Made by a program: the position numbers and the translations under genes
Shown: in pieces, positions 1 to 64,000 of the stretch
Layout: each line of letters starts with the position of its first letter
Numbering within the stretch: the stretch's first letter is position 1
NCBI RefSeq assembly: GCF_001639145.1
Contig: NZ_LROY01000002.1
Coordinates: 404,501 to 468,500, forward strand
Direction of reading: 5' to 3'
From: Microbulbifer sp. Q7
GTDB lineage: Bacteria; Pseudomonadota; Gammaproteobacteria; Pseudomonadales; Cellvibrionaceae
Length of the DNA stretch: 64,000 nt
Notes under the pieces: model-generated
The model's database searches: none
Told to the model about the DNA's origin: nothing
What the model saw: only the letters and a program-made list of their open reading frames with translations

Positions 1-108
1 CTAAATCGCTTCTCGTTGCGTGGCAAACGTAAAGTACAGGGGCAGTGGCAGATGTTCTGCTTGGTACACAACATTGAGAAATTAATGAATTATGGCGCTA
101 TCCACTGA
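1..108 (+). pseudogene. 3' end of an IS1182-type transposase (partial at window edge)
   Basis: Frame 1 is open from the first base to a TGA at 106-108 and encodes 35 residues. They include RFSLRGKRKVQGQWQMFCLV followed by HNIEKL. An R-F-x-L-R-G-x-x-K-V-x-G-x-W-x-x-x-C-L-x-x-N pattern is characteristic of the C-terminus of IS1182-family DDE transposases. The start lies outside the window, so I cannot tell an intact element from a remnant. The following ~80 bases should hold the right end of the element, but I could not identify a terminal inverted repeat without the left end. Confidence 0.7.
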
Positions 109-117
109 TTAACAGGG

Positions 118-126
118 TTATCCACA
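118..126 (+). promoter_or_regulatory. Isolated DnaA-box-like nonamer
   Basis: TTATCCACA, a perfect match to the DnaA box consensus, sits 10 bases past the transposase stop codon. It is a single copy with no neighbouring boxes or AT-rich unwinding region, so this is not an origin. It may be chance or part of the IS end. Confidence 0.3.
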
Positions 127-264
127 CACGTGGCGTGAAAAAACGCGGAAAATACGCCCAAGCGTGATTATGTTAAAGGGGTGTGATTGAATTCTGGTCA
201 GGTGAAAACTAACAGAACCGAGCTGGAAGTAGGCGATGATATTTATCGTTCTTCTGCAGGCCCG

Positions 265-573
265 TTAAGTGCCAGTGCTCAGGAGCTTCGATTCTACATC
301 CATACTTTGGTGCAGAATTCTTATGATCTCAACGCATTCATTCTCACCAATTTTGTAAAAAATAATGTGAGCGCCATGCGGAATTTTTCGATAGCCGGAT
401 TTTATATTTTCACTACTCACGCCAGATAGTGGCGAAGCGGCGAGGTCATGAAAGGCGTCGTCAAACTTTTTGATGTAAACGTTGCGCTGGGCTACTCCCC
501 AGCGCCGTTCAGTAAAATTGGCAATACCTTTCAAGTCACTTTTTGCTTTACGACTTAGCTTAAATGAGCTCAT
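265..573 (-). CDS. parE: ParE-family toxin (RelE/ParE superfamily)
   Basis: A 102-residue protein of the type II toxin ParE family. The N-terminus (LSRKAKSDLKGIANFTERRWG) matches the ParE pattern of a basic helix followed by I-x-x-[FY]-[TI]. The central GYRKI and the C-terminal V-E-I-I-R-I-L-H-x-x-M-D stretch are the classic ParE core strands. ParE toxins of this family are known to poison DNA gyrase. Its start overlaps the 3' end of the upstream antitoxin gene by 4 bases (ATGA), so the two are co-translated. The locus sits directly beside an IS end in an AT-richer segment, which suggests acquired DNA. Confidence 0.9.
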   Translation of the reverse strand: MSSFKLSRKAKSDLKGIANFTERRWGVAQRNVYIKKFDDAFHDLAASPLSGVSSENIKSGYRKIPHGAHIIFYKIGENECVEIIRILHQSMDVESKLLSTGT

Positions 574-812
574 GGAGTTTTCTTTTCATCAAGCTCAGCA
601 ATAAATGATTCATAGGTATAATCAGTGAAACCGCTTTCCTCGCCTTCTTGCAGCAGTGAGCGAAGTGTTTCCAGCTTGGTTTCGGTGTCTTCGAGCAACC
701 GCAAACCCGCACGAACGACCTCACTTGCGGAGCCATAGCGTCCGCTGGCGACTTCTTTGGCTATAAATTCATCAAAATGGGATCCGAGGGTCATGCTGGT
801 GTTCTTGGCCAT
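570..812 (-). CDS. parD: ParD-family antitoxin (ribbon-helix-helix)
   Basis: An 80-residue antitoxin. The N-terminus (M-A-K-N-T-S-M-T-L-G-x-H-F-D-E-F-I) and the segment GRYGSASEVVRAGLRLLED are typical of ParD/CopG-like ribbon-helix-helix proteins. In this family the N-terminal domain dimerises and binds the operator, and the acidic C-terminal tail (here EESGFTDYTYESFIAELDE) wraps and neutralises ParE. The gene precedes and overlaps parE by 4 bases. By analogy the ParD-ParE complex should repress the promoter in the AT-rich bases just upstream (813-860). Confidence 0.9.
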   Translation of the reverse strand: MAKNTSMTLGSHFDEFIAKEVASGRYGSASEVVRAGLRLLEDTETKLETLRSLLQEGEESGFTDYTYESFIAELDEKKTP

Positions 813-1086
813 AGCGCCTCCTCATACCAATAAGTACCTAAATATGGTATCGAGTGGTCGGGGTGTCAAGTACTCTGTACATGCACTTAACAAGGTGCTG
901 CAGCCGACGTCGTCACCTATCCCGCTTTTGCACACACCTCCATAAAACTCATTTGGAGCTGGCAAATGGCGCACGCACATCACCACAGCTTTTGAGTTGA
1001 AGGCAGGGCAGCGTGAACTGAAATCCTCGGGGTGCATGGCCAGGTACATGGGGAATTCGAGGGAGGTAATCTTGACTTAAAGCGGG
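813..1086. other. Intergenic stretch, parDE promoter region
   Basis: About 270 bases between parD and the tRNA terminator. The end nearest parD is AT-rich and must carry the parDE promoter. I see no convincing gene, hairpin element or second toxin-antitoxin pair in the rest. Confidence 0.5.
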
Positions 1087-1126
1087 AAAAAAAAAGCCCC
1101 GAACTCTTTCGAGATCGGGGCTTTTT
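1087..1126 (-). terminator. Intrinsic terminator of the tRNA-Arg gene
   Basis: On the minus strand, GCCCCGA and TCGGGGC arms flank a short loop and are followed by a run of nine T, immediately downstream of the tRNA. A shorter T-run also follows the stem on the plus strand, so it could work in both directions. Confidence 0.85.
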
Positions 1127-1130
1127 AATA

Positions 1131-1207
1131 TGGCGCGCTCGGGAGGATTCGAACCTCCGACCGCCTGGTTCGTAGCCAGGTACTCTATCCAGCTGAGCTA
1201 CGAGCGC
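1131..1207 (-). tRNA. tRNA-Arg (anticodon ACG)
   Basis: Read on the minus strand this is a complete 77-nt cloverleaf. The acceptor arms GCGCTCG and CGAGCGC pair, the D-arm carries AGCTCAGCTGGATAGAG, the anticodon loop is CTACGAA with anticodon ACG, and the T-arm carries GGTTCGAATCC. A discriminator G is followed by an encoded CCA. It closely resembles the E. coli arginine ACG tRNA, whose A34 is deaminated to inosine to read CGU, CGC and CGA. It has its own strong promoter and terminator and no tRNA neighbour in the window. Confidence 0.97.
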
Positions 1208-1223
1208 GTCGTTGTGGTTGCGA

Positions 1224-1252
1224 ACTATAGTGACTTGCCTTGGCTTCGTCAA
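1224..1252 (-). promoter_or_regulatory. Sigma-70 promoter of tRNA-Arg
   Basis: On the minus strand TTGACG (-35) and TATAGT (-10) are separated by exactly 17 bases, and the -10 lies 17 bases before the tRNA 5' end. A very AT-rich tract with A/T runs just upstream of the -35 (1253-1300) could act as an UP element. Confidence 0.8.
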
Positions 1253-1453
1253 CTATTTTTTTAAAGATTTTTTCAAAAACTCTTTAAAAATCCGCAGGTT
1301 ACCGAGCTTCAGGGCTGTCCGGGGATGGCCGGTTCAACTCGATAGGGCGCGCATTCTGCCGCGCTACTTCGGTGTTTGCAAGTACTTTTTTCAACTTATG
1401 GCGACGCGGTGTTTCGGACGCCTTGGGCGGTTAGCCTGGGTGTCAGTTGGGGC

Positions 1454-2500
1454 TCAGGCGACATGTTGCTCTTGTGTGTGCGGCGCTGGTTGCAGGTGTT
1501 GGGCAAACGCCTGTTCGAGGAGCTCTGGGTCGCGGTGGCGCTTGATCTGTTCGAAGAATACGGTGGCCTGCGGGTAGCTCAATTTGAGGTAAGCCAGCCA
1601 CTGTTTTACCCGGTTGCCCAGGTACTTGGCCGGGTAGATGTCCTGGGTGGTGGTGTAGTAGTCATAGAGGATGGCTGCGACCTGGTGCCACTGCAGTGGC
1701 TGATACTCGCGCCCCGCGTACATAGCCTGTATCTGCAGGCCGATATCGGGGCGCGCGAGCAGGCTGCGGCCAAACATGTAGGCGTCACAGCCGGTCACCT
1801 CGCGGCAGCGCTTGAAGTCGTCCAGTGTCCACAGGTCGCCATTGGCGATGACCCGTATCCCCAGTTGCTGGCGGATTTCTCCGATGTATTCCCAGTACGC
1901 CGGCGGCCGGTAGCCGTCCACTTTGGAGCGGGCGTGCACCGCCAGTTCGCTGGCGCCACCGGCTTCGGCGGCGCGGGCGTTATCGAGGTAGCTGCTGCGG
2001 TCTTGGTACCCCAGACGGATCTTGGCGGAAACGGGTATCTCGTCGGGCACGGCCTGGCGCACGGCAGCGACGATGCCCTCTACGCGGGACGGAGACTGGA
2101 GCAGGCAGGCGCCACCGTCACTATTGTTGACGGACTTTGCCGGGCAGCCGAAATTGAGGTCGATGGACTTGGCTCCGGCTTCCACTGCTTTGGCGGCATT
2201 GTATGCCATGGCGGTGGGGTTGCCGCCCAGCAGTTGCAACTTCACGGGTGTGCCGTTTGGCGTCTGCGCACCCTGTTCCAGTTCGGGGCACAGGCGGGTG
2301 AAAACACGGCGCGGCAGCCGGGTATGGGTGACGCGAACAAATTCGGTGACGCAAACATCCACGCCGCCCAGACGCGACAACAGGTCGCGGACGTGATGGT
2401 CGATAACCCCTTCCATCGGCGCCTGATAGATTGTGGGGCGCCCGGTTGTTGCGGGCTGGGGTCGCGCGGGGGCGGGTGCTGGGGACTTCGTGACGTGCAT
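1454..2500 (-). CDS. dusC: tRNA-dihydrouridine(16) synthase DusC
   Basis: A 348-residue FMN-dependent tRNA dihydrouridine synthase, which reduces a uridine in the tRNA D-loop using NADPH. The TIM-barrel core starts at YQAPMEGV (about residue 25). The Dus signature DLNFGCPAKSVNNSDGGA holds the catalytic cysteine C119, and FMN-phosphate motifs (IANGDL, FGRSLLA) follow. The short DusA/DusB-type differences and the FGCPAKxVNNSxGGA variant favour DusC. The ~20-residue proline/alanine-rich N-terminus is longer than in E. coli, so a later start is possible. It is monocistronic, with no partner nearby. Confidence 0.9.
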   Translation of the reverse strand: MHVTKSPAPAPARPQPATTGRPTIYQAPMEGVIDHHVRDLLSRLGGVDVCVTEFVRVTHTRLPRRVFTRLCPELEQGAQTPNGTPVKLQLLGGNPTAMAYNAAKAVEAGAKSIDLNFGCPAKSVNNSDGGACLLQSPSRVEGIVAAVRQAVPDEIPVSAKIRLGYQDRSSYLDNARAAEAGGASELAVHARSKVDGYRPPAYWEYIGEIRQQLGIRVIANGDLWTLDDFKRCREVTGCDAYMFGRSLLARPDIGLQIQAMYAGREYQPLQWHQVAAILYDYYTTTQDIYPAKYLGNRVKQWLAYLKLSYPQATVFFEQIKRHRDPELLEQAFAQHLQPAPHTQEQHVA

Positions 2501-2760
2501 GGATAATTGCTGGTTGCTGCCTGATACCGGGGCGCTATTGTAAGGGATTGGCGGGGCGGTTGTGCAATTAATCAGCAGTTTTGTGCTGGGGTTTCCCTGG
2601 TGCGAAATGGTAGTGAAAATGGCGAAAAAACGCGGTATCTGACAGGTTCTTGGTTGCTTCTGTAACTAATAAGTGTTTGATTTCCAAGAGTTATTGACCG
2701 GATAATATCGCCCGCAAAATCTCAACAGACACAATAAAAGTCATTTGCGAGGGAATAGAC

Positions 2761-3006
2761 GTGCAAGAGTCACTGATGCAGCAAGGCCTGGATATCACGC
2801 TGTTCGGCATGGGGATTGTATTTACGTTTCTTCTCGTCCTGGTGATCTGCACCACCTTGATGTCCCGTTTTGTTACCCGATTTTTTCCCGAGGCCGAGCC
2901 TGTTGCGCCGGTCGTCAATGCGTCCGGCACACCGCCGGCCGGGGACGAGCGCCTGAAAAAAATTATTAAGGCGGCCATCGAGCAGCATCGCAACAAGCGC
3001 CGTTAA
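2761..3006 (+). CDS. oadG: Oxaloacetate decarboxylase gamma subunit
   Basis: An 81-residue small membrane subunit of the Na+-pumping oxaloacetate decarboxylase. One transmembrane segment (about residues 10-32, LFGMGIVFTFLLVLVICTTL) is followed by a short soluble tail ending in basic residues. That is the usual OadG layout, in which the tail helps hold Zn2+ and bridges the alpha and beta subunits. The start is GTG, with GAGGGAA upstream. It is first in the operon order gamma-alpha-beta. Confidence 0.88.
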   Translation: MQESLMQQGLDITLFGMGIVFTFLLVLVICTTLMSRFVTRFFPEAEPVAPVVNASGTPPAGDERLKKIIKAAIEQHRNKRR

Positions 3007-3132
3007 CGCGGTGCGATAAATACATCGTTTTAGGTTCGGCCCGGTTGTTTTCCGTTGCGTTCGCGAACGCCTGCCGGGAAGGGCGGCCGGTCAGCCAAGT
3101 TTTCAAGATCAACTTTCCAAGAGAGACGACCC

Positions 3133-4920
3133 ATGACTGAGGTTAAAAAGCCATTGGGGATTACGGATGTAGTCCTGCGCGACGCCCACCAGTCGCTATT
3201 CGCAACCCGCCTGCGCCTGGATGACATGCTGCCAATTGCGGAGAAGCTGGACCAAGTCGGTTTCTGGTCTCTGGAATCTTGGGGCGGTGCGACCTTTGAT
3301 GCCTGTATCCGCTATTTGGGTGAGGATCCATGGGAGCGTATTCGCGAGCTTAAAAAAGCCATGCCGAACACGCCGCAGCAGATGTTGTTCCGCGGCCAGA
3401 ATATTCTTGGTTATCGCCACTATGCGGATGATGTGGTGGAGAAGTTTGTGGAGCGTGCGGCAGTTAATGGCGTGGATGTGTTCCGCGTATTTGACGCGAT
3501 GAACGATATGCGCAATCTGCAGACGGCGCTGGCGGCGGTGAAAAAGCAGGGTAAGCATGCGCAGGGCACAATTTCTTACACCGTGAGCCCGGTGCACAAC
3601 ATGGACCTGTGGGTGGACCTGGGTCGTCAGATCGAAGATATGGGAGCCGACTCCATTGCCATCAAGGATATGGCTGGCCTGCTGCGCCCCTATGAGGGAT
3701 TCGAGCTGGTCAAGCGCCTGAAGGCGGCGGTGGACATCCCTATTCATATGCAGTGCCACGCCACCACGGGCCTGTCCACAGCGACGGCGCTGAAGTGTGT
3801 GGAGGCGGGTATCGACAATATCGATACCGCAATCTCTTCCATGTCCATGACCTACGGCCACAGCCCCACCGAGGCGGTGGTGGCGATCCTCGAAGGCACC
3901 GAGCGGGATACCGGCCTGGACATCCAGTTGCTGGAGGAAATCGCTGCTTACTTCCGCGAGGTTCGCAAAAAGTACGCGAAGTTCGAAGGCTCCCTGCGGG
4001 GTGTGGATTCGCGGATTCTGGTGGCGCAGGTGCCCGGCGGCATGCTGACCAATATGGAAAACCAGCTGCGTGAGCAGGGTGCCGGCGACCGTCTCGATGA
4101 GGTGTTGGAAGAGATCCCCCGCGTACGCAAAGATCTGGGGTTTATCCCACTGGTTACGCCGACCTCCCAGATCGTTGGCACCCAGTCGGTGCTCAATGTG
4201 CTGACCGGCGAGCGCTACAAGTCCATCTCCAAGGAAACGGCAGCGGTGCTGAAGGGCGAGTATGGCGCGACCCCTGCGGAGGTCGACAAGGCGCTGCAGG
4301 ACAAGGTACTGGACGGTGCCGAGCCGGTCACCTGTCGCCCGGCGGACCTGCTGTCGCCTGAGCTGGAAAAACTGGCCGGGGAACTGCGGGAGAAAGCCGA
4401 CGCGGACGATATTTTGCTGTCGGACGGGGAAGGCGAGATCGACGATGTACTGACCTACGCCCTGTTCCCGCAGATTGGCCTCAAGTTCCTGAAAAACCGT
4501 GACAACCCTGACGCGTTTGAGCCCGTGCCCACGGGCAACGAATCCTCTGAAGTGAAAAACGATCAGGGCGAATGCGTGTACACCGTGTCGGTGGAAGGGC
4601 AGAGCTATACGGTCACGGTTGCCGATGGTGGCGATGTGACGGGCATGGTCAAGGTTGGCGATGCGGCGCCCGCAAGTGGCGGCACCGCGCCGGTGGCGTC
4701 CGGGTCCGGCGAGCCGGTGAAGGCACCGCTGGCGGGCAATATTTTCAAGGTACTGGTAAAGCCCGGCGATCAGGTGAGCGAAGGTCAGAACATCGTGATC
4801 CTTGAAGCCATGAAGATGGAAACCGCTGTGAGTGCGCCACGTGCTGGTACTGTCACCGGCGTGACCATCAAGGAAGGCGATGCCGTGGCGGTGGGCGATG
4901 CCCTGCTGACCATCGCGTAA
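3133..4920 (+). CDS. oadA: Oxaloacetate decarboxylase alpha subunit
   Basis: A 595-residue biotin carboxyltransferase that moves the carboxyl group of oxaloacetate to biotin. An HMGL-like carboxyltransferase barrel comes first ([19 protein letters not shown] near the N-terminus), then the PYC/OADA conserved domain. A Pro/Ala/Gly-rich linker leads to a biotinyl domain whose EAMKMET motif carries the biotinylated Lys at residue 561, 35 residues from the end as usual. The frame is open further upstream to 3055, but the ATG at 3133 is preferred because homology begins there and GAGAGACGA precedes it. It acts with OadG and OadB, just upstream and downstream. Confidence 0.95.
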
Positions 4921-4931
4921 CGGGGGCATTT

Positions 4932-6245
4932 GTGGAAAATATAACGAATCTCTGGCTCTCATCCGGCGCCTATCAGATGACCATCGGGCAGTTCTCGATG
5001 ATGGTGGTCTGCCTCGGTTTGCTGTTTCTCGCCATTCGTAAAAACTTTGAGCCACTGCTGCTGGTGCCGATTGGCTTCGGCGGCATTCTTGCCAATATTC
5101 CCGGCGCCAACCTGGCGCTGCCCGCGGTCGAAGCGGCGATTTATTCTGGCGACGCCGGGGTGATGAATCAGCTCGCACAAGCGCTGGGGCTGGCCGGTTT
5201 CGACTCTATCGAGGGGCTCAAAGTGGCGCTGGAAAACGCGTCGGCGGCGGCGCAGCTGCGTGTGGAGCAGATTGCCGCCGATGCGGGCTTCAACAACGGC
5301 ATGTTGTACAACTTCTACAACGTGGCCATTGCTTCCGGTGTGGCCCCGCTGGTGATTTTCATGGGCGTGGGGGCGATGACCGATTTCGGTCCGCTGCTGG
5401 CCAACCCCCGCACCCTGTTCCTGGGGGCAGCGGCGCAGTTTGGTATTTTCGCCACGGTGCTCGGCGCAGTCGGTATGTCGGCGGCGGGGATCATGGATTT
5501 CTCCGTCGCGGACGCGGCGGCGATCGGCATTATTGGCGGTGCCGATGGCCCCACGGCGATTTATGTGTCGAGCCTGCTGGCGCCGGACCTGCTCGGTGCC
5601 ATCGCGGTCGCGGCCTACTCGTATATGGCACTGGTGCCGCTGATCCAGCCGCCGATTATGCGCGCGCTTACCACCGAGCAGGAGCGCCGGATTGAGATGG
5701 TGCAGCTGCGACCGGTGAGCAAGCGCGAGAAAATCATCTTCCCGCTGGTGCTGCTGATCCTGGTGGCCCTGTTTCTGCCAGACGCGGCACCACTGCTGGG
5801 GATGTTCTGCTTTGGTAACCTGATGCGGGAGTGCGGTGTGGTATCTCGCTTGTCAGACACCGCGCAGAATGCGCTGATCAATATCACCACGATCTTCCTT
5901 GGCCTGTCGGTCGGCTCCAAGTTGGCGGCGGACAAGTTCTTGGATCCGAAAACCCTCGGCATCCTGGCGCTGGGCATCGTCGCTTTTGCCATCGGCACCG
6001 CGGCCGGTGTGTTGATGGCCAAGTTGCTGAATGCGGTCAGCAAGAACAAGATCAACCCGTTGATCGGTTCGGCGGGGGTGTCCGCGGTGCCCATGGCGGC
6101 GCGGGTCTCCAACAAGCTGGGCCTGGAGGCCAACCCGCACAACTTCCTGTTGATGCACGCCATGGGGCCCAACGTGGCCGGTGTGATCGGCTCCGCGGTG
6201 GCGGCCGGTGTCATGATCACCATGGTGCGCGCCATGACCGGCTGA
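4932..6245 (+). CDS. oadB: Oxaloacetate decarboxylase beta subunit (Na+ pump)
   Basis: A 437-residue polytopic membrane protein that decarboxylates carboxybiotin and exports Na+. The signature [10 protein letters not shown] carries the Asp (residue 205) that corresponds to the Na+-binding Asp of known OadB proteins, and [11 protein letters not shown] near residue 55 is also conserved. The start is GTG, 11 bases after the oadA stop. It completes a gamma-alpha-beta operon followed by a terminator. A Na+ export pump of this kind is common in marine gammaproteobacteria. Confidence 0.95.
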
Positions 6246-6272
6246 TGGGCTGGCATCTGCCTGCTGCTACAC

Positions 6273-6296
6273 AACCCCGCTGCGGCGGGGTTTTTT
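6273..6296 (+). terminator. Terminator of the oad operon
   Basis: A CCCCGC/GCGGGG hairpin with a tight loop is followed by six T, 28 bases after the oadB stop. Confidence 0.85.
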
Positions 6297-6442
6297 GTGT
6301 CCGGCAGCAACCGTTGACTCGATAGTCCGCATTGGGCGCGGGCACCGGGCGCCGCCCCGGGCCGCCGTGTTAAGATGGCGGCCGTTTTGTAATAGGGCGG
6401 CAGCCTGGCCCCGAGTAAGGCCCGCGCCGCAAAGGAGAGGTT

Positions 6443-7231
6443 ATGTCCTGGTTGGGAGCGGGTATTGGTGCGGGCATCGGCATGATGTTTGGCGGCCCCA
6501 TCGGTGCCGCACTGGGTGCCTGGGTGGGGAGTTCGTTTGGCTCCGGGCTTAAGAAGCTGAGTGAAGCGGGTGTGACCCTGAACCGTGAGGGTGCGCAGAC
6601 GGTATTTATCGTCGCGTTGTTTTCCATGCTGGCAAAAATGGCCAAGGCGGACGGTCAGGTTTCGAAAGCGGAAATCCAGCTGGTTGATGACTTCATCAAT
6701 AACAACCTGCGCCTGAATGCTGAGGATCGCCAGCAGGCGATCAAGATTTTCCAGAACGCCAAAGACGATCAGTTCAGCATCTACGATTACGCCCAGCAGT
6801 ACCGGCAGCTGATCCGCAATCAGGCCATGCGGGAAATGGTCTACCGCCTGCTGTTTGCGGTGGCGTTTGCCGATGGCGAACTGCACCCGGCGGAAGAGCA
6901 GATTCTGCGAAAAATTCCCGCTTCACTAGGGTTGCATGAGTCGATTTTTACCGCGATGTATAACGAGTTTACCCATCGCTCGCCCGGCGCCAGCGCCGAC
7001 ACGCTGAAGGCGCATTACGATATTCTGGGGTGTAGCCCGGAAGCGACCGATAAGGAGCTGAAGCTGGCGTACCGGCGCAAGGCCGCCGAGTTTCATCCGG
7101 ACAAAATCGCCTCCAAGGGGCTGCCGGATGAGTTTATGCGCCATGCCGAAGACCAGATGAAAACCATTACCGTGGCCTACGACACCATCGTTGCGGCGCG
7201 CAAGCGCCAGGCGGCGGTTGACCAGGTTTGA
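6443..7231 (+). CDS. djlA: DjlA-like membrane-anchored DnaJ co-chaperone
   Basis: A 262-residue protein with three parts. A glycine-rich N-terminal membrane segment (about residues 4-33) is followed by a TerB-like helical domain (about 55-180) with the acidic AKADGQVSKAE and AFADGELHPAE repeats. A C-terminal J domain starts at HYDILG (about 192) and carries the HPD motif at residues 218-220. This is the DjlA architecture: a J-domain protein facing the cytoplasm that stimulates DnaK. A strong GGAGAGG site precedes the ATG. The next gene, bolA, starts 17 bases after its stop, so the two are probably co-transcribed. Confidence 0.9.
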   Translation: MSWLGAGIGAGIGMMFGGPIGAALGAWVGSSFGSGLKKLSEAGVTLNREGAQTVFIVALFSMLAKMAKADGQVSKAEIQLVDDFINNNLRLNAEDRQQAIKIFQNAKDDQFSIYDYAQQYRQLIRNQAMREMVYRLLFAVAFADGELHPAEEQILRKIPASLGLHESIFTAMYNEFTHRSPGASADTLKAHYDILGCSPEATDKELKLAYRRKAAEFHPDKIASKGLPDEFMRHAEDQMKTITVAYDTIVAARKRQAAVDQV

Positions 7232-7247
7232 AGTGAGGAGCCCGCCA

Positions 7248-7553
7248 ATGTCTCTGGCAGTACAAATTCAACAGAAGCTGAGTGATGCGTTTACACCGAC
7301 CCACATCGAGGTGGATTGTGAAAGTCACATGCACAATGTCCCCGAAGGGGCCGAGATGCATTTCCGTGTGGTGCTGGTGAGCGAGGCCTTTACCGGTGTT
7401 CGCAAGGTGCAGCGGCACCAGAAAGTGTACGCGGTGCTGGCGGACGAGATGGCCGGGCCGATTCACGCCCTGGCGTTGCACCTCTACACCGGTGAGGAGT
7501 GGGCGGGGCAGGCGCCGCAAAGTCCGCAGTGTCTGGGCGCCAATAAAGGTTAA
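7248..7553 (+). CDS. bolA: BolA family transcriptional/iron regulator
   Basis: A 101-residue BolA-fold protein. The segment SHMHNVPEGAEMHFRVVLVS, with F-x-G-x-x-x-V-x-R-H-Q-x-V-Y just after, is diagnostic of BolA proper rather than the short IbaG type. BolA proteins pair with monothiol glutaredoxins around a 2Fe-2S cluster and affect morphology and stress responses. The frame is open from 7191, but homology starts at the ATG at 7248, which follows a GTGAGGAG ribosome site. Confidence 0.9.
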   Translation: MSLAVQIQQKLSDAFTPTHIEVDCESHMHNVPEGAEMHFRVVLVSEAFTGVRKVQRHQKVYAVLADEMAGPIHALALHLYTGEEWAGQAPQSPQCLGANKG

Positions 7554-7660
7554 TCCGGGTGGTTGTCGGTCAGGTATGATGCGGCCAGATTGCGGCCGCA
7601 CTCGTTCGCCGCAGCCAAGAAATCAACATCAGGTTAGAAACACAGAATTCAGGAGTAGCC

Positions 7661-8515
7661 GTGGAAGGCTTTATTGTCGACGTTACCGCCGAGAACGCCC
7701 AGCAAGTATTGATCGAAGAGTCCATGAAACGCCCGGTGGTGGTGGACGTATGGGCGGATTGGTGCGAACCCTGCAAGCAGCTGATGCCGGTGCTGGAAAA
7801 ACTGGCCAATGAGTACGCGGGGCAGTTCCTGCTGGCGAAACTCAATGCGGATACGGAGCAGGCGCTGGCCGGCCAGCTCGGGGTACGCAGCCTGCCAACC
7901 GTAATGGTGTTGAAAGATGGCCAGCCGGTGGACGGTTTTGCCGGCGCGCAGCCGGAACAACAGATCCGCGAAATGCTGGACAAGTACCTGCCCAAGGCTT
8001 GGGAGCTGCAATACCAGCAGGCGCAGAAGCTGGTCGGGGAAGGCGAGCTGGACGAAGCGCTGCCGCTGTTGCGCCAGGCTTATGCTGATTCCGACGAGCG
8101 CGCGGACATTGCCAAGCAGTATGCGGCCGTGTTGCTGGAGAAGAACCGGGTCAAGGACGCCGAAGAAGTGCTGGGCAAGATTCTGATGGCGGACCAGGAT
8201 GCGGACTACCAGCAGCTGATGGCGCAGCTGGAACTGAAGCAGGCCGCGGCCGATTCCCCCGAAATCAAGGCCCTGCAGCAGGCGCTGGCGGAAAACCCGG
8301 ACGACAGTGAGTCTGCGTACAAGCTGGCCGTACAGCTCAGTCAGGCGGACCGTCACGAAGAGGCGCTGGAAATTCTGCTCGGCTTGTTGCGCAAAGACCT
8401 GGGCTTTGCCGATGGCGCGGCCAAGCAGGTCTACCTGGATATCGTCAAGGCGCTGGGAGCCGGTGACCCGGTAGCGACGACCTACCAGCGCAAACTGATG
8501 ACCCTGATGTTCTGA
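7661..8515 (+). CDS. cnoX: Thioredoxin-TPR co-chaperone, CnoX/YbbN type
   Basis: A 284-residue protein with an N-terminal thioredoxin fold (about 1-110) and a TPR-like helical C-terminus (about 115-284). Its active site is WC35EPC38, so unlike E. coli CnoX/YbbN (SxHC) it keeps both cysteines and could be redox active. CnoX protects substrates during oxidative stress and hands them to GroEL/ES or DnaK. The start is GTG with AGGAG seven bases upstream. A TPR-containing thioredoxin is an alternative name, but the length and domain order match YbbN. Confidence 0.88.
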   Translation: MEGFIVDVTAENAQQVLIEESMKRPVVVDVWADWCEPCKQLMPVLEKLANEYAGQFLLAKLNADTEQALAGQLGVRSLPTVMVLKDGQPVDGFAGAQPEQQIREMLDKYLPKAWELQYQQAQKLVGEGELDEALPLLRQAYADSDERADIAKQYAAVLLEKNRVKDAEEVLGKILMADQDADYQQLMAQLELKQAAADSPEIKALQQALAENPDDSESAYKLAVQLSQADRHEEALEILLGLLRKDLGFADGAAKQVYLDIVKALGAGDPVATTYQRKLMTLMF

Positions 8516-8533
8516 TCCGCTGGGATCGAAGCC

Positions 8534-8851
8534 ATGTACAAACTGTGTATCTACATACCCGAGTCGCATCTGGAGCCGGTGAAACAGGCGATTTTTGCCG
8601 CCGGCGCCGGGCGTATCGGTGACTACGACCGTTGCTGCTGGCAGGTGTTGGGCACCGGGCAATTCCGGCCATTAGACGGCAGCCAGCCGTTTATTGGCCA
8701 GCAGGGGGCGGTGGAACAGGTGCCGGAGTATCGGCTGGAAACCGTCTGCGTGGATGCGGTCGTCGATGCGGTACTGGCGGCCATGCGCGATGCGCATCCC
8801 TATGAAGAGCCCGCATTTGACCTGTGGAAGCTCGACGACCGCTGCAACTGA
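8534..8851 (+). CDS. YqfO/NIF3-like small protein
   Basis: A 105-residue stand-alone protein resembling the domain inserted in NIF3/YqfO proteins, a PII-like alpha-beta fold. Typical features are the start Y-K-L-x-x-Y-I-P-E-x-H, the GAGRIGDYDRC loop, and the end AMRDAHPYEEPAFDLW. The biochemical role is unknown. It starts 18 bases after the cnoX stop and is likely in the same transcript. Confidence 0.8.
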   Translation: MYKLCIYIPESHLEPVKQAIFAAGAGRIGDYDRCCWQVLGTGQFRPLDGSQPFIGQQGAVEQVPEYRLETVCVDAVVDAVLAAMRDAHPYEEPAFDLWKLDDRCN

Positions 8852-8911
8852 TTAGTGTGGATGCCGTATCCCGGCAGGGGCCGGGATGCTCGGTGGCCGT
8901 TGAATGCCCGC

Positions 8912-9448
8912 CTACAGCTTTCGCTTGATCACACCCCGGTGCAAGGTAAATTGCCCATTCTCGCGGTCGCTGAAGTAGTGCTTCAGCGTCTCTGTCATTA
9001 CCGGGAACGCCATTTCCTGCCAGGGAATATCCTTTTCATCGAATAGCTCGACTTCCAGCGATTCCGGCCCGGGGCTGAACTCGGTGTCGGTCAGTTCACC
9101 GCGATAAATCAGGTAGACCTGGTTGATGTGGGGGATGTCGTAGACCGAGAAGAGATCGTCCACGCGAAGGCTGGCACGGGCCTCCTCCCAGGACTCCCTG
9201 AGCGCCCCCTGCTCACTGCTCTCACCATTTTCCATAAACCCCGCTGGCAGGGTCCACAGGCCGTAGCGGGGTTCGATGGCGCGTTTGCATAACAACACCT
9301 GGTCACCCAGATAGGGCAGTGTGCCCACAATCACCCGCGGATTCACATAATGAATGGCACCGCAATCGTGACACAGGTGTCGGGGGCGATCGTCCCCGGC
9401 GGGGATCTCAAAGACCACAGAGTGGCCGCAATGGCTACAGAATTTCAT
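8912..9448 (-). CDS. Zinc-ribbon Nudix hydrolase
   Basis: A 178-residue Nudix enzyme. An N-terminal zinc ribbon uses C4, C7, C26 and C29. The Nudix helix follows as G-F-M-E-N-G-E, seven residues, then RESWEEA, which keeps the metal-binding glutamates. The glycine that normally follows REUxEEx is not conserved, as is common in this zinc-ribbon subgroup. Family members hydrolyse nucleoside diphosphate derivatives such as ADP-ribose or NADH; the substrate cannot be set from the sequence. It lies convergent to the YqfO-like gene and divergent from the RND adaptor gene. Confidence 0.88.
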   Translation of the reverse strand: MKFCSHCGHSVVFEIPAGDDRPRHLCHDCGAIHYVNPRVIVGTLPYLGDQVLLCKRAIEPRYGLWTLPAGFMENGESSEQGALRESWEEARASLRVDDLFSVYDIPHINQVYLIYRGELTDTEFSPGPESLEVELFDEKDIPWQEMAFPVMTETLKHYFSDRENGQFTLHRGVIKRKL

Positions 9449-9550
9449 GGCGCAAGTATACCCGCGGCGGGTGGAAGCGCCAGTCTGCCCGGTATCTACC
9501 CTCTATAGTGTTACTTAGGTTTTTGGTGCAGAAGCGATGGTTGGTTTTCC

Positions 9551-10867
9551 ATGGCGCGATTTCTCGTCGTTGGTTTATTGGTGTTGGCATTTGGCGGCTG
9601 CGCAAAAGACGCGCCACCACCCGCGCCCAATGCGCCCCCTGTGGAGGTGCTGGCGGTGCGCGAACACCAGGTGGTTCCCCGGTTTGAATACGTCGGCAGA
9701 GTGGAAGCGACGGATGAGTACCAGGTGCGCCCGCGGGTAGAGGGCTACATCGAGATGCGCAATTTTGTGGAGGGGCAAATGGTGCAGCAGGGCGAGCTGC
9801 TCTACCAGATTGACCCCAAACCCTTTATTGCTGCACTGGATAACCAGCGGGCGAATCTGGCGCAAGCCCGCTCGGCCTTGCAGGTGGCGCAGCGGAACTA
9901 CCAGCGCGGTCGCGAACTGGTGAAAACCGGTGCCATCAGTCAGGTACAGATGGATGAACTGACCGGAAATTTCGAGTCCGCTGAATCTCAGGTAGCGGCC
10001 ATGCAGGCCGACCTCGAAGCGGCGCAGCTGAATCTTTCCTATACCGAAATTCGCGCACCGTTGACCGGCCTGATCGGGCGCTCGCAATATACCGAGGGCT
10101 CGCTGGTTGGCCCGGCGACCGAGCCGCTGACCTCCATCGTGCGCATGGACCCCATCTACGTGGCCTTCGAGGTCCCGGAAAATCGCCTGTTCGCGGTGCA
10201 GGAGGAGGCTGAGCGTCGGCGCCAGCAGGGCTCGGCGCCGGTCAAGCGCGCGGTGCGCATCAAACAGCCGGATGGCGAACTCTATCCCTACCCGGGCCTG
10301 ATTGTGTTTGTCGATAACCAGATTGATCAGGCCACCGGCTCGGCACTGGTGCGTGCCCGCTTCCCCAACCCGGAACGCTTGCTCACCCAGGGGCAGTTTG
10401 CCCGCGTGGTGATCAGCGTCTTTGCCGGGGCAGACGCGGTAAAACCGCTGATTCCCCAATCGGCGGTGCTGGAGGATATGCAGGGCCGCTTTATCTATGT
10501 GGTGGATGATCAAAACATCGCGCACAAGCGGTACCTGGAGCTGGGGCAGCGGGAAAACGCACTCTGGGCCGTCGATTCGGGGCTGAAACCCGGCGAGAGG
10601 ATCATTGTGAATGGCTTGCAGCGGGTAAGTCCGGGGAAGCCAGTAGCTCCGCAAAACACCGCCATGAATCCCTATAAGGGCCTCAAGACCCAGGCTCCGC
10701 CCAGCCAGACCAGCCCCGTGTCTCAGATTCGTCAGGGGCAGGTGACCCCGGGGGAGCGGCGTGCGGCGGGTGCCGGGGCCGATGGTGCAGGTTCCCGTGA
10801 AGTACTTGAGGGTGAGGCCGACGAAAATGCCGAACGGCTGCCCGACGAATACTTTGATGGCAAGTGA
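9551..10867 (+). CDS. RND efflux periplasmic adaptor (MexA/AcrA type)
   Basis: A 438-residue membrane-fusion lipoprotein. The signal peptide MARFLVVGLLVLAFGGC ends in a lipobox with the acylated Cys at 17. A biotinyl-lipoyl-like half (VRPRVEGYIE), an alpha-hairpin (about 95-165, rich in Ala/Gln/Leu), the second lipoyl half (LSYTEIRAPLTGLIG) and a beta-barrel follow. The C-terminal ~60 residues are a low-complexity charged extension. It forms an operon with the RND pump 51 bases downstream. No outer-membrane TolC partner gene follows, so the pump must use one encoded elsewhere. Confidence 0.93.
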   Translation: MARFLVVGLLVLAFGGCAKDAPPPAPNAPPVEVLAVREHQVVPRFEYVGRVEATDEYQVRPRVEGYIEMRNFVEGQMVQQGELLYQIDPKPFIAALDNQRANLAQARSALQVAQRNYQRGRELVKTGAISQVQMDELTGNFESAESQVAAMQADLEAAQLNLSYTEIRAPLTGLIGRSQYTEGSLVGPATEPLTSIVRMDPIYVAFEVPENRLFAVQEEAERRRQQGSAPVKRAVRIKQPDGELYPYPGLIVFVDNQIDQATGSALVRARFPNPERLLTQGQFARVVISVFAGADAVKPLIPQSAVLEDMQGRFIYVVDDQNIAHKRYLELGQRENALWAVDSGLKPGERIIVNGLQRVSPGKPVAPQNTAMNPYKGLKTQAPPSQTSPVSQIRQGQVTPGERRAAGAGADGAGSREVLEGEADENAERLPDEYFDGK

Positions 10868-10918
10868 ACGGTTAGTGGCGGCGCAACGGTAGCAAACCAT
10901 GCATAAGGATGTGAGCCC

Positions 10919-13900
10919 TTGATCAGCGCGACCTTTATTCGCCGGCCACGGTTTGCGCTGGTGATCTCTATTCTGATTACGCTGGCGGGAATTCTATCGC
11001 TGCCACTGTTACCCGTTGCACAATTTCCCGATATTACCCCGCCAACGGTGGTGGTGAGTGCCAGCTATCCCGGCGCCAGTGCGGAAGTTATGCGCGATAG
11101 TGTAGCGGTGCCGATCGAGTCACAGGTGAACGGGGTAGAGGGCATGCAGTATATGTCGTCGACCAGCAGTAACGACGGCACCTACAGCCTGACCGTGACG
11201 TTTGAAAGTGGCTATGACGGGGATATCGCACAGGTTAACGTACAGAATCGGGTGCAGCAGGCCGCATCGAGCCTGCCACCGGAAGTGACACGCAGTGGTG
11301 TCACCGTGCAGAAAAAATCCAACACCATTTTGCTGGTGGTCAATCTGCTGTCGGCCGATGACCAGTTCGACACTTTGTTTCTCTCCAACTACGCGGAAAT
11401 TTTTATCAAGGACGAGCTGGCCCGAATTGCCGGTGTCAGCGATGTGCAGATCATGGGCGCCCAGAATTACGCCATGCGCCTGTGGCTGAATCCGGACAAA
11501 ATGGCCGCGCTGGATGTGACCGCCAACGACGTCATCGCCGCAGTACAGGCGCAGAATCTGCAAGTGGCGGCGGGAAAAATCGGTGCCCCGCCCATCCGCA
11601 AGGAGCAACAGTTCCAGTACAGTATTCTGTCGCGCGGTCGCCTGGAGGATGTCAAAGAGTTCGAGAATATCAGCCTGCGCGCCAAGCCCACCGGTGGCAT
11701 GGTGCGCATGAAAGATATCGCACGGGTGGAGCTGGGCAGTGCCAGTTACAGTGCCTACGGTGAGCTGGATGGCAAACCCTCCGCGGTGATCGCGGTGTAT
11801 CAACTGCCGGATGCCAATGCCATGGATGTGGCAAAAAACATTGGCAAGAGAATCGAGGAGCTCTCCGCCCGCTTTCCGGAGGGGCTGGAGGCGCAGATTC
11901 TCTACGACACCACCACTTTTGTGAGCGCATCGCTGAAAGAAGTCGTGCAAACACTGGTGATTGCCCTGTTGCTGGTGATCGTGGTGGTGTTCCTGTTTTT
12001 ACAGGACTGGCGCGCGACCTTGATTCCCGCCATTGCGATTCCCGTTTCGCTGGTGGGCACCTTTGCGCTGATGTATGTGGCGGGGATGACAATCAACACG
12101 GTCACCCTGTTTGCGTTGATCCTGGCCATCGGCATTGTGGTCGACGATGCGATCATTGTGGTGGAAAACACACAACGGCTACTGAGTGATGGTCTGGCCC
12201 CCAGAGAGGCCGCGATGCAGTCCATGCGTGAAGTGACCGGCCCGGTGATTGCAACCACCGCAGTGCTGTTTTCGGTGTTTGTGCCAGTGATGTTGATGCC
12301 CGGGCTGACCGGGAAAATGTATCAGCAGTTTGCCTTGACCATTGCCATGGCGGTGTTTATTTCCAGCGTGAATGCCCTGACATTGAGCCCGGCCCTGAGT
12401 GCCATCCTGCTGCGTCCCGCCCGTTCTGATGGGGGTGAAGCGGGTGAAAAACGGTCGGGAGTGTTCGGTGTCTTCAATCGCATCCTGCACCGTTCCACCC
12501 ATGTATATTCGGGTGTTGTGCGCTTTAGCGTACGTCGCCCGTTAATTGGGCTCCTCTCGATTGCCGGTATCTGTGCCCTGTGCGCCTGGCTGTTTTCCGC
12601 GGTGCCCACGGGCTTTATTCCCGATGAGGACCAGGGTTTCTTCATGATGAATGTGCAGTTGCCGGATGGTGCCTCACTGGAGAGAACCGCACCGGTGGTC
12701 AGCCAGTTGAGTGAGAATATCCGCGAGCTCCCGGGGGTTGCCCATGTGATGGCCGTGCCTGGATTCAATCTGTTGTCGAATAGCCTGACTTCCAACTCGG
12801 CCTTCATGATCGTCACACTGCACCCCTGGGACGAGCGCGACACACCGGCGCTAAACCAGTTTGCGATTCTCCGCCAGGTCCAGCAGCTGGGTGCGGCGGT
12901 GCCGGAGGCTCAGGTCCAGGTTTTCCCGGTGCCCGCATTGCCGGGGCTGGGTACGATTGGCGGATTTGAGTATGTGCTGGAGGATTTGCAGGGGCGGGAA
13001 ATTCAGGAGCTGGCCGGGGTGCTGTACGGCTTGCTCGGGGCAGCCAATGAGCGCCCGGAAATCGCGCAGGCATTTACCACCTATCAGGCGGCTTCTCCCC
13101 AGCTGGAGTTGCAGGTAGATAAAGACAAGGCGCACATCCTGGGACTGAGGCTGTCCGATGTCTATCTCACTTTACAGACCTATTTGGGCAGCTACTACAT
13201 CAACGACTTCAACCGCTTCGGCAAGGTGTTCCAGGTGCTGGCGCAGGCGGATGCGGAGTATCGGGATAGCGAGGAAGACCTGAGTGGTTTCTTTGTGCGC
13301 GCCAATAGCGGCCGCCTGGTGCCCGTGAGTTCGGTGGCGCAGGTGGAGCCTGTGGTGGCGCCACAGACGGTGCAGCGTTACAACCTGTACAACAGTATCA
13401 CGGTCAATGGCAACGCGGCGCCGGGATTCTCCAGCGGCGAGGCCATGCGGGCCATGGAAGCGTTAGGCGCGCAGTTGCCGGAGGGCTACGGTTACGAATG
13501 GACGGGAGCCAGCCTGGAGGAGATCAGTGCCGGCAGTCTCGCCCCGATTCTATTTAGCCTGGCGATCCTGTTTGCCTTCCTGTTTCTGGTGGCGCAATAC
13601 GAGAGCTGGACGATTCCCATTGCGGTGCTGCTGGCGATTCCCGTGGCGATTGCCGGTGGTTTGCTGGCCTGTTTCCTGACCGGGAGTGTCAGTGATCTCT
13701 ATACCCAGATCGGCCTGGTGCTGCTGATCGCCATGTCGACAAAGACCGCCATTCTGATCGTGGAGTTCGCAGTGTTGCAGCGCGACAGTGGTGCCTCGAT
13801 TGAAGAGGCCGCGGTGCAGGCCACGCACTTGCGATTCCGCGCGGTATTGATGACGGCGATGTCGTTTGTGCTGGGTATTTTTCCGCTGGTGGTGGCCACC

Positions 13901-14104
13901 GGTGCCGGCGCTGCCAGCCGGGTTTCTCTGGGACTCGTGGTGTTTGGTGGCATGCTTGCTGCAAGTATTTTCTCCACCTTTCTGGTGCCCGTTTATTACT
14001 CATTGGTGCAATCCATGCGCGAGAAGGTAAAAGGGGGCAAGCCGCCTGCTGCCGTGGGTGGCGGTGATGGCCCGGCAGAATCAAAAACACAACCTGAATC
14101 CTGA
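10919..14104 (+). CDS. RND efflux pump inner-membrane transporter
   Basis: A 1061-residue hydrophobe/amphiphile efflux (HAE-1) RND transporter of AcrB/MexB size. The N-terminus ISATFIRRPRFALVI, the TM4 proton-relay motif GIVVDDAIIVVEN and the TM10-11 segment GLVLLIAMSTKTAILIVEF are diagnostic. Two large periplasmic loops follow TM1 and TM7. The start is TTG: the nearby ATG and GTG codons run into a TGA within eight codons, and AAGGA lies ten bases before the TTG. It acts with the adaptor lipoprotein just upstream. Substrate range cannot be read from the sequence. Confidence 0.95.
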   Translation: MISATFIRRPRFALVISILITLAGILSLPLLPVAQFPDITPPTVVVSASYPGASAEVMRDSVAVPIESQVNGVEGMQYMSSTSSNDGTYSLTVTFESGYDGDIAQVNVQNRVQQAASSLPPEVTRSGVTVQKKSNTILLVVNLLSADDQFDTLFLSNYAEIFIKDELARIAGVSDVQIMGAQNYAMRLWLNPDKMAALDVTANDVIAAVQAQNLQVAAGKIGAPPIRKEQQFQYSILSRGRLEDVKEFENISLRAKPTGGMVRMKDIARVELGSASYSAYGELDGKPSAVIAVYQLPDANAMDVAKNIGKRIEELSARFPEGLEAQILYDTTTFVSASLKEVVQTLVIALLLVIVVVFLFLQDWRATLIPAIAIPVSLVGTFALMYVAGMTINTVTLFALILAIGIVVDDAIIVVENTQRLLSDGLAPREAAMQSMREVTGPVIATTAVLFSVFVPVMLMPGLTGKMYQQFALTIAMAVFISSVNALTLSPALSAILLRPARSDGGEAGEKRSGVFGVFNRILHRSTHVYSGVVRFSVRRPLIGLLSIAGICALCAWLFSAVPTGFIPDEDQGFFMMNVQLPDGASLERTAPVVSQLSENIRELPGVAHVMAVPGFNLLSNSLTSNSAFMIVTLHPWDERDTPALNQFAILRQVQQLGAAVPEAQVQVFPVPALPGLGTIGGFEYVLEDLQGREIQELAGVLYGLLGAANERPEIAQAFTTYQAASPQLELQVDKDKAHILGLRLSDVYLTLQTYLGSYYINDFNRFGKVFQVLAQADAEYRDSEEDLSGFFVRANSGRLVPVSSVAQVEPVVAPQTVQRYNLYNSITVNGNAAPGFSSGEAMRAMEALGAQLPEGYGYEWTGASLEEISAGSLAPILFSLAILFAFLFLVAQYESWTIPIAVLLAIPVAIAGGLLACFLTGSVSDLYTQIGLVLLIAMSTKTAILIVEFAVLQRDSGASIEEAAVQATHLRFRAVLMTAMSFVLGIFPLVVATGAGAASRVSLGLVVFGGMLAASIFSTFLVPVYYSLVQSMREKVKGGKPPAAVGGGDGPAESKTQPES

Positions 14105-14175
14105 AGGAGATGAGGGTATAGTGAAACAGGTACGGTAGTCTGGAGGCCGGGCTTGAATAACCATCCCGAATAACC

Positions 14176-14787
14176 ATGCTGGAAATCATTGAAAGCAAAT
14201 TCACTGCAGTAAAAGATGAACTGCTGGCAAAAGTGCCCAACGGGCCCAGTCTGCATGGTCATGCAGCGGTGTTGCTGGCGCTGACGGATGAGCCAGACCC
14301 GCAAGTCATTCTTACCCTGCGCTCGCAGCAGTTGTCGAGTCATTCCGGTGAAGTCTCTCTACCCGGCGGGCGCTGGGATGAGACCGACCCCTCCCTGGAA
14401 TTTACCGCCCTGCGTGAAACCCACGAAGAAATCGGCTTGCCCGCAGATCAGGTGCGCGTGCTGGGCCCCCTGTGGACACGCACCACCCGCTGGCAGGTGG
14501 AAGTGACGCCGTGGCTGGGGATCGTGCCCCCGGATGCGCCCCTGACGCCCAACCCCGGTGAGCTGGATGCTATTTTTCGCGTGCCACTGGCGTGGTTCTT
14601 TGATGATCCGCGTATACGCACCGACCGTATTACCATCGACCAGCGCCGTATCTATCTGCCGGCCTACGAGTATGAAGGCTTCGAGATCTGGGGCTTTACC
14701 GCCGGGGTGCTGACGGAGTTTCTGGTGCGCGTGCTGGATGTGCCCATAGGCCGCCGGGATGATGTGCCTGTTAGAGCCCTCAGCTAA
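14176..14787 (+). CDS. nudL: CoA pyrophosphatase, Nudix family (NudL/YeaB type)
   Basis: A 203-residue Nudix hydrolase of the CoA pyrophosphatase subgroup. The CoA-specific motif precedes and overlaps the Nudix box: LTLRSxxLxxHxGxVxLPGG, then E-T-D and R-E-T-H-E-E-I-G-L with the metal-binding glutamates. NudL-type enzymes split CoA and its derivatives into 3',5'-ADP and phosphopantetheine. The stop codon lies inside the first copy of a tandem repeat (see 14772-14842). Confidence 0.88.
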   Translation: MLEIIESKFTAVKDELLAKVPNGPSLHGHAAVLLALTDEPDPQVILTLRSQQLSSHSGEVSLPGGRWDETDPSLEFTALRETHEEIGLPADQVRVLGPLWTRTTRWQVEVTPWLGIVPPDAPLTPNPGELDAIFRVPLAWFFDDPRIRTDRITIDQRRIYLPAYEYEGFEIWGFTAGVLTEFLVRVLDVPIGRRDDVPVRALS

Positions 14788-14842
14788 ATTAGAGCCCTCA
14801 GCTGATTAGAGCCCTCAGCTAAATGAGAGCCCACAGCTAAAT
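14772..14842. repeat. Four 17-18 bp tandem repeats over the nudL stop codon
   Basis: Copies at 14772-14789, 14790-14806, 14807-14824 and 14825-14842 have the unit TAGAGCCCTCAGCTAAAT; copy 2 is one base shorter and copy 4 has two substitutions. A degenerate fifth fragment (CAGCCCTCCGCTA) follows near 14850. The TAA at 14785-14787 within copy 1 ends nudL. Slippage here could change the nudL tail or the spacing to the downstream ABC exporter promoter. Confidence 0.9.
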
Positions 14843-14926
14843 CCAGATACAGCCCTCCGCTAGAACCTTGCCAAATCCGATGGTGCTGGTCCGGTATACT
14901 GCGCACCTGATTTGTCGAGATGCAAC

Positions 14927-16747
14927 ATGCCCAGACCCAAGTCCGCCGTCGCCCTCGAAGATGTCCACTGGGGTGCACTGAAAACCCTGTTTCCCTATCT
15001 GCTGGAATTCAAGCGTCCGGTATTATTGGCGCTGCTGTGCCTGGTGGGTGCCAAGGCCGCCAGTGTCGGCCTGCCTTTTCTGCTCAAATATATCGTCGAT
15101 GACCTGGACCAGGCGGGCGGCGCGGCGGCGGCTGTTGCGCTGCCGCTGGGGTTGTTGCTGGCCTATGGTTTCGTCCGTTTTTCCTCGGTACTGTTTGGTG
15201 AGCTGCGCGATACCATTTTTGGCCGGGTGACCGAACGCGCCCAGCGACGTGTAGGGCTCGAGGTGTTCCAGCACTTGCACCGCCTGGATCTGGATTACCA
15301 CCTCAATCGCCGCACCGGCGGGTTGTCGCGGGATATCGAACGCGGTAATTCCGGCATCGGATTTCTGATGCGGTTTATGGTGTTCAACATTGTGCCTACG
15401 CTGGTGGAAATCGTGATGGTGGCGGGCTTGTTGTGGTGGAACTACAACGCTGGCTTTGCGCTGCTGGTACTGGGTGCGGTGGTGGTCTATATCGGTTTCT
15501 CAGTGGTGGCCACCGAGTGGCGCACGCGCTATGTACGTGAGCTCAATCAGGCCGAATCCGAGAGCAGTAGCCGGGCCGTGGACAGCCTGCTGAATTATGA
15601 AACCGTCAAGTACTTTGGCAATGAACGGTACGAGGCGCAGCACTACGATCGCGAGCTGGCCACCTGGGAGCAGGCGCGGCGCAAGAACCGCCTGTCGCTC
15701 TTCGGTTTGAACGCCGGCCAGACGTTTATCATCGCCGCCGCCCTGTGCGGTGCGATGGTGATGGCCGCCGTCAATGTCACCCGCGGCAGCATGACCATTG
15801 GTGATTTCGTGCTGATCAACGCCATCATGATGCAGATTTTTATTCCACTGAATTTTCTCGGTTTCGTCTACCGGGAAATGAAGGGGGCGCTGGCAAATAT
15901 CGAAAAAATGTTCTCCATCCTCGATGTGAAACCGGCGATCGAAGATGCCGAAGGTGCCCCCGGACTTGGTATCGAACAGGGGGCGATCGAGTTCCGCGAC
16001 GTGCACTTTGGCTACAGCGCCGACCGCGAGGTGCTCAAAGGGGTGAGCTTTACCGTGCGGCCGCGGCAAAAGGTAGCCATCGTGGGGGCCAGTGGTGCCG
16101 GCAAGTCCACGCTGTTCAAGCTGCTGTTTCGGTTCTATGACGTGACCAGTGGCAGTATCCGTGTGGACGGGCAGGATGTCCGTGCGGTGAGCCAGGACTC
16201 CCTGCGTGCCACCATTGGTGTGGTGCCCCAGGATACCGTGCTGTTCAATCAGTCGATTCTGGAAAACGTGCGCTATGGCCGCGTCGATGCCAGCGACGAG
16301 GCGGTGCGCGCGGCGATCCGTCACGCGCAGCTGGATGACTTTATCGCGCAACTGCCGGAGGGGGTGCATACCACCGTCGGGGAGCGCGGCCTGAAGCTTT
16401 CCGGCGGCGAAAAGCAGCGTGTGGCCATCGCCCGTGCAATTTTGAAGCATCCTCCCATCATGGTGTTTGACGAGGCTACCTCCAGCCTGGACAGCCACTC
16501 CGAGCAGGGCATTCTGCATGCGCTGCAGGAAATTTCCCGGGAGCAGACCACCCTGGTGATCGCGCATCGCCTGTCTACGGTGGTGGATGCCGACTGTATT
16601 CTGGTAATGGATCAGGGACGTATCGTGGAGCAGGGCAGTCACGGGGATCTGATCGCCGCCGGCGGCCGCTATGCGGAAATGTGGCGAATACAACAACAAG
16701 AGCGAGCGCGAGAATCGGGGCACAGCGGGGCGCGGCTGACTTCCTGA
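14927..16747 (+). CDS. Atm1/HMT1-type ABC exporter (fused permease-ATPase)
   Basis: A 606-residue half-transporter. A six-helix exporter-type membrane domain (about 25-310) is followed by an ATPase with Walker A GASGAGKST, signature LSGGEKQRVAIARA and Walker B IMVFDEATS. The segments YETVKYFGNE and NxGQ in the membrane domain are hallmarks of the Atm1/HMT1 subgroup, which exports glutathione-linked sulfur or metal species. The frame is open to a TTG at 14912, but the ATG at 14927 fits homologs. A TATACT -10 element lies at 14895-14900. No partner subunit is present, as expected for a homodimer. Confidence 0.9.
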   Translation: MPRPKSAVALEDVHWGALKTLFPYLLEFKRPVLLALLCLVGAKAASVGLPFLLKYIVDDLDQAGGAAAAVALPLGLLLAYGFVRFSSVLFGELRDTIFGRVTERAQRRVGLEVFQHLHRLDLDYHLNRRTGGLSRDIERGNSGIGFLMRFMVFNIVPTLVEIVMVAGLLWWNYNAGFALLVLGAVVVYIGFSVVATEWRTRYVRELNQAESESSSRAVDSLLNYETVKYFGNERYEAQHYDRELATWEQARRKNRLSLFGLNAGQTFIIAAALCGAMVMAAVNVTRGSMTIGDFVLINAIMMQIFIPLNFLGFVYREMKGALANIEKMFSILDVKPAIEDAEGAPGLGIEQGAIEFRDVHFGYSADREVLKGVSFTVRPRQKVAIVGASGAGKSTLFKLLFRFYDVTSGSIRVDGQDVRAVSQDSLRATIGVVPQDTVLFNQSILENVRYGRVDASDEAVRAAIRHAQLDDFIAQLPEGVHTTVGERGLKLSGGEKQRVAIARAILKHPPIMVFDEATSSLDSHSEQGILHALQEISREQTTLVIAHRLSTVVDADCILVMDQGRIVEQGSHGDLIAAGGRYAEMWRIQQQERARESGHSGARLTS

Positions 16748-16764
16748 CGTCGGGTCTATGCAAT

Positions 16765-16806
16765 ACGTGGCGCAACTTGTTTCTTTCGCAGGCATTCGCG
16801 CCACGT
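16765..16806. repeat. Inverted repeat after the ABC exporter gene
   Basis: ACGTGGCGC (16765-16773) and GCGCCACGT (16798-16806) form 9-bp perfect arms around 24 bases. No T-run follows, so it is either a weak terminator or a binding site. Confidence 0.5.
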
Positions 16807-16939
16807 AAATTCCTTTGATTGCGCATAATGGCAGAGGAAAATCCGGCACCGGGCCAGCAGCCGGCATCGTCTGGACATCTTTAGAGCCCACAATTAATGT
16901 TGCTCGCACGAATCAATAAATCTACAGGCAGGAACCTGA

Positions 16940-18670
16940 ATGAAAACTGCACTATTCGCGGCATCCGCCCTGGCACTCGCCATTATGGCGGGCTGCTCTT
17001 CTGACGAAAAATCCACCGCCAAGCCGGAAACCGCGGCTCCAGCGGAGCATTCGGCGCAGCAGGCGGCCGATACCGCACAGCCAGCCACAGGCCCTCAGGC
17101 TGGTGGAATCGCCAAGGGTGTGGATCCCTCCCGGTTCAATATTTATGCGCCGGTCGAATTGAATGCAGACCTGTCTTCTCTCTCCGACAACCAGCGCCAG
17201 ATGATCGGCAAGCTGATTGACGCCAGTAAAATCATGGACCAGCTGTTCTGGCTGCAATCCTACGGCCCCGCACAGGAGTTGCTGAGCGGTATCGACGATA
17301 GCGCCGCGCGTAAATTTGCTGATATCAATTACGGCCCCTGGGATCGGTTGAACGATAACAAGCCGTTTATTGAAGGCTATGGCGACAAGCCGCTGGGCGC
17401 CGAGTTTTATCCGGAAGACATGACCAAGCAGGAATTTGAAGCCTGGAATCAGCCCGGGAAAGAAGGGCTCTACTCCCTGGTGCGCCGTGACAGTAACGGC
17501 AAGCTGGAACTGGTGCCTTACCACCAGGCCTACAAGACCGAGCTGGAAAAGGCTTCCGCCCTGCTGCGCGAGGCCTCCGAGCTGGCCGAGGATCCGGGTT
17601 TCGCCGGCTACCTGAAGCTGCGTGCCGATGCGCTGTTAGACGATCAGTTCCGCGAAAGCGACATGGCCTGGATGGACATGAAGGACAACCGCATCGACGT
17701 GGTGATCGGCCCGATTGAAAATTACGAAGACCAGCTGTTCGCCTATCGCACCGCCTACGAGTCCTATGTTCTGCTGAAAGACATGGCGTGGAGTGAAAAG
17801 CTGTCCAAGTTCGCCGCCTTCCTGCCGGAACTGCAGCGCGGCCTGCCGGTGGACGACAAGTACAAGGCGGAAACTCCCGGAACCGATTCCGACCTGAATG
17901 CCTACGATGTGCTGTATTACGCAGGCCACAGTAATGCCGGCTCAAAAACCATCGCCATCAACCTGCCGAACGACGAAGAAGTGCAGCTGAAGAAAGGCAC
18001 CCGCCGCCTGCAGCTGAAAAACGCCATGCGCGCAAAGTTCGACCAGATCCTGGTGCCCATCAGCGGTGTACTGATCGCCGAGGACCAGCGCAAGCACATC
18101 ACGTTCGACGCCTTCTTCGGCAATACCATGTTCCACGAAGTGGCCCACGGCCTTGGTATCAAGAAAACCGTCACTGACGGGGCCAATGTGCGCCAGGCGC
18201 TGAAAGAAACGTCCTCCGCGCTGGAAGAGGGCAAGGCGGATATCCTCGGCCTGTACATGATCACCAAGCTGCACGAAAAAGGTGAGATTGAAGAAGGTGA
18301 GCTGATGGACAACTACGTGACCTTCCTCGCTGGTATTTTCCGCAGCGTACGCTTCGGCGCCGCCAGCGCCCACGGCAAGGCGAACATGATGCGTTTCAAC
18401 TTCTTCCAGCAGGAAGGCGCGTTCTCCCGCGACGAAGCCACCGGCCAGTACAGTGTGGACTTCGACAAAATGCAGGCGGCCATGACCAAGCTGTCCAACC
18501 TGATCCTGACTATTCAGGGGGACGGCGATTACAAGAAATCCAAAGATCTGCTGGACAATATGGGTGTGGTTGGTAGCGAGCTGCAGGCCGATCTGGATCG
18601 CCTGAAAGACGCCAGCATTCCGGTGGATGTGACCTTTATCCAGGGCAAGGAAGTGCTGGGGATCAAGTAG
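16940..18670 (+). CDS. M49-like (dipeptidyl peptidase III family) lipoprotein
   Basis: A 576-residue lipoprotein with lipobox IMAGC and an Ala/Thr-rich linker. The zinc motif is HEVAH (H399-H403), and the second motif EEGKAD (429-434) lies about 30 residues later. This resembles the peptidase family M49 pair HEXXGH/EEXXAD, except that the first motif is a pentapeptide without the extra glycine. A pentapeptide version is known from bacterial DPP III homologs such as that of Caldithrix. It probably trims peptides in the periplasm, although its activity is unproven. It stands alone and ends in a clear terminator. Confidence 0.78.
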   Translation: MKTALFAASALALAIMAGCSSDEKSTAKPETAAPAEHSAQQAADTAQPATGPQAGGIAKGVDPSRFNIYAPVELNADLSSLSDNQRQMIGKLIDASKIMDQLFWLQSYGPAQELLSGIDDSAARKFADINYGPWDRLNDNKPFIEGYGDKPLGAEFYPEDMTKQEFEAWNQPGKEGLYSLVRRDSNGKLELVPYHQAYKTELEKASALLREASELAEDPGFAGYLKLRADALLDDQFRESDMAWMDMKDNRIDVVIGPIENYEDQLFAYRTAYESYVLLKDMAWSEKLSKFAAFLPELQRGLPVDDKYKAETPGTDSDLNAYDVLYYAGHSNAGSKTIAINLPNDEEVQLKKGTRRLQLKNAMRAKFDQILVPISGVLIAEDQRKHITFDAFFGNTMFHEVAHGLGIKKTVTDGANVRQALKETSSALEEGKADILGLYMITKLHEKGEIEEGELMDNYVTFLAGIFRSVRFGAASAHGKANMMRFNFFQQEGAFSRDEATGQYSVDFDKMQAAMTKLSNLILTIQGDGDYKKSKDLLDNMGVVGSELQADLDRLKDASIPVDVTFIQGKEVLGIK

Positions 18671-18692
18671 CCCCCGAAACGCGAGTATCTCT

Positions 18693-18719
18693 AAAGCGGG
18701 CCAATGGCCCGCTTTTTTG
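18693..18719 (+). terminator. Terminator of the M49-like gene
   Basis: AAAGCGGGCC and GGCCCGCTTT arms around a short loop, then a T-run, 23 bases after the stop. Confidence 0.9.
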
Positions 18720-18799
18720 TGTCAGCGACGCTCCGGTGGCGCACTGCCAGTTCCGAATCTGACTAGTGAGGCCTTCGCGTATCTCATACACTCGCTGGC

Positions 18800-20392
18800 A
18801 TGAAACCTTCTACTGACTACTCCCCTGATCATCCCTGCGGCTCTTCCGGCGATTCTTCCGGTGAGCCTTGTGGCGGCGAGGTGCATGCGCGCCCGGATAC
18901 TGAACGCTGCCGCCGCGCGCGCCTGTCCCGCGACCGGCGCTTCGATGGCCATTTCTACACCGCGGTAAAAACCACCCGCATTTTCTGCCGACCGATCTGC
19001 CCGGCGCGTCCGCCGCTGGAGAAAAATGTTGAGTACTTCGCGACGGCTGCGGAGGCGGCTGCGGCGGGTTATCGTCCGTGCCTGCGCTGTCGCCCCGACG
19101 CCGCGCCGGGCAGCCCCGCCTGGGGCCTGGTTTCCACCACCGTGCAGCGCGCGCTCAAGCTGATGCGCGCGGAGCGCGAGGCCCATTCCATCGAGCAACT
19201 GGCGGAACGCCTCGGCATCAGCAGCCGCTATTTGCGCAAACTGTTTGCCGAGCATATCGGTCTGAGCCCGCTGCAGGTGTGGCAGACCGAGCGGGCACTG
19301 TTCGCCTTTGGCCTGCTGCGCGACACCCGCCTGCCGGTGGCGGATATTGCATTTGCCGCAGGATTTAGCAGCCTGCGCCGTTTCAATGGTGTGTTCAAAT
19401 CCATTTATCGGCGCACGCCCTCGCAGGTGCGGCGCGCGCCGGCTGCCCCCTCAGGCAGGGCGGAGGCGGCGACGCCCATCCAGATGACGCTGAGCTATCG
19501 TCCTCCATTTGACTGGCCGGCACTGCTGGCCTTTTTTGCTGCGCGAACCCTGCCGGGGGTGGAGCAGGTGATACCCGCGGACGACCCGGAGCAGGGCGAA
19601 TACCGACGCAGCTTCCAGCTGCACGGTCAGCGCGGGCTGTTGCGTGTGACCCATGAGCCCGCTAAAGGGTGGTTGCGCGTACGTGTGTATGGCGATGGCT
19701 GCGGTGCCGTACTGTATCCGTTGCGGGAGAAGCTTCGGCGGCTGTTCGACCTGGATGCCGACACGGAGGAAATTGCTGCGCATCTGCGCACGGACCCGTT
19801 ACTGGCGCAGATGCTGGCAGTGAACCTGGGGGTGCGCCTGCCCGGGGCCTGGGATCCGTTCGAGTACACGCTGCGGGCGATTCTCGGCCAGCAGATCTCG
19901 GTGGCGGCGGCGACTACCATTGCCGGGCGCGTGGCGCGCCGCTACGGTGAGACCTTCGCCGGGCCGGAAGGGGAGCTGCTGCTGTTCCCCACCGCAGAAC
20001 AGCTCCGCGATGCGGACTTCGCCGAAATCGGGGTTACCCGGAGCCGTGCGCAAACCCTGCGGACCTTCGTCGCGGCCACGTTGAACGGTGAGATCGACTT
20101 TGACGAGCCGGATCTCGAGGCCTTCTGCGCACAGATGACCGCGTTGCCCGGTATCGGCGACTGGACCGCCCAGTACACCGCCATGCGCGGCCTGTCCATG
20201 CCCGATGCCTTTCCCGCGTCTGATCTCGGGATTCTGATCGCTCTCGGAGATCGAGGGGGCGAGCAGCAACGAAAGGCGACACCCAAACAGGCCCTGGCGC
20301 GGGCGGAGTCCTGGCGCCCCTGGCGGGCCTATGGGGCACTGCTGCTGTGGCAGTCGCTTAAACTGACGTCCGCAACGGGGGCATCAACATGA
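18800..20392 (+). CDS. alkA: Ada-AlkA fusion: DNA-3-methyladenine glycosylase with Ada regulatory domain
   Basis: A 530-residue fusion. Residues ~40-105 are an Ada metal-binding domain, with FC63RPIC67 and C94LRC97 matching the Zn ligands that accept methyl groups from phosphotriesters. Residues ~125-225 are an AraC-type helix-turn-helix pair. Residues ~235-520 are an AlkA glycosylase with a helix-hairpin-helix (LPGIGDWTAQYTAMRG) and catalytic D475 in FPASDLGI. It combines alkylation sensing, transcription activation and base excision. The 25-residue Ser/Gly-rich start suggests a later initiation is possible. It overlaps ogt by 4 bases (ATGA). Confidence 0.92.
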   Translation: MKPSTDYSPDHPCGSSGDSSGEPCGGEVHARPDTERCRRARLSRDRRFDGHFYTAVKTTRIFCRPICPARPPLEKNVEYFATAAEAAAAGYRPCLRCRPDAAPGSPAWGLVSTTVQRALKLMRAEREAHSIEQLAERLGISSRYLRKLFAEHIGLSPLQVWQTERALFAFGLLRDTRLPVADIAFAAGFSSLRRFNGVFKSIYRRTPSQVRRAPAAPSGRAEAATPIQMTLSYRPPFDWPALLAFFAARTLPGVEQVIPADDPEQGEYRRSFQLHGQRGLLRVTHEPAKGWLRVRVYGDGCGAVLYPLREKLRRLFDLDADTEEIAAHLRTDPLLAQMLAVNLGVRLPGAWDPFEYTLRAILGQQISVAAATTIAGRVARRYGETFAGPEGELLLFPTAEQLRDADFAEIGVTRSRAQTLRTFVAATLNGEIDFDEPDLEAFCAQMTALPGIGDWTAQYTAMRGLSMPDAFPASDLGILIALGDRGGEQQRKATPKQALARAESWRPWRAYGALLLWQSLKLTSATGAST

Positions 20393-20871
20393 TCCATTAC
20401 GAAATCTATCCGAGCCCGTTTGGGGAGCTGGGCATCGCGGCGAGCGAGGCCGGGCTGGTGGGGATTGACCTGCAGGCCGGCCAGCGGCCGCTGCCGGTAA
20501 AACCGGGCTGGCAGCGCGGGGGCAGTGATCTGACGGCGGCGGCTGCAGCGCAGTTGCGGGCCTATTTTGCGGGTGAACGGCAATCCTTCGACCTGCCGCT
20601 GGCTGCCGCCGGGACGCCGTTTCAGCAGTCGGTGTGGCGGGCGCTGTGCGCGATTCCCTTTGGTGAAACCCGCAGTTACCGGGCGCTGGCGGAGGCCATC
20701 GGTAACCCCAGGGCGGTGCGCGCGGTGGCCCGCGCCAATGGCGCTAACCCGCTGTCTATCGTGGTGCCCTGTCATCGGGTGATCGGGGCGGACGGCACGC
20801 TGACGGGCTATGCCGGCGGGCTGGAGATGAAGGCGCGTTTGCTGGCGTTGGAGGGGGTGCTGATCGGCTGA
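20389..20871 (+). CDS. ogt: Methylated-DNA--protein-cysteine methyltransferase
   Basis: A 160-residue O6-alkylguanine-DNA alkyltransferase. The active site is I-V-V-P-C-H-R-V, with the acceptor Cys at 128, and the helix-turn-helix region (TRSYRALAEAIGNPRAVRAV) is typical. It removes alkyl groups from O6-guanine in a suicidal reaction. It is translationally coupled to the Ada-AlkA gene and so joins glycosylase repair and direct reversal in one operon. There is no second AraC module, so it is Ogt rather than a full-length Ada. Confidence 0.95.
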   Translation: MIHYEIYPSPFGELGIAASEAGLVGIDLQAGQRPLPVKPGWQRGGSDLTAAAAAQLRAYFAGERQSFDLPLAAAGTPFQQSVWRALCAIPFGETRSYRALAEAIGNPRAVRAVARANGANPLSIVVPCHRVIGADGTLTGYAGGLEMKARLLALEGVLIG

Positions 20872-20997
20872 AAATGCCCGGCGAGTCACGGTGTTGCGGG
20901 GTGGTATTCGCGCCCATTGGGCTGGATAATGGCCGGCTGATTTTCATGGGCTTTTCCTTGACCAAGTCCGCGCGCAACACCCTGAGGGGGAGACCAG

Positions 20998-21519
20998 ATG
21001 CTGTACAGATTGGGCGATAAACAGCCGCAGCTCGAAGGTGAGGGCCACTATGTGGCGCCGGGTGCCCGGGTGATTGGCAATGTGCTGATGAAGCCCCACA
21101 GTTCGGTGTGGTTCAACGCGGTGATCCGCGGGGACAACGATCTGATCACGATTGGTGAGCGGGCGAACATTCAGGATGGCTCTGTGTTGCATACGGATCC
21201 GGGTGTGCCGCTGACGGTGGGCACTGGGGTGACGGTGGGGCACAAGGTGACGCTGCACGGGTGCCAGATTGGTGACTATTCGCTGGTGGGTATGAATGCG
21301 GTGGTGCTGAATGGGGCCAAGATCGGCAAGTGCTGCATTATCGGGGCGAATGCGCTGGTGACGGAGAATGCGGAGATTCCGGATTATTCGCTGGTGCTGG
21401 GCAGTCCGGGTAAGGTGGTGAAGTCGCTGGATGCGTCGATGTTTGAGTTGTTGAAGGCCAGTAGTGATATCTATGTGGCTAACGGTAGGCGGTTTGCGGA
21501 AGAGCTGGTTGAGGTTTAG
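20998..21519 (+). CDS. Gamma-carbonic-anhydrase-like hexapeptide protein (YrdA type)
   Basis: A 173-residue left-handed beta-helix protein of the gamma-CA-like family. Repeating hexapeptides and the conserved [30 protein letters not shown] and [10 protein letters not shown] segments are visible. The histidine positions (HT, GH, HGC) match the zinc ligands of this family. Whether it has carbonic anhydrase activity is uncertain for YrdA-type proteins. GGGGGAG precedes the ATG. The DUF1289 gene starts three bases after its stop. Confidence 0.88.
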
Positions 21520-21522
21520 CCC

Positions 21523-21765
21523 ATGACCGAGAGCGATTGGAGCAAGGTGAAAGATCAGGAGCCGGAGGCTGAGTTCGAGTTTCCGGTGAAGTCGCCTTGT
21601 GTTTCCGTTTGTGCGCTGAATCGCGATGATATCTGTGAGGGGTGTTTTCGCTCCGGGACTGAGATCAGTCAGTGGGGGCGGATGTCTAATGCTCAGAAAA
21701 AGCAGGTGTTGATTTTGTGCCATGAGCGGGCGGTGGAAATGAAGCGGGTTTGGTGGTCGGACTGA
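21523..21765 (+). CDS. DUF1289 small cysteine-motif protein
   Basis: An 80-residue protein. The core SPCVSVCALNRDDICEGCFR with the downstream E-I-S-x-W matches DUF1289, a short family with four conserved cysteines (C-x3-C-x7-C-x2-C) likely to bind a metal. Function unknown. It is probably co-transcribed with the upstream beta-helix gene. Confidence 0.85.
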   Translation: MTESDWSKVKDQEPEAEFEFPVKSPCVSVCALNRDDICEGCFRSGTEISQWGRMSNAQKKQVLILCHERAVEMKRVWWSD

Positions 21766-21797
21766 CCGTTTGTGGTCTGTTTTTTCGGCCCTCTGGC

Positions 21798-21922
21798 GGC
21801 GGATCAGCGGGTACGAGTTTTCAGGACCGAGCTAGGCGCCCCCCTGGGAACCCATCCCTGGGCGCTGCGGCGCAAACATCCTGTTTGCGACGCTCCTGAA
21901 AACTCGTACCCGCTGCTCCGCC
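21798..21922 (-). repeat. Hairpin element H1 (three-way-junction RNA-like)
   Basis: Arms 21798-21826 and 21894-21922 pair at 28 of 29 positions. Inside, read on the minus strand, lie hairpin A (21871-21889; an 8-bp stem with loop GGA, ACAGGATGT across the tip) and hairpin B (21836-21865; contains CCAGGGATGG). The ~67-base core is nearly the same as that of H4, in the opposite orientation. It sits between DUF1289 and dnaE. There is no T-run, so it does not look like an ordinary terminator. I assign it to the minus strand because of the GGA loops. Confidence 0.8.
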
Positions 21923-22020
21923 TTCGCTTCGGCTACAGTACTCCGTCAGAAATTATTGGGCACCAGGTTGCGATGAGTTGCCTGGGCTTACGAAGCAAAA
22001 AATTACCAGAATTGCACTAA

Positions 22021-22131
22021 GCATCGAGGGGCGGTAAGCCCTTCCGGGACCTTCGCCGACAGGGATGTCGGCGCAGAGCTACATGGATGTACTCGCCGCG
22101 TGTCCCGGAAGGGCTTACCGCCCCTCGGTGC
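22021..22131 (+). repeat. Hairpin element H2 (three-way-junction RNA-like)
   Basis: Arms 22021-22050 and 22102-22131 pair over 30 positions: 26 perfect inner pairs, then one G-U wobble on the plus strand, then three more pairs. Inside are hairpin A (22055-22072; 7-bp stem, tip ACAGGGATGT) and hairpin B (22076-22094; tip ACATGGATGT). Both tips fit the CsrA/RsmA consensus RUACARGGAUGU well. It lies 59 bases before the dnaE start, so it could be part of the dnaE leader. Confidence 0.82.
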
Positions 22132-22189
22132 GTACCCGGATTAGAGCTCAAAACAAAAGAGCCCCGGAACCAAACCAAATAGAAAAAAT

Positions 22190-25720
<3,531 letters not shown>

Positions 25721-25765
25721 ATATGAGCGGCACATTGGAGCGGTCTGCTTAGCCCCGGGCGCCGC

Positions 25766-25864
25766 GGTGCCGGTACGAGTATTCCGAATCGCTGTGAATA
25801 CGTCCCTGTACGCTCCGGCGGCGACGTCCTGTCGCCGACGGTTCGGAATACTCGCACCGGCACC
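25766..25864 (-). repeat. Hairpin element H3 (three-way-junction RNA-like)
   Basis: Arms 25766-25788 and 25842-25864 pair at 22 of 23 positions; the single difference is a G-U wobble if read on the minus strand. On that strand the core has hairpin A (25820-25836; stem GGCGAC/GTCGCC, loop AGGAC) and hairpin B (about 25797-25814; tip TACAGGGACGTA). The core layout resembles H2 and its hairpin A matches H4. It lies between dnaE and accA, antisense to both. Confidence 0.8.
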
Positions 25865-26055
25865 ACGCCTTCAATTTTGACCTCTTTGGTGGTCGGCGAA
25901 GAGAGAAGTGAACCCATGCACTCGACTGAATGGTCCTATCCCGGTAAGCTAGCCGCCATTTTCAGTAGACGAGGCCTGTTTGCGACTGTTCGGGGTGGTT
26001 TAGTCGCATTTTCCAACATTTGGCAGGCCCACAGAATTATCAAGGCGCGAATTAA

Positions 26056-27012
26056 ATGAACTTCAGTTTTCTCGAGTTTGAACAGCCAATTGCGGAACTG
26101 GAAAGCAAGATCAAGGAACTGCAGCATGTAGGGGACGACAACGACCTCAACATCGCTGAAGAGATCACCCGCCTGCGGGAAAAGAGCGAGAAGCTCACCG
26201 AGTCCCTGTATTCCGACCTCTCTCCGTGGCAGATCGTGCAGGTGGCCCGCCACCCGCAGCGCCCGTACGCGAAGGATTACATCGAACGTATTTTCACCGA
26301 TTGGGATGAGCTGCATGGCGATCGCCACTTCGGTGACGACCAGGCGATTATCGCCGGTATCGGTCGCCTCGAAGGCCGTCCGGTGGCGGTGATCGGTGAG
26401 GAGAAGGGCCGCACGGTCAACGAGAAGGTGAAGCGCAATTTTGGTATGCCGAAGCCGGAAGGTTACCGCAAGGCCCAGCGCATCATGGAGATGGCCGAGC
26501 GTTTCAAAATGCCGGTGCTGACGCTGATTGACACTCCGGGGGCCTATCCGGGTATCGACAGTGAGGAGCGCGGTATCTCCGAGGCCATCGCCAAGAACCT
26601 GGCGGTGATGTCGCGCCTGCGCACGCCGATTATCTGCACCGTGATTGGTGAGGGTTCTTCCGGTGGTGCACTGGCGATTGGTGTGGGCGACCAGCTGAAC
26701 ATGCTGCAGTACTCCACCTACTTTGTGATTTCCCCGGAAGGTTGCGCCAACATTATCTGGAAAACTGTGGAGAAGGCGCCGCTGGCGGCCGAGGCCATGG
26801 GGGTGACTTCCAGTGTGCTGGAGGAGCTGGGTATTGTGGACGAGACGCTGCCAGAGCCGCTGGGCGGCGCGCACCGCGATCCGGACCTGATGGCCGCGCG
26901 TCTGCGCGATCGACTGTCTGAGCAGCTGGACAAGCTGACCGCGGTTCCGATCGACGAGCTGCTGGAGAAGCGTTACCAGCGTTTGATGAGCTACGGTAAC
27001 GTCGCCGGCTAA
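26056..27012 (+). CDS. accA: Acetyl-CoA carboxylase carboxyltransferase alpha subunit
   Basis: A 318-residue carboxyltransferase subunit that with AccD transfers CO2 from carboxybiotin to acetyl-CoA, the first step of fatty-acid synthesis. Hallmarks are the start [14 protein letters not shown], the [17 protein letters not shown] segment and the oxyanion glycine motifs [16 protein letters not shown] and PEGCANIIW. Length is standard. It follows dnaE as in many gammaproteobacteria, after a 335-base gap that holds element H3. A bidirectional terminator follows. Confidence 0.97.
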
Positions 27013-27033
27013 TTTCCTTAGCGAGCGTTACTC

Positions 27034-27070
27034 AAAAACGGCGTCAACTTCGGTTGCCGCCGTTTTTTTT
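27034..27070. terminator. Bidirectional terminator between accA and the MBL-RNase gene
   Basis: AAACGGCG and CGCCGTTT arms extended by CAA/TTG around a CTTCGG-type loop. A T-run of eight follows on the plus strand and an A-run on the other side gives T on the minus strand, so it can serve both converging genes. Confidence 0.88.
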
Positions 27071-27099
27071 GCGCTTGCTTCTGCTCCCGCCAATCTTGT

Positions 27100-28461
27100 T
27101 TACAGGCGCAGAATGTCCCGGTAGCCGGCAACCCGTACCTGGAAGGGGGTGTTGTCCTGCAGGTAGAGACGCTGGCAATCGGCCGCGTCCGGCTCGCCGT
27201 GCACCAGTTGAATCTGGGTACCCGCCTCCAGTGCAGACTGCAACAGCCACTCGCCCAGCTCCACATAGTCCGCGTGGGCGGATAGCCCTTCCAGCATTTC
27301 GATCTGCGCCTTGCAGGTTATGTATTCCCCGTGAATCTTTACGTTTCGTGAACCGGCCAGCAGGCGGGCACCGCGGGTGCCGCCCGCCTGGTAGCCGGCG
27401 AATAACACGGTGGTTCGATGGTCGGGTAGCAAGCGCTTCATGTGGTGCAGTATGCGGCCGCCGCTGGCCATGCCGCTGCCGGCGATGATGATGTGGGGAT
27501 ACTGGATGTTCTCCAGAGCCTTGGACTGGTCCACGCTGCGGGTGTAGCGGATGCCGCTGCACATGAAGGTACAGTTTGCGGTACTGAGGCGGTGCTGGTC
27601 CGGGTAGCGGGCATAGATTCCCGAGGCGTCGATGGCCATGGGGCTGTCGAGGAAAATGGGGACTTTGGGAATCCGCTGTTCTCGCATCAGGTTCAGCAGT
27701 AGGAATTGCAGGGTTTGCGCCCGTCCCACGGCAAAACTCGGAATCAGTAACACTCCGCCGCGGCCGAGGGTGTTGTTGACGACCTCGGCCAGTTGTTGCG
27801 CGTGGTCAATCTGCGGGTGACGCCGGTCCCCATAGGTGGATTCCAGCAGCAGGAGGTCCAGAGCGGGCAGAGGCCGCGGCGAATGCATGATGAGATCGTG
27901 CGGGCGCCCCACATCACCGGAAAATCCTACCCGTTTGCCATCCGCTTCGAGAATGACACTGCCCGCACCCAGAATGTGCCCCGCCGGCTGGATATGCAGG
28001 GTGGCGCTGCCAATTCGGATTTTTTCGTCGAAGGCCACTGGCTGGAACAGCTCCAGGCACCGCTCTGCAGTGTCGCCGTTGTACAGGGGCACGGGGTGGG
28101 CGTGCTTGCCGAGTTTGTGGCGCTGGTAGAAGCGGGCGTCTTCTTCTTGGATATGTCCGGCATCCGGCAGAAGAATCGAGCAGAGATCGGCGGTGGCGTG
28201 GTGGCAGTAGACCGGGCCGCGATATCCCTGCTGGTAGAGCCGCGGAATATAACCGGAATGATCCAGGTGGGCGTGGGTGAGGACGATCCCCTTGAGATGG
28301 CGGTAGTCGAACAGGGGCGCTTCCCAGTTGCGCTCGCGCAACCATTTGTAGCCCTGGAACATGCCGCAATCCACCAGAAACTGCGTTTTACCCTCATCCA
28401 CACTGATCAGAAATTTCGAGCCGGTAACCGTGCCGGTGCCGCCAAGGAACGTGATATTCAT
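27100..28461 (-). CDS. Metallo-beta-lactamase/beta-CASP ribonuclease
   Basis: A 453-residue protein of the CPSF-73/RNase J-like group. It has an MBL core with the zinc motif THAHLDHSG, a beta-CASP insert (LIPSFAVGRAQTL, DSPMAID) and a C-terminal RMMBL part (SAHAD). These enzymes cleave RNA at phosphodiester bonds. The frame extends to 28479, but the ATG at 28461 is preferred: homology starts with MNITFLGGTGTVTGS and GGAG lies in the right place upstream. It is probably co-transcribed with the thymidine-phosphorylase-like gene 85 bases upstream, which suggests coupled RNA or nucleotide breakdown. Confidence 0.87.
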   Translation of the reverse strand: MNITFLGGTGTVTGSKFLISVDEGKTQFLVDCGMFQGYKWLRERNWEAPLFDYRHLKGIVLTHAHLDHSGYIPRLYQQGYRGPVYCHHATADLCSILLPDAGHIQEEDARFYQRHKLGKHAHPVPLYNGDTAERCLELFQPVAFDEKIRIGSATLHIQPAGHILGAGSVILEADGKRVGFSGDVGRPHDLIMHSPRPLPALDLLLLESTYGDRRHPQIDHAQQLAEVVNNTLGRGGVLLIPSFAVGRAQTLQFLLLNLMREQRIPKVPIFLDSPMAIDASGIYARYPDQHRLSTANCTFMCSGIRYTRSVDQSKALENIQYPHIIIAGSGMASGGRILHHMKRLLPDHRTTVLFAGYQAGGTRGARLLAGSRNVKIHGEYITCKAQIEMLEGLSAHADYVELGEWLLQSALEAGTQIQLVHGEPDAADCQRLYLQDNTPFQVRVAGYRDILRL

Positions 28462-28546
28462 CGGTAGGATTTTCTCCATTGGCCAGTGTTGCTGCGCGTG
28501 CGTGGCGATAGGCGCTTCTCAAAGGTTATCCGCTTGCGGCGCTTTC

Positions 28547-30109
28547 CTATCGATTACCGTCCCTGTCGCCATCTCGGTTGCCCTCGGTTATCGCCGGTGT
28601 ATTTGCGGGCGCAACGTCAAACAGGTCCCGGTTTTGATGGTAGTACTCCCGCGCGTAGGCCAGCTCCCCCGGCGTCTGTGCCAGCAGTGTTGCCAGTGCC
28701 TGGCCCGCGCGGATGGTGTCCCCCACCTTGACCTGCAGGCGCAGTCCGGCTTCCGGGGACGAGGGGGCGCCGGCAACTTTGGCCAGGTGTGCCAGGCGCC
28801 GGTTGTCCATACCGCGCAGGTGTCCATCCCATGTGCTGCGCAGCTCGATATGGTGGCTGGCGGTTGGGATTTCGCGGAGGCCGCCTTGGGCTTCGCAGAT
28901 ATTCAGGAACTGCTGCAGAGCCTCGCCTGATTCCAGCAAGTCCCGGGCATTTCGGTACGCCTGCGCGTCACTGGTTTCATCCGCCATACATAACAGTTGT
29001 GCCGCAAGAAACAGCGCGCGCTCCTTCAGGTCCGCCGGGGCGTGTTGCTCGTTGTGCAACACACTCAGCACATCGCGCGCCTCCTCGGCGGGGCCGATGC
29101 CCCAGCCAACCGCCTGGCTGCCATCGGATTGTACACAGCGAACCTCGACCCCGAGGTTGCCGGCCACTGCATGAAACAGGGATTCGAGATCTGCCGCCTG
29201 TTGCGGGGTGCGTAATTTCGCGGTGGGACCCACGGGCATGTCAATCAGGATGTGGGTGGAACCGGCGGCCATTTTCTTGGAAAGCACCGAGGCGACAAGC
29301 TGTCCCTCACTGTCCAGGTCCAGGGCGCGCTCGATGCGAATCAAAAGGTCATCGGTTGGGCTCAGCCCGACTTCGCCCCCAGCGGCGAGGCAGGCCCCGG
29401 TACGGGTGATCACGTTGCGCAACTGTGCCAGCGGCAGGTCGACGTTGGTCAGTACCTCCATGGTGTCGGCGGTGCCCGCCGGTGAGGTGATGGCGCGAGA
29501 GGAGGTTTTGGGAATGACGAGGCCCGCGGCACTGACGATGGCCACCACAATCGGCGTCGTGCGGTTACCAGGCAGGCCGCCGATGCAGTGCTTGTCGAAC
29601 ACACGTGTGTACTCGGGCCAGTGCAGTCGGTTGCCGTTGTTGATCATGGCGGTGGTCAGCGCAGTGGTTTCGGCGGCATCGAGGCGTCCGCCGGCGCAGG
29701 CGGTCAGGAAACTGGCGACTTCGATATCCGAATAGCGGCGTTGGCCGATGTCTCCGATGATGCTGCTGATTTCCAGGGTATTGAGCCGGTGACCATAGAT
29801 TTTCTTGCGTAGGGCGCTCAGTGAGGGCACCGGCGGGGCGTGGTGAACATGAACCACCGAGTGTTTATCCAGCCCGAGGAATTCCCAGGCGCTGTCGGAA
29901 AAACCGATATAGCCCTGGGGCAGAATCGTTTCACTCACCGTGTTGAGAGTCGCAATCAGCGTGCGCTGGCCGGCGCTGATTTGCAGTCGGGTGTTTGCCG
30001 TGTAGCCCTCGGCACGGCATATGGCGCAGTCCTTGCGCATGAAGACAATGGGTTCCTCATGGGTGTCGATTCCCATGCTGTAGGCAGTGAGTGGCAGCGC
30101 CCGGGCCAT
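28547..30109 (-). CDS. Thymidine phosphorylase family protein (AMP-phosphorylase-like)
   Basis: A 520-residue nucleoside/nucleotide phosphorylase. It has an N-terminal ~90-residue extension, a glycosyltransferase-family helical domain, and the phosphate/sugar-binding core (DKHCIGGLPGNRTTPI, KTSSRAITSPAGTADTMEVLT). A C-terminal pyrimidine-phosphorylase domain follows. Size and N-terminal extension fit the archaeal-type AMP phosphorylase/DeoA2 subgroup rather than classical DeoA, so a nucleoside monophosphate substrate is plausible but unproven. The tail is a charged GNRDGDRDGNR repeat. It lies upstream of the beta-CASP RNase gene on the same strand. Confidence 0.85.
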   Translation of the reverse strand: MARALPLTAYSMGIDTHEEPIVFMRKDCAICRAEGYTANTRLQISAGQRTLIATLNTVSETILPQGYIGFSDSAWEFLGLDKHSVVHVHHAPPVPSLSALRKKIYGHRLNTLEISSIIGDIGQRRYSDIEVASFLTACAGGRLDAAETTALTTAMINNGNRLHWPEYTRVFDKHCIGGLPGNRTTPIVVAIVSAAGLVIPKTSSRAITSPAGTADTMEVLTNVDLPLAQLRNVITRTGACLAAGGEVGLSPTDDLLIRIERALDLDSEGQLVASVLSKKMAAGSTHILIDMPVGPTAKLRTPQQAADLESLFHAVAGNLGVEVRCVQSDGSQAVGWGIGPAEEARDVLSVLHNEQHAPADLKERALFLAAQLLCMADETSDAQAYRNARDLLESGEALQQFLNICEAQGGLREIPTASHHIELRSTWDGHLRGMDNRRLAHLAKVAGAPSSPEAGLRLQVKVGDTIRAGQALATLLAQTPGELAYAREYYHQNRDLFDVAPANTPAITEGNRDGDRDGNR

Positions 30110-30217
30110 AGTGTGATCCCTGATCTCCCAACGGTGCGACCGGGGGGACAGTCCCGGCGGAAATATAGTGTAGGTGTTTCCGGCGGATGCGGGTGCGGCG
30201 GGGCACTATGCCGTCGG

Positions 30218-30257
30218 CGGCGCAGGCGGCGCAGGCGGCGCAGGCGGCGCAGGCGGT
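30218..30257. repeat. 9-bp GC-rich tandem repeat (CGGCGCAGG x4)
   Basis: Four perfect copies at 30218-30253 plus a partial copy, in the 343-base divergent gap between the phosphorylase gene and the TSUP gene. The plus strand would read as Ala-Gln-Ala repeats in a doubtful short frame. Apart from this I see no gene in 30110-30452; it must hold both divergent promoters. Confidence 0.85.
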
Positions 30258-30452
30258 GTCCGGCGGGATGAGCTCGGGCCACGCCCGATGTCCCCAAATG
30301 ACCAGTACAGGGCCCGTGACTACTGGGTTGGATGCTGTCCTTGCGGCTAGACTGGCGATCGCTCAAAAACCGTTCGAATCCGCGTTTCGTTGAACGTATC
30401 GCAAATTCGACCAGCCCGAAAGTAAACACTGTTCAAAGCGTGGGGGGAGTCC

Positions 30453-31232
30453 TTGGCGGAGTTGGGTTCGCTGTTAAGCCTGATGCCAGACCAGAGCCCC
30501 GGCCTTGCCCTCGGCCTGTTGCTCGCCGTGTGTGTCCTCAGTGCGTTTATCTCCGCGGTAACCGGCGGTGCCGGCGGTATACTGATGTTTGCCGCCCTTA
30601 ATGTGGTCATCCCGCTGCGCGCCCTGGTGCCGATTCACGGCGCCGTACAGCTGCTGAATAACCTCGCGCGTATTGCGTATGTGCGTGAGCATATCCGCTG
30701 GGACCAGTGCATTCCGTTCTTTATCGGCTGTACCCTGGGCTCCGCCGCCATGACCCTTGGCCTGGCTAATCTGGACTGGCAGCAACTGCCACTCGTGTTG
30801 TTGGCGGTTCTGATTTTATACACCGTATTCAAGCCCAAGAAACTCCCGGAAATCCGCCTCAAACCGCGCAGCTTTTTCTGGGTGGGTATCGCCACAGGAA
30901 CTCTGGGTATCGTTGCAGGGGCCGTAGATCCACTATTGGCTGCTTTCTTTGTGCGCAAAGATATGACGCCAAAGGAAATCGTCGCGAACAAGTCCGTGAT
31001 GCAGGCGTGGTGTCACGCACTGAAGGTGCCCGCATTTATTTACCTTGGCTTCGCGTTTTCCGAGCATCTGGGATTGATATTGCTGTTGACCGTAGCCGCG
31101 GTCGTCGGTACCCGCATCGGTATCGCACTACTGAATCGAATCAATAGCGAAGTCTTTTTCAATCTTATGCGTGCGGCACTTTTGATTGCCGGCGCGCGCA
31201 TTATCTACCAATTAGTTGCCCCCGCAATTTAA
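30453..31232 (+). CDS. TSUP family (TauE/SafE-like) membrane transporter
   Basis: A 259-residue polytopic protein with about eight hydrophobic segments in two similar halves. Each half has the TSUP signature (VTGGAGGILMFAALN early; GTLGIVAGAVDPLLAAFFV in the second half). TSUP proteins export sulfite, sulfonates or other small anions. The start appears to be TTG with GGGGGAG just upstream; the ATG at 30483 is an alternative. It is 25 bases upstream of an aldehyde dehydrogenase gene and likely shares its transcript, which hints at an aldehyde pathway that releases or takes up an organosulfur or related anion. Confidence 0.82.
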   Translation: MAELGSLLSLMPDQSPGLALGLLLAVCVLSAFISAVTGGAGGILMFAALNVVIPLRALVPIHGAVQLLNNLARIAYVREHIRWDQCIPFFIGCTLGSAAMTLGLANLDWQQLPLVLLAVLILYTVFKPKKLPEIRLKPRSFFWVGIATGTLGIVAGAVDPLLAAFFVRKDMTPKEIVANKSVMQAWCHALKVPAFIYLGFAFSEHLGLILLLTVAAVVGTRIGIALLNRINSEVFFNLMRAALLIAGARIIYQLVAPAI

Positions 31233-31257
31233 GCAGAATAGAAAGTAGGTACATACC

Positions 31258-32625
31258 ATGGCCGACTACCAGATTATTAATCCATTTAATGGCGAGCAGA
31301 TCGAAGCCTATGACTTTCACACCAAAGCCCAGGTGGAAGCGGCCATCCAAAATCTGGTTGCTGGACGTAAAATCCAGCAGGCGACCCCTGCGTTCGAGCG
31401 CTCCAATATCCTGATGAGGCTCGCCCAGCTCATCCTGGAGCGCAAGGAAGACCTGGCTCGCCTGATCACCGAAGAGACGGGCAAAACCATCAGTGACAGT
31501 CACGTAGAAATCGACCGCGCCTACAACACCGCACTGGCCAGCGCCATCGAAGCGCGCAACATGAATGGCGAAGCCCTCGACTCCGATGCCTTCCCGCCCA
31601 TGCGCGAAAAAATCGGCATAGTCCTATGGAAGCCGCTGGGCACGGTTTTGTGTATTACCCCATTCAACTTCCCAATTAACATCGCGGTACACAAAATCGG
31701 CCCAGCGTTTGCCGCCGGCAACACCATCCTGTTTAAACCCGGCCCACAAAACAAACGCTCGGCTGAATTATTGGTCGAACTCTGCCACGCCGCAGGCATG
31801 GACAAATCCGTAGTGCAAATGCTGATTCCGGACATCGAAGCCACCAGCTACGCCGTCTCCCACCGGGAAATCCAGGCCATCAACTTCACCGGCGGCACCG
31901 CCGCCGCCAATGCCATCGCGCGGAACGCCGGCTACAAAAAAATGCTGTTCGAACTCGGTGGCAACGACCCGCTCATCGTCATGCCCGACGCCGACCTCGA
32001 TGCCGCAGTAACGGCCACCATCAACCAACGTTTTGCCACCGCCGGCCAGCGCTGTACCGCGGCGAAGCGCCTGTTTGTACACACTGCCGTGTTTGACGCC
32101 TTTGCCGAAAAACTCGTGGCCGCTACCGCCAGACTCAAAGTCGGCGACCCGACGCAAGACGACACCTTCGTCGGTCCCCTGATCCACACCGCCGCTGCCG
32201 ACGAGGTGGCAGGGCGCATCGAATCTGCCGTACAGGGTGGAGCAAACGTGCTTTACGGCGACAAACGTGAAGGAAATATTCTCTGGCCAACCATCCTCGA
32301 CAACGTCGCCGACGACGCCGAACTGGTCGCGGAAGAAACCTTTGGCCCCGTGGTGCCGCTGCGCAAGTTCGACGACGAAGCAGAACTGGTTTCCCTGATC
32401 AATAACTCTCCCTTTGGCCTGCAGGCCGGCGTATTTACCCAGAACCTTGCCCTCGCCAAACGTCTCTACAATCAGTTGGATGTAGGCCTGCTCGCCGTCA
32501 ACGACGGCCCCGGCTTCCGCGCGGAACATTTCCCGTTCGGCGGGGTAAAGGAAAGTGGTGTCGGTAGGGAAGGGGTGCGCTACGCCATTCGTGAAATGAG
32601 TTACCAGAAAACACTGGTGATCTAA
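31258..32625 (+). CDS. NAD(P)-dependent aldehyde dehydrogenase
   Basis: A 455-residue member of the aldehyde dehydrogenase superfamily. It has TPFNFPIN in the Rossmann domain, FTGG and ELGGNDPLIV around the general base Glu, the nucleophile motif GQRCTAAKR, and the C-terminal EETFGPVVP and PFGGVKESG. It is shorter than most ALDHs (~480-500) and closest in feel to the lactaldehyde/phosphonoacetaldehyde/semialdehyde branch. The substrate is unknown. Pairing with a TSUP exporter suggests an aldehyde such as a sulfo- or phospho-aldehyde, but this is inference. Its plus strand is C-rich compared with other plus-strand genes in the window. Confidence 0.87.
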   Translation: MADYQIINPFNGEQIEAYDFHTKAQVEAAIQNLVAGRKIQQATPAFERSNILMRLAQLILERKEDLARLITEETGKTISDSHVEIDRAYNTALASAIEARNMNGEALDSDAFPPMREKIGIVLWKPLGTVLCITPFNFPINIAVHKIGPAFAAGNTILFKPGPQNKRSAELLVELCHAAGMDKSVVQMLIPDIEATSYAVSHREIQAINFTGGTAAANAIARNAGYKKMLFELGGNDPLIVMPDADLDAAVTATINQRFATAGQRCTAAKRLFVHTAVFDAFAEKLVAATARLKVGDPTQDDTFVGPLIHTAAADEVAGRIESAVQGGANVLYGDKREGNILWPTILDNVADDAELVAEETFGPVVPLRKFDDEAELVSLINNSPFGLQAGVFTQNLALAKRLYNQLDVGLLAVNDGPGFRAEHFPFGGVKESGVGREGVRYAIREMSYQKTLVI

Positions 32626-32654
32626 TCGCTACGAAGTACACAGCCAGAAGATAA

Positions 32655-32778
32655 GGCCGGGTGCTGGGTGGAAGGTTTCAGGAGCGTCGGCGACAGGACG
32701 TCGCCGCCGCAGCGCCCAGGGATGGGTTGAAGGGGGGCGCCTAGCTCGGTCCTGAAACCTTTCACCCGGTGCCCGGCC
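32655..32778 (+). repeat. Hairpin element H4 (three-way-junction RNA-like)
   Basis: Arms 32655-32683 and 32750-32778 form a 29-bp helix in which all four non-Watson-Crick positions are G-U wobbles on the plus strand. The core holds hairpin A (32688-32706; 7-bp stem, loop AGGAC) and hairpin B (32712-32740; stem GCGCCC/GGGCGC, contains CCAGGGATGG). Core sequence is nearly the same as H1 read from the minus strand, but most of the outer arm differs. It lies 29 bases after the aldehyde dehydrogenase stop and 67 bases before the thiC -35 element, so it is probably in the 3' UTR of the former. Confidence 0.85.
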
Positions 32779-32845
32779 GCCACCGTAAGACCTACGAAGT
32801 ATTCACTACCACAGAACCAGGCTAACGCCAAAATATCCCAGAGAC

Positions 32846-32875
32846 TTGTCCCGCCGGTCACATTGCTACTATACT
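32846..32875 (+). promoter_or_regulatory. Probable promoter of the thi operon
   Basis: TTGTCC (-35, 32846-32851) and TATACT (-10, 32870-32875) are separated by 18 bases. Transcription would start near 32882, just at the 5' base of the TPP riboswitch. Confidence 0.65.
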
Positions 32876-32883
32876 CCGCTCCA

Positions 32884-32968
32884 ACTTGTCGGAGTGCCTT
32901 CGGGCTGAGATCGCTGTTGCGAGATCCGTTGAACCTGATCGGGGTAACCCCCGCGTAGGGAACAAGAT
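32884..32968 (+). ncRNA. TPP riboswitch (THI element)
   Basis: Conserved THI-box pieces are in order: closing ACTTGTC...GAACAAG helix, GGGCTGAGA, GTTGAACCTGAT, and GGGGTAACCCCCGCGTAGGGAA. The GGGG/CCCC stem and the CTGAGA/CCTGAT cores bind the pyrimidine and pyrophosphate ends of thiamine pyrophosphate. It lies 124 bases before thiC and should reduce expression of the whole thi operon when TPP is abundant. A terminator or ribosome-site sequestering arm is not obvious in the following bases. Confidence 0.96.
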
Positions 32969-33082
32969 CTGAAATCGCTATTTTTCGTACGTTGAATTTT
33001 TGCGTCCGAAACCCGCTCTCCCCACCTGTACCCCGGCAATCCACTCACGGATACCATCCAAGGAACGTCCGCAACGACGTAA

Positions 33083-35032
<1,950 letters not shown>

Positions 35033-35047
35033 CCTTGGAATACCGAC

Positions 35048-36127
35048 GTGGCAGAGCGGAAACTGAATATCGCAGTAGCGGGAGCCGGCCTGATGGGCCG
35101 CCTTCTAGCCTGGCGTTTGTCTGAAAAAGGCCAGCAAGTATCCCTGTTCGAATCCGGTAGCCTGGAAAAACCTGCGGGCGCCTGCCATACCGCCGCCGGA
35201 ATGATCTCGCCTCTGTCCGAACTGTTCCACTGTCCACTTCCCATCTACCAACTGGGCATGCAAAGCCTGCAACTCTGGCCAAGCTGGGTAAGCCGACTGG
35301 AACAAGTGACCGGCACCAACGTCGATTACCGCGAGAAGGGCAGCATCCTTATCGCCCACCCACAAGACCGCAACGAACTCCTGCAATTCCAACAGGAACT
35401 CGACGCAAAGCTAGGCTCAGAAAACCGCGAGCAACTGCAATGGCTGGACAATAACTCCCTGCGACATCTGGAACCCGAACTCGAACGCTTCGATCACGGC
35501 CTGTTCCTCGCCAGCGAAGCCGACATCGACAATCGCAAGCTGCTCCCCGTGCTGTTGCAGGCACTCAGGCAAAACCGGGTACAGCTGCACGAAAACACCC
35601 CGGCAGAGTGCGCCCCCGGAACAGTACACAGCGCGCATGGCACAGAGTCGTTTGATCTCGTCATCGACACCCGCGGCCTAGGCGCCAAGAAGCAGATCAG
35701 TGGACTGCGCGGTGTCCGTGGCGAAGTCATGGTGGTAGAAACCCCCGAAGTGCAACTCAACCGCCCCGTGCGCCTGTTGCACCCCCGGTACCAACTCTAC
35801 GCCGTGCCCAGAGCCAACAACCAGACCGTCATTGGCGCCACTGAAATTGAAAGCGAAGATTTGAGTCCAATTTCGCTCCGCTCCACCATGGAACTCTCCA
35901 GCGCGCTTTATTCGATCCATCCGGCCTTCGCCGAAGCGCGCGTTATCGAAACACGCGTCAACTGCCGCCCAGCCACCATGGACAACCTGCCGGCAGTGGA
36001 GAGTGAACCCGGACTGATGCGCATTAACGGCCTTTTCCGCCACGGCTATCTACTGGCACCGACGTTAGTGGCACAGGCTGAAATCGAAGTTTCCCGATTA
36101 ACCCAAACCACACAACAGGTGACCTGA
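35048..36127 (+). CDS. thiO: Glycine oxidase ThiO
   Basis: A 359-residue FAD-dependent amino-acid oxidase (DAO fold). The N-terminal dinucleotide motif VAGAGLMGRLLAWRLSEKGQ is followed by TAAGMISPLSE and a C-terminal VNCRPATMDNLP region. It oxidises glycine to the imine needed for thiazole formation, doing aerobically what ThiH does with tyrosine. The start is GTG, 16 bases after thiC. Its TGA overlaps the thiS ATG by one base. The presence of ThiO and absence of ThiH indicates an aerobic thiazole pathway. Confidence 0.93.
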   Translation: MAERKLNIAVAGAGLMGRLLAWRLSEKGQQVSLFESGSLEKPAGACHTAAGMISPLSELFHCPLPIYQLGMQSLQLWPSWVSRLEQVTGTNVDYREKGSILIAHPQDRNELLQFQQELDAKLGSENREQLQWLDNNSLRHLEPELERFDHGLFLASEADIDNRKLLPVLLQALRQNRVQLHENTPAECAPGTVHSAHGTESFDLVIDTRGLGAKKQISGLRGVRGEVMVVETPEVQLNRPVRLLHPRYQLYAVPRANNQTVIGATEIESEDLSPISLRSTMELSSALYSIHPAFAEARVIETRVNCRPATMDNLPAVESEPGLMRINGLFRHGYLLAPTLVAQAEIEVSRLTQTTQQVT

Positions 36128-36327
36128 TGCGACTACTGGTCAACGGCGAAGAAACCCATATTGAGAATGAAAAATCATTGTCGGAATTGCTGCAACAGCT
36201 CGGCTACCGCGGCGAAACCTTCGCCGTGGCGCTAAACGGTGATTTCGTCCCGCGCGGGAATTACCCGCACACTTTACTGAGTGCCGGTGACTGCCTGGAT
36301 ATCGTGGCACCGGTGGTAGGAGGCTGA
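36127..36327 (+). CDS. thiS: Sulfur carrier protein ThiS
   Basis: A 66-residue ubiquitin-fold sulfur carrier ending in the required Gly-Gly (VVGG). The C-terminal glycine is adenylated by ThiF and then thiocarboxylated to deliver sulfur to ThiG. The start overlaps the last base of thiO, and thiG follows after 13 bases. Confidence 0.96.
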
Positions 36328-36340
36328 GCGGAGAGAAGAC

Positions 36341-37159
36341 ATGAACGATAAACTGAAACTCTACGACAAGGAATTCGACAGTCGCCTGCTGGTGGGCACC
36401 GCGCTCTATCCGTCGCCGGCGATTATGCGCGAGTCCGTCGCCGCCTCCGGTGCGGAAATCATCACCCTGTCCCTGCGTCGCCAGAGTCCCGCACAGCAGC
36501 AGGGAAAAATGATCTGGGATTATATTCAGGAGTCCGGTTGCCAGCTGCTTCCCAATACCGCAGGTTGCAAGACCCCAAAAGAAGTCATCGCACTGGCGGA
36601 AATGAGCCGGGAAATTTTTCGCACCGACTGGCTCAAGCTTGAAGTGATCGGCGATGACTACAACTTGCAGCCCGACCCCTACGGTCTGGTGGAAGCCGCG
36701 CGGGAATTGGTCGGGCGCGGCTTCAAGGTTTTGCCATACTGCACCGATGATCTGGTGGTATGCCGCAAACTGCTGGACGTGGGTTGCGAAGTACTGATGC
36801 CCTGGGGCTCGCCCATCGGGACCGGCCGCGGATTGATGAACAAGTACAACCTGCAGACCCTGCGTGAGCGTCTGCCGGATACCCCGCTGATTGTCGACGC
36901 CGGTATCGGTGCACCGTCCCAGGCCTGTGAAGCCATGGAGATGGGCTTCGATGCAGTGTTGCTCAATACGGCAATCGCCAGAGCCCAGAACCCGGTGCTG
37001 ATGGCGGAGTCCTTCAAACTGGCGGTGGAATCTGGACGCGCCGCGCGGAATGCCGGCCTGATGCGCAAACGCCAGACCGCCAGCCCCAGCACGCCCACAC
37101 TGGATATGCCGTTCTGGCAGCAGACCGTGAGCGCCAGCAAGGAAGGCGAAAAAGCATGA
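36341..37159 (+). CDS. thiG: Thiazole synthase ThiG
   Basis: A 272-residue TIM-barrel enzyme that joins DXP, the glycine imine and ThiS thiocarboxylate into the thiazole. Hallmarks are [33 protein letters not shown] and the phosphate-binding [21 protein letters not shown] precedes the ATG. It overlaps thiDE by 4 bases (ATGA). Confidence 0.96.
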
Positions 37160-38709
37160 GCGCAACAGAACAGCAACGGCCGATCGTCTGGACCATCGCC
37201 GGCAGTGATTCCGGTGGTGGTGCCGGTATTCAGGCAGACCTGCTCACCATGCATGACCTGGGTGTGCACGGTTGCAGTGTCATCACCGCCAACACCGCAC
37301 AGAATACCCTCGGGGTGCCGGCCGTTAATGCGGTTTCCGATGAGGTGCTGCAATCGCAACTAGACGCATTGCTCGTCGATCTCAAGCCGGCAGCGATCAA
37401 AATCGGCCTGCTGGCAAACGCCGGGCAGGTGCGGTTGGTAGCAAACTTTCTGCGCACGCTGGAATCCGCTGGTAATCGTATTCCCGTGGTCTACGATCCG
37501 GTCGCCGTGGCCACCAGCGGCGCACAGCTGACCGAAGACAGTACCGGCGTTGCGGTGCTGACAGACTTGTTGCCCCTGTGCAATCTGATTACGCCCAACA
37601 GCGTTGAGCTGGCGTGGCTGGCGCGGACTCACGTTGACAGTGCCGAGACCATACTCAAGGCGGCGCGCAGCGTACGGAGCAACCACGATACGGCACTACT
37701 GGTTACCGGGGGCCACTTCGAGATCGAGCCGGGTACAACCTCCGACCTGTTATGTACCGGTCATGGTGAGCGCGCAAGCGATGACTGGTTGATCGGTAAA
37801 AGAGTCGATACCCGCAACGCTCACGGTACCGGCTGTACTTTGTCCTCTGCGATAGCGGCATTGCTGGCCCTAGGCTATCCGCTCAAGGATGCCTGTGTTG
37901 TGGCCAATGCCTATGTACGGCGCGGTTTGCGCCTCGGCAATAGCGATCATATTGGCGCAGGCCCAGGCCCGGTGGGGCACTGCGGCTGGCCGGATGCGCT
38001 AAAGGACTTCCCTGAAGTGTTACTCACCGGCAGTGAGCGGGCAAAACCGTTTGGCACCTTCACCGAATCGGCGGCGGCCAATTTTGCTGCGGAGTTTGCG
38101 CAGCCGGATTCGACCCGGCTCGGCCTCTACCCGGTGGTGGATAGCGTGGACTGGATTGAAAAGCTGGCAGAGGAAGGCGTACGCACCCTGCAGCTGCGTA
38201 TCAAGCATCCGGACACTGACCTGCGGGAACAGATTGAGCGCGCAGTGGCCATTGGCCGCCGCTACCACCTGCGTCTGTTTATCAATGACCACTGGCAACT
38301 GGCAATCGAGAGCGGGGCTTATGGCGTGCATCTCGGTCAGGAAGATCTGCAGATGGCGAATTTGCAGGCGATTCAACAGGCAGGCCTGAAGCTCGGCATC
38401 AGCACCCACGGCTTCTTTGAATTGCTCTATGCCTACCAGTTCCGTCCGAGCTACCTGGCCATCGGAGCTATCTATGCCACCAGTACCAAGGATATGAGCG
38501 GCCAGTTACAGGGGCCACAGAAGCTTGCGCGTATGGCCGCGCTGCTGCCGGACTACCCGTTGGTGGCCATTGGTGGTATCAATCTGCGGCGTGCGCCGGT
38601 AGTGGCCGCCAGTGGCGTGGGCAGTATTGCAGTAGTGACCGCAATTACCGAAGCCCCCGACTATCGCGCAGCTGTGGCACAATTGCAGGCTGTACTGGAG
38701 TCCCCCTGA
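37156..38709 (+). CDS. thiDE: Bifunctional HMP-P kinase / thiamine-phosphate synthase
   Basis: A 517-residue fusion. Residues ~8-265 are ThiD, with [26 protein letters not shown] and the [15 protein letters not shown] catalytic loop, and phosphorylate HMP-P to HMP-PP. Residues ~315-515 are ThiE, with [22 protein letters not shown] and AIGGI, and join HMP-PP to the thiazole phosphate. A linker of ~50 residues separates them. The ThiE half has shortened signature loops (TKDMSG in place of TxTK), so its activity is likely but not certain. Fusion channels two consecutive steps. It is preceded by thiG and followed by thiF 13 bases later. Confidence 0.93.
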
Positions 38710-38722
38710 CCGGAGTGCCGTC

Positions 38723-39493
38723 ATGTTGAGCCGTAAACAGCTGCAGCGCTACAGCCGCCAGATTATGCTGCCGCAGGTCGGAGAAACCGGTCAGCAAAAA
38801 CTTGCCGGAGCAAAAGTCATGATTGTGGGGCTCGGCGGTTTGGGAAGCCCCGCCGCGTTGTACCTGGCAGCGGCAGGCATTGGCGAGCTGCATCTGGTGG
38901 ATGGCGACCGGGTGGAAATTTCCAATCTGCAACGTCAGGTGCTCTACAAAACCAACCACCGGGATAAAGAAAAGGCCCAGGTTGCCGCCCAGCAATTAAC
39001 CGCAGCCAACCCTGAGATCCGGATTCACGCCCACAGCAAAATGGCGGACGCGGCGTGGCTGCAGGCGCAGTTACCTGCGCTGGGCATCGACCTGGTGCTG
39101 GACTGCACCGATAACCTGGAAATCCGTTACGTCATCAACCGCGTTTGCAGGGCGACGGGGGTGCCGGTGGTGATGGCGTCAGTGCGGGGCTTTTCCGGAC
39201 AGCTGGTAAGCTTTGATTTTCGTGAGGCACGCGGCCCTTGCTACGCTTGTCTGTTTCCACCTCAGCAACCGGACAGCGACCTGCCAGAAGTGGAGAACTG
39301 TTCCACCGTGGGCGTGATCGGGCCGGCGCTTGGCATGATGGGCAGTGCCCAGGCTCTGGAGGCGATCAAACTTTTAGTGGGCCTGCCACTTTCCAGTCAC
39401 AATCGATTGCAACTGTTTGAAGCCGACCGCCTGGAGTGGCGCGCGCTGGCGTTGCCGGTCAATGGCGATTGCCCGGTATGCGCTCAGGAGTAG
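38723..39493 (+). CDS. thiF: ThiF/MoeB adenylyltransferase
   Basis: A 256-residue E1-like enzyme. It starts RYSRQIMLPQVG, carries the nucleotide motif VGLGGLGSPAALYLAAAGIG, the DNLEIRYVIN region, and ends with a CPVC zinc half. The operon position makes ThiS the likely partner, although MoeB cannot be told apart by sequence alone and it may serve MoaD too. It adenylates the ThiS C-terminus. Last gene of the thi operon. Confidence 0.92.
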   Translation: MLSRKQLQRYSRQIMLPQVGETGQQKLAGAKVMIVGLGGLGSPAALYLAAAGIGELHLVDGDRVEISNLQRQVLYKTNHRDKEKAQVAAQQLTAANPEIRIHAHSKMADAAWLQAQLPALGIDLVLDCTDNLEIRYVINRVCRATGVPVVMASVRGFSGQLVSFDFREARGPCYACLFPPQQPDSDLPEVENCSTVGVIGPALGMMGSAQALEAIKLLVGLPLSSHNRLQLFEADRLEWRALALPVNGDCPVCAQE

Positions 39494-39552
39494 CGTCCAG
39501 CAGGCTGGCTTCACTGGTGCATTGCAGAGCATAACAGCCGGCGGGGAGAATT

Positions 39553-39570
39553 CCCGGCCTTGCGGCCGGG
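39553..39570. terminator. Possible hairpin terminator between thiF and the porin gene
   Basis: CCCGGCC-TTGC-GGCCGGG hairpin in the 127-base gap between the converging thiF and porin genes. No clear T-run on either side, so termination is only suggested by position. Confidence 0.4.
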
Positions 39571-39620
39571 GTTGATGCAATGAATGGGCTGGTCTCTTTC
39601 TGAATATCGTGCGGGTGGAA

Positions 39621-40844
39621 TCAGAACTGCGCGGCTGCGGTGAGCCAGAGTTTATTGGTGTCCACGCTGAAATCATCCGCGGTGTAATTGCTGTATTTCA
39701 TGCTGAGATTGACTCCCGCGAGCTTGCCCGCCACCAGAAAGCCAGCTTCACTGCCAAGCGTGTCCATTCCAGAAACGTCGCTGTCATCAGAGCTGAGCTG
39801 GTGGTAGTTGAGCGCAAACTTGACGCCGCCCACACTGGTACCGACCGTCAGGTAAACATCTTCGATACCGCCGCTGATATTGCCGGTACCACCCCCGAGG
39901 AACTTATCGCTCCACCCCTGGAACTTGTGCAGGGTGGCCAGGGGGGTGATGAACTGCCCATTTGCCCCATCCGCCCCCAGCAGCTCATAGCCTGCGGCAA
40001 CCGTCACCGCCCCCAGTTTGTAAGTACCTTCCGCCAGTACATAGTCCGCATCGTAATCTGCTGGGTTATTGGCCGCTGCGGACTGGGTGGCATATTCCAG
40101 TGCATAGCCCAGCGCTGCCTGACTGCCCGCAAAACGCACGCCGTAGGTATCGGTGGAGAATGCTGCGGCATCTTCGTTGTCGATCAGGTAGGCGTAGCCG
40201 CTCAGGGTGCCAGCGGAGAAGCCAGTGTACTTGCCGTTTAACAGGTAGGTATCGCTTTCGTGGTCACCTAGGGGGCTGGCCTCACCAAAGATACGATTGA
40301 CGTTGTCGACGTGTGCCAGGAACAGGGTGGTATCGGCGAGGCTGGTATTGGTTACGCTGAAGGCGTCATAGGTCTGTTCGTTCTGGCGGAAACCCACACC
40401 GCCTACAAAGCGCTGATTGTCCAGAAGGATGCGCTGGCGGCCGTACTTGAAGGTGGTCGCGCCGGTGGCGTAGGCCAGGTAGGCCTGATTTACCTCGGTG
40501 CCTTCCGGGTCGCCGACACCGCCCTCGAAATCGCTGACATGGGTCACGTCATCCATTTCGATCAGGGTGCTGAAGCCCTCGTAGGCAGCCGATGAGAAGG
40601 TGAGGCGGGTCTTAACGCTGGTCAGGTCTACATCGTTGCCATCCACATCCACCAATTCGGTGCGGGCGCGGAAGCCGAGGGTGACGTCGCCCTGTGCCAG
40701 TGCATCGGCGATACTGGTTACGGTGGGCGCCTGCTGCTCAGTCATTTCCTGAGCGAACACGGGCGTGGAAATCACGGCACCGACGGCAATGGCCAACAGG
40801 CTCTTGGATACGAGGGCTTGGGAGGTCAGTTTCTGGTTTTTCAT
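39621..40844 (-). CDS. Outer-membrane porin-like protein (alginate-export-like family)
   Basis: A 407-residue outer-membrane beta-barrel. A signal peptide (about 1-31, cleaved after VFA) is followed by a barrel with alternating strands and a C-terminal AQF, the outer-membrane insertion signal. The GFRARTELVDVD and KTRLTFSSAAYEGFSTLIEMDD stretches recall the alginate-export-type porin domain, but the substrate is unknown. It lies 147 bases after the nrtD stop on the same strand, so a role in passing nitrate or another nitrogen source is possible. AGGAAAG precedes the ATG. Confidence 0.8.
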   Translation of the reverse strand: MKNQKLTSQALVSKSLLAIAVGAVISTPVFAQEMTEQQAPTVTSIADALAQGDVTLGFRARTELVDVDGNDVDLTSVKTRLTFSSAAYEGFSTLIEMDDVTHVSDFEGGVGDPEGTEVNQAYLAYATGATTFKYGRQRILLDNQRFVGGVGFRQNEQTYDAFSVTNTSLADTTLFLAHVDNVNRIFGEASPLGDHESDTYLLNGKYTGFSAGTLSGYAYLIDNEDAAAFSTDTYGVRFAGSQAALGYALEYATQSAAANNPADYDADYVLAEGTYKLGAVTVAAGYELLGADGANGQFITPLATLHKFQGWSDKFLGGGTGNISGGIEDVYLTVGTSVGGVKFALNYHQLSSDDSDVSGMDTLGSEAGFLVAGKLAGVNLSMKYSNYTADDFSVDTNKLWLTAAAQF

Positions 40845-40991
40845 TTTGCTTTCCTGCTAAATGGAGTCGTTGAAAATTGTCGTGTTCCTGTGGCCGGACT
40901 TATGTAATTTCGGCACAGGGATCACCGTCCGACACCGGCAAGTGGTGTCGGTCGGATACAGCATCAGGGTCGGAATTGCGCAGAGATGAAA

Positions 40992-41870
40992 TCAGGCCGC
41001 GTTATCGACGGTTTCTTCCTGCGCACTGTGGGCGGCCGCCGCTGGTGCATCGACCTTGCTCGGGGTTGCCTTGCGTGCCGGAACATCCGGCTTGCTGTGG
41101 CGCTCGTGCAGGAACTTCAGCACCTTGGCGCGATACTGGTTGTAGAGCGGGTCGTCCGCCAGTTCCAGGCGGTGGCGCGGGCGCTCGAGGTCGACACTCA
41201 GGATTTCGCCAATGGTTGCGGCGGGGCCGTTGGTCATCATCACAATGCGATCGGAGAGCAGTACCGCCTCGTCCACGTCGTGGGTGATCATGATTACGGT
41301 GTTGTTCAGTTCCGCCTGGATTTCCATTAGTGAATCCTGCATGTGTGCGCGGGTGAGCGCATCCAGCGCGCCGAAGGGTTCATCCATCAGCAGGACCTTG
41401 GGTTGCATGGCGAGTGCGCGTGCGATCCCGACGCGCTGTTTCATACCACCGCTAATTTCCCCGGGGCGCTTGTGCATGGCGTGGCTCATATGCACCAGTT
41501 CCAGGTTGTGCTCGATCCACTGGCGTCTCTCCGCTTTGGATTTGCTGCGACCGAATACCTGCTTAACTGCCAGCTCGACATTTTCGTACGCGGTGAGCCA
41601 GGGCAGCAGGGAATGATTCTGGAAGACCACGGCGCGTTCCGGGCCTGGTTCAGTCACTTCCTTGCCGCTCAAAATCACGCCGCCGCGGGTCGCCTGGTAG
41701 AGTCCGGCAACCACGTTCAGTACGGTGGACTTGCCGCAGCCGGAGTGGCCAATCAGGGAGACAAATTCGCCCTGGGCGATTTTCAGGTCGACATCCCGCA
41801 GGGCTGTAAAAGGGCCCTTGGGGGTCGGGAATTCCATGTCGATGTGACTGATGTCGAGAAGTACGCTCAT
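40992..41870 (-). CDS. nrtD: Nitrate ABC transporter ATP-binding protein
   Basis: A 292-residue ATPase of the nitrate/taurine/aliphatic-sulfonate ABC group. It has Walker A GHSGCGKST, signature ISGGMKQRVG, Walker B VLLMDEPFGALD and a C-terminal Ala/Pro-rich tail. The KAERRQWIEHNLELVHMSHA stretch is typical of NrtD-type proteins. The frame runs to a TTG at 41888, but the ATG at 41870 follows GGAG at good spacing, so I prefer it. It belongs to the same minus-strand operon as nrtA and nrtB. Confidence 0.9.
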   Translation of the reverse strand: MSVLLDISHIDMEFPTPKGPFTALRDVDLKIAQGEFVSLIGHSGCGKSTVLNVVAGLYQATRGGVILSGKEVTEPGPERAVVFQNHSLLPWLTAYENVELAVKQVFGRSKSKAERRQWIEHNLELVHMSHAMHKRPGEISGGMKQRVGIARALAMQPKVLLMDEPFGALDALTRAHMQDSLMEIQAELNNTVIMITHDVDEAVLLSDRIVMMTNGPAATIGEILSVDLERPRHRLELADDPLYNQYRAKVLKFLHERHSKPDVPARKATPSKVDAPAAAAHSAQEETVDNAA

Positions 41871-41918
41871 CGGTTCATTCTCCGTCAAATTATTCGTTTC
41901 GTATCTTTTCGGCGTGGC

Positions 41919-42911
41919 TTACTGACTGGCCGAGTTGTCCCAGGAAACCAGTTTCTGCAGGGCCAACATGCCGCGATCCAGAAGGAAGCCAATAAACCCG
42001 ATCACCAGAACGGCCGTCATGATGCGCGCGAGAGAGTCGGAACTGCCATTCTGGAATTCGTCCCAGACAAATTTTCCGAGTCCCGGGTTCTGTGCGAGCA
42101 TTTCTGCGGCGATCAGTACCATCCAGGCCACACCCAGGGACAGGCGCATACCGGTAAAAATCATTGGCACGGATGCGGGCAATACAATTTTCTGAACATG
42201 GCGCAGTGCGGGCAGGCGCAGTACCTTACTGACATTTACCAGGTCATTGTCGATGCCGGCTACGCCCACCGCGGTGTTGATCACCATGGGCCAGATACAG
42301 CACAAGGTGACGGTGATCAGTGAGTTCAGGAATGACTTGGCCACAACAGGGTCCGGCGAGGTATACAGCGCGGACACGACCATGGTCACCAGCGGCAGCC
42401 ACGCCAGCGGCGATACCGGCTTGAAGATCTGGATAATCGGGTTGATGGCACTGTTCAGGGTTTTACTCAGGCCGATGGCAATACCCAGCGGGATGGCGAT
42501 GGCAACGGCCAGCAGGAATCCGCTCATCACCGTCACCAGACTGGTTATGATCTGGTCAAGAAAGGTTTCCTTGCCGGTATAGGCGCGAATCTTCGGCGTA
42601 TAATTCGGATCCTTGGCGACGCGTTCTGCGTTGCGTTTTTCCTGGCGTTCGTAAAACGCCTGCTCTTTTTCTCGTGATCGCTGGTGCTCATCATAGAGTG
42701 CCTCAAATTGCTCCATCACCGCCGCGGGGCCGGGGAACTTACCCAGAGAGGTATCGATTTTCTGAGCGGTGAAAGACCACAGAAGCAGGAAAACTAAAAT
42801 ACCAATCAGGGGCAGAGCCACCAGGCGAGTGACATTGCTCAGCCACAGTCTGCTTGGCTGTGGCAACCTGAAACCGTAAAACTTTCCGGTGTTCACAGTA
42901 GTAGTGTTCAT
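41919..42911 (-). CDS. nrtB: Nitrate ABC transporter permease
   Basis: A 330-residue inner-membrane permease. It has an N-terminal helix (about 30-50), a hydrophilic stretch of ~65 charged residues, then five or six helices with the BPD-type EAA-like loop (near LPASVPMIFTGMRLSLGVAW). The extended region and the KPVSPLAWLPL signature are typical of NrtB. GAGGTAA lies before the ATG. It sits between the binding-protein and ATPase genes. Confidence 0.92.
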   Translation of the reverse strand: MNTTTVNTGKFYGFRLPQPSRLWLSNVTRLVALPLIGILVFLLLWSFTAQKIDTSLGKFPGPAAVMEQFEALYDEHQRSREKEQAFYERQEKRNAERVAKDPNYTPKIRAYTGKETFLDQIITSLVTVMSGFLLAVAIAIPLGIAIGLSKTLNSAINPIIQIFKPVSPLAWLPLVTMVVSALYTSPDPVVAKSFLNSLITVTLCCIWPMVINTAVGVAGIDNDLVNVSKVLRLPALRHVQKIVLPASVPMIFTGMRLSLGVAWMVLIAAEMLAQNPGLGKFVWDEFQNGSSDSLARIMTAVLVIGFIGFLLDRGMLALQKLVSWDNSASQ

Positions 42912-43027
42912 CTTCTGTTACCTCGGCACGCGGATTAAGTGCATTCGTTGCATATTCAAGTAGGTGTTGAACAGTTTCTTTAGTGCCGAACCGGGTTAGC
43001 CTGCCAACCCGGTTCGCACTGGGACGG

Positions 43028-44410
43028 TTAGAGTTTCTGTCCGGATTTCAGGCCAATGGCGAACTTCTCGATATATTCATTGGGCTTCTGGCCGTTGTAG
43101 ACAATGCCGTCGATAAAATGGGTCTGCGGGTTGCGGAAGCCATCTTCGCTGGTGAAGTCTGGGAATTGCTCGGCAGTGGCCAGTTTTTCTGCGATCAGGG
43201 AATTGGCGGCGGCCTGGTAAATATCCGGGCGGTAGACCTTGGCTGCCAGCTCCTTGTACCACTCGTCCGGCTTGTCTTCAGAGATCTGGCCCCAGCGACG
43301 CATCTGGGTGAGGTACCAGATGGCATCAGAGTAGTAGGGGTAGGTGGCGTTGTAGCGGAAGAAGACGTTGAAGTCGGGCACTTCGCGCTTGTCACCCTTC
43401 TCGTATTCAAAGGTTCCGGTCATGCTGTTGGCGATGACATCGTAGTCCGCACCCACGTAGTTGGACTGTGACAGGATCTTTACGGCTTCCGGGCGATTCG
43501 CGTTGTTGTTCTCATCCAGCCACATGGCGGCGCGAATCAGGGCGCGGGTAATCCGTACGGTGGTGTTGGGGTACTTTTCGGCGAATTCCTTGGTGATACC
43601 AAATACCTTCTCTGGGTTGTCTTTCCAGATCTCATAGTCGGTAACGACGGGTACGCCAATGCCTTTGAATACGGCTTGCTGGTTCCAGGGTTCACCCACA
43701 CAGTATCCGTAGATAGTGCCTGCCTCCAGAGTGGCTGGCATTTGCGGCGGCGGGGTTACCGAGAGGAGTGCATCGGCGTCGATCTGGCCAGAGGTGTCGC
43801 CTTTGTGCGGCGCGTAGTAACCGGGGTGGATACCGCCGGCAGCCAGCCAGTAACGCAGCTCATAATTGTGGGTGGATACCGGGAATACCATGCCCATATT
43901 GAAGGGCTTGCCATCCGCCTTGTATTTCTCCACCACGGGTTTGAGCGCATCAGCCTTGATCGGGTGCACCGGGCGGCCGTCATCCATCTTGGGAATGTTC
44001 GGCTTCATTTCTTCCCAGATCGCATTGGAGACGGTGATACCGTTGCCGTTCAGGTCCATGGAAAAGGGGGTGATGATATCGGCCTTGGTGCCGAAGCCCA
44101 TGGTGGCGGCTATCGGCTGACCCGCCAGCATGTGCGCGCCATCGAGACGGCCATCGATAACGCCGTCCAGCAGAACTTTCCAGTTCGCCTGTGCTTCGAT
44201 GGTGACGTAGAGACCCTCATCTTCAAAAAAGCCTTTTTCATAGGCGATGGCGATGGGCGCCATATCGGTGAGTTTGATAAAGCCGAAGGTCAGCTCTTCT
44301 TTTTCCGGGTAGCCGAGTTCCTCTGCACTGGAGGACACGGCGACCGAGGAAAATCCTACGGCCAGTACCAGCGAAGCGGCGAGTTTCTTGAAGGGCTTTT
44401 TCCATTGCAT
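43028..44410 (-). CDS. nrtA: Nitrate ABC transporter substrate-binding protein
   Basis: A 460-residue periplasmic binding protein of the NrtA/CmpA type. A signal peptide (about 1-29, SSAVSSSA then [11 protein letters not shown]) precedes the ligand domain with [24 protein letters not shown] and [17 protein letters not shown], which match nitrate-binding proteins. The frame is open to 44536, but the ATG at 44410 (MQWKK) is preferred because AGGAG lies ten bases upstream and the upstream sequence is a leader with a terminator hairpin. First gene of the nrtABD operon. Confidence 0.93.
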
Positions 44411-44468
44411 GGTGATTGTGCTCCTGGTCATTCTTAGGTTTTCAGTTGTGTTCGCTCGAAAATCTGGC

Positions 44469-44520
44469 AAAAAAAAACGCTCACCGATGGCCTGCCCGGA
44501 AGGGCAGGGTCGGTGAGCGT
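44469..44520 (-). terminator. Leader terminator (attenuator) of the nrt operon
   Basis: On the minus strand ACGCTCACCGA and TCGGTGAGCGT arms enclose a second CCTGCCC/GGGCAGG stem and are followed by nine T. It lies 59 bases before the nrtA start and downstream of the sigma-54 promoter, so RNA polymerase must read through it to express nrtABD. This matches the leader termination/antitermination used by NasR/NasT (ANTAR) regulators in nitrate operons, although no such protein gene is in the window. Confidence 0.85.
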
Positions 44521-44688
44521 CTCTGCTCGTAGGCATTGTATTTGGATGCCAGATTGCTTGTTACTCGGGCGGCGGATGGCCCGCTTGATCAACAGAAATC
44601 CAGTGCCCTGTTGAGCCGCAGTGATTTCATCGGGGTGGTGTATAAGTGGTCGGCCCCACTCCCTGTCGATCTCCTCTGGCATTTATCT
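44521..44688 (-). promoter_or_regulatory. nrt leader RNA (candidate antiterminator region)
   Basis: About 160 transcribed bases between the sigma-54 promoter and the terminator. Short hairpins are visible (for example AGTGG/CCACT around GGCCGA near 44650, and GGCAT/ATGCC near 44535-44555). I could not confirm the pair of hexaloop hairpins with A and G at fixed positions that ANTAR proteins recognise. Confidence 0.45.
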
Positions 44689-44704
44689 AGCAGGGTTTGT
44701 GCCA
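44689..44704 (-). promoter_or_regulatory. Sigma-54 promoter of the nrt operon
   Basis: On the minus strand TGGCAC-AAACC-CTGCT gives GG and GC separated by ten bases, an exact -24/-12 layout. Expected start near 44678. Sigma-54 promoters are usual for nitrogen-source operons activated by NtrC. A TGGTGCA half-site at 44981-44987 and GTGCAC at 44951-44956 could be parts of NtrC sites, but no full palindrome is present. Confidence 0.75.
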
Positions 44705-45085
44705 AGTTTTGGACGTTGGGGGATTTATTGTTTTGTGGCTTGTATGGTTTAACCGACTTGAGGCGGGCCGTGTCGCTGCCTCAGGGCGTAAGCCTTTGTA
44801 TTGTTTTGAGATTTTTTGCGAGGCCGTGCGCGGTCGGTGGCCATCTGATCGCGTGTGTCTCGCCTGGTCGCAGCGATTGCGGGTGCTTGTGTGATCGTCA
44901 GTCACTGAATTTTTCTGGGCTTTATCCGGGCCTAATCCGGGGCTAAATAGGTGCACAGACCGGGCATGGCGGAATGAATTTGGTGCATGGTGAGCGCTTA
45001 GGGGCTGTGTGATAGCGCAAGGCAAGGCGCTGGAGAGGCTCGGACTGGTAGCAATGGACGCTGGCAAGAGTGGGGATTGGCAGGC
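44705..45085. other. Intergenic region between nrt promoter and fadL terminator
   Basis: About 380 bases upstream of the sigma-54 promoter, probably holding the enhancer for its activator. I see no protein gene with credible composition here on either strand. Confidence 0.5.
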
Positions 45086-45115
45086 AAAAAAATGCCGGGC
45101 CTTGTGGCCCGGCAT
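45086..45115 (-). terminator. Terminator of the FadL-type gene
   Basis: ATGCCGGGCC/GGCCCGGCAT hairpin, followed on the minus strand by seven T, 26 bases after the stop. Confidence 0.9.
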
Positions 45116-45140
45116 GACGACAGGTTTTGTCCGCTTCGTA

Positions 45141-46604
45141 TCAGAAGCTGTAGTTCAGGGAGGCGCCGATTAGCCAGGCTTCGAGGTTGGTGGTGCCACC
45201 ATCGAAGTAGGTGCCAAGGCCAACACCCGGTACCAGCGGAAGGGCCTGGAATTCCTGAATAGGTTCATCATCGCCCCACAGGTACGCGAGGCCACCGTCG
45301 ATACTCAGCTGGTTGTTCACCTTGTAAGTGCCGCCAAAGGTCACCCACTGGCGGTCGGCGTCAGGAATGGACAGTGTGCGCCAGGTAACCGGGAGTCCGT
45401 CGGGAAGGAAACCTACTGCCTGTGACTCCGCAAGTGCGTCATTGTTAAAACCATCGCGCGCTGCGCCATTGTCGTAGGCATAGCCTACGCGCCAGGTCAC
45501 TTCATCGCAGGGGTAGTATTCGACACCCAGACTATAGCGCCAGCCGGTCTTGAAGTTCTCTTCCTTGATCTTCAGCGGGTTGTAGTCCGGCACCGGGTTG
45601 CCATTGACACGCTGATCCGGGAAGAAGGCTTCCAGACGCTCAAAATCATCCCAGTCGGTCCACATTGCACCGAAGGCAACGCCCCACTCATCGTGGAAGC
45701 GGTGGTAGATACCCAGCTCGAAAATGTCGGGCAGGTCCAGGGTGAGGTTAGCGCGCTCGTTATTAAACGGCAGGCCGGTGGTCGCAGAGCGCAGCAGGTC
45801 TGAGTCTACGTCTGCGTCAATTTCCGGGTCCAGCTCGGACTGGTAAGAAACGCCAATATGCGTGCGTCCGTCGACGCTGCGCCAGAGTGCGCCGATGCTC
45901 CAGCCCACATCCCAGTCGTCACCCTCGGCGTCGAGAAGTTTTGCATTGGACGCCGGCCCACCCAGGATTTGCTCCGCGAGCGGGTCGAGGACAAAGTTAT
46001 TCGGTACTTTGCTCTTCAGCGTGGCGTCCGCGTACAGGAAATTGACGGAAACGCCCACACTGAACTGGTTGTTCCAGTCGAAAGCCACCGACGGTGCAAT
46101 ATTGACCGATAGCAGTTCGGTCTGGTCCGCAATATGGGTGACCGGCCAATCGGAATCGAAATCGGTTTCCAGGCCGTAGTCGGTGTTCATCGCCAGGCCG
46201 AAAGACCAGCAGTCGTCCAGCGGCATGGCAAAATAGGCATTGGGCACAAAGGCGCTACTGGCGTAGTCGTCGGCCCTGTCAAATACCGAGGCTTCCAGGT
46301 TCGGGCCGGCGGCGGTGAGAGAATAATAGTCCGTTGTGCCGGCGGCATCGATTTCCGGATTGACGTAGGTAACGCCGACCGAAAACGCCATTTCGTTAAA
46401 CAGCGCAGAGCCTGCCGGGTTACGCGCGAGAATAGCCGCGTTGTCGCCGATGGCGTTTTCCGCAGCGAACGCACGACCCAGGCCCGATGTGCTGGATTCT
46501 TGAAGCGCGAAGCCCGCTGCCAGGGCGCCGCTTGAGAAAGTACCGCCGGTGACGGCGCAGATAGCCGTGGCCAGCGCGGCTTTACGCAAAGATTTGATAG
46601 TCAT
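45141..46604 (-). CDS. fadL: FadL/OmpP1/TodX-type outer-membrane transporter
   Basis: A 487-residue outer-membrane protein. The signal peptide is cleaved after GALAA, leaving GFALQESSTSGLGRAFA, close to the FadL plug start (GFxLxExSxxGxGxAxAG). The NPAG motif near residue 63 and a C-terminal F are also typical. FadL proteins move long-chain fatty acids or other hydrophobic compounds through a lateral opening in the barrel. Substrate not deducible here. The gene is single, with its own terminator. Confidence 0.9.
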   Translation of the reverse strand: MTIKSLRKAALATAICAVTGGTFSSGALAAGFALQESSTSGLGRAFAAENAIGDNAAILARNPAGSALFNEMAFSVGVTYVNPEIDAAGTTDYYSLTAAGPNLEASVFDRADDYASSAFVPNAYFAMPLDDCWSFGLAMNTDYGLETDFDSDWPVTHIADQTELLSVNIAPSVAFDWNNQFSVGVSVNFLYADATLKSKVPNNFVLDPLAEQILGGPASNAKLLDAEGDDWDVGWSIGALWRSVDGRTHIGVSYQSELDPEIDADVDSDLLRSATTGLPFNNERANLTLDLPDIFELGIYHRFHDEWGVAFGAMWTDWDDFERLEAFFPDQRVNGNPVPDYNPLKIKEENFKTGWRYSLGVEYYPCDEVTWRVGYAYDNGAARDGFNNDALAESQAVGFLPDGLPVTWRTLSIPDADRQWVTFGGTYKVNNQLSIDGGLAYLWGDDEPIQEFQALPLVPGVGLGTYFDGGTTNLEAWLIGASLNYSF

Positions 46605-46832
46605 GAGGTCCCACTCAATTGCTGAAAATTATGCCAGCGGGAAAATGACCCTTTACTGGCGAAGAAGCTTTTCCAGAAAGTTTTTGCTTCAAGCAAACAA
46701 ATTCCCAGTAGCTTGATTCTAGCAGTGCGATTTTTACGCACGTGGAGAATGCGGCGACTTTATAGTGGCCTGTAGCGGAAAAATCTACGGGTTGTCGTAA
46801 ATTTTTTGGAAGATGAGAGAAATTTTTTCTAA

Positions 46833-47597
46833 TTAATTTTCAGCGGGGACTTCTTTGCCATCGATGGATAATTTTGTCAGGGTAATTTGGTAGCTTTTGC
46901 CATTATCTTCTTGCTGCCAAAGTTTTACCAAAGCGTAATTCCATTTTGGCGCAAACCAGATATTGGTGACACGTTCTGCTCCAGCTTCGCGCACACGTTC
47001 AACCTTGACGGTTTCGATCACACCCATTGGCGTTTTGATATTTTCTGTGCCGGCGACACGGAATTCGTACTGGCGAATTTTACGACCGTCGGCCACCTGG
47101 TATTTCAGCGGCGTTTTCTGATTGGCGACATCCACCGCCAGTTGCAGTTGATAGCTGATCTTGTCCTGTAAATTCGCTGGCGCTTTTTCGATGCTGCGCG
47201 ACTTGTCGTAAACATTGACGACACGGCTGGCGTTGTCTTCAAAACTCAACGCGGTATGCCGATCCTTGCCGAGGCCGGATTTCTGGTAGTCGTAGTGTTG
47301 CGGTATCAGCTGCAAACCCTGCTGCGCAAAACGGGAATACTCTTCAATTTTTGCGAACATCGAGTGGGCCGAAAAATCCAGGCGCCAGCTGGCGGGCGAA
47401 CCTGTGAGCTTGCGTTCGGCGGTTACGGCGAAGCCACTGAACTTGGCTTCATAGGTGGCGGAAAAGGGAAGGAGTACCTTGGGCGCGATTTCGTGGTCTG
47501 TTTCAGCCTGGCTGAAGGGGGCAATGGAAAATAGGGTGAGAAACGACAGTAACAGGGTGTTGCCAATCGCTTTCTTTCGCAGTGCGTTGTGAGTCAA
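46833..47597 (-). CDS. DUF3108 periplasmic protein
   Basis: A 254-residue protein with a signal peptide (about 1-31, SQA) and the DUF3108 fold: LPFSATYEAKFSGF..., then a long antiparallel beta region with TNIWFAPKWNYALVKL near the end. Function unknown. Its position after purM and purN on the same strand is conserved in Pseudomonas-like bacteria, so co-transcription with the purine genes is likely. Confidence 0.87.
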   Translation of the reverse strand: MTHNALRKKAIGNTLLLSFLTLFSIAPFSQAETDHEIAPKVLLPFSATYEAKFSGFAVTAERKLTGSPASWRLDFSAHSMFAKIEEYSRFAQQGLQLIPQHYDYQKSGLGKDRHTALSFEDNASRVVNVYDKSRSIEKAPANLQDKISYQLQLAVDVANQKTPLKYQVADGRKIRQYEFRVAGTENIKTPMGVIETVKVERVREAGAERVTNIWFAPKWNYALVKLWQQEDNGKSYQITLTKLSIDGKEVPAEN

Positions 47598-47658
47598 GAG
47601 TCCACCTCCGGCCTGAAATTCTGATTGTGGGATTCAGGCCGAAAGTGTAGTCGGCCTG

Positions 47659-48333
47659 TCAGTCGAGGCGCTTGCCGCTGCGGGGCAGTAGCTCGCCATC
47701 CAGTAGTACGCGATCGCCGTCCATTGTCAGCCGCCCCTGGGCGAACCAGCGGGCAACCAGCGGATACATTTTATGTTCCTGCACCTGAACACGCTGTGCA
47801 AGGGTTTCCGCGGTGTCACCGGCTTCAATGGGCACGGCGGCCTGCAATACGGGTGGGCCGCCATCCAGTTCTTCGGTGACAAAGTGCACGGTGGCACCGT
47901 GTTCGCTGTCTCCGGCGTCCAGCGCACGCTGGTGCGTGTGCAGGCCCTGGTACTTGGGCAACAGAGAGGGGTGAATGTTCAACAGGTGGCCGCTGTAGTG
48001 GCGTACGAAGTCGGGAGTGAGAATGCGCATAAAGCCTGCCAGGATCACAAGATCCGGCTGGTAGCTATCAATGCGCTTGACCATCGCCTGGTCGAAGTGC
48101 TCGCGATCGGAGAAATCCCGGTGGCTCAGTACCTCGGTGGCAACGCCGGCATTGCGCGCACGGGTGAGGCCGTAGGCATCCGCTTTGTTGCTGATGACCG
48201 CCTCAACCGTGTACTCGCACGCCCCACTGGCGGCGTCGTCGAGGAATGCCTGCAGATTGGTGCCACTGCCGGAAATCAGTACCACGACGCGGCACCGCGC
48301 CGCAGCGGGCGCGGGTGAAGATTGGGTAGACAT
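47659..48333 (-). CDS. purN: Phosphoribosylglycinamide formyltransferase
   Basis: A 224-residue GAR transformylase that uses 10-formyltetrahydrofolate in purine synthesis. The N-terminal motif VVVLISGSGTNLQAFLD, the catalytic NIHPSLLPKYQGLHTHQRAL and the following GATVHFV are diagnostic. The frame continues upstream over purM, but the ATG at 48333 fits homologs; it starts seven bases after the purM stop. Confidence 0.96.
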   Translation of the reverse strand: MSTQSSPAPAAARCRVVVLISGSGTNLQAFLDDAASGACEYTVEAVISNKADAYGLTRARNAGVATEVLSHRDFSDREHFDQAMVKRIDSYQPDLVILAGFMRILTPDFVRHYSGHLLNIHPSLLPKYQGLHTHQRALDAGDSEHGATVHFVTEELDGGPPVLQAAVPIEAGDTAETLAQRVQVQEHKMYPLVARWFAQGRLTMDGDRVLLDGELLPRSGKRLD

Positions 48334-48340
48334 TGTCGGA

Positions 48341-49405
48341 TTACAGTCCCGCCAGCTCGACCGCTTCGCCGTCGGCGCTCGTGGCCGCTTCGATGCTGCC
48401 GAGGATGAAGGCATCTTCGCCCAGTTCTTGCAACTTGGCGACCGCCTTGTCGGCATCGGCTGCGGGTACACAGATCACCATGCCAACACCACAGTTGAAG
48501 GTGCGGTACATCTCGCGGCCTTCGATATTGCCGGTTTCCTGCAGCCAGCGGAATACGGGCGGCAGAGCCCAGCTCTTGGTGTCGATCACCGCACGGGCAC
48601 TCTCGGGGAGCACGCGGGGCAGGTTTTCCAGCAGGCCGCCGCCGGTGATATGGCTCAGGGCGTTGACCTGGACTTCCTTCATCAGTGCCAACAGGCTCTT
48701 GACGTAGATGCGGGTGGGCGCCATCAGGGATTCGGCCAGGGTTTTGCCTTCGAGGTCCTTCTGCAGGTCGGCACCGCTGATCTCGAGCACCTTGCGAATC
48801 AGGGAATAGCCATTGGAGTGGGGGCCAGAGGAGCCCAGGGCAATCAGTTTGTCACCGGCCTGCACTTTGGAGCCGTCGATGATCTCGGATTTCTCTACCA
48901 CGCCCACGCAGAAGCCGGCCAGATCGTAGTCGTCACCCTCGTACATACCCGGCATTTCGGCGGTCTCACCGCCCACCAGCGCGGCACCCGCCAGCTCGCA
49001 ACCGCGGCCGATACCGGCCACCACGTCTGCCGCAATATCCACATTCAGCTTGCCGGTGGCGTAGTAATCCAGGAAGAACAGCGGCTCGGCGCCGGCGACA
49101 ACCAGGTCATTCACGCACATGGCCACCAGATCGATACCGATGGTGTCGTGGATGCCCAGGTCCATGGCCAGACGCAGCTTGGTGCCCACACCGTCGGTGC
49201 CAGACACCAGAACCGGCTCTTTATAACCGGTGGGCAGCTCACACAGAGCGCCAAAACCGCCCAGACCGCCCATCACTTCCGGGCGTGCGGTGCGCTTGGC
49301 CACGTGCTTGATACGCTCGACCAGCGCGTTGCCTGCGTCGATATCGACACCGGCGTCTTTGTAGCTGAGAGAGGGGCTGGAGGAGTTCGGCTTGGAGTCA
49401 CTCAT
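48341..49405 (-). CDS. purM: Phosphoribosylformylglycinamidine cyclo-ligase
   Basis: A 354-residue AIR synthetase. It starts [14 protein letters not shown], includes [18 protein letters not shown] (with EPVLV here), the [11 protein letters not shown] loop and [18 protein letters not shown] region ([16 protein letters not shown]). It closes the imidazole ring in de novo purine synthesis, using ATP. It is the first gene of a purM-purN-DUF3108 operon and diverges from DUF2066. Confidence 0.97.
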
Positions 49406-49663
49406 GGTTCAACCTGTAAAGGGCCTGTTTGGAAGGGCGCGTATTCTAGTAGAAATTTACCTGAATGTGCGAACTGAAGGCTGGGAGAAACAGCCGACAC
49501 TGATACAATAGCCGGTAATTGACCGCCGGGGCCTGTCTTCGGCGTGTAAGCGCACCACCCAGCAGGCCTTGCCAGATTGTGCGAAGGCCATTTCACCGGC
49601 GTAAACCGGTTCTGGGACGTGCATCTGATACGCCTATAAAGAGGTAAAGGGGACACCGAGCCA

Positions 49664-50761
49664 ATGCCATTGACCATGAACCCCCGGGGGCTAGTCTGTT
49701 TCGCGCTGTTGCTGGCGGCACTGTTTGTGGCACTGCCCGCGTCGGCGCGGGTAATGCCAGATCTGTATGAAGTGAATGAAGCGGTGCCCAGCCGCGGTAC
49801 CACGGACCGCGCTGCGGCCACCAGCCGGGGCCTGGAGCGGGTGTTTGTACGGGTGACCGGAAACCAGACGGTGGGCAGCAGCCCCAAGCTGGCACCGGTG
49901 CTGGAACAGGCCCAGAAGTACGTGCAGGGCTACCGCTATGACACCGTCGATAACCAGCTCTATGTGCGCCTGACGTTTGACCCCCAGGCGGTCAATGATC
50001 TGGTGCACCAGCTGCAATTGCCCCTGTGGCCCAATAATCGCCCGGGTACTCTGGTGTGGATGGCGGTGGATACCCTGCAGGGTGGCCGCGACACCTTGCG
50101 CCAGGAGGACTACCCGGAACTGTTCGGTCTGCTCGACGGGCTGGCCATGGAGCGCGGGTTGCCACTGGACTTCCCGGTAATGGATCTCAATGACCAGCGC
50201 AATATGCCCCTCGGCGCCCTGTGGGCACAGGACGAGAGCGCGGCACAGCGCGCCGGCGTGCGTTATCGTCCGGATGCGACCCTGATGGGGCGCCTGCTGC
50301 AGACTTCCGGGCAGCGCTGGCAGGCTAACTGGCTGCTGATCCACGGTGGCCGCAGCTATGCTTTCGATGCCAGCGGTACCTCGCTGGAAGAAGTGGCCCT
50401 GCGCGGTGTGAATGAGGCTGCGAACCGCCTCGCAGAACGCTATGCGGTGCGCACCGACGACACCGGCGTGACCAGCGCGGTACTGGTGGAAATTTCCGGT
50501 GTGCGCAGTTTTGCGGACTACTCCGCGGCCACCAGTTACTTGCAGGGGTTGGCCCAGGTCAGCAGCGCAGATGTGCTGTCGGTCAATGGCGATCGCCTGA
50601 CGCTGGCGCTGACCACGAGCACTCAGCTGGAATCCCTGCGGGATGTGCTCGCTTTGAACCGCAATTTGCAACTGGCAAACGACGAGGGGCTGGTGGATTT
50701 GACCGGTTATCGCGCGCCCCTGGGCAGTGCCCAGAATCCCTTGCGCTACAGCTGGCAGTAA
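49664..50761 (+). CDS. DUF2066 exported protein
   Basis: A 365-residue protein with a signal peptide (about 1-28, PASA) and a DUF2066 domain (R-x-R-G-L-E-R-V-F-V-R-V-T-G-N near residue 60, then YVQGYRYD). Function unknown. It is always found next to hda in this group, and its stop is five bases from the hda start, so they share a transcript. Confidence 0.87.
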   Translation: MPLTMNPRGLVCFALLLAALFVALPASARVMPDLYEVNEAVPSRGTTDRAAATSRGLERVFVRVTGNQTVGSSPKLAPVLEQAQKYVQGYRYDTVDNQLYVRLTFDPQAVNDLVHQLQLPLWPNNRPGTLVWMAVDTLQGGRDTLRQEDYPELFGLLDGLAMERGLPLDFPVMDLNDQRNMPLGALWAQDESAAQRAGVRYRPDATLMGRLLQTSGQRWQANWLLIHGGRSYAFDASGTSLEEVALRGVNEAANRLAERYAVRTDDTGVTSAVLVEISGVRSFADYSAATSYLQGLAQVSSADVLSVNGDRLTLALTTSTQLESLRDVLALNRNLQLANDEGLVDLTGYRAPLGSAQNPLRYSWQ

Positions 50762-50766
50762 TACCC

Positions 50767-51501
50767 GTGGCCGATAGCAGTCAATCTGGTGGTGTCCCGC
50801 AGCAGCTCTCGCTGGGGGTGTCTCTGCGCGATGACGCCACCTTTGCCAATTTTTTCCAGTCCCCCGACGATGGCAACCGCCAGGTGGTAGGCCTGCTGCG
50901 CGCATTCGCCAGTGGTGAAAGTCCCGAGCAGGCCGTGTACCTGTGGGGCGAACCGGGCAGCGGGGTAACGCACCTGCTGCAAGCGGTTTGCCAGGTAGCA
51001 GAGGCGGCAGGGCGCAGCTTTCAGTATCTGCCGTTGGCGGAGCTGATCGAGGCCGAGCCGGAGGTGATCGTCGACGGGCTGGAGTTTCTCGACCTGGTCT
51101 GTATCGACGACCTGCAACTGATCGAGGGGCGAGCAAACTGGCAGACCGCCCTGTTTCATCTATACAACCGATTGCGCGACGGCGGTCGCCAGCTGATCCT
51201 CGGGGCGCGCAAGTCTCCGCGCGGCCTCGTGCTGGATCTCGCCGACCTGCACTCGCGTTTGCAGTGGGGCCTCACCTTCCAATTACACCCGTTGAGTGAT
51301 GCCGACAAACTGGCGGCGCTGCGCCAGCGCAGCCGCCTGCGGGGCTTCGACTTGCCGGAAGACGTGGCCCAATACATATTGCATCGGGCACCGCGGGACA
51401 CCCGCGCGCTCTTCGCCTGCCTGGAGCAGCTGGACCGGGCGTCTCTTCAGGCCCAGCGCAAAATTACAATTCCCTTCGTTAAACAGGTTCTGAATATCTG
51501 A
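50767..51501 (+). CDS. hda: DnaA regulatory inactivator Hda
   Basis: A 244-residue AAA+ protein related to DnaA. An N-terminal clamp-binding motif (QLSLGV) is followed by the P-loop region (WGEPGSGVTHLLQA) and the Walker B DLVCIDDLQLI. Hda with the loaded beta clamp stimulates ATP hydrolysis by DnaA and limits re-initiation. The usual Walker A Lys/Thr is changed to Val-Thr-His, as in many Hda proteins. Start GTG. It ends in a terminator. Confidence 0.93.
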   Translation: MADSSQSGGVPQQLSLGVSLRDDATFANFFQSPDDGNRQVVGLLRAFASGESPEQAVYLWGEPGSGVTHLLQAVCQVAEAAGRSFQYLPLAELIEAEPEVIVDGLEFLDLVCIDDLQLIEGRANWQTALFHLYNRLRDGGRQLILGARKSPRGLVLDLADLHSRLQWGLTFQLHPLSDADKLAALRQRSRLRGFDLPEDVAQYILHRAPRDTRALFACLEQLDRASLQAQRKITIPFVKQVLNI

Positions 51502-51514
51502 ACCTGCCTCCGGA

Positions 51515-51544
51515 AAAAGGCCGCGGCAATTGCCCGGCCTTTTC
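51515..51544 (+). terminator. Terminator of DUF2066-hda
   Basis: AAAAGGCCG/CGGCCTTTT arms around GGCAATTGCC, ending in TTTTCTT, 14 bases after hda. Confidence 0.85.
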
Positions 51545-51651
51545 TTCATTTGCTTCTACACTGTAGTCATTAATGTGTATTTTCCCGCCGGCTTTGGTGC
51601 CGGTGTTGCGGATAACGCTTTCGATAACGTTGGTAAATAGTGGAGGAATGC

Positions 51652-52191
51652 ATGTTCCGGATTGCCCGAAAAATGGTAGTAGGCTGCGGTTGCGCCGCGG
51701 TGATCGCGGGGCTGGCAATGTCAGCCAGCGCGGAAACCGTGGTCAGTGTGTTGAAAGTCGACAGCAAGGGGGTGGGTACCATGCTGGGCACGGTGACCAT
51801 CTCCGAGACTCCCTACGGACTGGTGTTTACCCCCAACCTGAAAGGGCTGCCCCACGGACTGCACGGGTTCCATTTGCACCAGAATGGCAGCTGTGAGCCC
51901 GGGGAAAAAGACGGCAAGATGGTGCCCGCGTTGTCGGCGGGTGGTCACTACGACCCGAAAAAGACCGGCAAGCATGGGTTGCCATGGGGCGACGGCCATT
52001 TGGGTGACCTGCCACCGCTGTATGTGGACAGCGATGGCCGGGCCACATCGCCGGTACTGGCGCCCCGCGTGAAAGTTGCCGACCTCAAGGGGCGTGCGCT
52101 GATGATCCATGCCGGCGGCGATAACTTCTCGGACCAGCCCAAGCCCCTTGGCGGCGGCGGTGCGCGCGTTGCCTGCGGCGTGATTCAATAG
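51652..52191 (+). CDS. sodC: Periplasmic Cu/Zn superoxide dismutase
   Basis: A 179-residue exported enzyme. The signal peptide ends at ASA, and the metal ligands sit in [12 protein letters not shown], the bridging His in GGHYDP, and [11 protein letters not shown], with a C-terminal [12 protein letters not shown] giving the second disulfide half. It removes superoxide in the periplasm. The frame is open from a GTG at 51640, but GGAGG points to the ATG at 51652. Its last seven bases overlap the end of the converging catalase-family gene. Confidence 0.95.
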
Positions 52192-53531
52192 GCGGGTTCG
52201 CCTTCCGCGAGGTTGGGGCCATAGGCCCGGGGACACTGACTGCTTGCGGCCGTTCCATCCAGCGGCTGGAACAGGTCATCAAAGCAGCGCGGTAGCGGCC
52301 AGACAGGTTTGCGAATATTCAGGCCCTGCTGCGGTGTGCAGGGCGCGCCATCTCCGGGCACACACCAGTTTGCAGGCTCCACCTGCGGCGCCTGATTGCG
52401 TGTGTGACGGAATTCAGACACTGCGTGATACACCAGCCGGCGCGCGCGGTTGAGGCTGCCCAGGGGCTCCCAGGCGCCCACGCCACGCCAGGGACTCATT
52501 GACAGGTTTTCGCAGAATTGCTGTTGCGCTTCCCCGGTAAATGTCTGCGGCGGGATATGAAGTCGCGCGACGGGTATGAAAGGCGCTTTTTCTTCCTCCC
52601 AGATTACCGTGGCGTCATCCAGTGGCATCTGGTCGGCAGAGGCTTCGGCTGGCCGAGGTTGCACCATGAATTCGAAACAGGCGGAGCCCGATTTAAGGGT
52701 ATCGGCCATTTGTCGGGTTAAAAAGTCGTCCGCAGCGGTGTCGACGGTGGCCGGGTAGTGGGCACCGGGGCAGGGCCGGCTGGAAAACTTAACGGTGGTC
52801 TCCCCCAGCCGATAGGGCAGCATGGAGAAATACTGCTCTGCGAGCGGGGTGTCGATTTTTGACGATACCGTCTGATAGGCCCGGATCGTTTCTTTCAGGT
52901 GCAGCCGCGGCGGCCACAGGTTGAAAAACCAGCCTTTGCGGTCCAGCCTCGCCAGATGTTGCATATTTTCGGCGTAGTCGAAAATGTTGCGATTAAAAAA
53001 GGCTGGCATATTGGTCATGATGAAGTCCTGATTCGCCCCGCCGGGGCCATCACCGCTGCCCAGCTCCGGGGCAATCACCGGGCCCTCTGCGCCCATGACC
53101 TTCACCGCCATGCCCCGCGCATCCCCCTCGCCATCTGGCTGTACCAGCATGTCCCCATTGGAAAACCGCACCCATGCCTGGTAGGTGTGCCCGGGGCTGG
53201 CAAATACACTGTGCTGAAACTGTGCGGGGATATCACCGTTCACCTCAAATTCCGCACGCACACAGCCCGTGGCCTTGGCATGGGCATCCCGACGGTAGAG
53301 ATTGCCGTGGGCGGGACTGTTGTGCTGGTGGGCGATGCGGGAAATTTCACGGGCGGATGTGATGGCGGAGACAATCGCGGCCTGCTCGGCCGCGGAGATT
53401 TGCATGTCCAGTTGCTCGATGCTCGCTTCCACCGATTCGGCGACACCGGTTTCTGCGGTGCCCACAGACGGGTAAAAGGCCGTCGCTAGAAGGCAGGCGG
53501 TGAGCAGAAATCCTCGTGAGTACCGATTCAC
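52185..53531 (-). CDS. Exported catalase-family (SrpA-like) haem protein
   Basis: A 448-residue protein with a signal peptide (about 1-26, GTA) and a catalase core. [10 protein letters not shown] carries the distal His (H84) in the HAK context of catalases, and [15 protein letters not shown] carries the Tyr expected to ligate haem. It lacks a full-length catalase C-terminus and resembles the minimal 'catalase family' proteins, some of which act on organic hydroperoxides. The start is GTG with AAAGGAGG. It overlaps the end of the dihaem cytochrome gene by 4 bases, so the two are one operon. Confidence 0.82.
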
Positions 53532-55546
53532 AGGGCAGCCTCCTTTGCCGTAGACGCGGAGGCAGTTACATGGCGAAACGCGTTACAGGCTTGCTCGCCG
53601 ATGGCACTCGCCGGTGGCGCGGGGTATTGCGCCCAGTTCTGCGGGTCACCGCCCAGTGCTGCGCTGAAGTCCGGGTTCCCCATGACCTTCAGGTATTCGA
53701 GCAGCGCCATACGCTCGCCTTCGCGCAGCCGTCGTCCAATCCGCCCGGCCACATTGGCATCGGTGAACAGGTGTCCGGCATTGCTGTTGCCGGTTTGTGT
53801 GGTATCGAAGGTAAAGGTTCCCGGGCGATTGTCGGTGACATAGCCCAGCTTTTGCGGATTGTATTCGCGGTGACCAACGGCGAACTGCATCGGCCGCGCT
53901 TCCAGCGGCGAAAGCAGGTCGTAGATGGTGGGTACAGAGCCATTGTGCAGGAAGGGCGGCGTGGCCCAGACCCCGTGTAAGGGACGCGCTTTATAGGCGG
54001 TCTTGTTGGCGATACGAAATGGCACATTCAGGCCGTCGTAGTCGGCAATACCGTTGTTGTCACTGGACACACCGCTGTTTTCGTACAGCACGGGCACCAG
54101 CTTGTTCAGCAATAATTGCAGCCCGTCGCCGGCATTGACCTGTCGATTGCGCGCATCGTCGGGGTCGTCCGGGTTCTTGGCTACCAGCGGACCCGGGTCA
54201 TAGGTGTGGTTGACGTAGTTCTCGGCGGCGGTGGGGTCGGTGCCGATGACCTGCACATCAATCCAGGGAATGGCCCACAGGGATTCCCGCCAGTCTTCCC
54301 GCACCGGGCGATTGGCTGTGTCGTAGGAAATTTGCCCGGACATATCCCACTGCCAGTTCACACTGCGCTGGCTCCCCGGGTTTTCCCCGGGCCCGGCGGC
54401 CAGTTGCCACGCATAAGGCTTCGACGGATGAGGGCCGTGGCAGTGGGCGCATTGATCGGCGAACAGGTCCTTGCCGCGGCGCGCCTGTGCGATGTCAATG
54501 TTGCCCAGTACTTCCTCTGGCCATTTTGGTGGACGCAACTTGCGCAGGGTGGTTTCGATACACTGCATGCCCTGCACATTGATGGTGGACTGGCCGAATT
54601 CTTCCTCCGGCAGCAGTGCACCAGCCTCGTCGACCAGCTTTACCGGAGCCATCACGCCCAGGCTCTCCCCTACGTTGCGGGCCATGGCCTGATTGGTAAA
54701 CCCGGTGTACTGAACCCAGTCGAAGCGCCAGATATCCCACAGAAACGGGTAGCTCACCGGTGCATCGGCTGTCTTGTAATTCTCTTCGATGCCCAGGTTG
54801 TAGCCGAACACCACATTGCCGATTCGACCAACGGCGTCGGTACGCCCCCGGCCCTCGGTGGTGGGGAAATTTTTGGGGTTTCCCGGACCCGCCGCGAAGG
54901 TAAAGAAGCGCTCCCGGAATGCCGCGAATTCCTGCTTTAGCTGGTCTCGCTTGGCCGGGTCCTCACCGGCAATGGCGTCCGCAAACCGGTTCCACTTCAG
55001 CGGGTTAAAGCGCATCTCCAGCGCGGTTGCGCCGATGGAGTGTGTAAATTCCCCGGGCGCGCCGGTGGACATACCGTGAATCGCCTGGCCGCCGTCTACC
55101 CGCAGGGCGATACCGTTGTAGTGCAGCTCGCCGGTATGGCAGAGCGCGCAGCCCAGGTCCAGACGCACGGAGTCGTCTGTAGGATTTACATGGCGGCCCA
55201 TGCCAACCGGGTGCATGCCGGTATTCTGTGCCGGGTCATCCCCGGACTCGACAATAAATCCCCAGCCGCGCAGATTCTCCGGGCTGGCCAGTTTTTCCCG
55301 GGAGAACGGCAGTTCCAGAGCCTTCAGCCATTCGTAGTGCAGGCCCTGTAATTCGGTGCCCTGGGGTGTGTTGTAAAACAGCTGGCGATCTTGCTCTGAC
55401 CACCCCTGGTCCAGGTAGCGCACCTCGCGGATGTGTTCCTTGACGAGGTTGGGTTCGAGGAATTTTTGGGCAAGGGTGCAGCCGGTGAGAGCCAGGCCAC
55501 TTGAAAAAGCCAGCCACAGTGCCAGCTTGCCAGTACGAAAATCCAT
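53528..55546 (-). CDS. RoxA-like dihaem cytochrome c (dioxygenase/peroxidase family)
   Basis: A 672-residue c-type cytochrome with a lipobox (ALTGC, Cys 23). Two haem motifs, C133ALCH137 and C366AHCH370, lie far apart, as in the rubber oxygenase RoxA and related dihaem fatty-acid or polyisoprene dioxygenases, which have about this length. MauG/CcpA peroxidases are smaller. A C-terminal LHGVWATPPFLHNGSVPTIYDLL segment is also common to this family. Substrate unknown. It is co-translated with the catalase-family gene (4-base overlap), so its product may be a hydroperoxide that the partner converts. Confidence 0.83.
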   Translation of the reverse strand: MDFRTGKLALWLAFSSGLALTGCTLAQKFLEPNLVKEHIREVRYLDQGWSEQDRQLFYNTPQGTELQGLHYEWLKALELPFSREKLASPENLRGWGFIVESGDDPAQNTGMHPVGMGRHVNPTDDSVRLDLGCALCHTGELHYNGIALRVDGGQAIHGMSTGAPGEFTHSIGATALEMRFNPLKWNRFADAIAGEDPAKRDQLKQEFAAFRERFFTFAAGPGNPKNFPTTEGRGRTDAVGRIGNVVFGYNLGIEENYKTADAPVSYPFLWDIWRFDWVQYTGFTNQAMARNVGESLGVMAPVKLVDEAGALLPEEEFGQSTINVQGMQCIETTLRKLRPPKWPEEVLGNIDIAQARRGKDLFADQCAHCHGPHPSKPYAWQLAAGPGENPGSQRSVNWQWDMSGQISYDTANRPVREDWRESLWAIPWIDVQVIGTDPTAAENYVNHTYDPGPLVAKNPDDPDDARNRQVNAGDGLQLLLNKLVPVLYENSGVSSDNNGIADYDGLNVPFRIANKTAYKARPLHGVWATPPFLHNGSVPTIYDLLSPLEARPMQFAVGHREYNPQKLGYVTDNRPGTFTFDTTQTGNSNAGHLFTDANVAGRIGRRLREGERMALLEYLKVMGNPDFSAALGGDPQNWAQYPAPPASAIGEQACNAFRHVTASASTAKEAAL

Positions 55547-55630
55547 TTGCGTCCAGTTCCGGAAAATTGATTATTGTTCTTGCCGGTATGTAAAACACGG
55601 CCGAAGACGCATTGTAAATGGGGAACGGGG

Positions 55631-55662
55631 AAAAGAAAAAGCCGGGGCATTGCTGCCCCGGC
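55631..55662 (-). terminator. Terminator of the trimeric autotransporter gene
   Basis: GCCGGGGC/GCCCCGGC hairpin followed on the minus strand by TTTTTCTTTT, about 50 bases after the stop. Confidence 0.9.
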
Positions 55663-55710
55663 TTGTGCGCTCTTGGAAGGAGCTGCCTATTTATGGTGTG
55701 TATCGATCGG

Positions 55711-58101
55711 CTACAGATCGAAGCCAAAACCGATACCACCACCGGCCTCGCTGCCACTGAAGGCACCACCAAAGCTAATCCGGCCGCTCTCTCCCAGTGG
55801 ACGACCGTAGCCAATCGACACGGCGCTTTCGCCGTTCAACCAACCGGCCCCTACAGAGATTCGCCCGCGACATTCATTCCAGTCCCGCCAGTTCTTACAG
55901 CTGGAGCCACCGGCGTTGATTGCGGTTTGCTGCATGGCGATACCCATGGCACCGATGCGGTCCACGCGGGTGTTGGTCTGGTTCAGACGCTGGTCGAAGT
56001 CATCCATGCGACTGTTGAATTGCTGCAAACCCCGGAAATTGAACCCGGCGATTTCAGCGACGCGCTGGTCGGTATAGCGATTGGCCTGTTGCAGCGTTTG
56101 CGCAGAACTACGGTCGGTATACGCGTTGGACTTGCTCAATGTCTGCTGGTTGCCATCGGTGATTTTCTGCATCAACTGATTGCTTGAGCTAGTCACCTGC
56201 TGGTCGGTGTAGGTGTTGGCTTTTTGCAGGGTCTGCTGGTCACCGTCGGTGATTTTCTGCATCAGCTGGTTACTGGAGTCGGTCACCTGCTGGTCGGTGT
56301 AGGTGTTGGCCTGCTGCAGGGTCTGCTGGTCACCATCGGTGATTTTCTGCATCAGCTGGTTGCTGGAGTCGGTCACCTGCTGATCGGTGTAGTTGTTGGC
56401 GTTGGTGAGTGTTTGCTGATCACCATCGGTAATCTGTTGAGTGAGGGTTTGGTCCAAATTAGTAACAGCGTTGTCCGTGTACTGATTTGCCTGCTGCAGG
56501 GTATCCGCTGTTTGCTGATCGGTGTAGGTGTTGGCCTGCTGCAGGGTCTGCTGGTCACCGTTGGTGATCTGCTGGCTCAGGCTGTTGTTGAGGGTAGTGA
56601 TTTCACCATCGGTGTAGGTTTTGGCGTCGGTCAGCGTCTGAGTATCACCATCGGTGATTTTTTGCATCAAGTCCTGGTTTTGTTGATCCAGCTGATCCAC
56701 ATTTACCGCGTCGGTGCCATTCTGCCCTTCGGCCACATTGACGATACGCCGCTCACTACCGCTGTCACCAACGGACACGGTGTTCGCTTCCGATGCCAGC
56801 GAACCGGCACCCAGTGCCACCGCGTTGTCTCCGGTAGCCTGAGCATTACTGCCAAGCGCCGTTGCGTTGCTGACACCGGCTACCGCGCCATGGCCGGTGG
56901 CCGTGCTGCCAGCGCCAACGGCGAAGGTATTCGATCCGACGGCGGTACTTTCGGCACCGATCGCATCTGCCTGTGCGCCAAGCGCGGTGCTGGTTGCTCC
57001 TGAGGCCGCGGACAGGTTGCCGAGGGCGGTGGCATCCGCTGCCGTGGCCCTGGCTTCCTGGCCCACGGCGGTCGCGCGTGCAGCTTGGGCGGCGGAGTTC
57101 TGTCCCACGGCGAGGGAGGATTCACCGCTGGCATTGGCGGTTTCACCCAGGGCGGTGGCGTTGTTGGCCGTCGCCTGTGCGTCTTGGCCCAGGGCGGTGC
57201 TTTCAGTGCCCGAGGCGCTGGCATTGGCACCCACGGCGGTGGCGGATAGTTGCGAGGCAGAAGAGCCAAGGCCCAGAGCGGTAGTGTTTGTGGCGGTGGC
57301 CTGCGCATTTTGCCCAAAGGCACTGGCGCCTTCGGCCTGGGCCCGTGACGCGGCGCCCACCGCGGTACTATTCTCGCCAGATGCGTCGGACTGACCGCCC
57401 AGTGCGGTTGCGGAGGCTGCGCTGGCGGTGGCTTCCTGCCCCAAAGCTACCCCGTTGGTAGCCGTGGGGGAGACTGCCGCATCCTGACCCACGGCAGTGC
57501 TGTTTTCGGCCAAGGCTTCCGCGCCCTCACCTACCGCCGTACTATTTTGCGCTTCAGCCGTGCTCCCTTCACCGAGGGCGGTGGAGGCGGCCCCCGAAGC
57601 GGTGCTGGCGGCGCCGATAGCGGTGCTGGCTTCCCCTGAGGCGAGGCTCGCCGCACCAATGGCAGTGCTTTCTTCTCCCGACGCGCGGGACTCTGCTCCG
57701 TACGCGCTGGCGTTGGTTTGTGTTGCGGCGGAGCTGTTACCGGTGGCGGTAGAGGCTGTGCCACTGGCAGTGGCACCGGCACCAACGGCCGAGGCCGCGT
57801 CGCCCGAGGCGGTGGCATTTCTGCCAAAAGCCGAAGCGGAACTGCCGCTGGCTTCGGCATTATTACCAACCGCCACAGAGGCATTACCGCTGGCATCCGC
57901 ATCGGTGCCACAGGCGACGGAGTTACCGCCGGTGGCGGTGGCGCCATCGCCCGTATTATTGGGTGCGCCCGCCTCCTCACAGACAAATTGCGCGTTGGCG
58001 CCATTGGCCATCGTGAGGTAGCACAGGGTGGTCGCTACTAGTTTGGCGATGGTGTTGGCGAGGTGCTTGCGAGGAAACTGTGGCTGCTTGGAGCGGGGCA
58101 T
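55711..58101 (-). CDS. Trimeric autotransporter adhesin (YadA-like)
   Basis: A 796-residue surface adhesin. A signal peptide (about 1-37, ANA) precedes a YadA-type head of ~28 repeats of about 14 residues in the form S-x-A-x-G-x-x-A-x-A-[ST]-G (about 45-435). A neck (NTVSVGDSGSERRIVNV, about 438-458) follows. Next comes a coiled-coil stalk (about 459-705) with near-identical 30-residue repeats of the type QTLQQANTYTDQQ then QLMQKITDGD, and finally a YadA membrane anchor ending IGFGFDL. The frame reaches 58143, but GGGAAGAAG before the ATG at 58101 decides the start. Confidence 0.95.
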   Translation of the reverse strand: MPRSKQPQFPRKHLANTIAKLVATTLCYLTMANGANAQFVCEEAGAPNNTGDGATATGGNSVACGTDADASGNASVAVGNNAEASGSSASAFGRNATASGDAASAVGAGATASGTASTATGNSSAATQTNASAYGAESRASGEESTAIGAASLASGEASTAIGAASTASGAASTALGEGSTAEAQNSTAVGEGAEALAENSTAVGQDAAVSPTATNGVALGQEATASAASATALGGQSDASGENSTAVGAASRAQAEGASAFGQNAQATATNTTALGLGSSASQLSATAVGANASASGTESTALGQDAQATANNATALGETANASGESSLAVGQNSAAQAARATAVGQEARATAADATALGNLSAASGATSTALGAQADAIGAESTAVGSNTFAVGAGSTATGHGAVAGVSNATALGSNAQATGDNAVALGAGSLASEANTVSVGDSGSERRIVNVAEGQNGTDAVNVDQLDQQNQDLMQKITDGDTQTLTDAKTYTDGEITTLNNSLSQQITNGDQQTLQQANTYTDQQTADTLQQANQYTDNAVTNLDQTLTQQITDGDQQTLTNANNYTDQQVTDSSNQLMQKITDGDQQTLQQANTYTDQQVTDSSNQLMQKITDGDQQTLQKANTYTDQQVTSSSNQLMQKITDGNQQTLSKSNAYTDRSSAQTLQQANRYTDQRVAEIAGFNFRGLQQFNSRMDDFDQRLNQTNTRVDRIGAMGIAMQQTAINAGGSSCKNWRDWNECRGRISVGAGWLNGESAVSIGYGRPLGESGRISFGGAFSGSEAGGGIGFGFDL
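56135..56600 (-). repeat. 90-bp repeats in the adhesin stalk
   Basis: Codons for the stalk unit repeat with a period near 90 bases, the third to fifth copies almost identical at DNA level (for example around 56200-56400). Such repeats can recombine and change stalk length. Confidence 0.85.
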
Positions 58102-58312
58102 AACTTCTTCCCTGATGTGGCGCGTTGGACGATGTTTGAGCATCCACTGCTCTAATTGGTCATATTTTAGTCAAGCAGGGGTTTGGTTTGCCTGCAACCG
58201 GGCTGGCGGGTGAAGCGGTGTCAGTGGCGTGGATGTATTTGGCTATGGCGCTTCGAGTGCTCAAGGGAGGGCGGTCGAGCGGGGGGCGAGCGGTAGAAGG
58301 ACGGTGCGGAAA

Positions 58313-58345
58313 GGCGCCCGCCAATTCGTGTGAATGGCGGGCGCC
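58313..58345 (-). terminator. Terminator of the DUF885 gene
   Basis: GGCGCCCGCC/GGCGGGCGCC arms extended by TTC/GAA around a short loop; only a TTT tract follows on the minus strand. Position about 46 bases past the DUF885 stop. Confidence 0.7.
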
Positions 58346-58390
58346 GAGGTTACCCGGCTGCGGAGTTGTCACCCCGCGGGGTAGACAAGT

Positions 58391-60298
58391 TTACTGCGCG
58401 GCGGCTGTGTCTTGCTTACTAGCAACCCACTCGCCAACCAGTTCCTCCAGCACATCCAGTGGCACCGCACCATTGGCCAGCACCACGTCGTGGAATTCGC
58501 GGATATCGAACTTGTCACCCAGTTGCTGCTTGGCATTTTCACGCAGTTCGACAATTTTCATCATGCCGATTTTGTACGCGGTGGCCTGGCCCGGCATCAC
58601 GATGTAGCGCTCGATGGCCTTGACCACATCCCCCTGGGGGTTGGGGCTGTTTTCTGCCAGCCAGTCGATGGTTTCTTCGCGGGTCCATTTCTTGCTGTGC
58701 AGGCCGGTGTCGACCACCAGACGGCAGGCGCGCCACAGTTCCATCGCCAGGCGGCCAAAGTCGGAGTAGGGGTCTTCGTACAGGCCGATTTCCTTGGGCA
58801 CCAGCTCCGAGTACAGGCCCCAGCCTTCGGTGTAAGCGGTATAGCCACCGAATTTGCGGAAGCTGGGTACGTTTTCCAGCTCCTGCATGATGGACAGTTG
58901 CATATGGTGGCCGGGCACACCTTCGTGGTAGGCGAGCGCCTCCATCTGGTATACGGGCATGCTGCTCATCTTGTACAGGTTGGCGTAGTAAATACCCGGG
59001 CGTGAGCCATCCGGCGCAGGGCGCTGGTAAAAGGCCTTGCCGGCGGATTTTTCACGGAAGGGTTCCACCGCTTTGACGATCAGATCCGCCTTGGGCTTGG
59101 TGATAAACAGCTCGTCCAGGCGCTGCTTCATATTATCGATCATCGCCGTGGCTTCTTTGAGGTAGCGCTGTTTGCCTTCCTCGGTTTCCGGGTAGTAGAA
59201 CTGCTCATCGGTGCGCATGAATTCGAAGAATTCCTGCAGGGAGCCATCAAACTTCACCGTCTTCATGATCTCGCGCATTTCGTCGTGAATGCGCTTCACC
59301 TCGTCCAACCCTTTCTGGTGGATTTCGTCGGCGCTCATGTCGGTGGTGGTGTAGACATTCAGGCGGTGCTGATAGTACTTGTCGCCGTCGGGCAGTTTCC
59401 AGGCGCCGTCGTCGGTAGTGGCTACTTTCTCCAGTTCCGTCAGGTAACCATTGAGCTTTTCATAGGCAGGCTTGACGCTGTCCAGTAGTGCTGATTTGGC
59501 TTGTTCGATCAGCGCCGATTTTTCCTCGGCAGCAATTTCCAGTTTCTCGACCTTGCCCTTGAAGTCGGCAAACAGGGTGCTGTCTTTGCCGTCGTCAAAC
59601 GGCGCGCCGGTAATCAGGTTGTTGCCATCGCTGATCACGTAGGGGAAGACAAATTTCGGCACGATGACGCCTTTGTCGGCGCGTTCTTTCAGGTTGGCAA
59701 TCAGTTGCTCAAAGTGCGTCGGCAGGGCATTCAGGCGGGAGATATAGGCTTCTGCATCGGAAACACTGTCGATGCGGTGCTGGTTGATCAGCAGGGAGGC
59801 CGCACTGGTGTGCACCGCGTACATCTGATTGACCGGGTAAGTGTGCAGTCGCCACTTCCAGCCTTCGATATCCTGCTCCAGGTTTCGAATGGCGAGCTCC
59901 AGGGAGAGGCGGGTAGCGTCGTCGAGCTGCTTGGGATCAATTTTTTTCAGGTCCGCCAGCTGGCGCTTTTTAATCTCGTGGGTTTCTTTTTCAAAAGCGG
60001 GGGAAATGTCGTCCCACTTGTCGTAACCGTCCTTCATGCCCAGGAAGGTCTTAAACTCCGGGCTGCGATTGAGATGGGTCTGGAACTGTTCTTCAAAAAG
60101 CTGGTTGGTTTTTTCGATGACTTCGGGGTTGCCGCCGCCGGTTGTATCAGAGGTGTCGGCATTGTTGCCCTTGGCCTGATCGGCGACCTGGGCAGAGTCC
60201 GCAGCCGAAGACTCCGGCGTGTTCGTTTGTTCGCGGTCACAACCTGTGATGGCCAGCGCGCTTATGGCGGCTGCCAGCAGAGTCAGCTTGAGTTTCAT
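58391..60298 (-). CDS. DUF885 lipoprotein, putative metallopeptidase
   Basis: A 635-residue lipoprotein (lipobox AITGC, Cys 20) with an acidic low-complexity linker (about 25-55) and a DUF885 domain. The zinc motif H458-E-G-V-P-G-H-H465 fits the HExxGHH-type motif of this family, and a conserved EGWGLYSE follows about 25 residues later with the likely third ligand. The DUF885 family is thought to contain carboxypeptidase-like enzymes; activity here is unproven. Likely anchored in the outer or inner membrane, acting in the periplasm. Confidence 0.87.
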   Translation of the reverse strand: MKLKLTLLAAAISALAITGCDREQTNTPESSAADSAQVADQAKGNNADTSDTTGGGNPEVIEKTNQLFEEQFQTHLNRSPEFKTFLGMKDGYDKWDDISPAFEKETHEIKKRQLADLKKIDPKQLDDATRLSLELAIRNLEQDIEGWKWRLHTYPVNQMYAVHTSAASLLINQHRIDSVSDAEAYISRLNALPTHFEQLIANLKERADKGVIVPKFVFPYVISDGNNLITGAPFDDGKDSTLFADFKGKVEKLEIAAEEKSALIEQAKSALLDSVKPAYEKLNGYLTELEKVATTDDGAWKLPDGDKYYQHRLNVYTTTDMSADEIHQKGLDEVKRIHDEMREIMKTVKFDGSLQEFFEFMRTDEQFYYPETEEGKQRYLKEATAMIDNMKQRLDELFITKPKADLIVKAVEPFREKSAGKAFYQRPAPDGSRPGIYYANLYKMSSMPVYQMEALAYHEGVPGHHMQLSIMQELENVPSFRKFGGYTAYTEGWGLYSELVPKEIGLYEDPYSDFGRLAMELWRACRLVVDTGLHSKKWTREETIDWLAENSPNPQGDVVKAIERYIVMPGQATAYKIGMMKIVELRENAKQQLGDKFDIREFHDVVLANGAVPLDVLEELVGEWVASKQDTAAAQ

Positions 60299-60432
60299 GG
60301 TGTTATCTCAACGTCAGTGAATAAAGGGTTTGAGGGTTCAGTGTTGTAACCATTCGCGGCAGTGGTTGCAAATTTTAGGGCGGAGTGGTCACTTTTTGGT
60401 CGAATGAAGTGGCGGGTAGCAGGTTACCGGCA

Positions 60433-60461
60433 CAAAAAAGCGGGCCACCGGGGCCCGCTTT
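60433..60461 (-). terminator. Terminator of sodB
   Basis: AAAGCGGGCC/GGCCCGCTTT hairpin followed on the minus strand by six T, about 25 bases after the sodB stop. Confidence 0.9.
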
Positions 60462-60486
60462 CGACTTCACTGATACGATTCAGTGA

Positions 60487-61068
60487 TCAGGCAAAGTTCT
60501 GGTTCGCGAAGTCCCAGTTTACCAGTGCCCAGAATGCTTCCATGTACTTCGGACGCGCATTGCGGTAGTCAATATAGTAGGCGTGTTCCCACACGTCGCA
60601 AGTCAGCAGCGGGGTTACGCTGTCGTCGGTCAGTGGGGTTTCGGCGTTGGAGGTGTTCACGATGGCTACAGAGCCGTCGGACTTCTTCACCAGCCAAGTC
60701 CAGCCGGAGCCGAAGTTGTTTACCGCGCTTGCGGTGAACTCTTCTTTGAATTTGTCGAAGGAACCGAAGGCCGCATTGATGGCTTCGGCTACTGCGCCAG
60801 TGGCAGCACCGCCGCCGTTGGGGCTCAGGCAGTTCCAGTAGAAGGTGTGGTTCCAGATCTGCGCGGCATTGTTGAATACGCCACCAGAGGAAGATTTGAT
60901 GACGTCTTCCAAAGACTTGTCGGCGTCCGGGGTACCGTCCAGCAGACCGTTGAGCTTGTCCACGTAGGTCTTGTGGTGTTTGCCGTAGTGGAATTCCAGA
61001 GTTTCCTGAGAGATGTGCGGCTGAAGCGCGTCCATAGCATAGGGAAGTTCGGGGAGAACGTGTGCCAT
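60487..61068 (-). CDS. sodB: Superoxide dismutase (Fe type)
   Basis: A 193-residue Fe superoxide dismutase. Hallmarks are [20 protein letters not shown], the [10 protein letters not shown] helix, [16 protein letters not shown] (Fe-type pattern) and the metal-ligand motif [13 protein letters not shown]. It removes cytoplasmic superoxide. GGAAGGAA precedes the ATG. A Fur-box-like site lies about 165 bases upstream. Confidence 0.97.
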
Positions 61069-61233
61069 GTAATATTCCTTCCTTTGTCCGGGACCTGTAC
61101 CGACCCAAGTACGGTAGTAGGTCTGTTATTGGTGGCAGGCATTCTACACCCGCTTGGTGTCATTATTAAGCCGTTGGAATGCGTGGAAACGCCCCCATAG
61201 AGGCAAAACGTGCTGTGATTTGCGGTTAATTTC

Positions 61234-61252
61234 GAGAATGATTATCAATAAC
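61234..61252. promoter_or_regulatory. Fur-box-like operator in the sodB divergent region
   Basis: GAGAATGATTATCAATAAC matches the 19-bp Fur consensus GATAATGATAATCATTATC at 15 positions. It lies in the 320-base divergent gap between sodB (left, minus) and the coiled-coil gene (right, plus), so it could control either. I did not find an unambiguous -10/-35 pair beside it. Confidence 0.7.
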
Positions 61253-61388
61253 GGAATGTTCCCGGAGTTCCGTTGTCCTATTCTGATAACAGTAACCGCT
61301 TACTTTTTCGTCAATTTTTGGTATAACTGCCGCCTATTTCTACCGATTGCCGGCCCGAACTGGCCGCATCCCAACGCAGGACGACATC

Positions 61389-62135
61389 ATGCAACGCAGA
61401 GAGCCCACATTCGATGGCAGCAGCGCATCTTCTATGGACCCTCAGATCGCCAATAGCCCGGCGGCTGGCCGGCCACGCCATGCCCCGCCCCCCCCGCCGG
61501 CTGCCGAGTCATCCTCCGGTGGTGGGTCTTCTTTCCTCGCGATTGTGGCACTTTTGCTCGGCCTCGCGGGTGTTGGCGGCGCCGGCTTCCTGTACACCCA
61601 GTGGCAGGACACGCGGGTACAGCTGGTGGATGCGGAAGCGCGCATCGTGCAGCTGGAGAAGCGATTCGAGATGTCTGGCGAAGAGTCCGCGGCCTCGGTT
61701 GAAGTGCTCAATGCCAAGGTGAAGGAAAACGCCTCTGAGATCCGCAAGCTGTGGGGCGTGTCTTACGACACTAACCGCAAGAGTATTGCCGCTAACAAGG
61801 CGACCGCAGACGCGGCCAAAAAAGACGTGGCGGCGCTTTCCAGCAAGATCAAGAGCTTCGAAAGCAGCCTGAAGAAGGTGTCCGCGCTCGAGAGTGATAT
61901 CGCCAAGCTGAAAGAGTCCACGGTGAGCGCCTCTCGTGAAACTAAAGACAAGGTAGCGAGCCTGGAACGCCAGCTGTCCTCCGTGCGCGCAGACCTGACT
62001 GCCCGTGTGGGTGCCAACGAGGAAGCGGTCCAGTCTATTGATAGCTACCGCCGCACCGTGAACAAGGATCTGGTACAGCTGCGCGACGCGATTCGCAGCC
62101 TGCAGTCCAGCTCGACTACGGCATCTACCCCCTAA
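61389..62135 (+). CDS. Single-pass membrane coiled-coil protein of unknown function
   Basis: A 248-residue protein. A disordered N-terminus rich in Ser/Pro/Ala (about 1-48) is followed by one transmembrane helix (FLAIVALLLGLAGVGGAGFL, about 49-68) and a long charged coiled coil (about 75-235) with heptad-like patterns. No catalytic motifs. The frame is open from 61347, but the ATG at 61389, preceded by CAGGA, starts cleanly. I do not recognise a family. It lies immediately upstream of the class I fumarase gene and downstream of a Fur-like site, so it may share regulation with it. Confidence 0.8.
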   Translation: MQRREPTFDGSSASSMDPQIANSPAAGRPRHAPPPPPAAESSSGGGSSFLAIVALLLGLAGVGGAGFLYTQWQDTRVQLVDAEARIVQLEKRFEMSGEESAASVEVLNAKVKENASEIRKLWGVSYDTNRKSIAANKATADAAKKDVAALSSKIKSFESSLKKVSALESDIAKLKESTVSASRETKDKVASLERQLSSVRADLTARVGANEEAVQSIDSYRRTVNKDLVQLRDAIRSLQSSSTTASTP

Positions 62136-62355
62136 TACGGGGTAGGGTGCTCGAGGAGGGTTTCGGGGCTACTTTGGCCCCGGAACCTGTTCAAGCGCAA
62201 AACAAACTTCGCCAATCGTTCTCATTTTCATCTGCGCTGCCTGTGCAGGTAGATCCTTTTATATCCCTTCGCTCGCTCCATAACCCCAGTCCAACACTGT
62301 CGGCCAATTCGTGTAAAATCGCCGCCTTCGAGACGAGAGACAACCGGAGCCGGCA

Positions 62356-63864
62356 ATGACGATTATCCGCCAGGACGACCTGATCGACAGCGTGGCCGAC
62401 GCGCTGCAGTTCATTTCTTACTACCACCCGCAAGATTTTATCCAGGCCCTCAACAAGGCCTATGAGAAGGAAGCCAACCCGGCGGCGAAAGACGCCATGG
62501 CGCAGATCCTGATCAACTCCCGTATGTGTGCCCAGGGCCACCGCCCCATCTGCCAGGACACCGGCATCGTGACCGTCAAGCTCAAGGTGGGCATGAACGT
62601 GCAGTGGGACGCGGAGATGAGCGTGACCGATATGGTCAATGAAGGTGTCCGCCGGGCTTACAACAACCCGGATAACGTGCTGCGCGCGTCCATCCTGGAA
62701 GACCCAGACGGCGCCCGTAAGAATACCGGTGACAACACCCCGGCGGTGATTCACTACGAAATCGTGCCCGGCGACAACGTCGATGTGTACGTAGCGGCCA
62801 AAGGCGGCGGCAGTGAAGCCAAAAGTAAATTTGCCATGCTGAACCCGTCTGACTCCGTCGTCGACTGGGTTCTGGAGATGGTGCCGAAGATGGGTGCCGG
62901 CTGGTGCCCGCCCGGTATGCTGGGTATCGGTGTTGGCGGTACTGCCGAGAAGGCGATGCTGCTAGCGAAAGAATCCCTGCTGGACCCGATCGACATTCAG
63001 GAGCTGCAGGAGCGCGGTGCGTCCAACCGTGCCGAAGAACTGCGCCTGGAACTGTTCGACAAGGTCAACAAGCTGGGCATCGGCGCCCAGGGCCTGGGTG
63101 GCCTCACCACCGTGCTGGATGTGAAAGTCAAAGACTTCCCCACCCACGCCGCCAACAAGGCTGTGGCCATTATTCCCAACTGCGCGGCCACCCGCCACAC
63201 CCACTTCACCCTCGACGGTTCCGGCGCTGCGCGCCAGACGCCGCCGAAGCTGGAAGATTGGCCGGAAATCACCCGTGAAGCGGGCGGTAACACCCGCCGT
63301 GTCAATCTGAATGAAGTGACGGCGGAAGATGTTCTCAGCTGGCAGCCCGGCGACACTTTGTTGCTGAACGGCAAGATGCTGACCGGTCGTGACGCCGCGC
63401 ACAAAAAGATGGTGGATATTCTGGCCAAGGGCGAAAAGCTGCCGGTAGACCTAAGCGGCCGCTTTATTTACTACGTGGGTCCGGTAGATCCGGTGCGTGA
63501 AGAAGTGGTTGGCCCTGCAGGCCCCACCACCGCTACCCGCATGGACAAATTCACCCGCACCATGCTGGAAGAAACCGGCCTGCTGGGCATGATCGGTAAA
63601 GCCGAACGCGGCCCAACTGCGATTGAGGCGATCCGCGATAACAAAGCGGTTTACCTGATGGCCGTCGGAGGCGCCGCTTACCTGGTGGCTCAGGCGATCA
63701 AGGATGCCAAGGTCATTGCCTTCCCGGAGCTGGGTATGGAAGCCATCTACGAATTCGAGGTGGAAGACATGCCGGTCACCGTCGCCGTGGACAGTAATGG
63801 TGAGTCGGTGCATAACACTGGCCCGGTAATCTGGAAGCACAAGATCGAAGAGGGTGCGGTGTAA
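62356..63864 (+). CDS. fumA: Class I fumarate hydratase
   Basis: A 502-residue oxygen-sensitive, 4Fe-4S fumarase of the FumA/FumB type, which interconverts fumarate and malate in the citric acid cycle. It has the alpha-type N-terminal domain (QDTGIVTVKLKVG), LGIGVGGTAEKA, and the C-terminal FumA domain with GPVDPVREEVVGPAGPTTATRMD. Candidate cluster cysteines are in HRPICQDTG, GWCPPGM and IPNCAATRHTH. The strong bidirectional terminator follows 17 bases later. Confidence 0.95.
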   Translation: MTIIRQDDLIDSVADALQFISYYHPQDFIQALNKAYEKEANPAAKDAMAQILINSRMCAQGHRPICQDTGIVTVKLKVGMNVQWDAEMSVTDMVNEGVRRAYNNPDNVLRASILEDPDGARKNTGDNTPAVIHYEIVPGDNVDVYVAAKGGGSEAKSKFAMLNPSDSVVDWVLEMVPKMGAGWCPPGMLGIGVGGTAEKAMLLAKESLLDPIDIQELQERGASNRAEELRLELFDKVNKLGIGAQGLGGLTTVLDVKVKDFPTHAANKAVAIIPNCAATRHTHFTLDGSGAARQTPPKLEDWPEITREAGGNTRRVNLNEVTAEDVLSWQPGDTLLLNGKMLTGRDAAHKKMVDILAKGEKLPVDLSGRFIYYVGPVDPVREEVVGPAGPTTATRMDKFTRTMLEETGLLGMIGKAERGPTAIEAIRDNKAVYLMAVGGAAYLVAQAIKDAKVIAFPELGMEAIYEFEVEDMPVTVAVDSNGESVHNTGPVIWKHKIEEGAV

Positions 63865-63880
63865 GACCGCCTTCTCTCTA

Positions 63881-63932
63881 CGGATACAAAAAAGGCCAGC
63901 CTCAATTATGAGACTGGCCTTTTTTGTATCCG
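63881..63932. terminator. Long terminator hairpin after fumA
   Basis: Arms starting CGGATACAAAAAAGGCCAG and ending CTGGCCTTTTTTGTATCCG pair over more than 20 bases around a short loop; A- and T-runs lie within the stem, so it can act on both strands. Beyond it, 63933-64000, I see no supported feature. Confidence 0.92.
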
Positions 63933-64000
63933 TCGGAAGAGAGACAAAGTTGCTCTCACTTTATCGAATTGAGCATATTACATACAAAAAGTCCGGTGCT

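Follow-up and report, generated by a model that had tools for sequence, protein, structure and literature searches.

The four intergenic hairpin elements in the window, by which we mean the whole 64,000-nucleotide stretch of the Microbulbifer sp. Q7 genome that was analyzed, belong to a widely dispersed family with a conserved fold, and on balance, with moderate confidence, we read this family as mobile elements of the YPAL/RU-2 type that present paired predicted CsrA-type RNA sites. Each element has two small hairpins with GGA in their loops. The strand that carries these GGA loops appears to be the strand that is kept folded, and its upkeep is independent of the direction of the neighboring genes.

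The window elements and their family

The original prediction described four elements, H1 to H4, in which an outer helix closes two smaller hairpins, and both the positions and this fold were borne out for all four, the helix comprising about 26 to 30 pairs (Table 1). Folding z-scores, taken on the strand bearing the GGA loops, were −10.1 for H1 (− strand), −11.9 for H2 (+ strand), −9.7 for H3 (− strand), and −6.4 for H4 (+ strand), and in each case 0 of 200 shuffled sequences was as stable as the element. A covariance model built from 14 copies (R1) matched the 64-kb window at these four positions and no others (E ≤ 1e-4), on both strands at two of them, in agreement with the claim that the window holds no fifth copy. 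H1 and H2 form a divergent pair 95 bp apart, and both H1 and H4 carry about 14 nt extra between hairpin 2 and the 3′ arm. This 14-nt insert of H1 is absent from the otherwise near-identical copy at the same site in the close relative G029 and therefore represents a recent local change.

The elements had also been described as free of terminators, and this was upheld for H1 and H2 by a scan of positions 21700 to 22200, which found two terminator sites, both before H1 (21758 to 21779), and for H3 and H4 by eye. No sigma-70-like promoter was matched around H1 and H2 in the same interval. At gathering score, Rfam matched only tRNA and the TPP riboswitch in the 64-kb window and none of the elements. 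The TPP riboswitch lies at window positions 32880 to 32978, about 100 bp downstream of H4. A permissive Rfam search of positions 21700 to 22250 also brought up three microRNA families, which scored far under their cut-offs and were taken as chance matches.

Table 1. Positions of elements H1 to H4 and their parts in the window
Feature	Window positions	Strand	Basis
H1, whole element	21794..21924	− (GGA strand)	Fold and covariance model
H1, hairpin 1 (GGA loop)	21871..21889	−	
H1, hairpin 2 (GGA loop)	21850..21863	−	
H1, 14-nt insert, missing from same-site copy of genome G029	21830..21843	−	
H2, whole element, divergent partner of H1	22020..22134	+	Fold and covariance model
H2, hairpin 1 (GGA loop)	22054..22073	+	
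H2, hairpin 2 (GGA loop)	22080..22091	+	Sequence, fold
H3, whole element	25757..25871	−	Fold and covariance model
H3, hairpin 1 (GGA loop)	25819..25837	−	
H3, hairpin 2 (GGA loop)	25799..25810	−	Sequence, fold
H4, whole element	32653..32782	+	Fold and covariance model
H4, hairpin 1 (GGA loop)	32688..32706	+	
H4, hairpin 2 (GGA loop)	32714..32727	+	
H4, insert of the same kind as that of H1 (ends approximate)	32733..32746	+	

Genome-wide, the family has at least 111 copies, 110 places found with R1 and one in further stretches examined, opposite-strand rows of one place having been merged before counting; the figure is a lower bound, since 150 of 2210 first-look candidates were scored. The copies support the proposal of a family sharing one three-way-junction plan. 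Read along the GGA strand, an element begins with AAGG and a copy-specific 5′ arm, followed by hairpin 1 (NGGAY), a linker, hairpin 2 (NGGAY), a TTCACRGCG-like stretch, the 3′ arm, and GCCAC. Two subfamilies can be told apart by a rough rule, A with 67 copies and B with 44, and by a second rough rule 20 copies, including H1 and H4, carry a GGGGGCGCCTAG-like extra stretch before the 3′ arm. A few copies contain larger nested hairpins. The copies at C2:2054069 and C1:491930 of this genome seem to share one nested hairpin insert, inverted in one copy relative to the other and bearing further GGA loops. Elements tend to pair: for 21 sets of neighbors separated by under 250 bp, the arrangement is divergent in 18, with the 5′ ends facing, convergent in 3, and tandem in 0.

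The predicted intergenic placement holds throughout this genome, none of the 111 copies (0/111) lying inside a gene called by a custom gene caller; a crude longest-ORF call puts 26 of the 125 places examined in other genera inside an ORF. Relative to the element, the flanking genes of the 111 copies are both sense in 47 cases and both antisense in 41, showing no orientation bias, and are convergent in 16 cases and divergent in 7. The co-directional cases in other genera show no bias either (20 sense versus 21 antisense). Three roles had been put forward for the elements, and two of them, structured RNA and mobile palindrome, appear to apply at once; the third, that of a simple 3′ UTR element, loses support because orientation bias is lacking. 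The same absence of a sense bias, both here and in other genera, speaks against a role in mRNA decay or processing, in which the stem would shield transcript 3′ ends or be cut there and the GGA loops would be there for a different protein, if for any. PMC2229807 reports such a role for YPAL, and in this genome the copy is closer to the stop codon before it than to the start codon after it in 60 of 88 co-directional gaps; however, a stem alone would not preserve GGA in both loops, and we regard this explanation as distinctly unlikely.

Covariation and strand-specific pairing

Covariation in the outer helix, on which the original prediction had staked its proposal, is present. In a MAFFT alignment of 36 copies, hand-picked among the R1 matches (32 from other genomes and 4 from this one), 39 of the 41 pairs show changes on both sides, and 89.2% of the alignment cells are paired, versus 55.7% when shuffled and at most 47.3% when slid. 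Both GGA loops, together with parts of the linker and of the 3′ stretch, are nearly invariant in the multi-genus alignment.

The strand that folds was identified by aligning the two arms by identity alone and sorting their transition mismatches, as read on the GGA strand, into G-U and A-C. A palindrome kept only as duplex DNA would be expected to show equal numbers of the two. G-U mismatches outnumbered A-C mismatches by 172 to 20 in this genome and by 101 to 4 in relatives. Because structure models favor G-U, copies from other genera that had been found by a sequence pattern, with no structure model, were added; a usable arm alignment was obtained at 100 of 121 places, and the ratio was 102 to 20. 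Transversion mismatches in the three sets numbered 98, 81, and 145, respectively.

Shared ancestry inflates mismatch counts, and copies at the same site were therefore compared with each other, which gave 50 comparisons among 29 copies. Where only one side of a long-stem pair had changed, the shift was between Watson-Crick and G-U pairs in 66 cases and between Watson-Crick and A-C pairs in 3; 44 transversions broke a pair, and 116 double changes led from one Watson-Crick pair to another. In the low-identity comparisons some copies may have been replaced rather than evolved; the 20 comparisons that were at least 88% alike gave 15 G-U and 1 A-C. When tallied per copy, one-sided changes occurred in 19, of which 17 favor G-U, 0 favor A-C, and 2 are balanced. 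Pairs that did not change were A-C in 42 cases and G-U in 35, with 39 of the 42 A-C pairs within the first three positions; once the unpaired AAG/CCA end is set aside, the inside of the arm has 35 unchanged G-U pairs versus 3 A-C pairs. Copies antisense to both neighbors gave 18 G-U and 0 A-C changes, and sense copies gave 48 and 3. Since antisense copies show the same bias, read-through from neighboring genes is not the whole story, and the preference for G-U even where the neighbors are antisense points to selection on one folded strand.

Fifteen pairs of close orthologs differ by 2.6% in the arms and 1.6% in the core, compared with 6.4% and 5.6% in the 35-nt flanks, a comparison biased by the choice of pairs at an element identity of ≥88%. 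The 5′ flank was no better kept than the 3′ flank.

Kinship, spread, and movement

Judged by their sequence and plan, these hairpins are a variant of YPAL/RU-2, repeats already known from Yersinia. The original prediction knew of no named family for the plan and counted a clear match to an existing family against itself; this outcome came about in part, through YPAL/RU-2 and the sub-threshold TwoAYGGAY matches described below. The large variant found here seems new. When aligned with the RU-2 letters printed in PMC2759123, the core has the same order, with two CANGGANG hairpins, AGC between them, and then TTTACGGCG. The elements also share with these repeats, as described in PMC2229807, an intergenic location, filled and empty sites (likewise seen here among relatives), the absence of TA ends, and internal inverted repeats. 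YPAL/RU-2 repeats are about 167 to 168 bp long; the core here is 117 to 135 bp in most copies, and about 150 bp are common to three recently spread copies. The arms and outer ends differ, and the more than 100 copies, divergent pairs, two subfamilies, and nested inserts set the present family apart. Target duplications of 3 to 26 bp are given for YPAL in PMC2229807; none that was clean could be recognized by eye here in filled and empty sites compared with relatives.

Among 36 outside loci scanned with Rfam, 1, a Sodalis copy that R1 matches as well, scored 82.9 bits (cut-off, 70) with Ysr224 (RF02770) on the opposite strand, and the Ysr224 consensus, when reverse-complemented, resembles RU-2 by eye. 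CsrB/CsrC and RsmX/Y/Z carry several GGA hairpins per RNA and come from a few sRNA genes, unlike the many dispersed copies with two sites each described here; they had no Rfam match within the 64-kb window. The outer stem closing two GGA-loop hairpins is shared with TwoAYGGAY (RF01731), which in PMC4333381 is placed in Clostridia and proposed to bind CsrA. TwoAYGGAY matched eight places in this genome at an E value of ≤1, all eight of them family elements, with a best score of 39.7 bits versus its cut-off of 43, and at gathering score it matched none of the 36 loci of other genera. REP sequences (GTAG and CGTC types) and BIMEs are characterized in PMC3733652 as abundant intergenic palindromes, often in inverted pairs, and the present elements are likewise numerous intergenic palindromes paired in inverted orientation. 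However, REPs measure 20 to 40 bp, and the elements here measure about 117 bp or more, form a three-way junction, and have no RAYT link. CGTC-type REPs bear a CGTC tag and a CCA tail on their 20- to 40-bp hairpin, and in many copies here hairpin 1 is preceded by CGTC and the 3′ end reads GCCA.

A covariance-model search of the genome and its relatives, suggested together with the original prediction, yielded many homologs beyond the window, in this genome and in other Gammaproteobacteria; among the matches listed, the best-scoring outside copies were Microbulbifer records. With 63 candidates scored per genome, matches were found in 34 of 37 same-genus genomes and in 4 of 21 others of the order, and in a class-wide panel with 13 candidates scored per genome, 52 of 274 genomes matched the multi-genus model R2 (E ≤ 1e-4). 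A 19-letter core pattern was found in at least 119 stretches across genome contigs, some of which may be chance matches; 71 of 80 pattern stretches had an R1 match at an E value of ≤0.01. The titles of these 80 stretches name gammaproteobacterial groups, including Stenotrophomonas, Xanthomonas, Halomonas, Marinobacter, Shewanella, and Alteromonas, except for one title that gives only Proteobacteria.

Comparison with G029 revealed three sites that are filled here and empty there (C1:36400, C1:457707, and the pair at C1:905997/906167), other sites where the element is partly deleted or different, and one site with two elements there and one here. At the H3 site, the dnaE-accA gap, no element is present in G002, G027, or G063, and G029 has a quite different element, one of subfamily B. 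The dnaE-accA gap of G001 contains an H3-like element with a long nested insert that resembles one in the H4 copy of G029. Within this genome, two copies whose sites are unrelated share 87% identity across 209 bases.

A selfish repeat that has no host function, and whose copies are alike because they are young, would account for the high copy number, the patchy presence, and the absence or scarcity of matches in some relatives. We nevertheless give this explanation little credence, as it does not predict same-site changes that are strand-biased by 66 to 3, nor ortholog elements that diverge less than their flanks, even if the latter comparison is biased by its identity threshold.

The folded form might also be single-stranded DNA, with a transposase or recombinase reading the two GGA hairpins and the likeness to CsrA sites being coincidental. 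Folded DNA also tolerates G-T pairs, DNA hairpins are read by structure in IS200/IS605 elements and at integron attC sites, the elements move, and their strand bias is independent of gene direction. We consider this alternative unlikely, however: the strand bias is also found in fixed same-site copies, for which selection on movement alone is inadequate, and no enzyme is linked to the elements. No element lies within 3.3 kb around the one Y1_Tnp gene of this genome, an element is nearby in 1 of 31 Y1 loci, and three genomes without a Y1 match still have 49, 48, and 15 element matches. A link to RAYT/REPtron systems is likewise unsupported. The Y1_Tnp-family gene of this genome (L009, C1:804384-804710) lies, by eye, between phosphatase-like and type VI secretion-like genes in a type VI secretion cluster, and its HUH stretch looks broken; a weak Y1_Tnp match similar to it is found in many same-genus genomes.

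Paired GGA loops and their possible role

According to PMC4347634, the preferred target of CsrA is RUACARGGAUGU, with the GGA lying within the loop of a hairpin, and hairpin loops of this type are present in the elements. In a position-bound test, 103 of the 111 copies had both GGA loops, 6 had one, and 2 had none; free folding gave GGA in 205 of 244 terminal loops on the GGA strand and in 2 of 240 on the other strand. The two GGA motifs are 22 to 24 nt apart in 98 of the 99 copies with two such loops. The exact consensus RTACARGGATGT has 18 matches in the genome, 17 of them inside elements, and the reversed consensus used as a control has 0. The exact 12-mer is thus found in 17 of 111 copies and missing from 94, and the 17 sites, being copies of one family, are not independent events. 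Between close orthologs, conservation was no better in the NGGAY loops (4 of 149 differing) than in the remaining core (12 of 739).

The 37 same-genus genomes together contain 528 exact consensus matches versus 15 for the reversed control, and the consensus count follows the number of elements, itself a minimum in each genome, with a rank correlation of 0.82. There were 492 matches versus 9 in the 23 element-rich genomes and 33 versus 6 in the 13 element-poor ones (G035, with 15 element matches, is in neither group), and 29 versus 7 in the 21 other genomes of the order. The largest number among all 58 genomes is that of G005, a same-genus genome with 93 exact matches and 0 reversed.

csrA is present in 54 of the 58 genomes searched, with one gene in this genome. 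Across the 37 genomes, few elements are found where there are five or more csrA copies (Fisher P = 0.0011); the eight csrA-rich genomes all fall into a single clade of an accA tree, so that the association counts as one event and carries little weight. Among these eight, G006 still has 38 element matches, and no element was found near csrA paralogs in 20 stretches from four csrA-rich genomes. These eight genomes (G003, G004, G006, G009, G010, G014, G030, and G036) have 5 to 19 csrA matches each, partly in tight clusters with broken copies, as at G010:C1:2871227-2882688.

The surprising part of these results is the combination of strand-specific upkeep with CsrA-type loops. It seems to be new, as we found no earlier report of a CsrA signature in YPAL-type repeats in the open-license literature.

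In the reading that we favor, a unit of very roughly 150 bp would have dispersed into intergenic sites, frequently as two divergent copies, and in each copy one strand, most likely in the form of RNA, would be maintained in its fold. The long outer helix would clamp the two small hairpins and hold their GGA loops 22 to 24 nt apart, and in loop sequence and pairing these hairpins appear to resemble CsrA/RsmA binding sites. One CsrA dimer can bridge two sites, so a single dimer could hold both hairpins of an element. We infer that copies are transcribed, that they are bound by CsrA, and that this affects the cell: once transcribed, a copy may serve as a portable CsrA site, either taking up CsrA or protecting or exposing the RNA in which it lies. 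The weakest point of this RNA-based, CsrA-binding reading is the missing orientation bias. More tentatively, and at a probability that we put well short of even, the whole gammaproteobacterial class of mobile repeats, YPAL/RU-2 included, might consist of portable paired CsrA sites, acting as a dispersed sink or tying local RNAs to CsrA. Folding is kept whichever way the neighboring genes run, so copies would, on this proposal, make their own transcripts.

The view taken of YPAL-type repeats so far is that they are miniature insertion sequences that may influence mRNA stability. Should their conserved core indeed present paired CsrA sites, these genome repeats would be tied to a major global RNA regulator, and the retention of GGA in both loops despite drifting stems would be explained. 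Models of the Csr/Rsm system would then have to reckon with an overlooked pool of possible CsrA sites.
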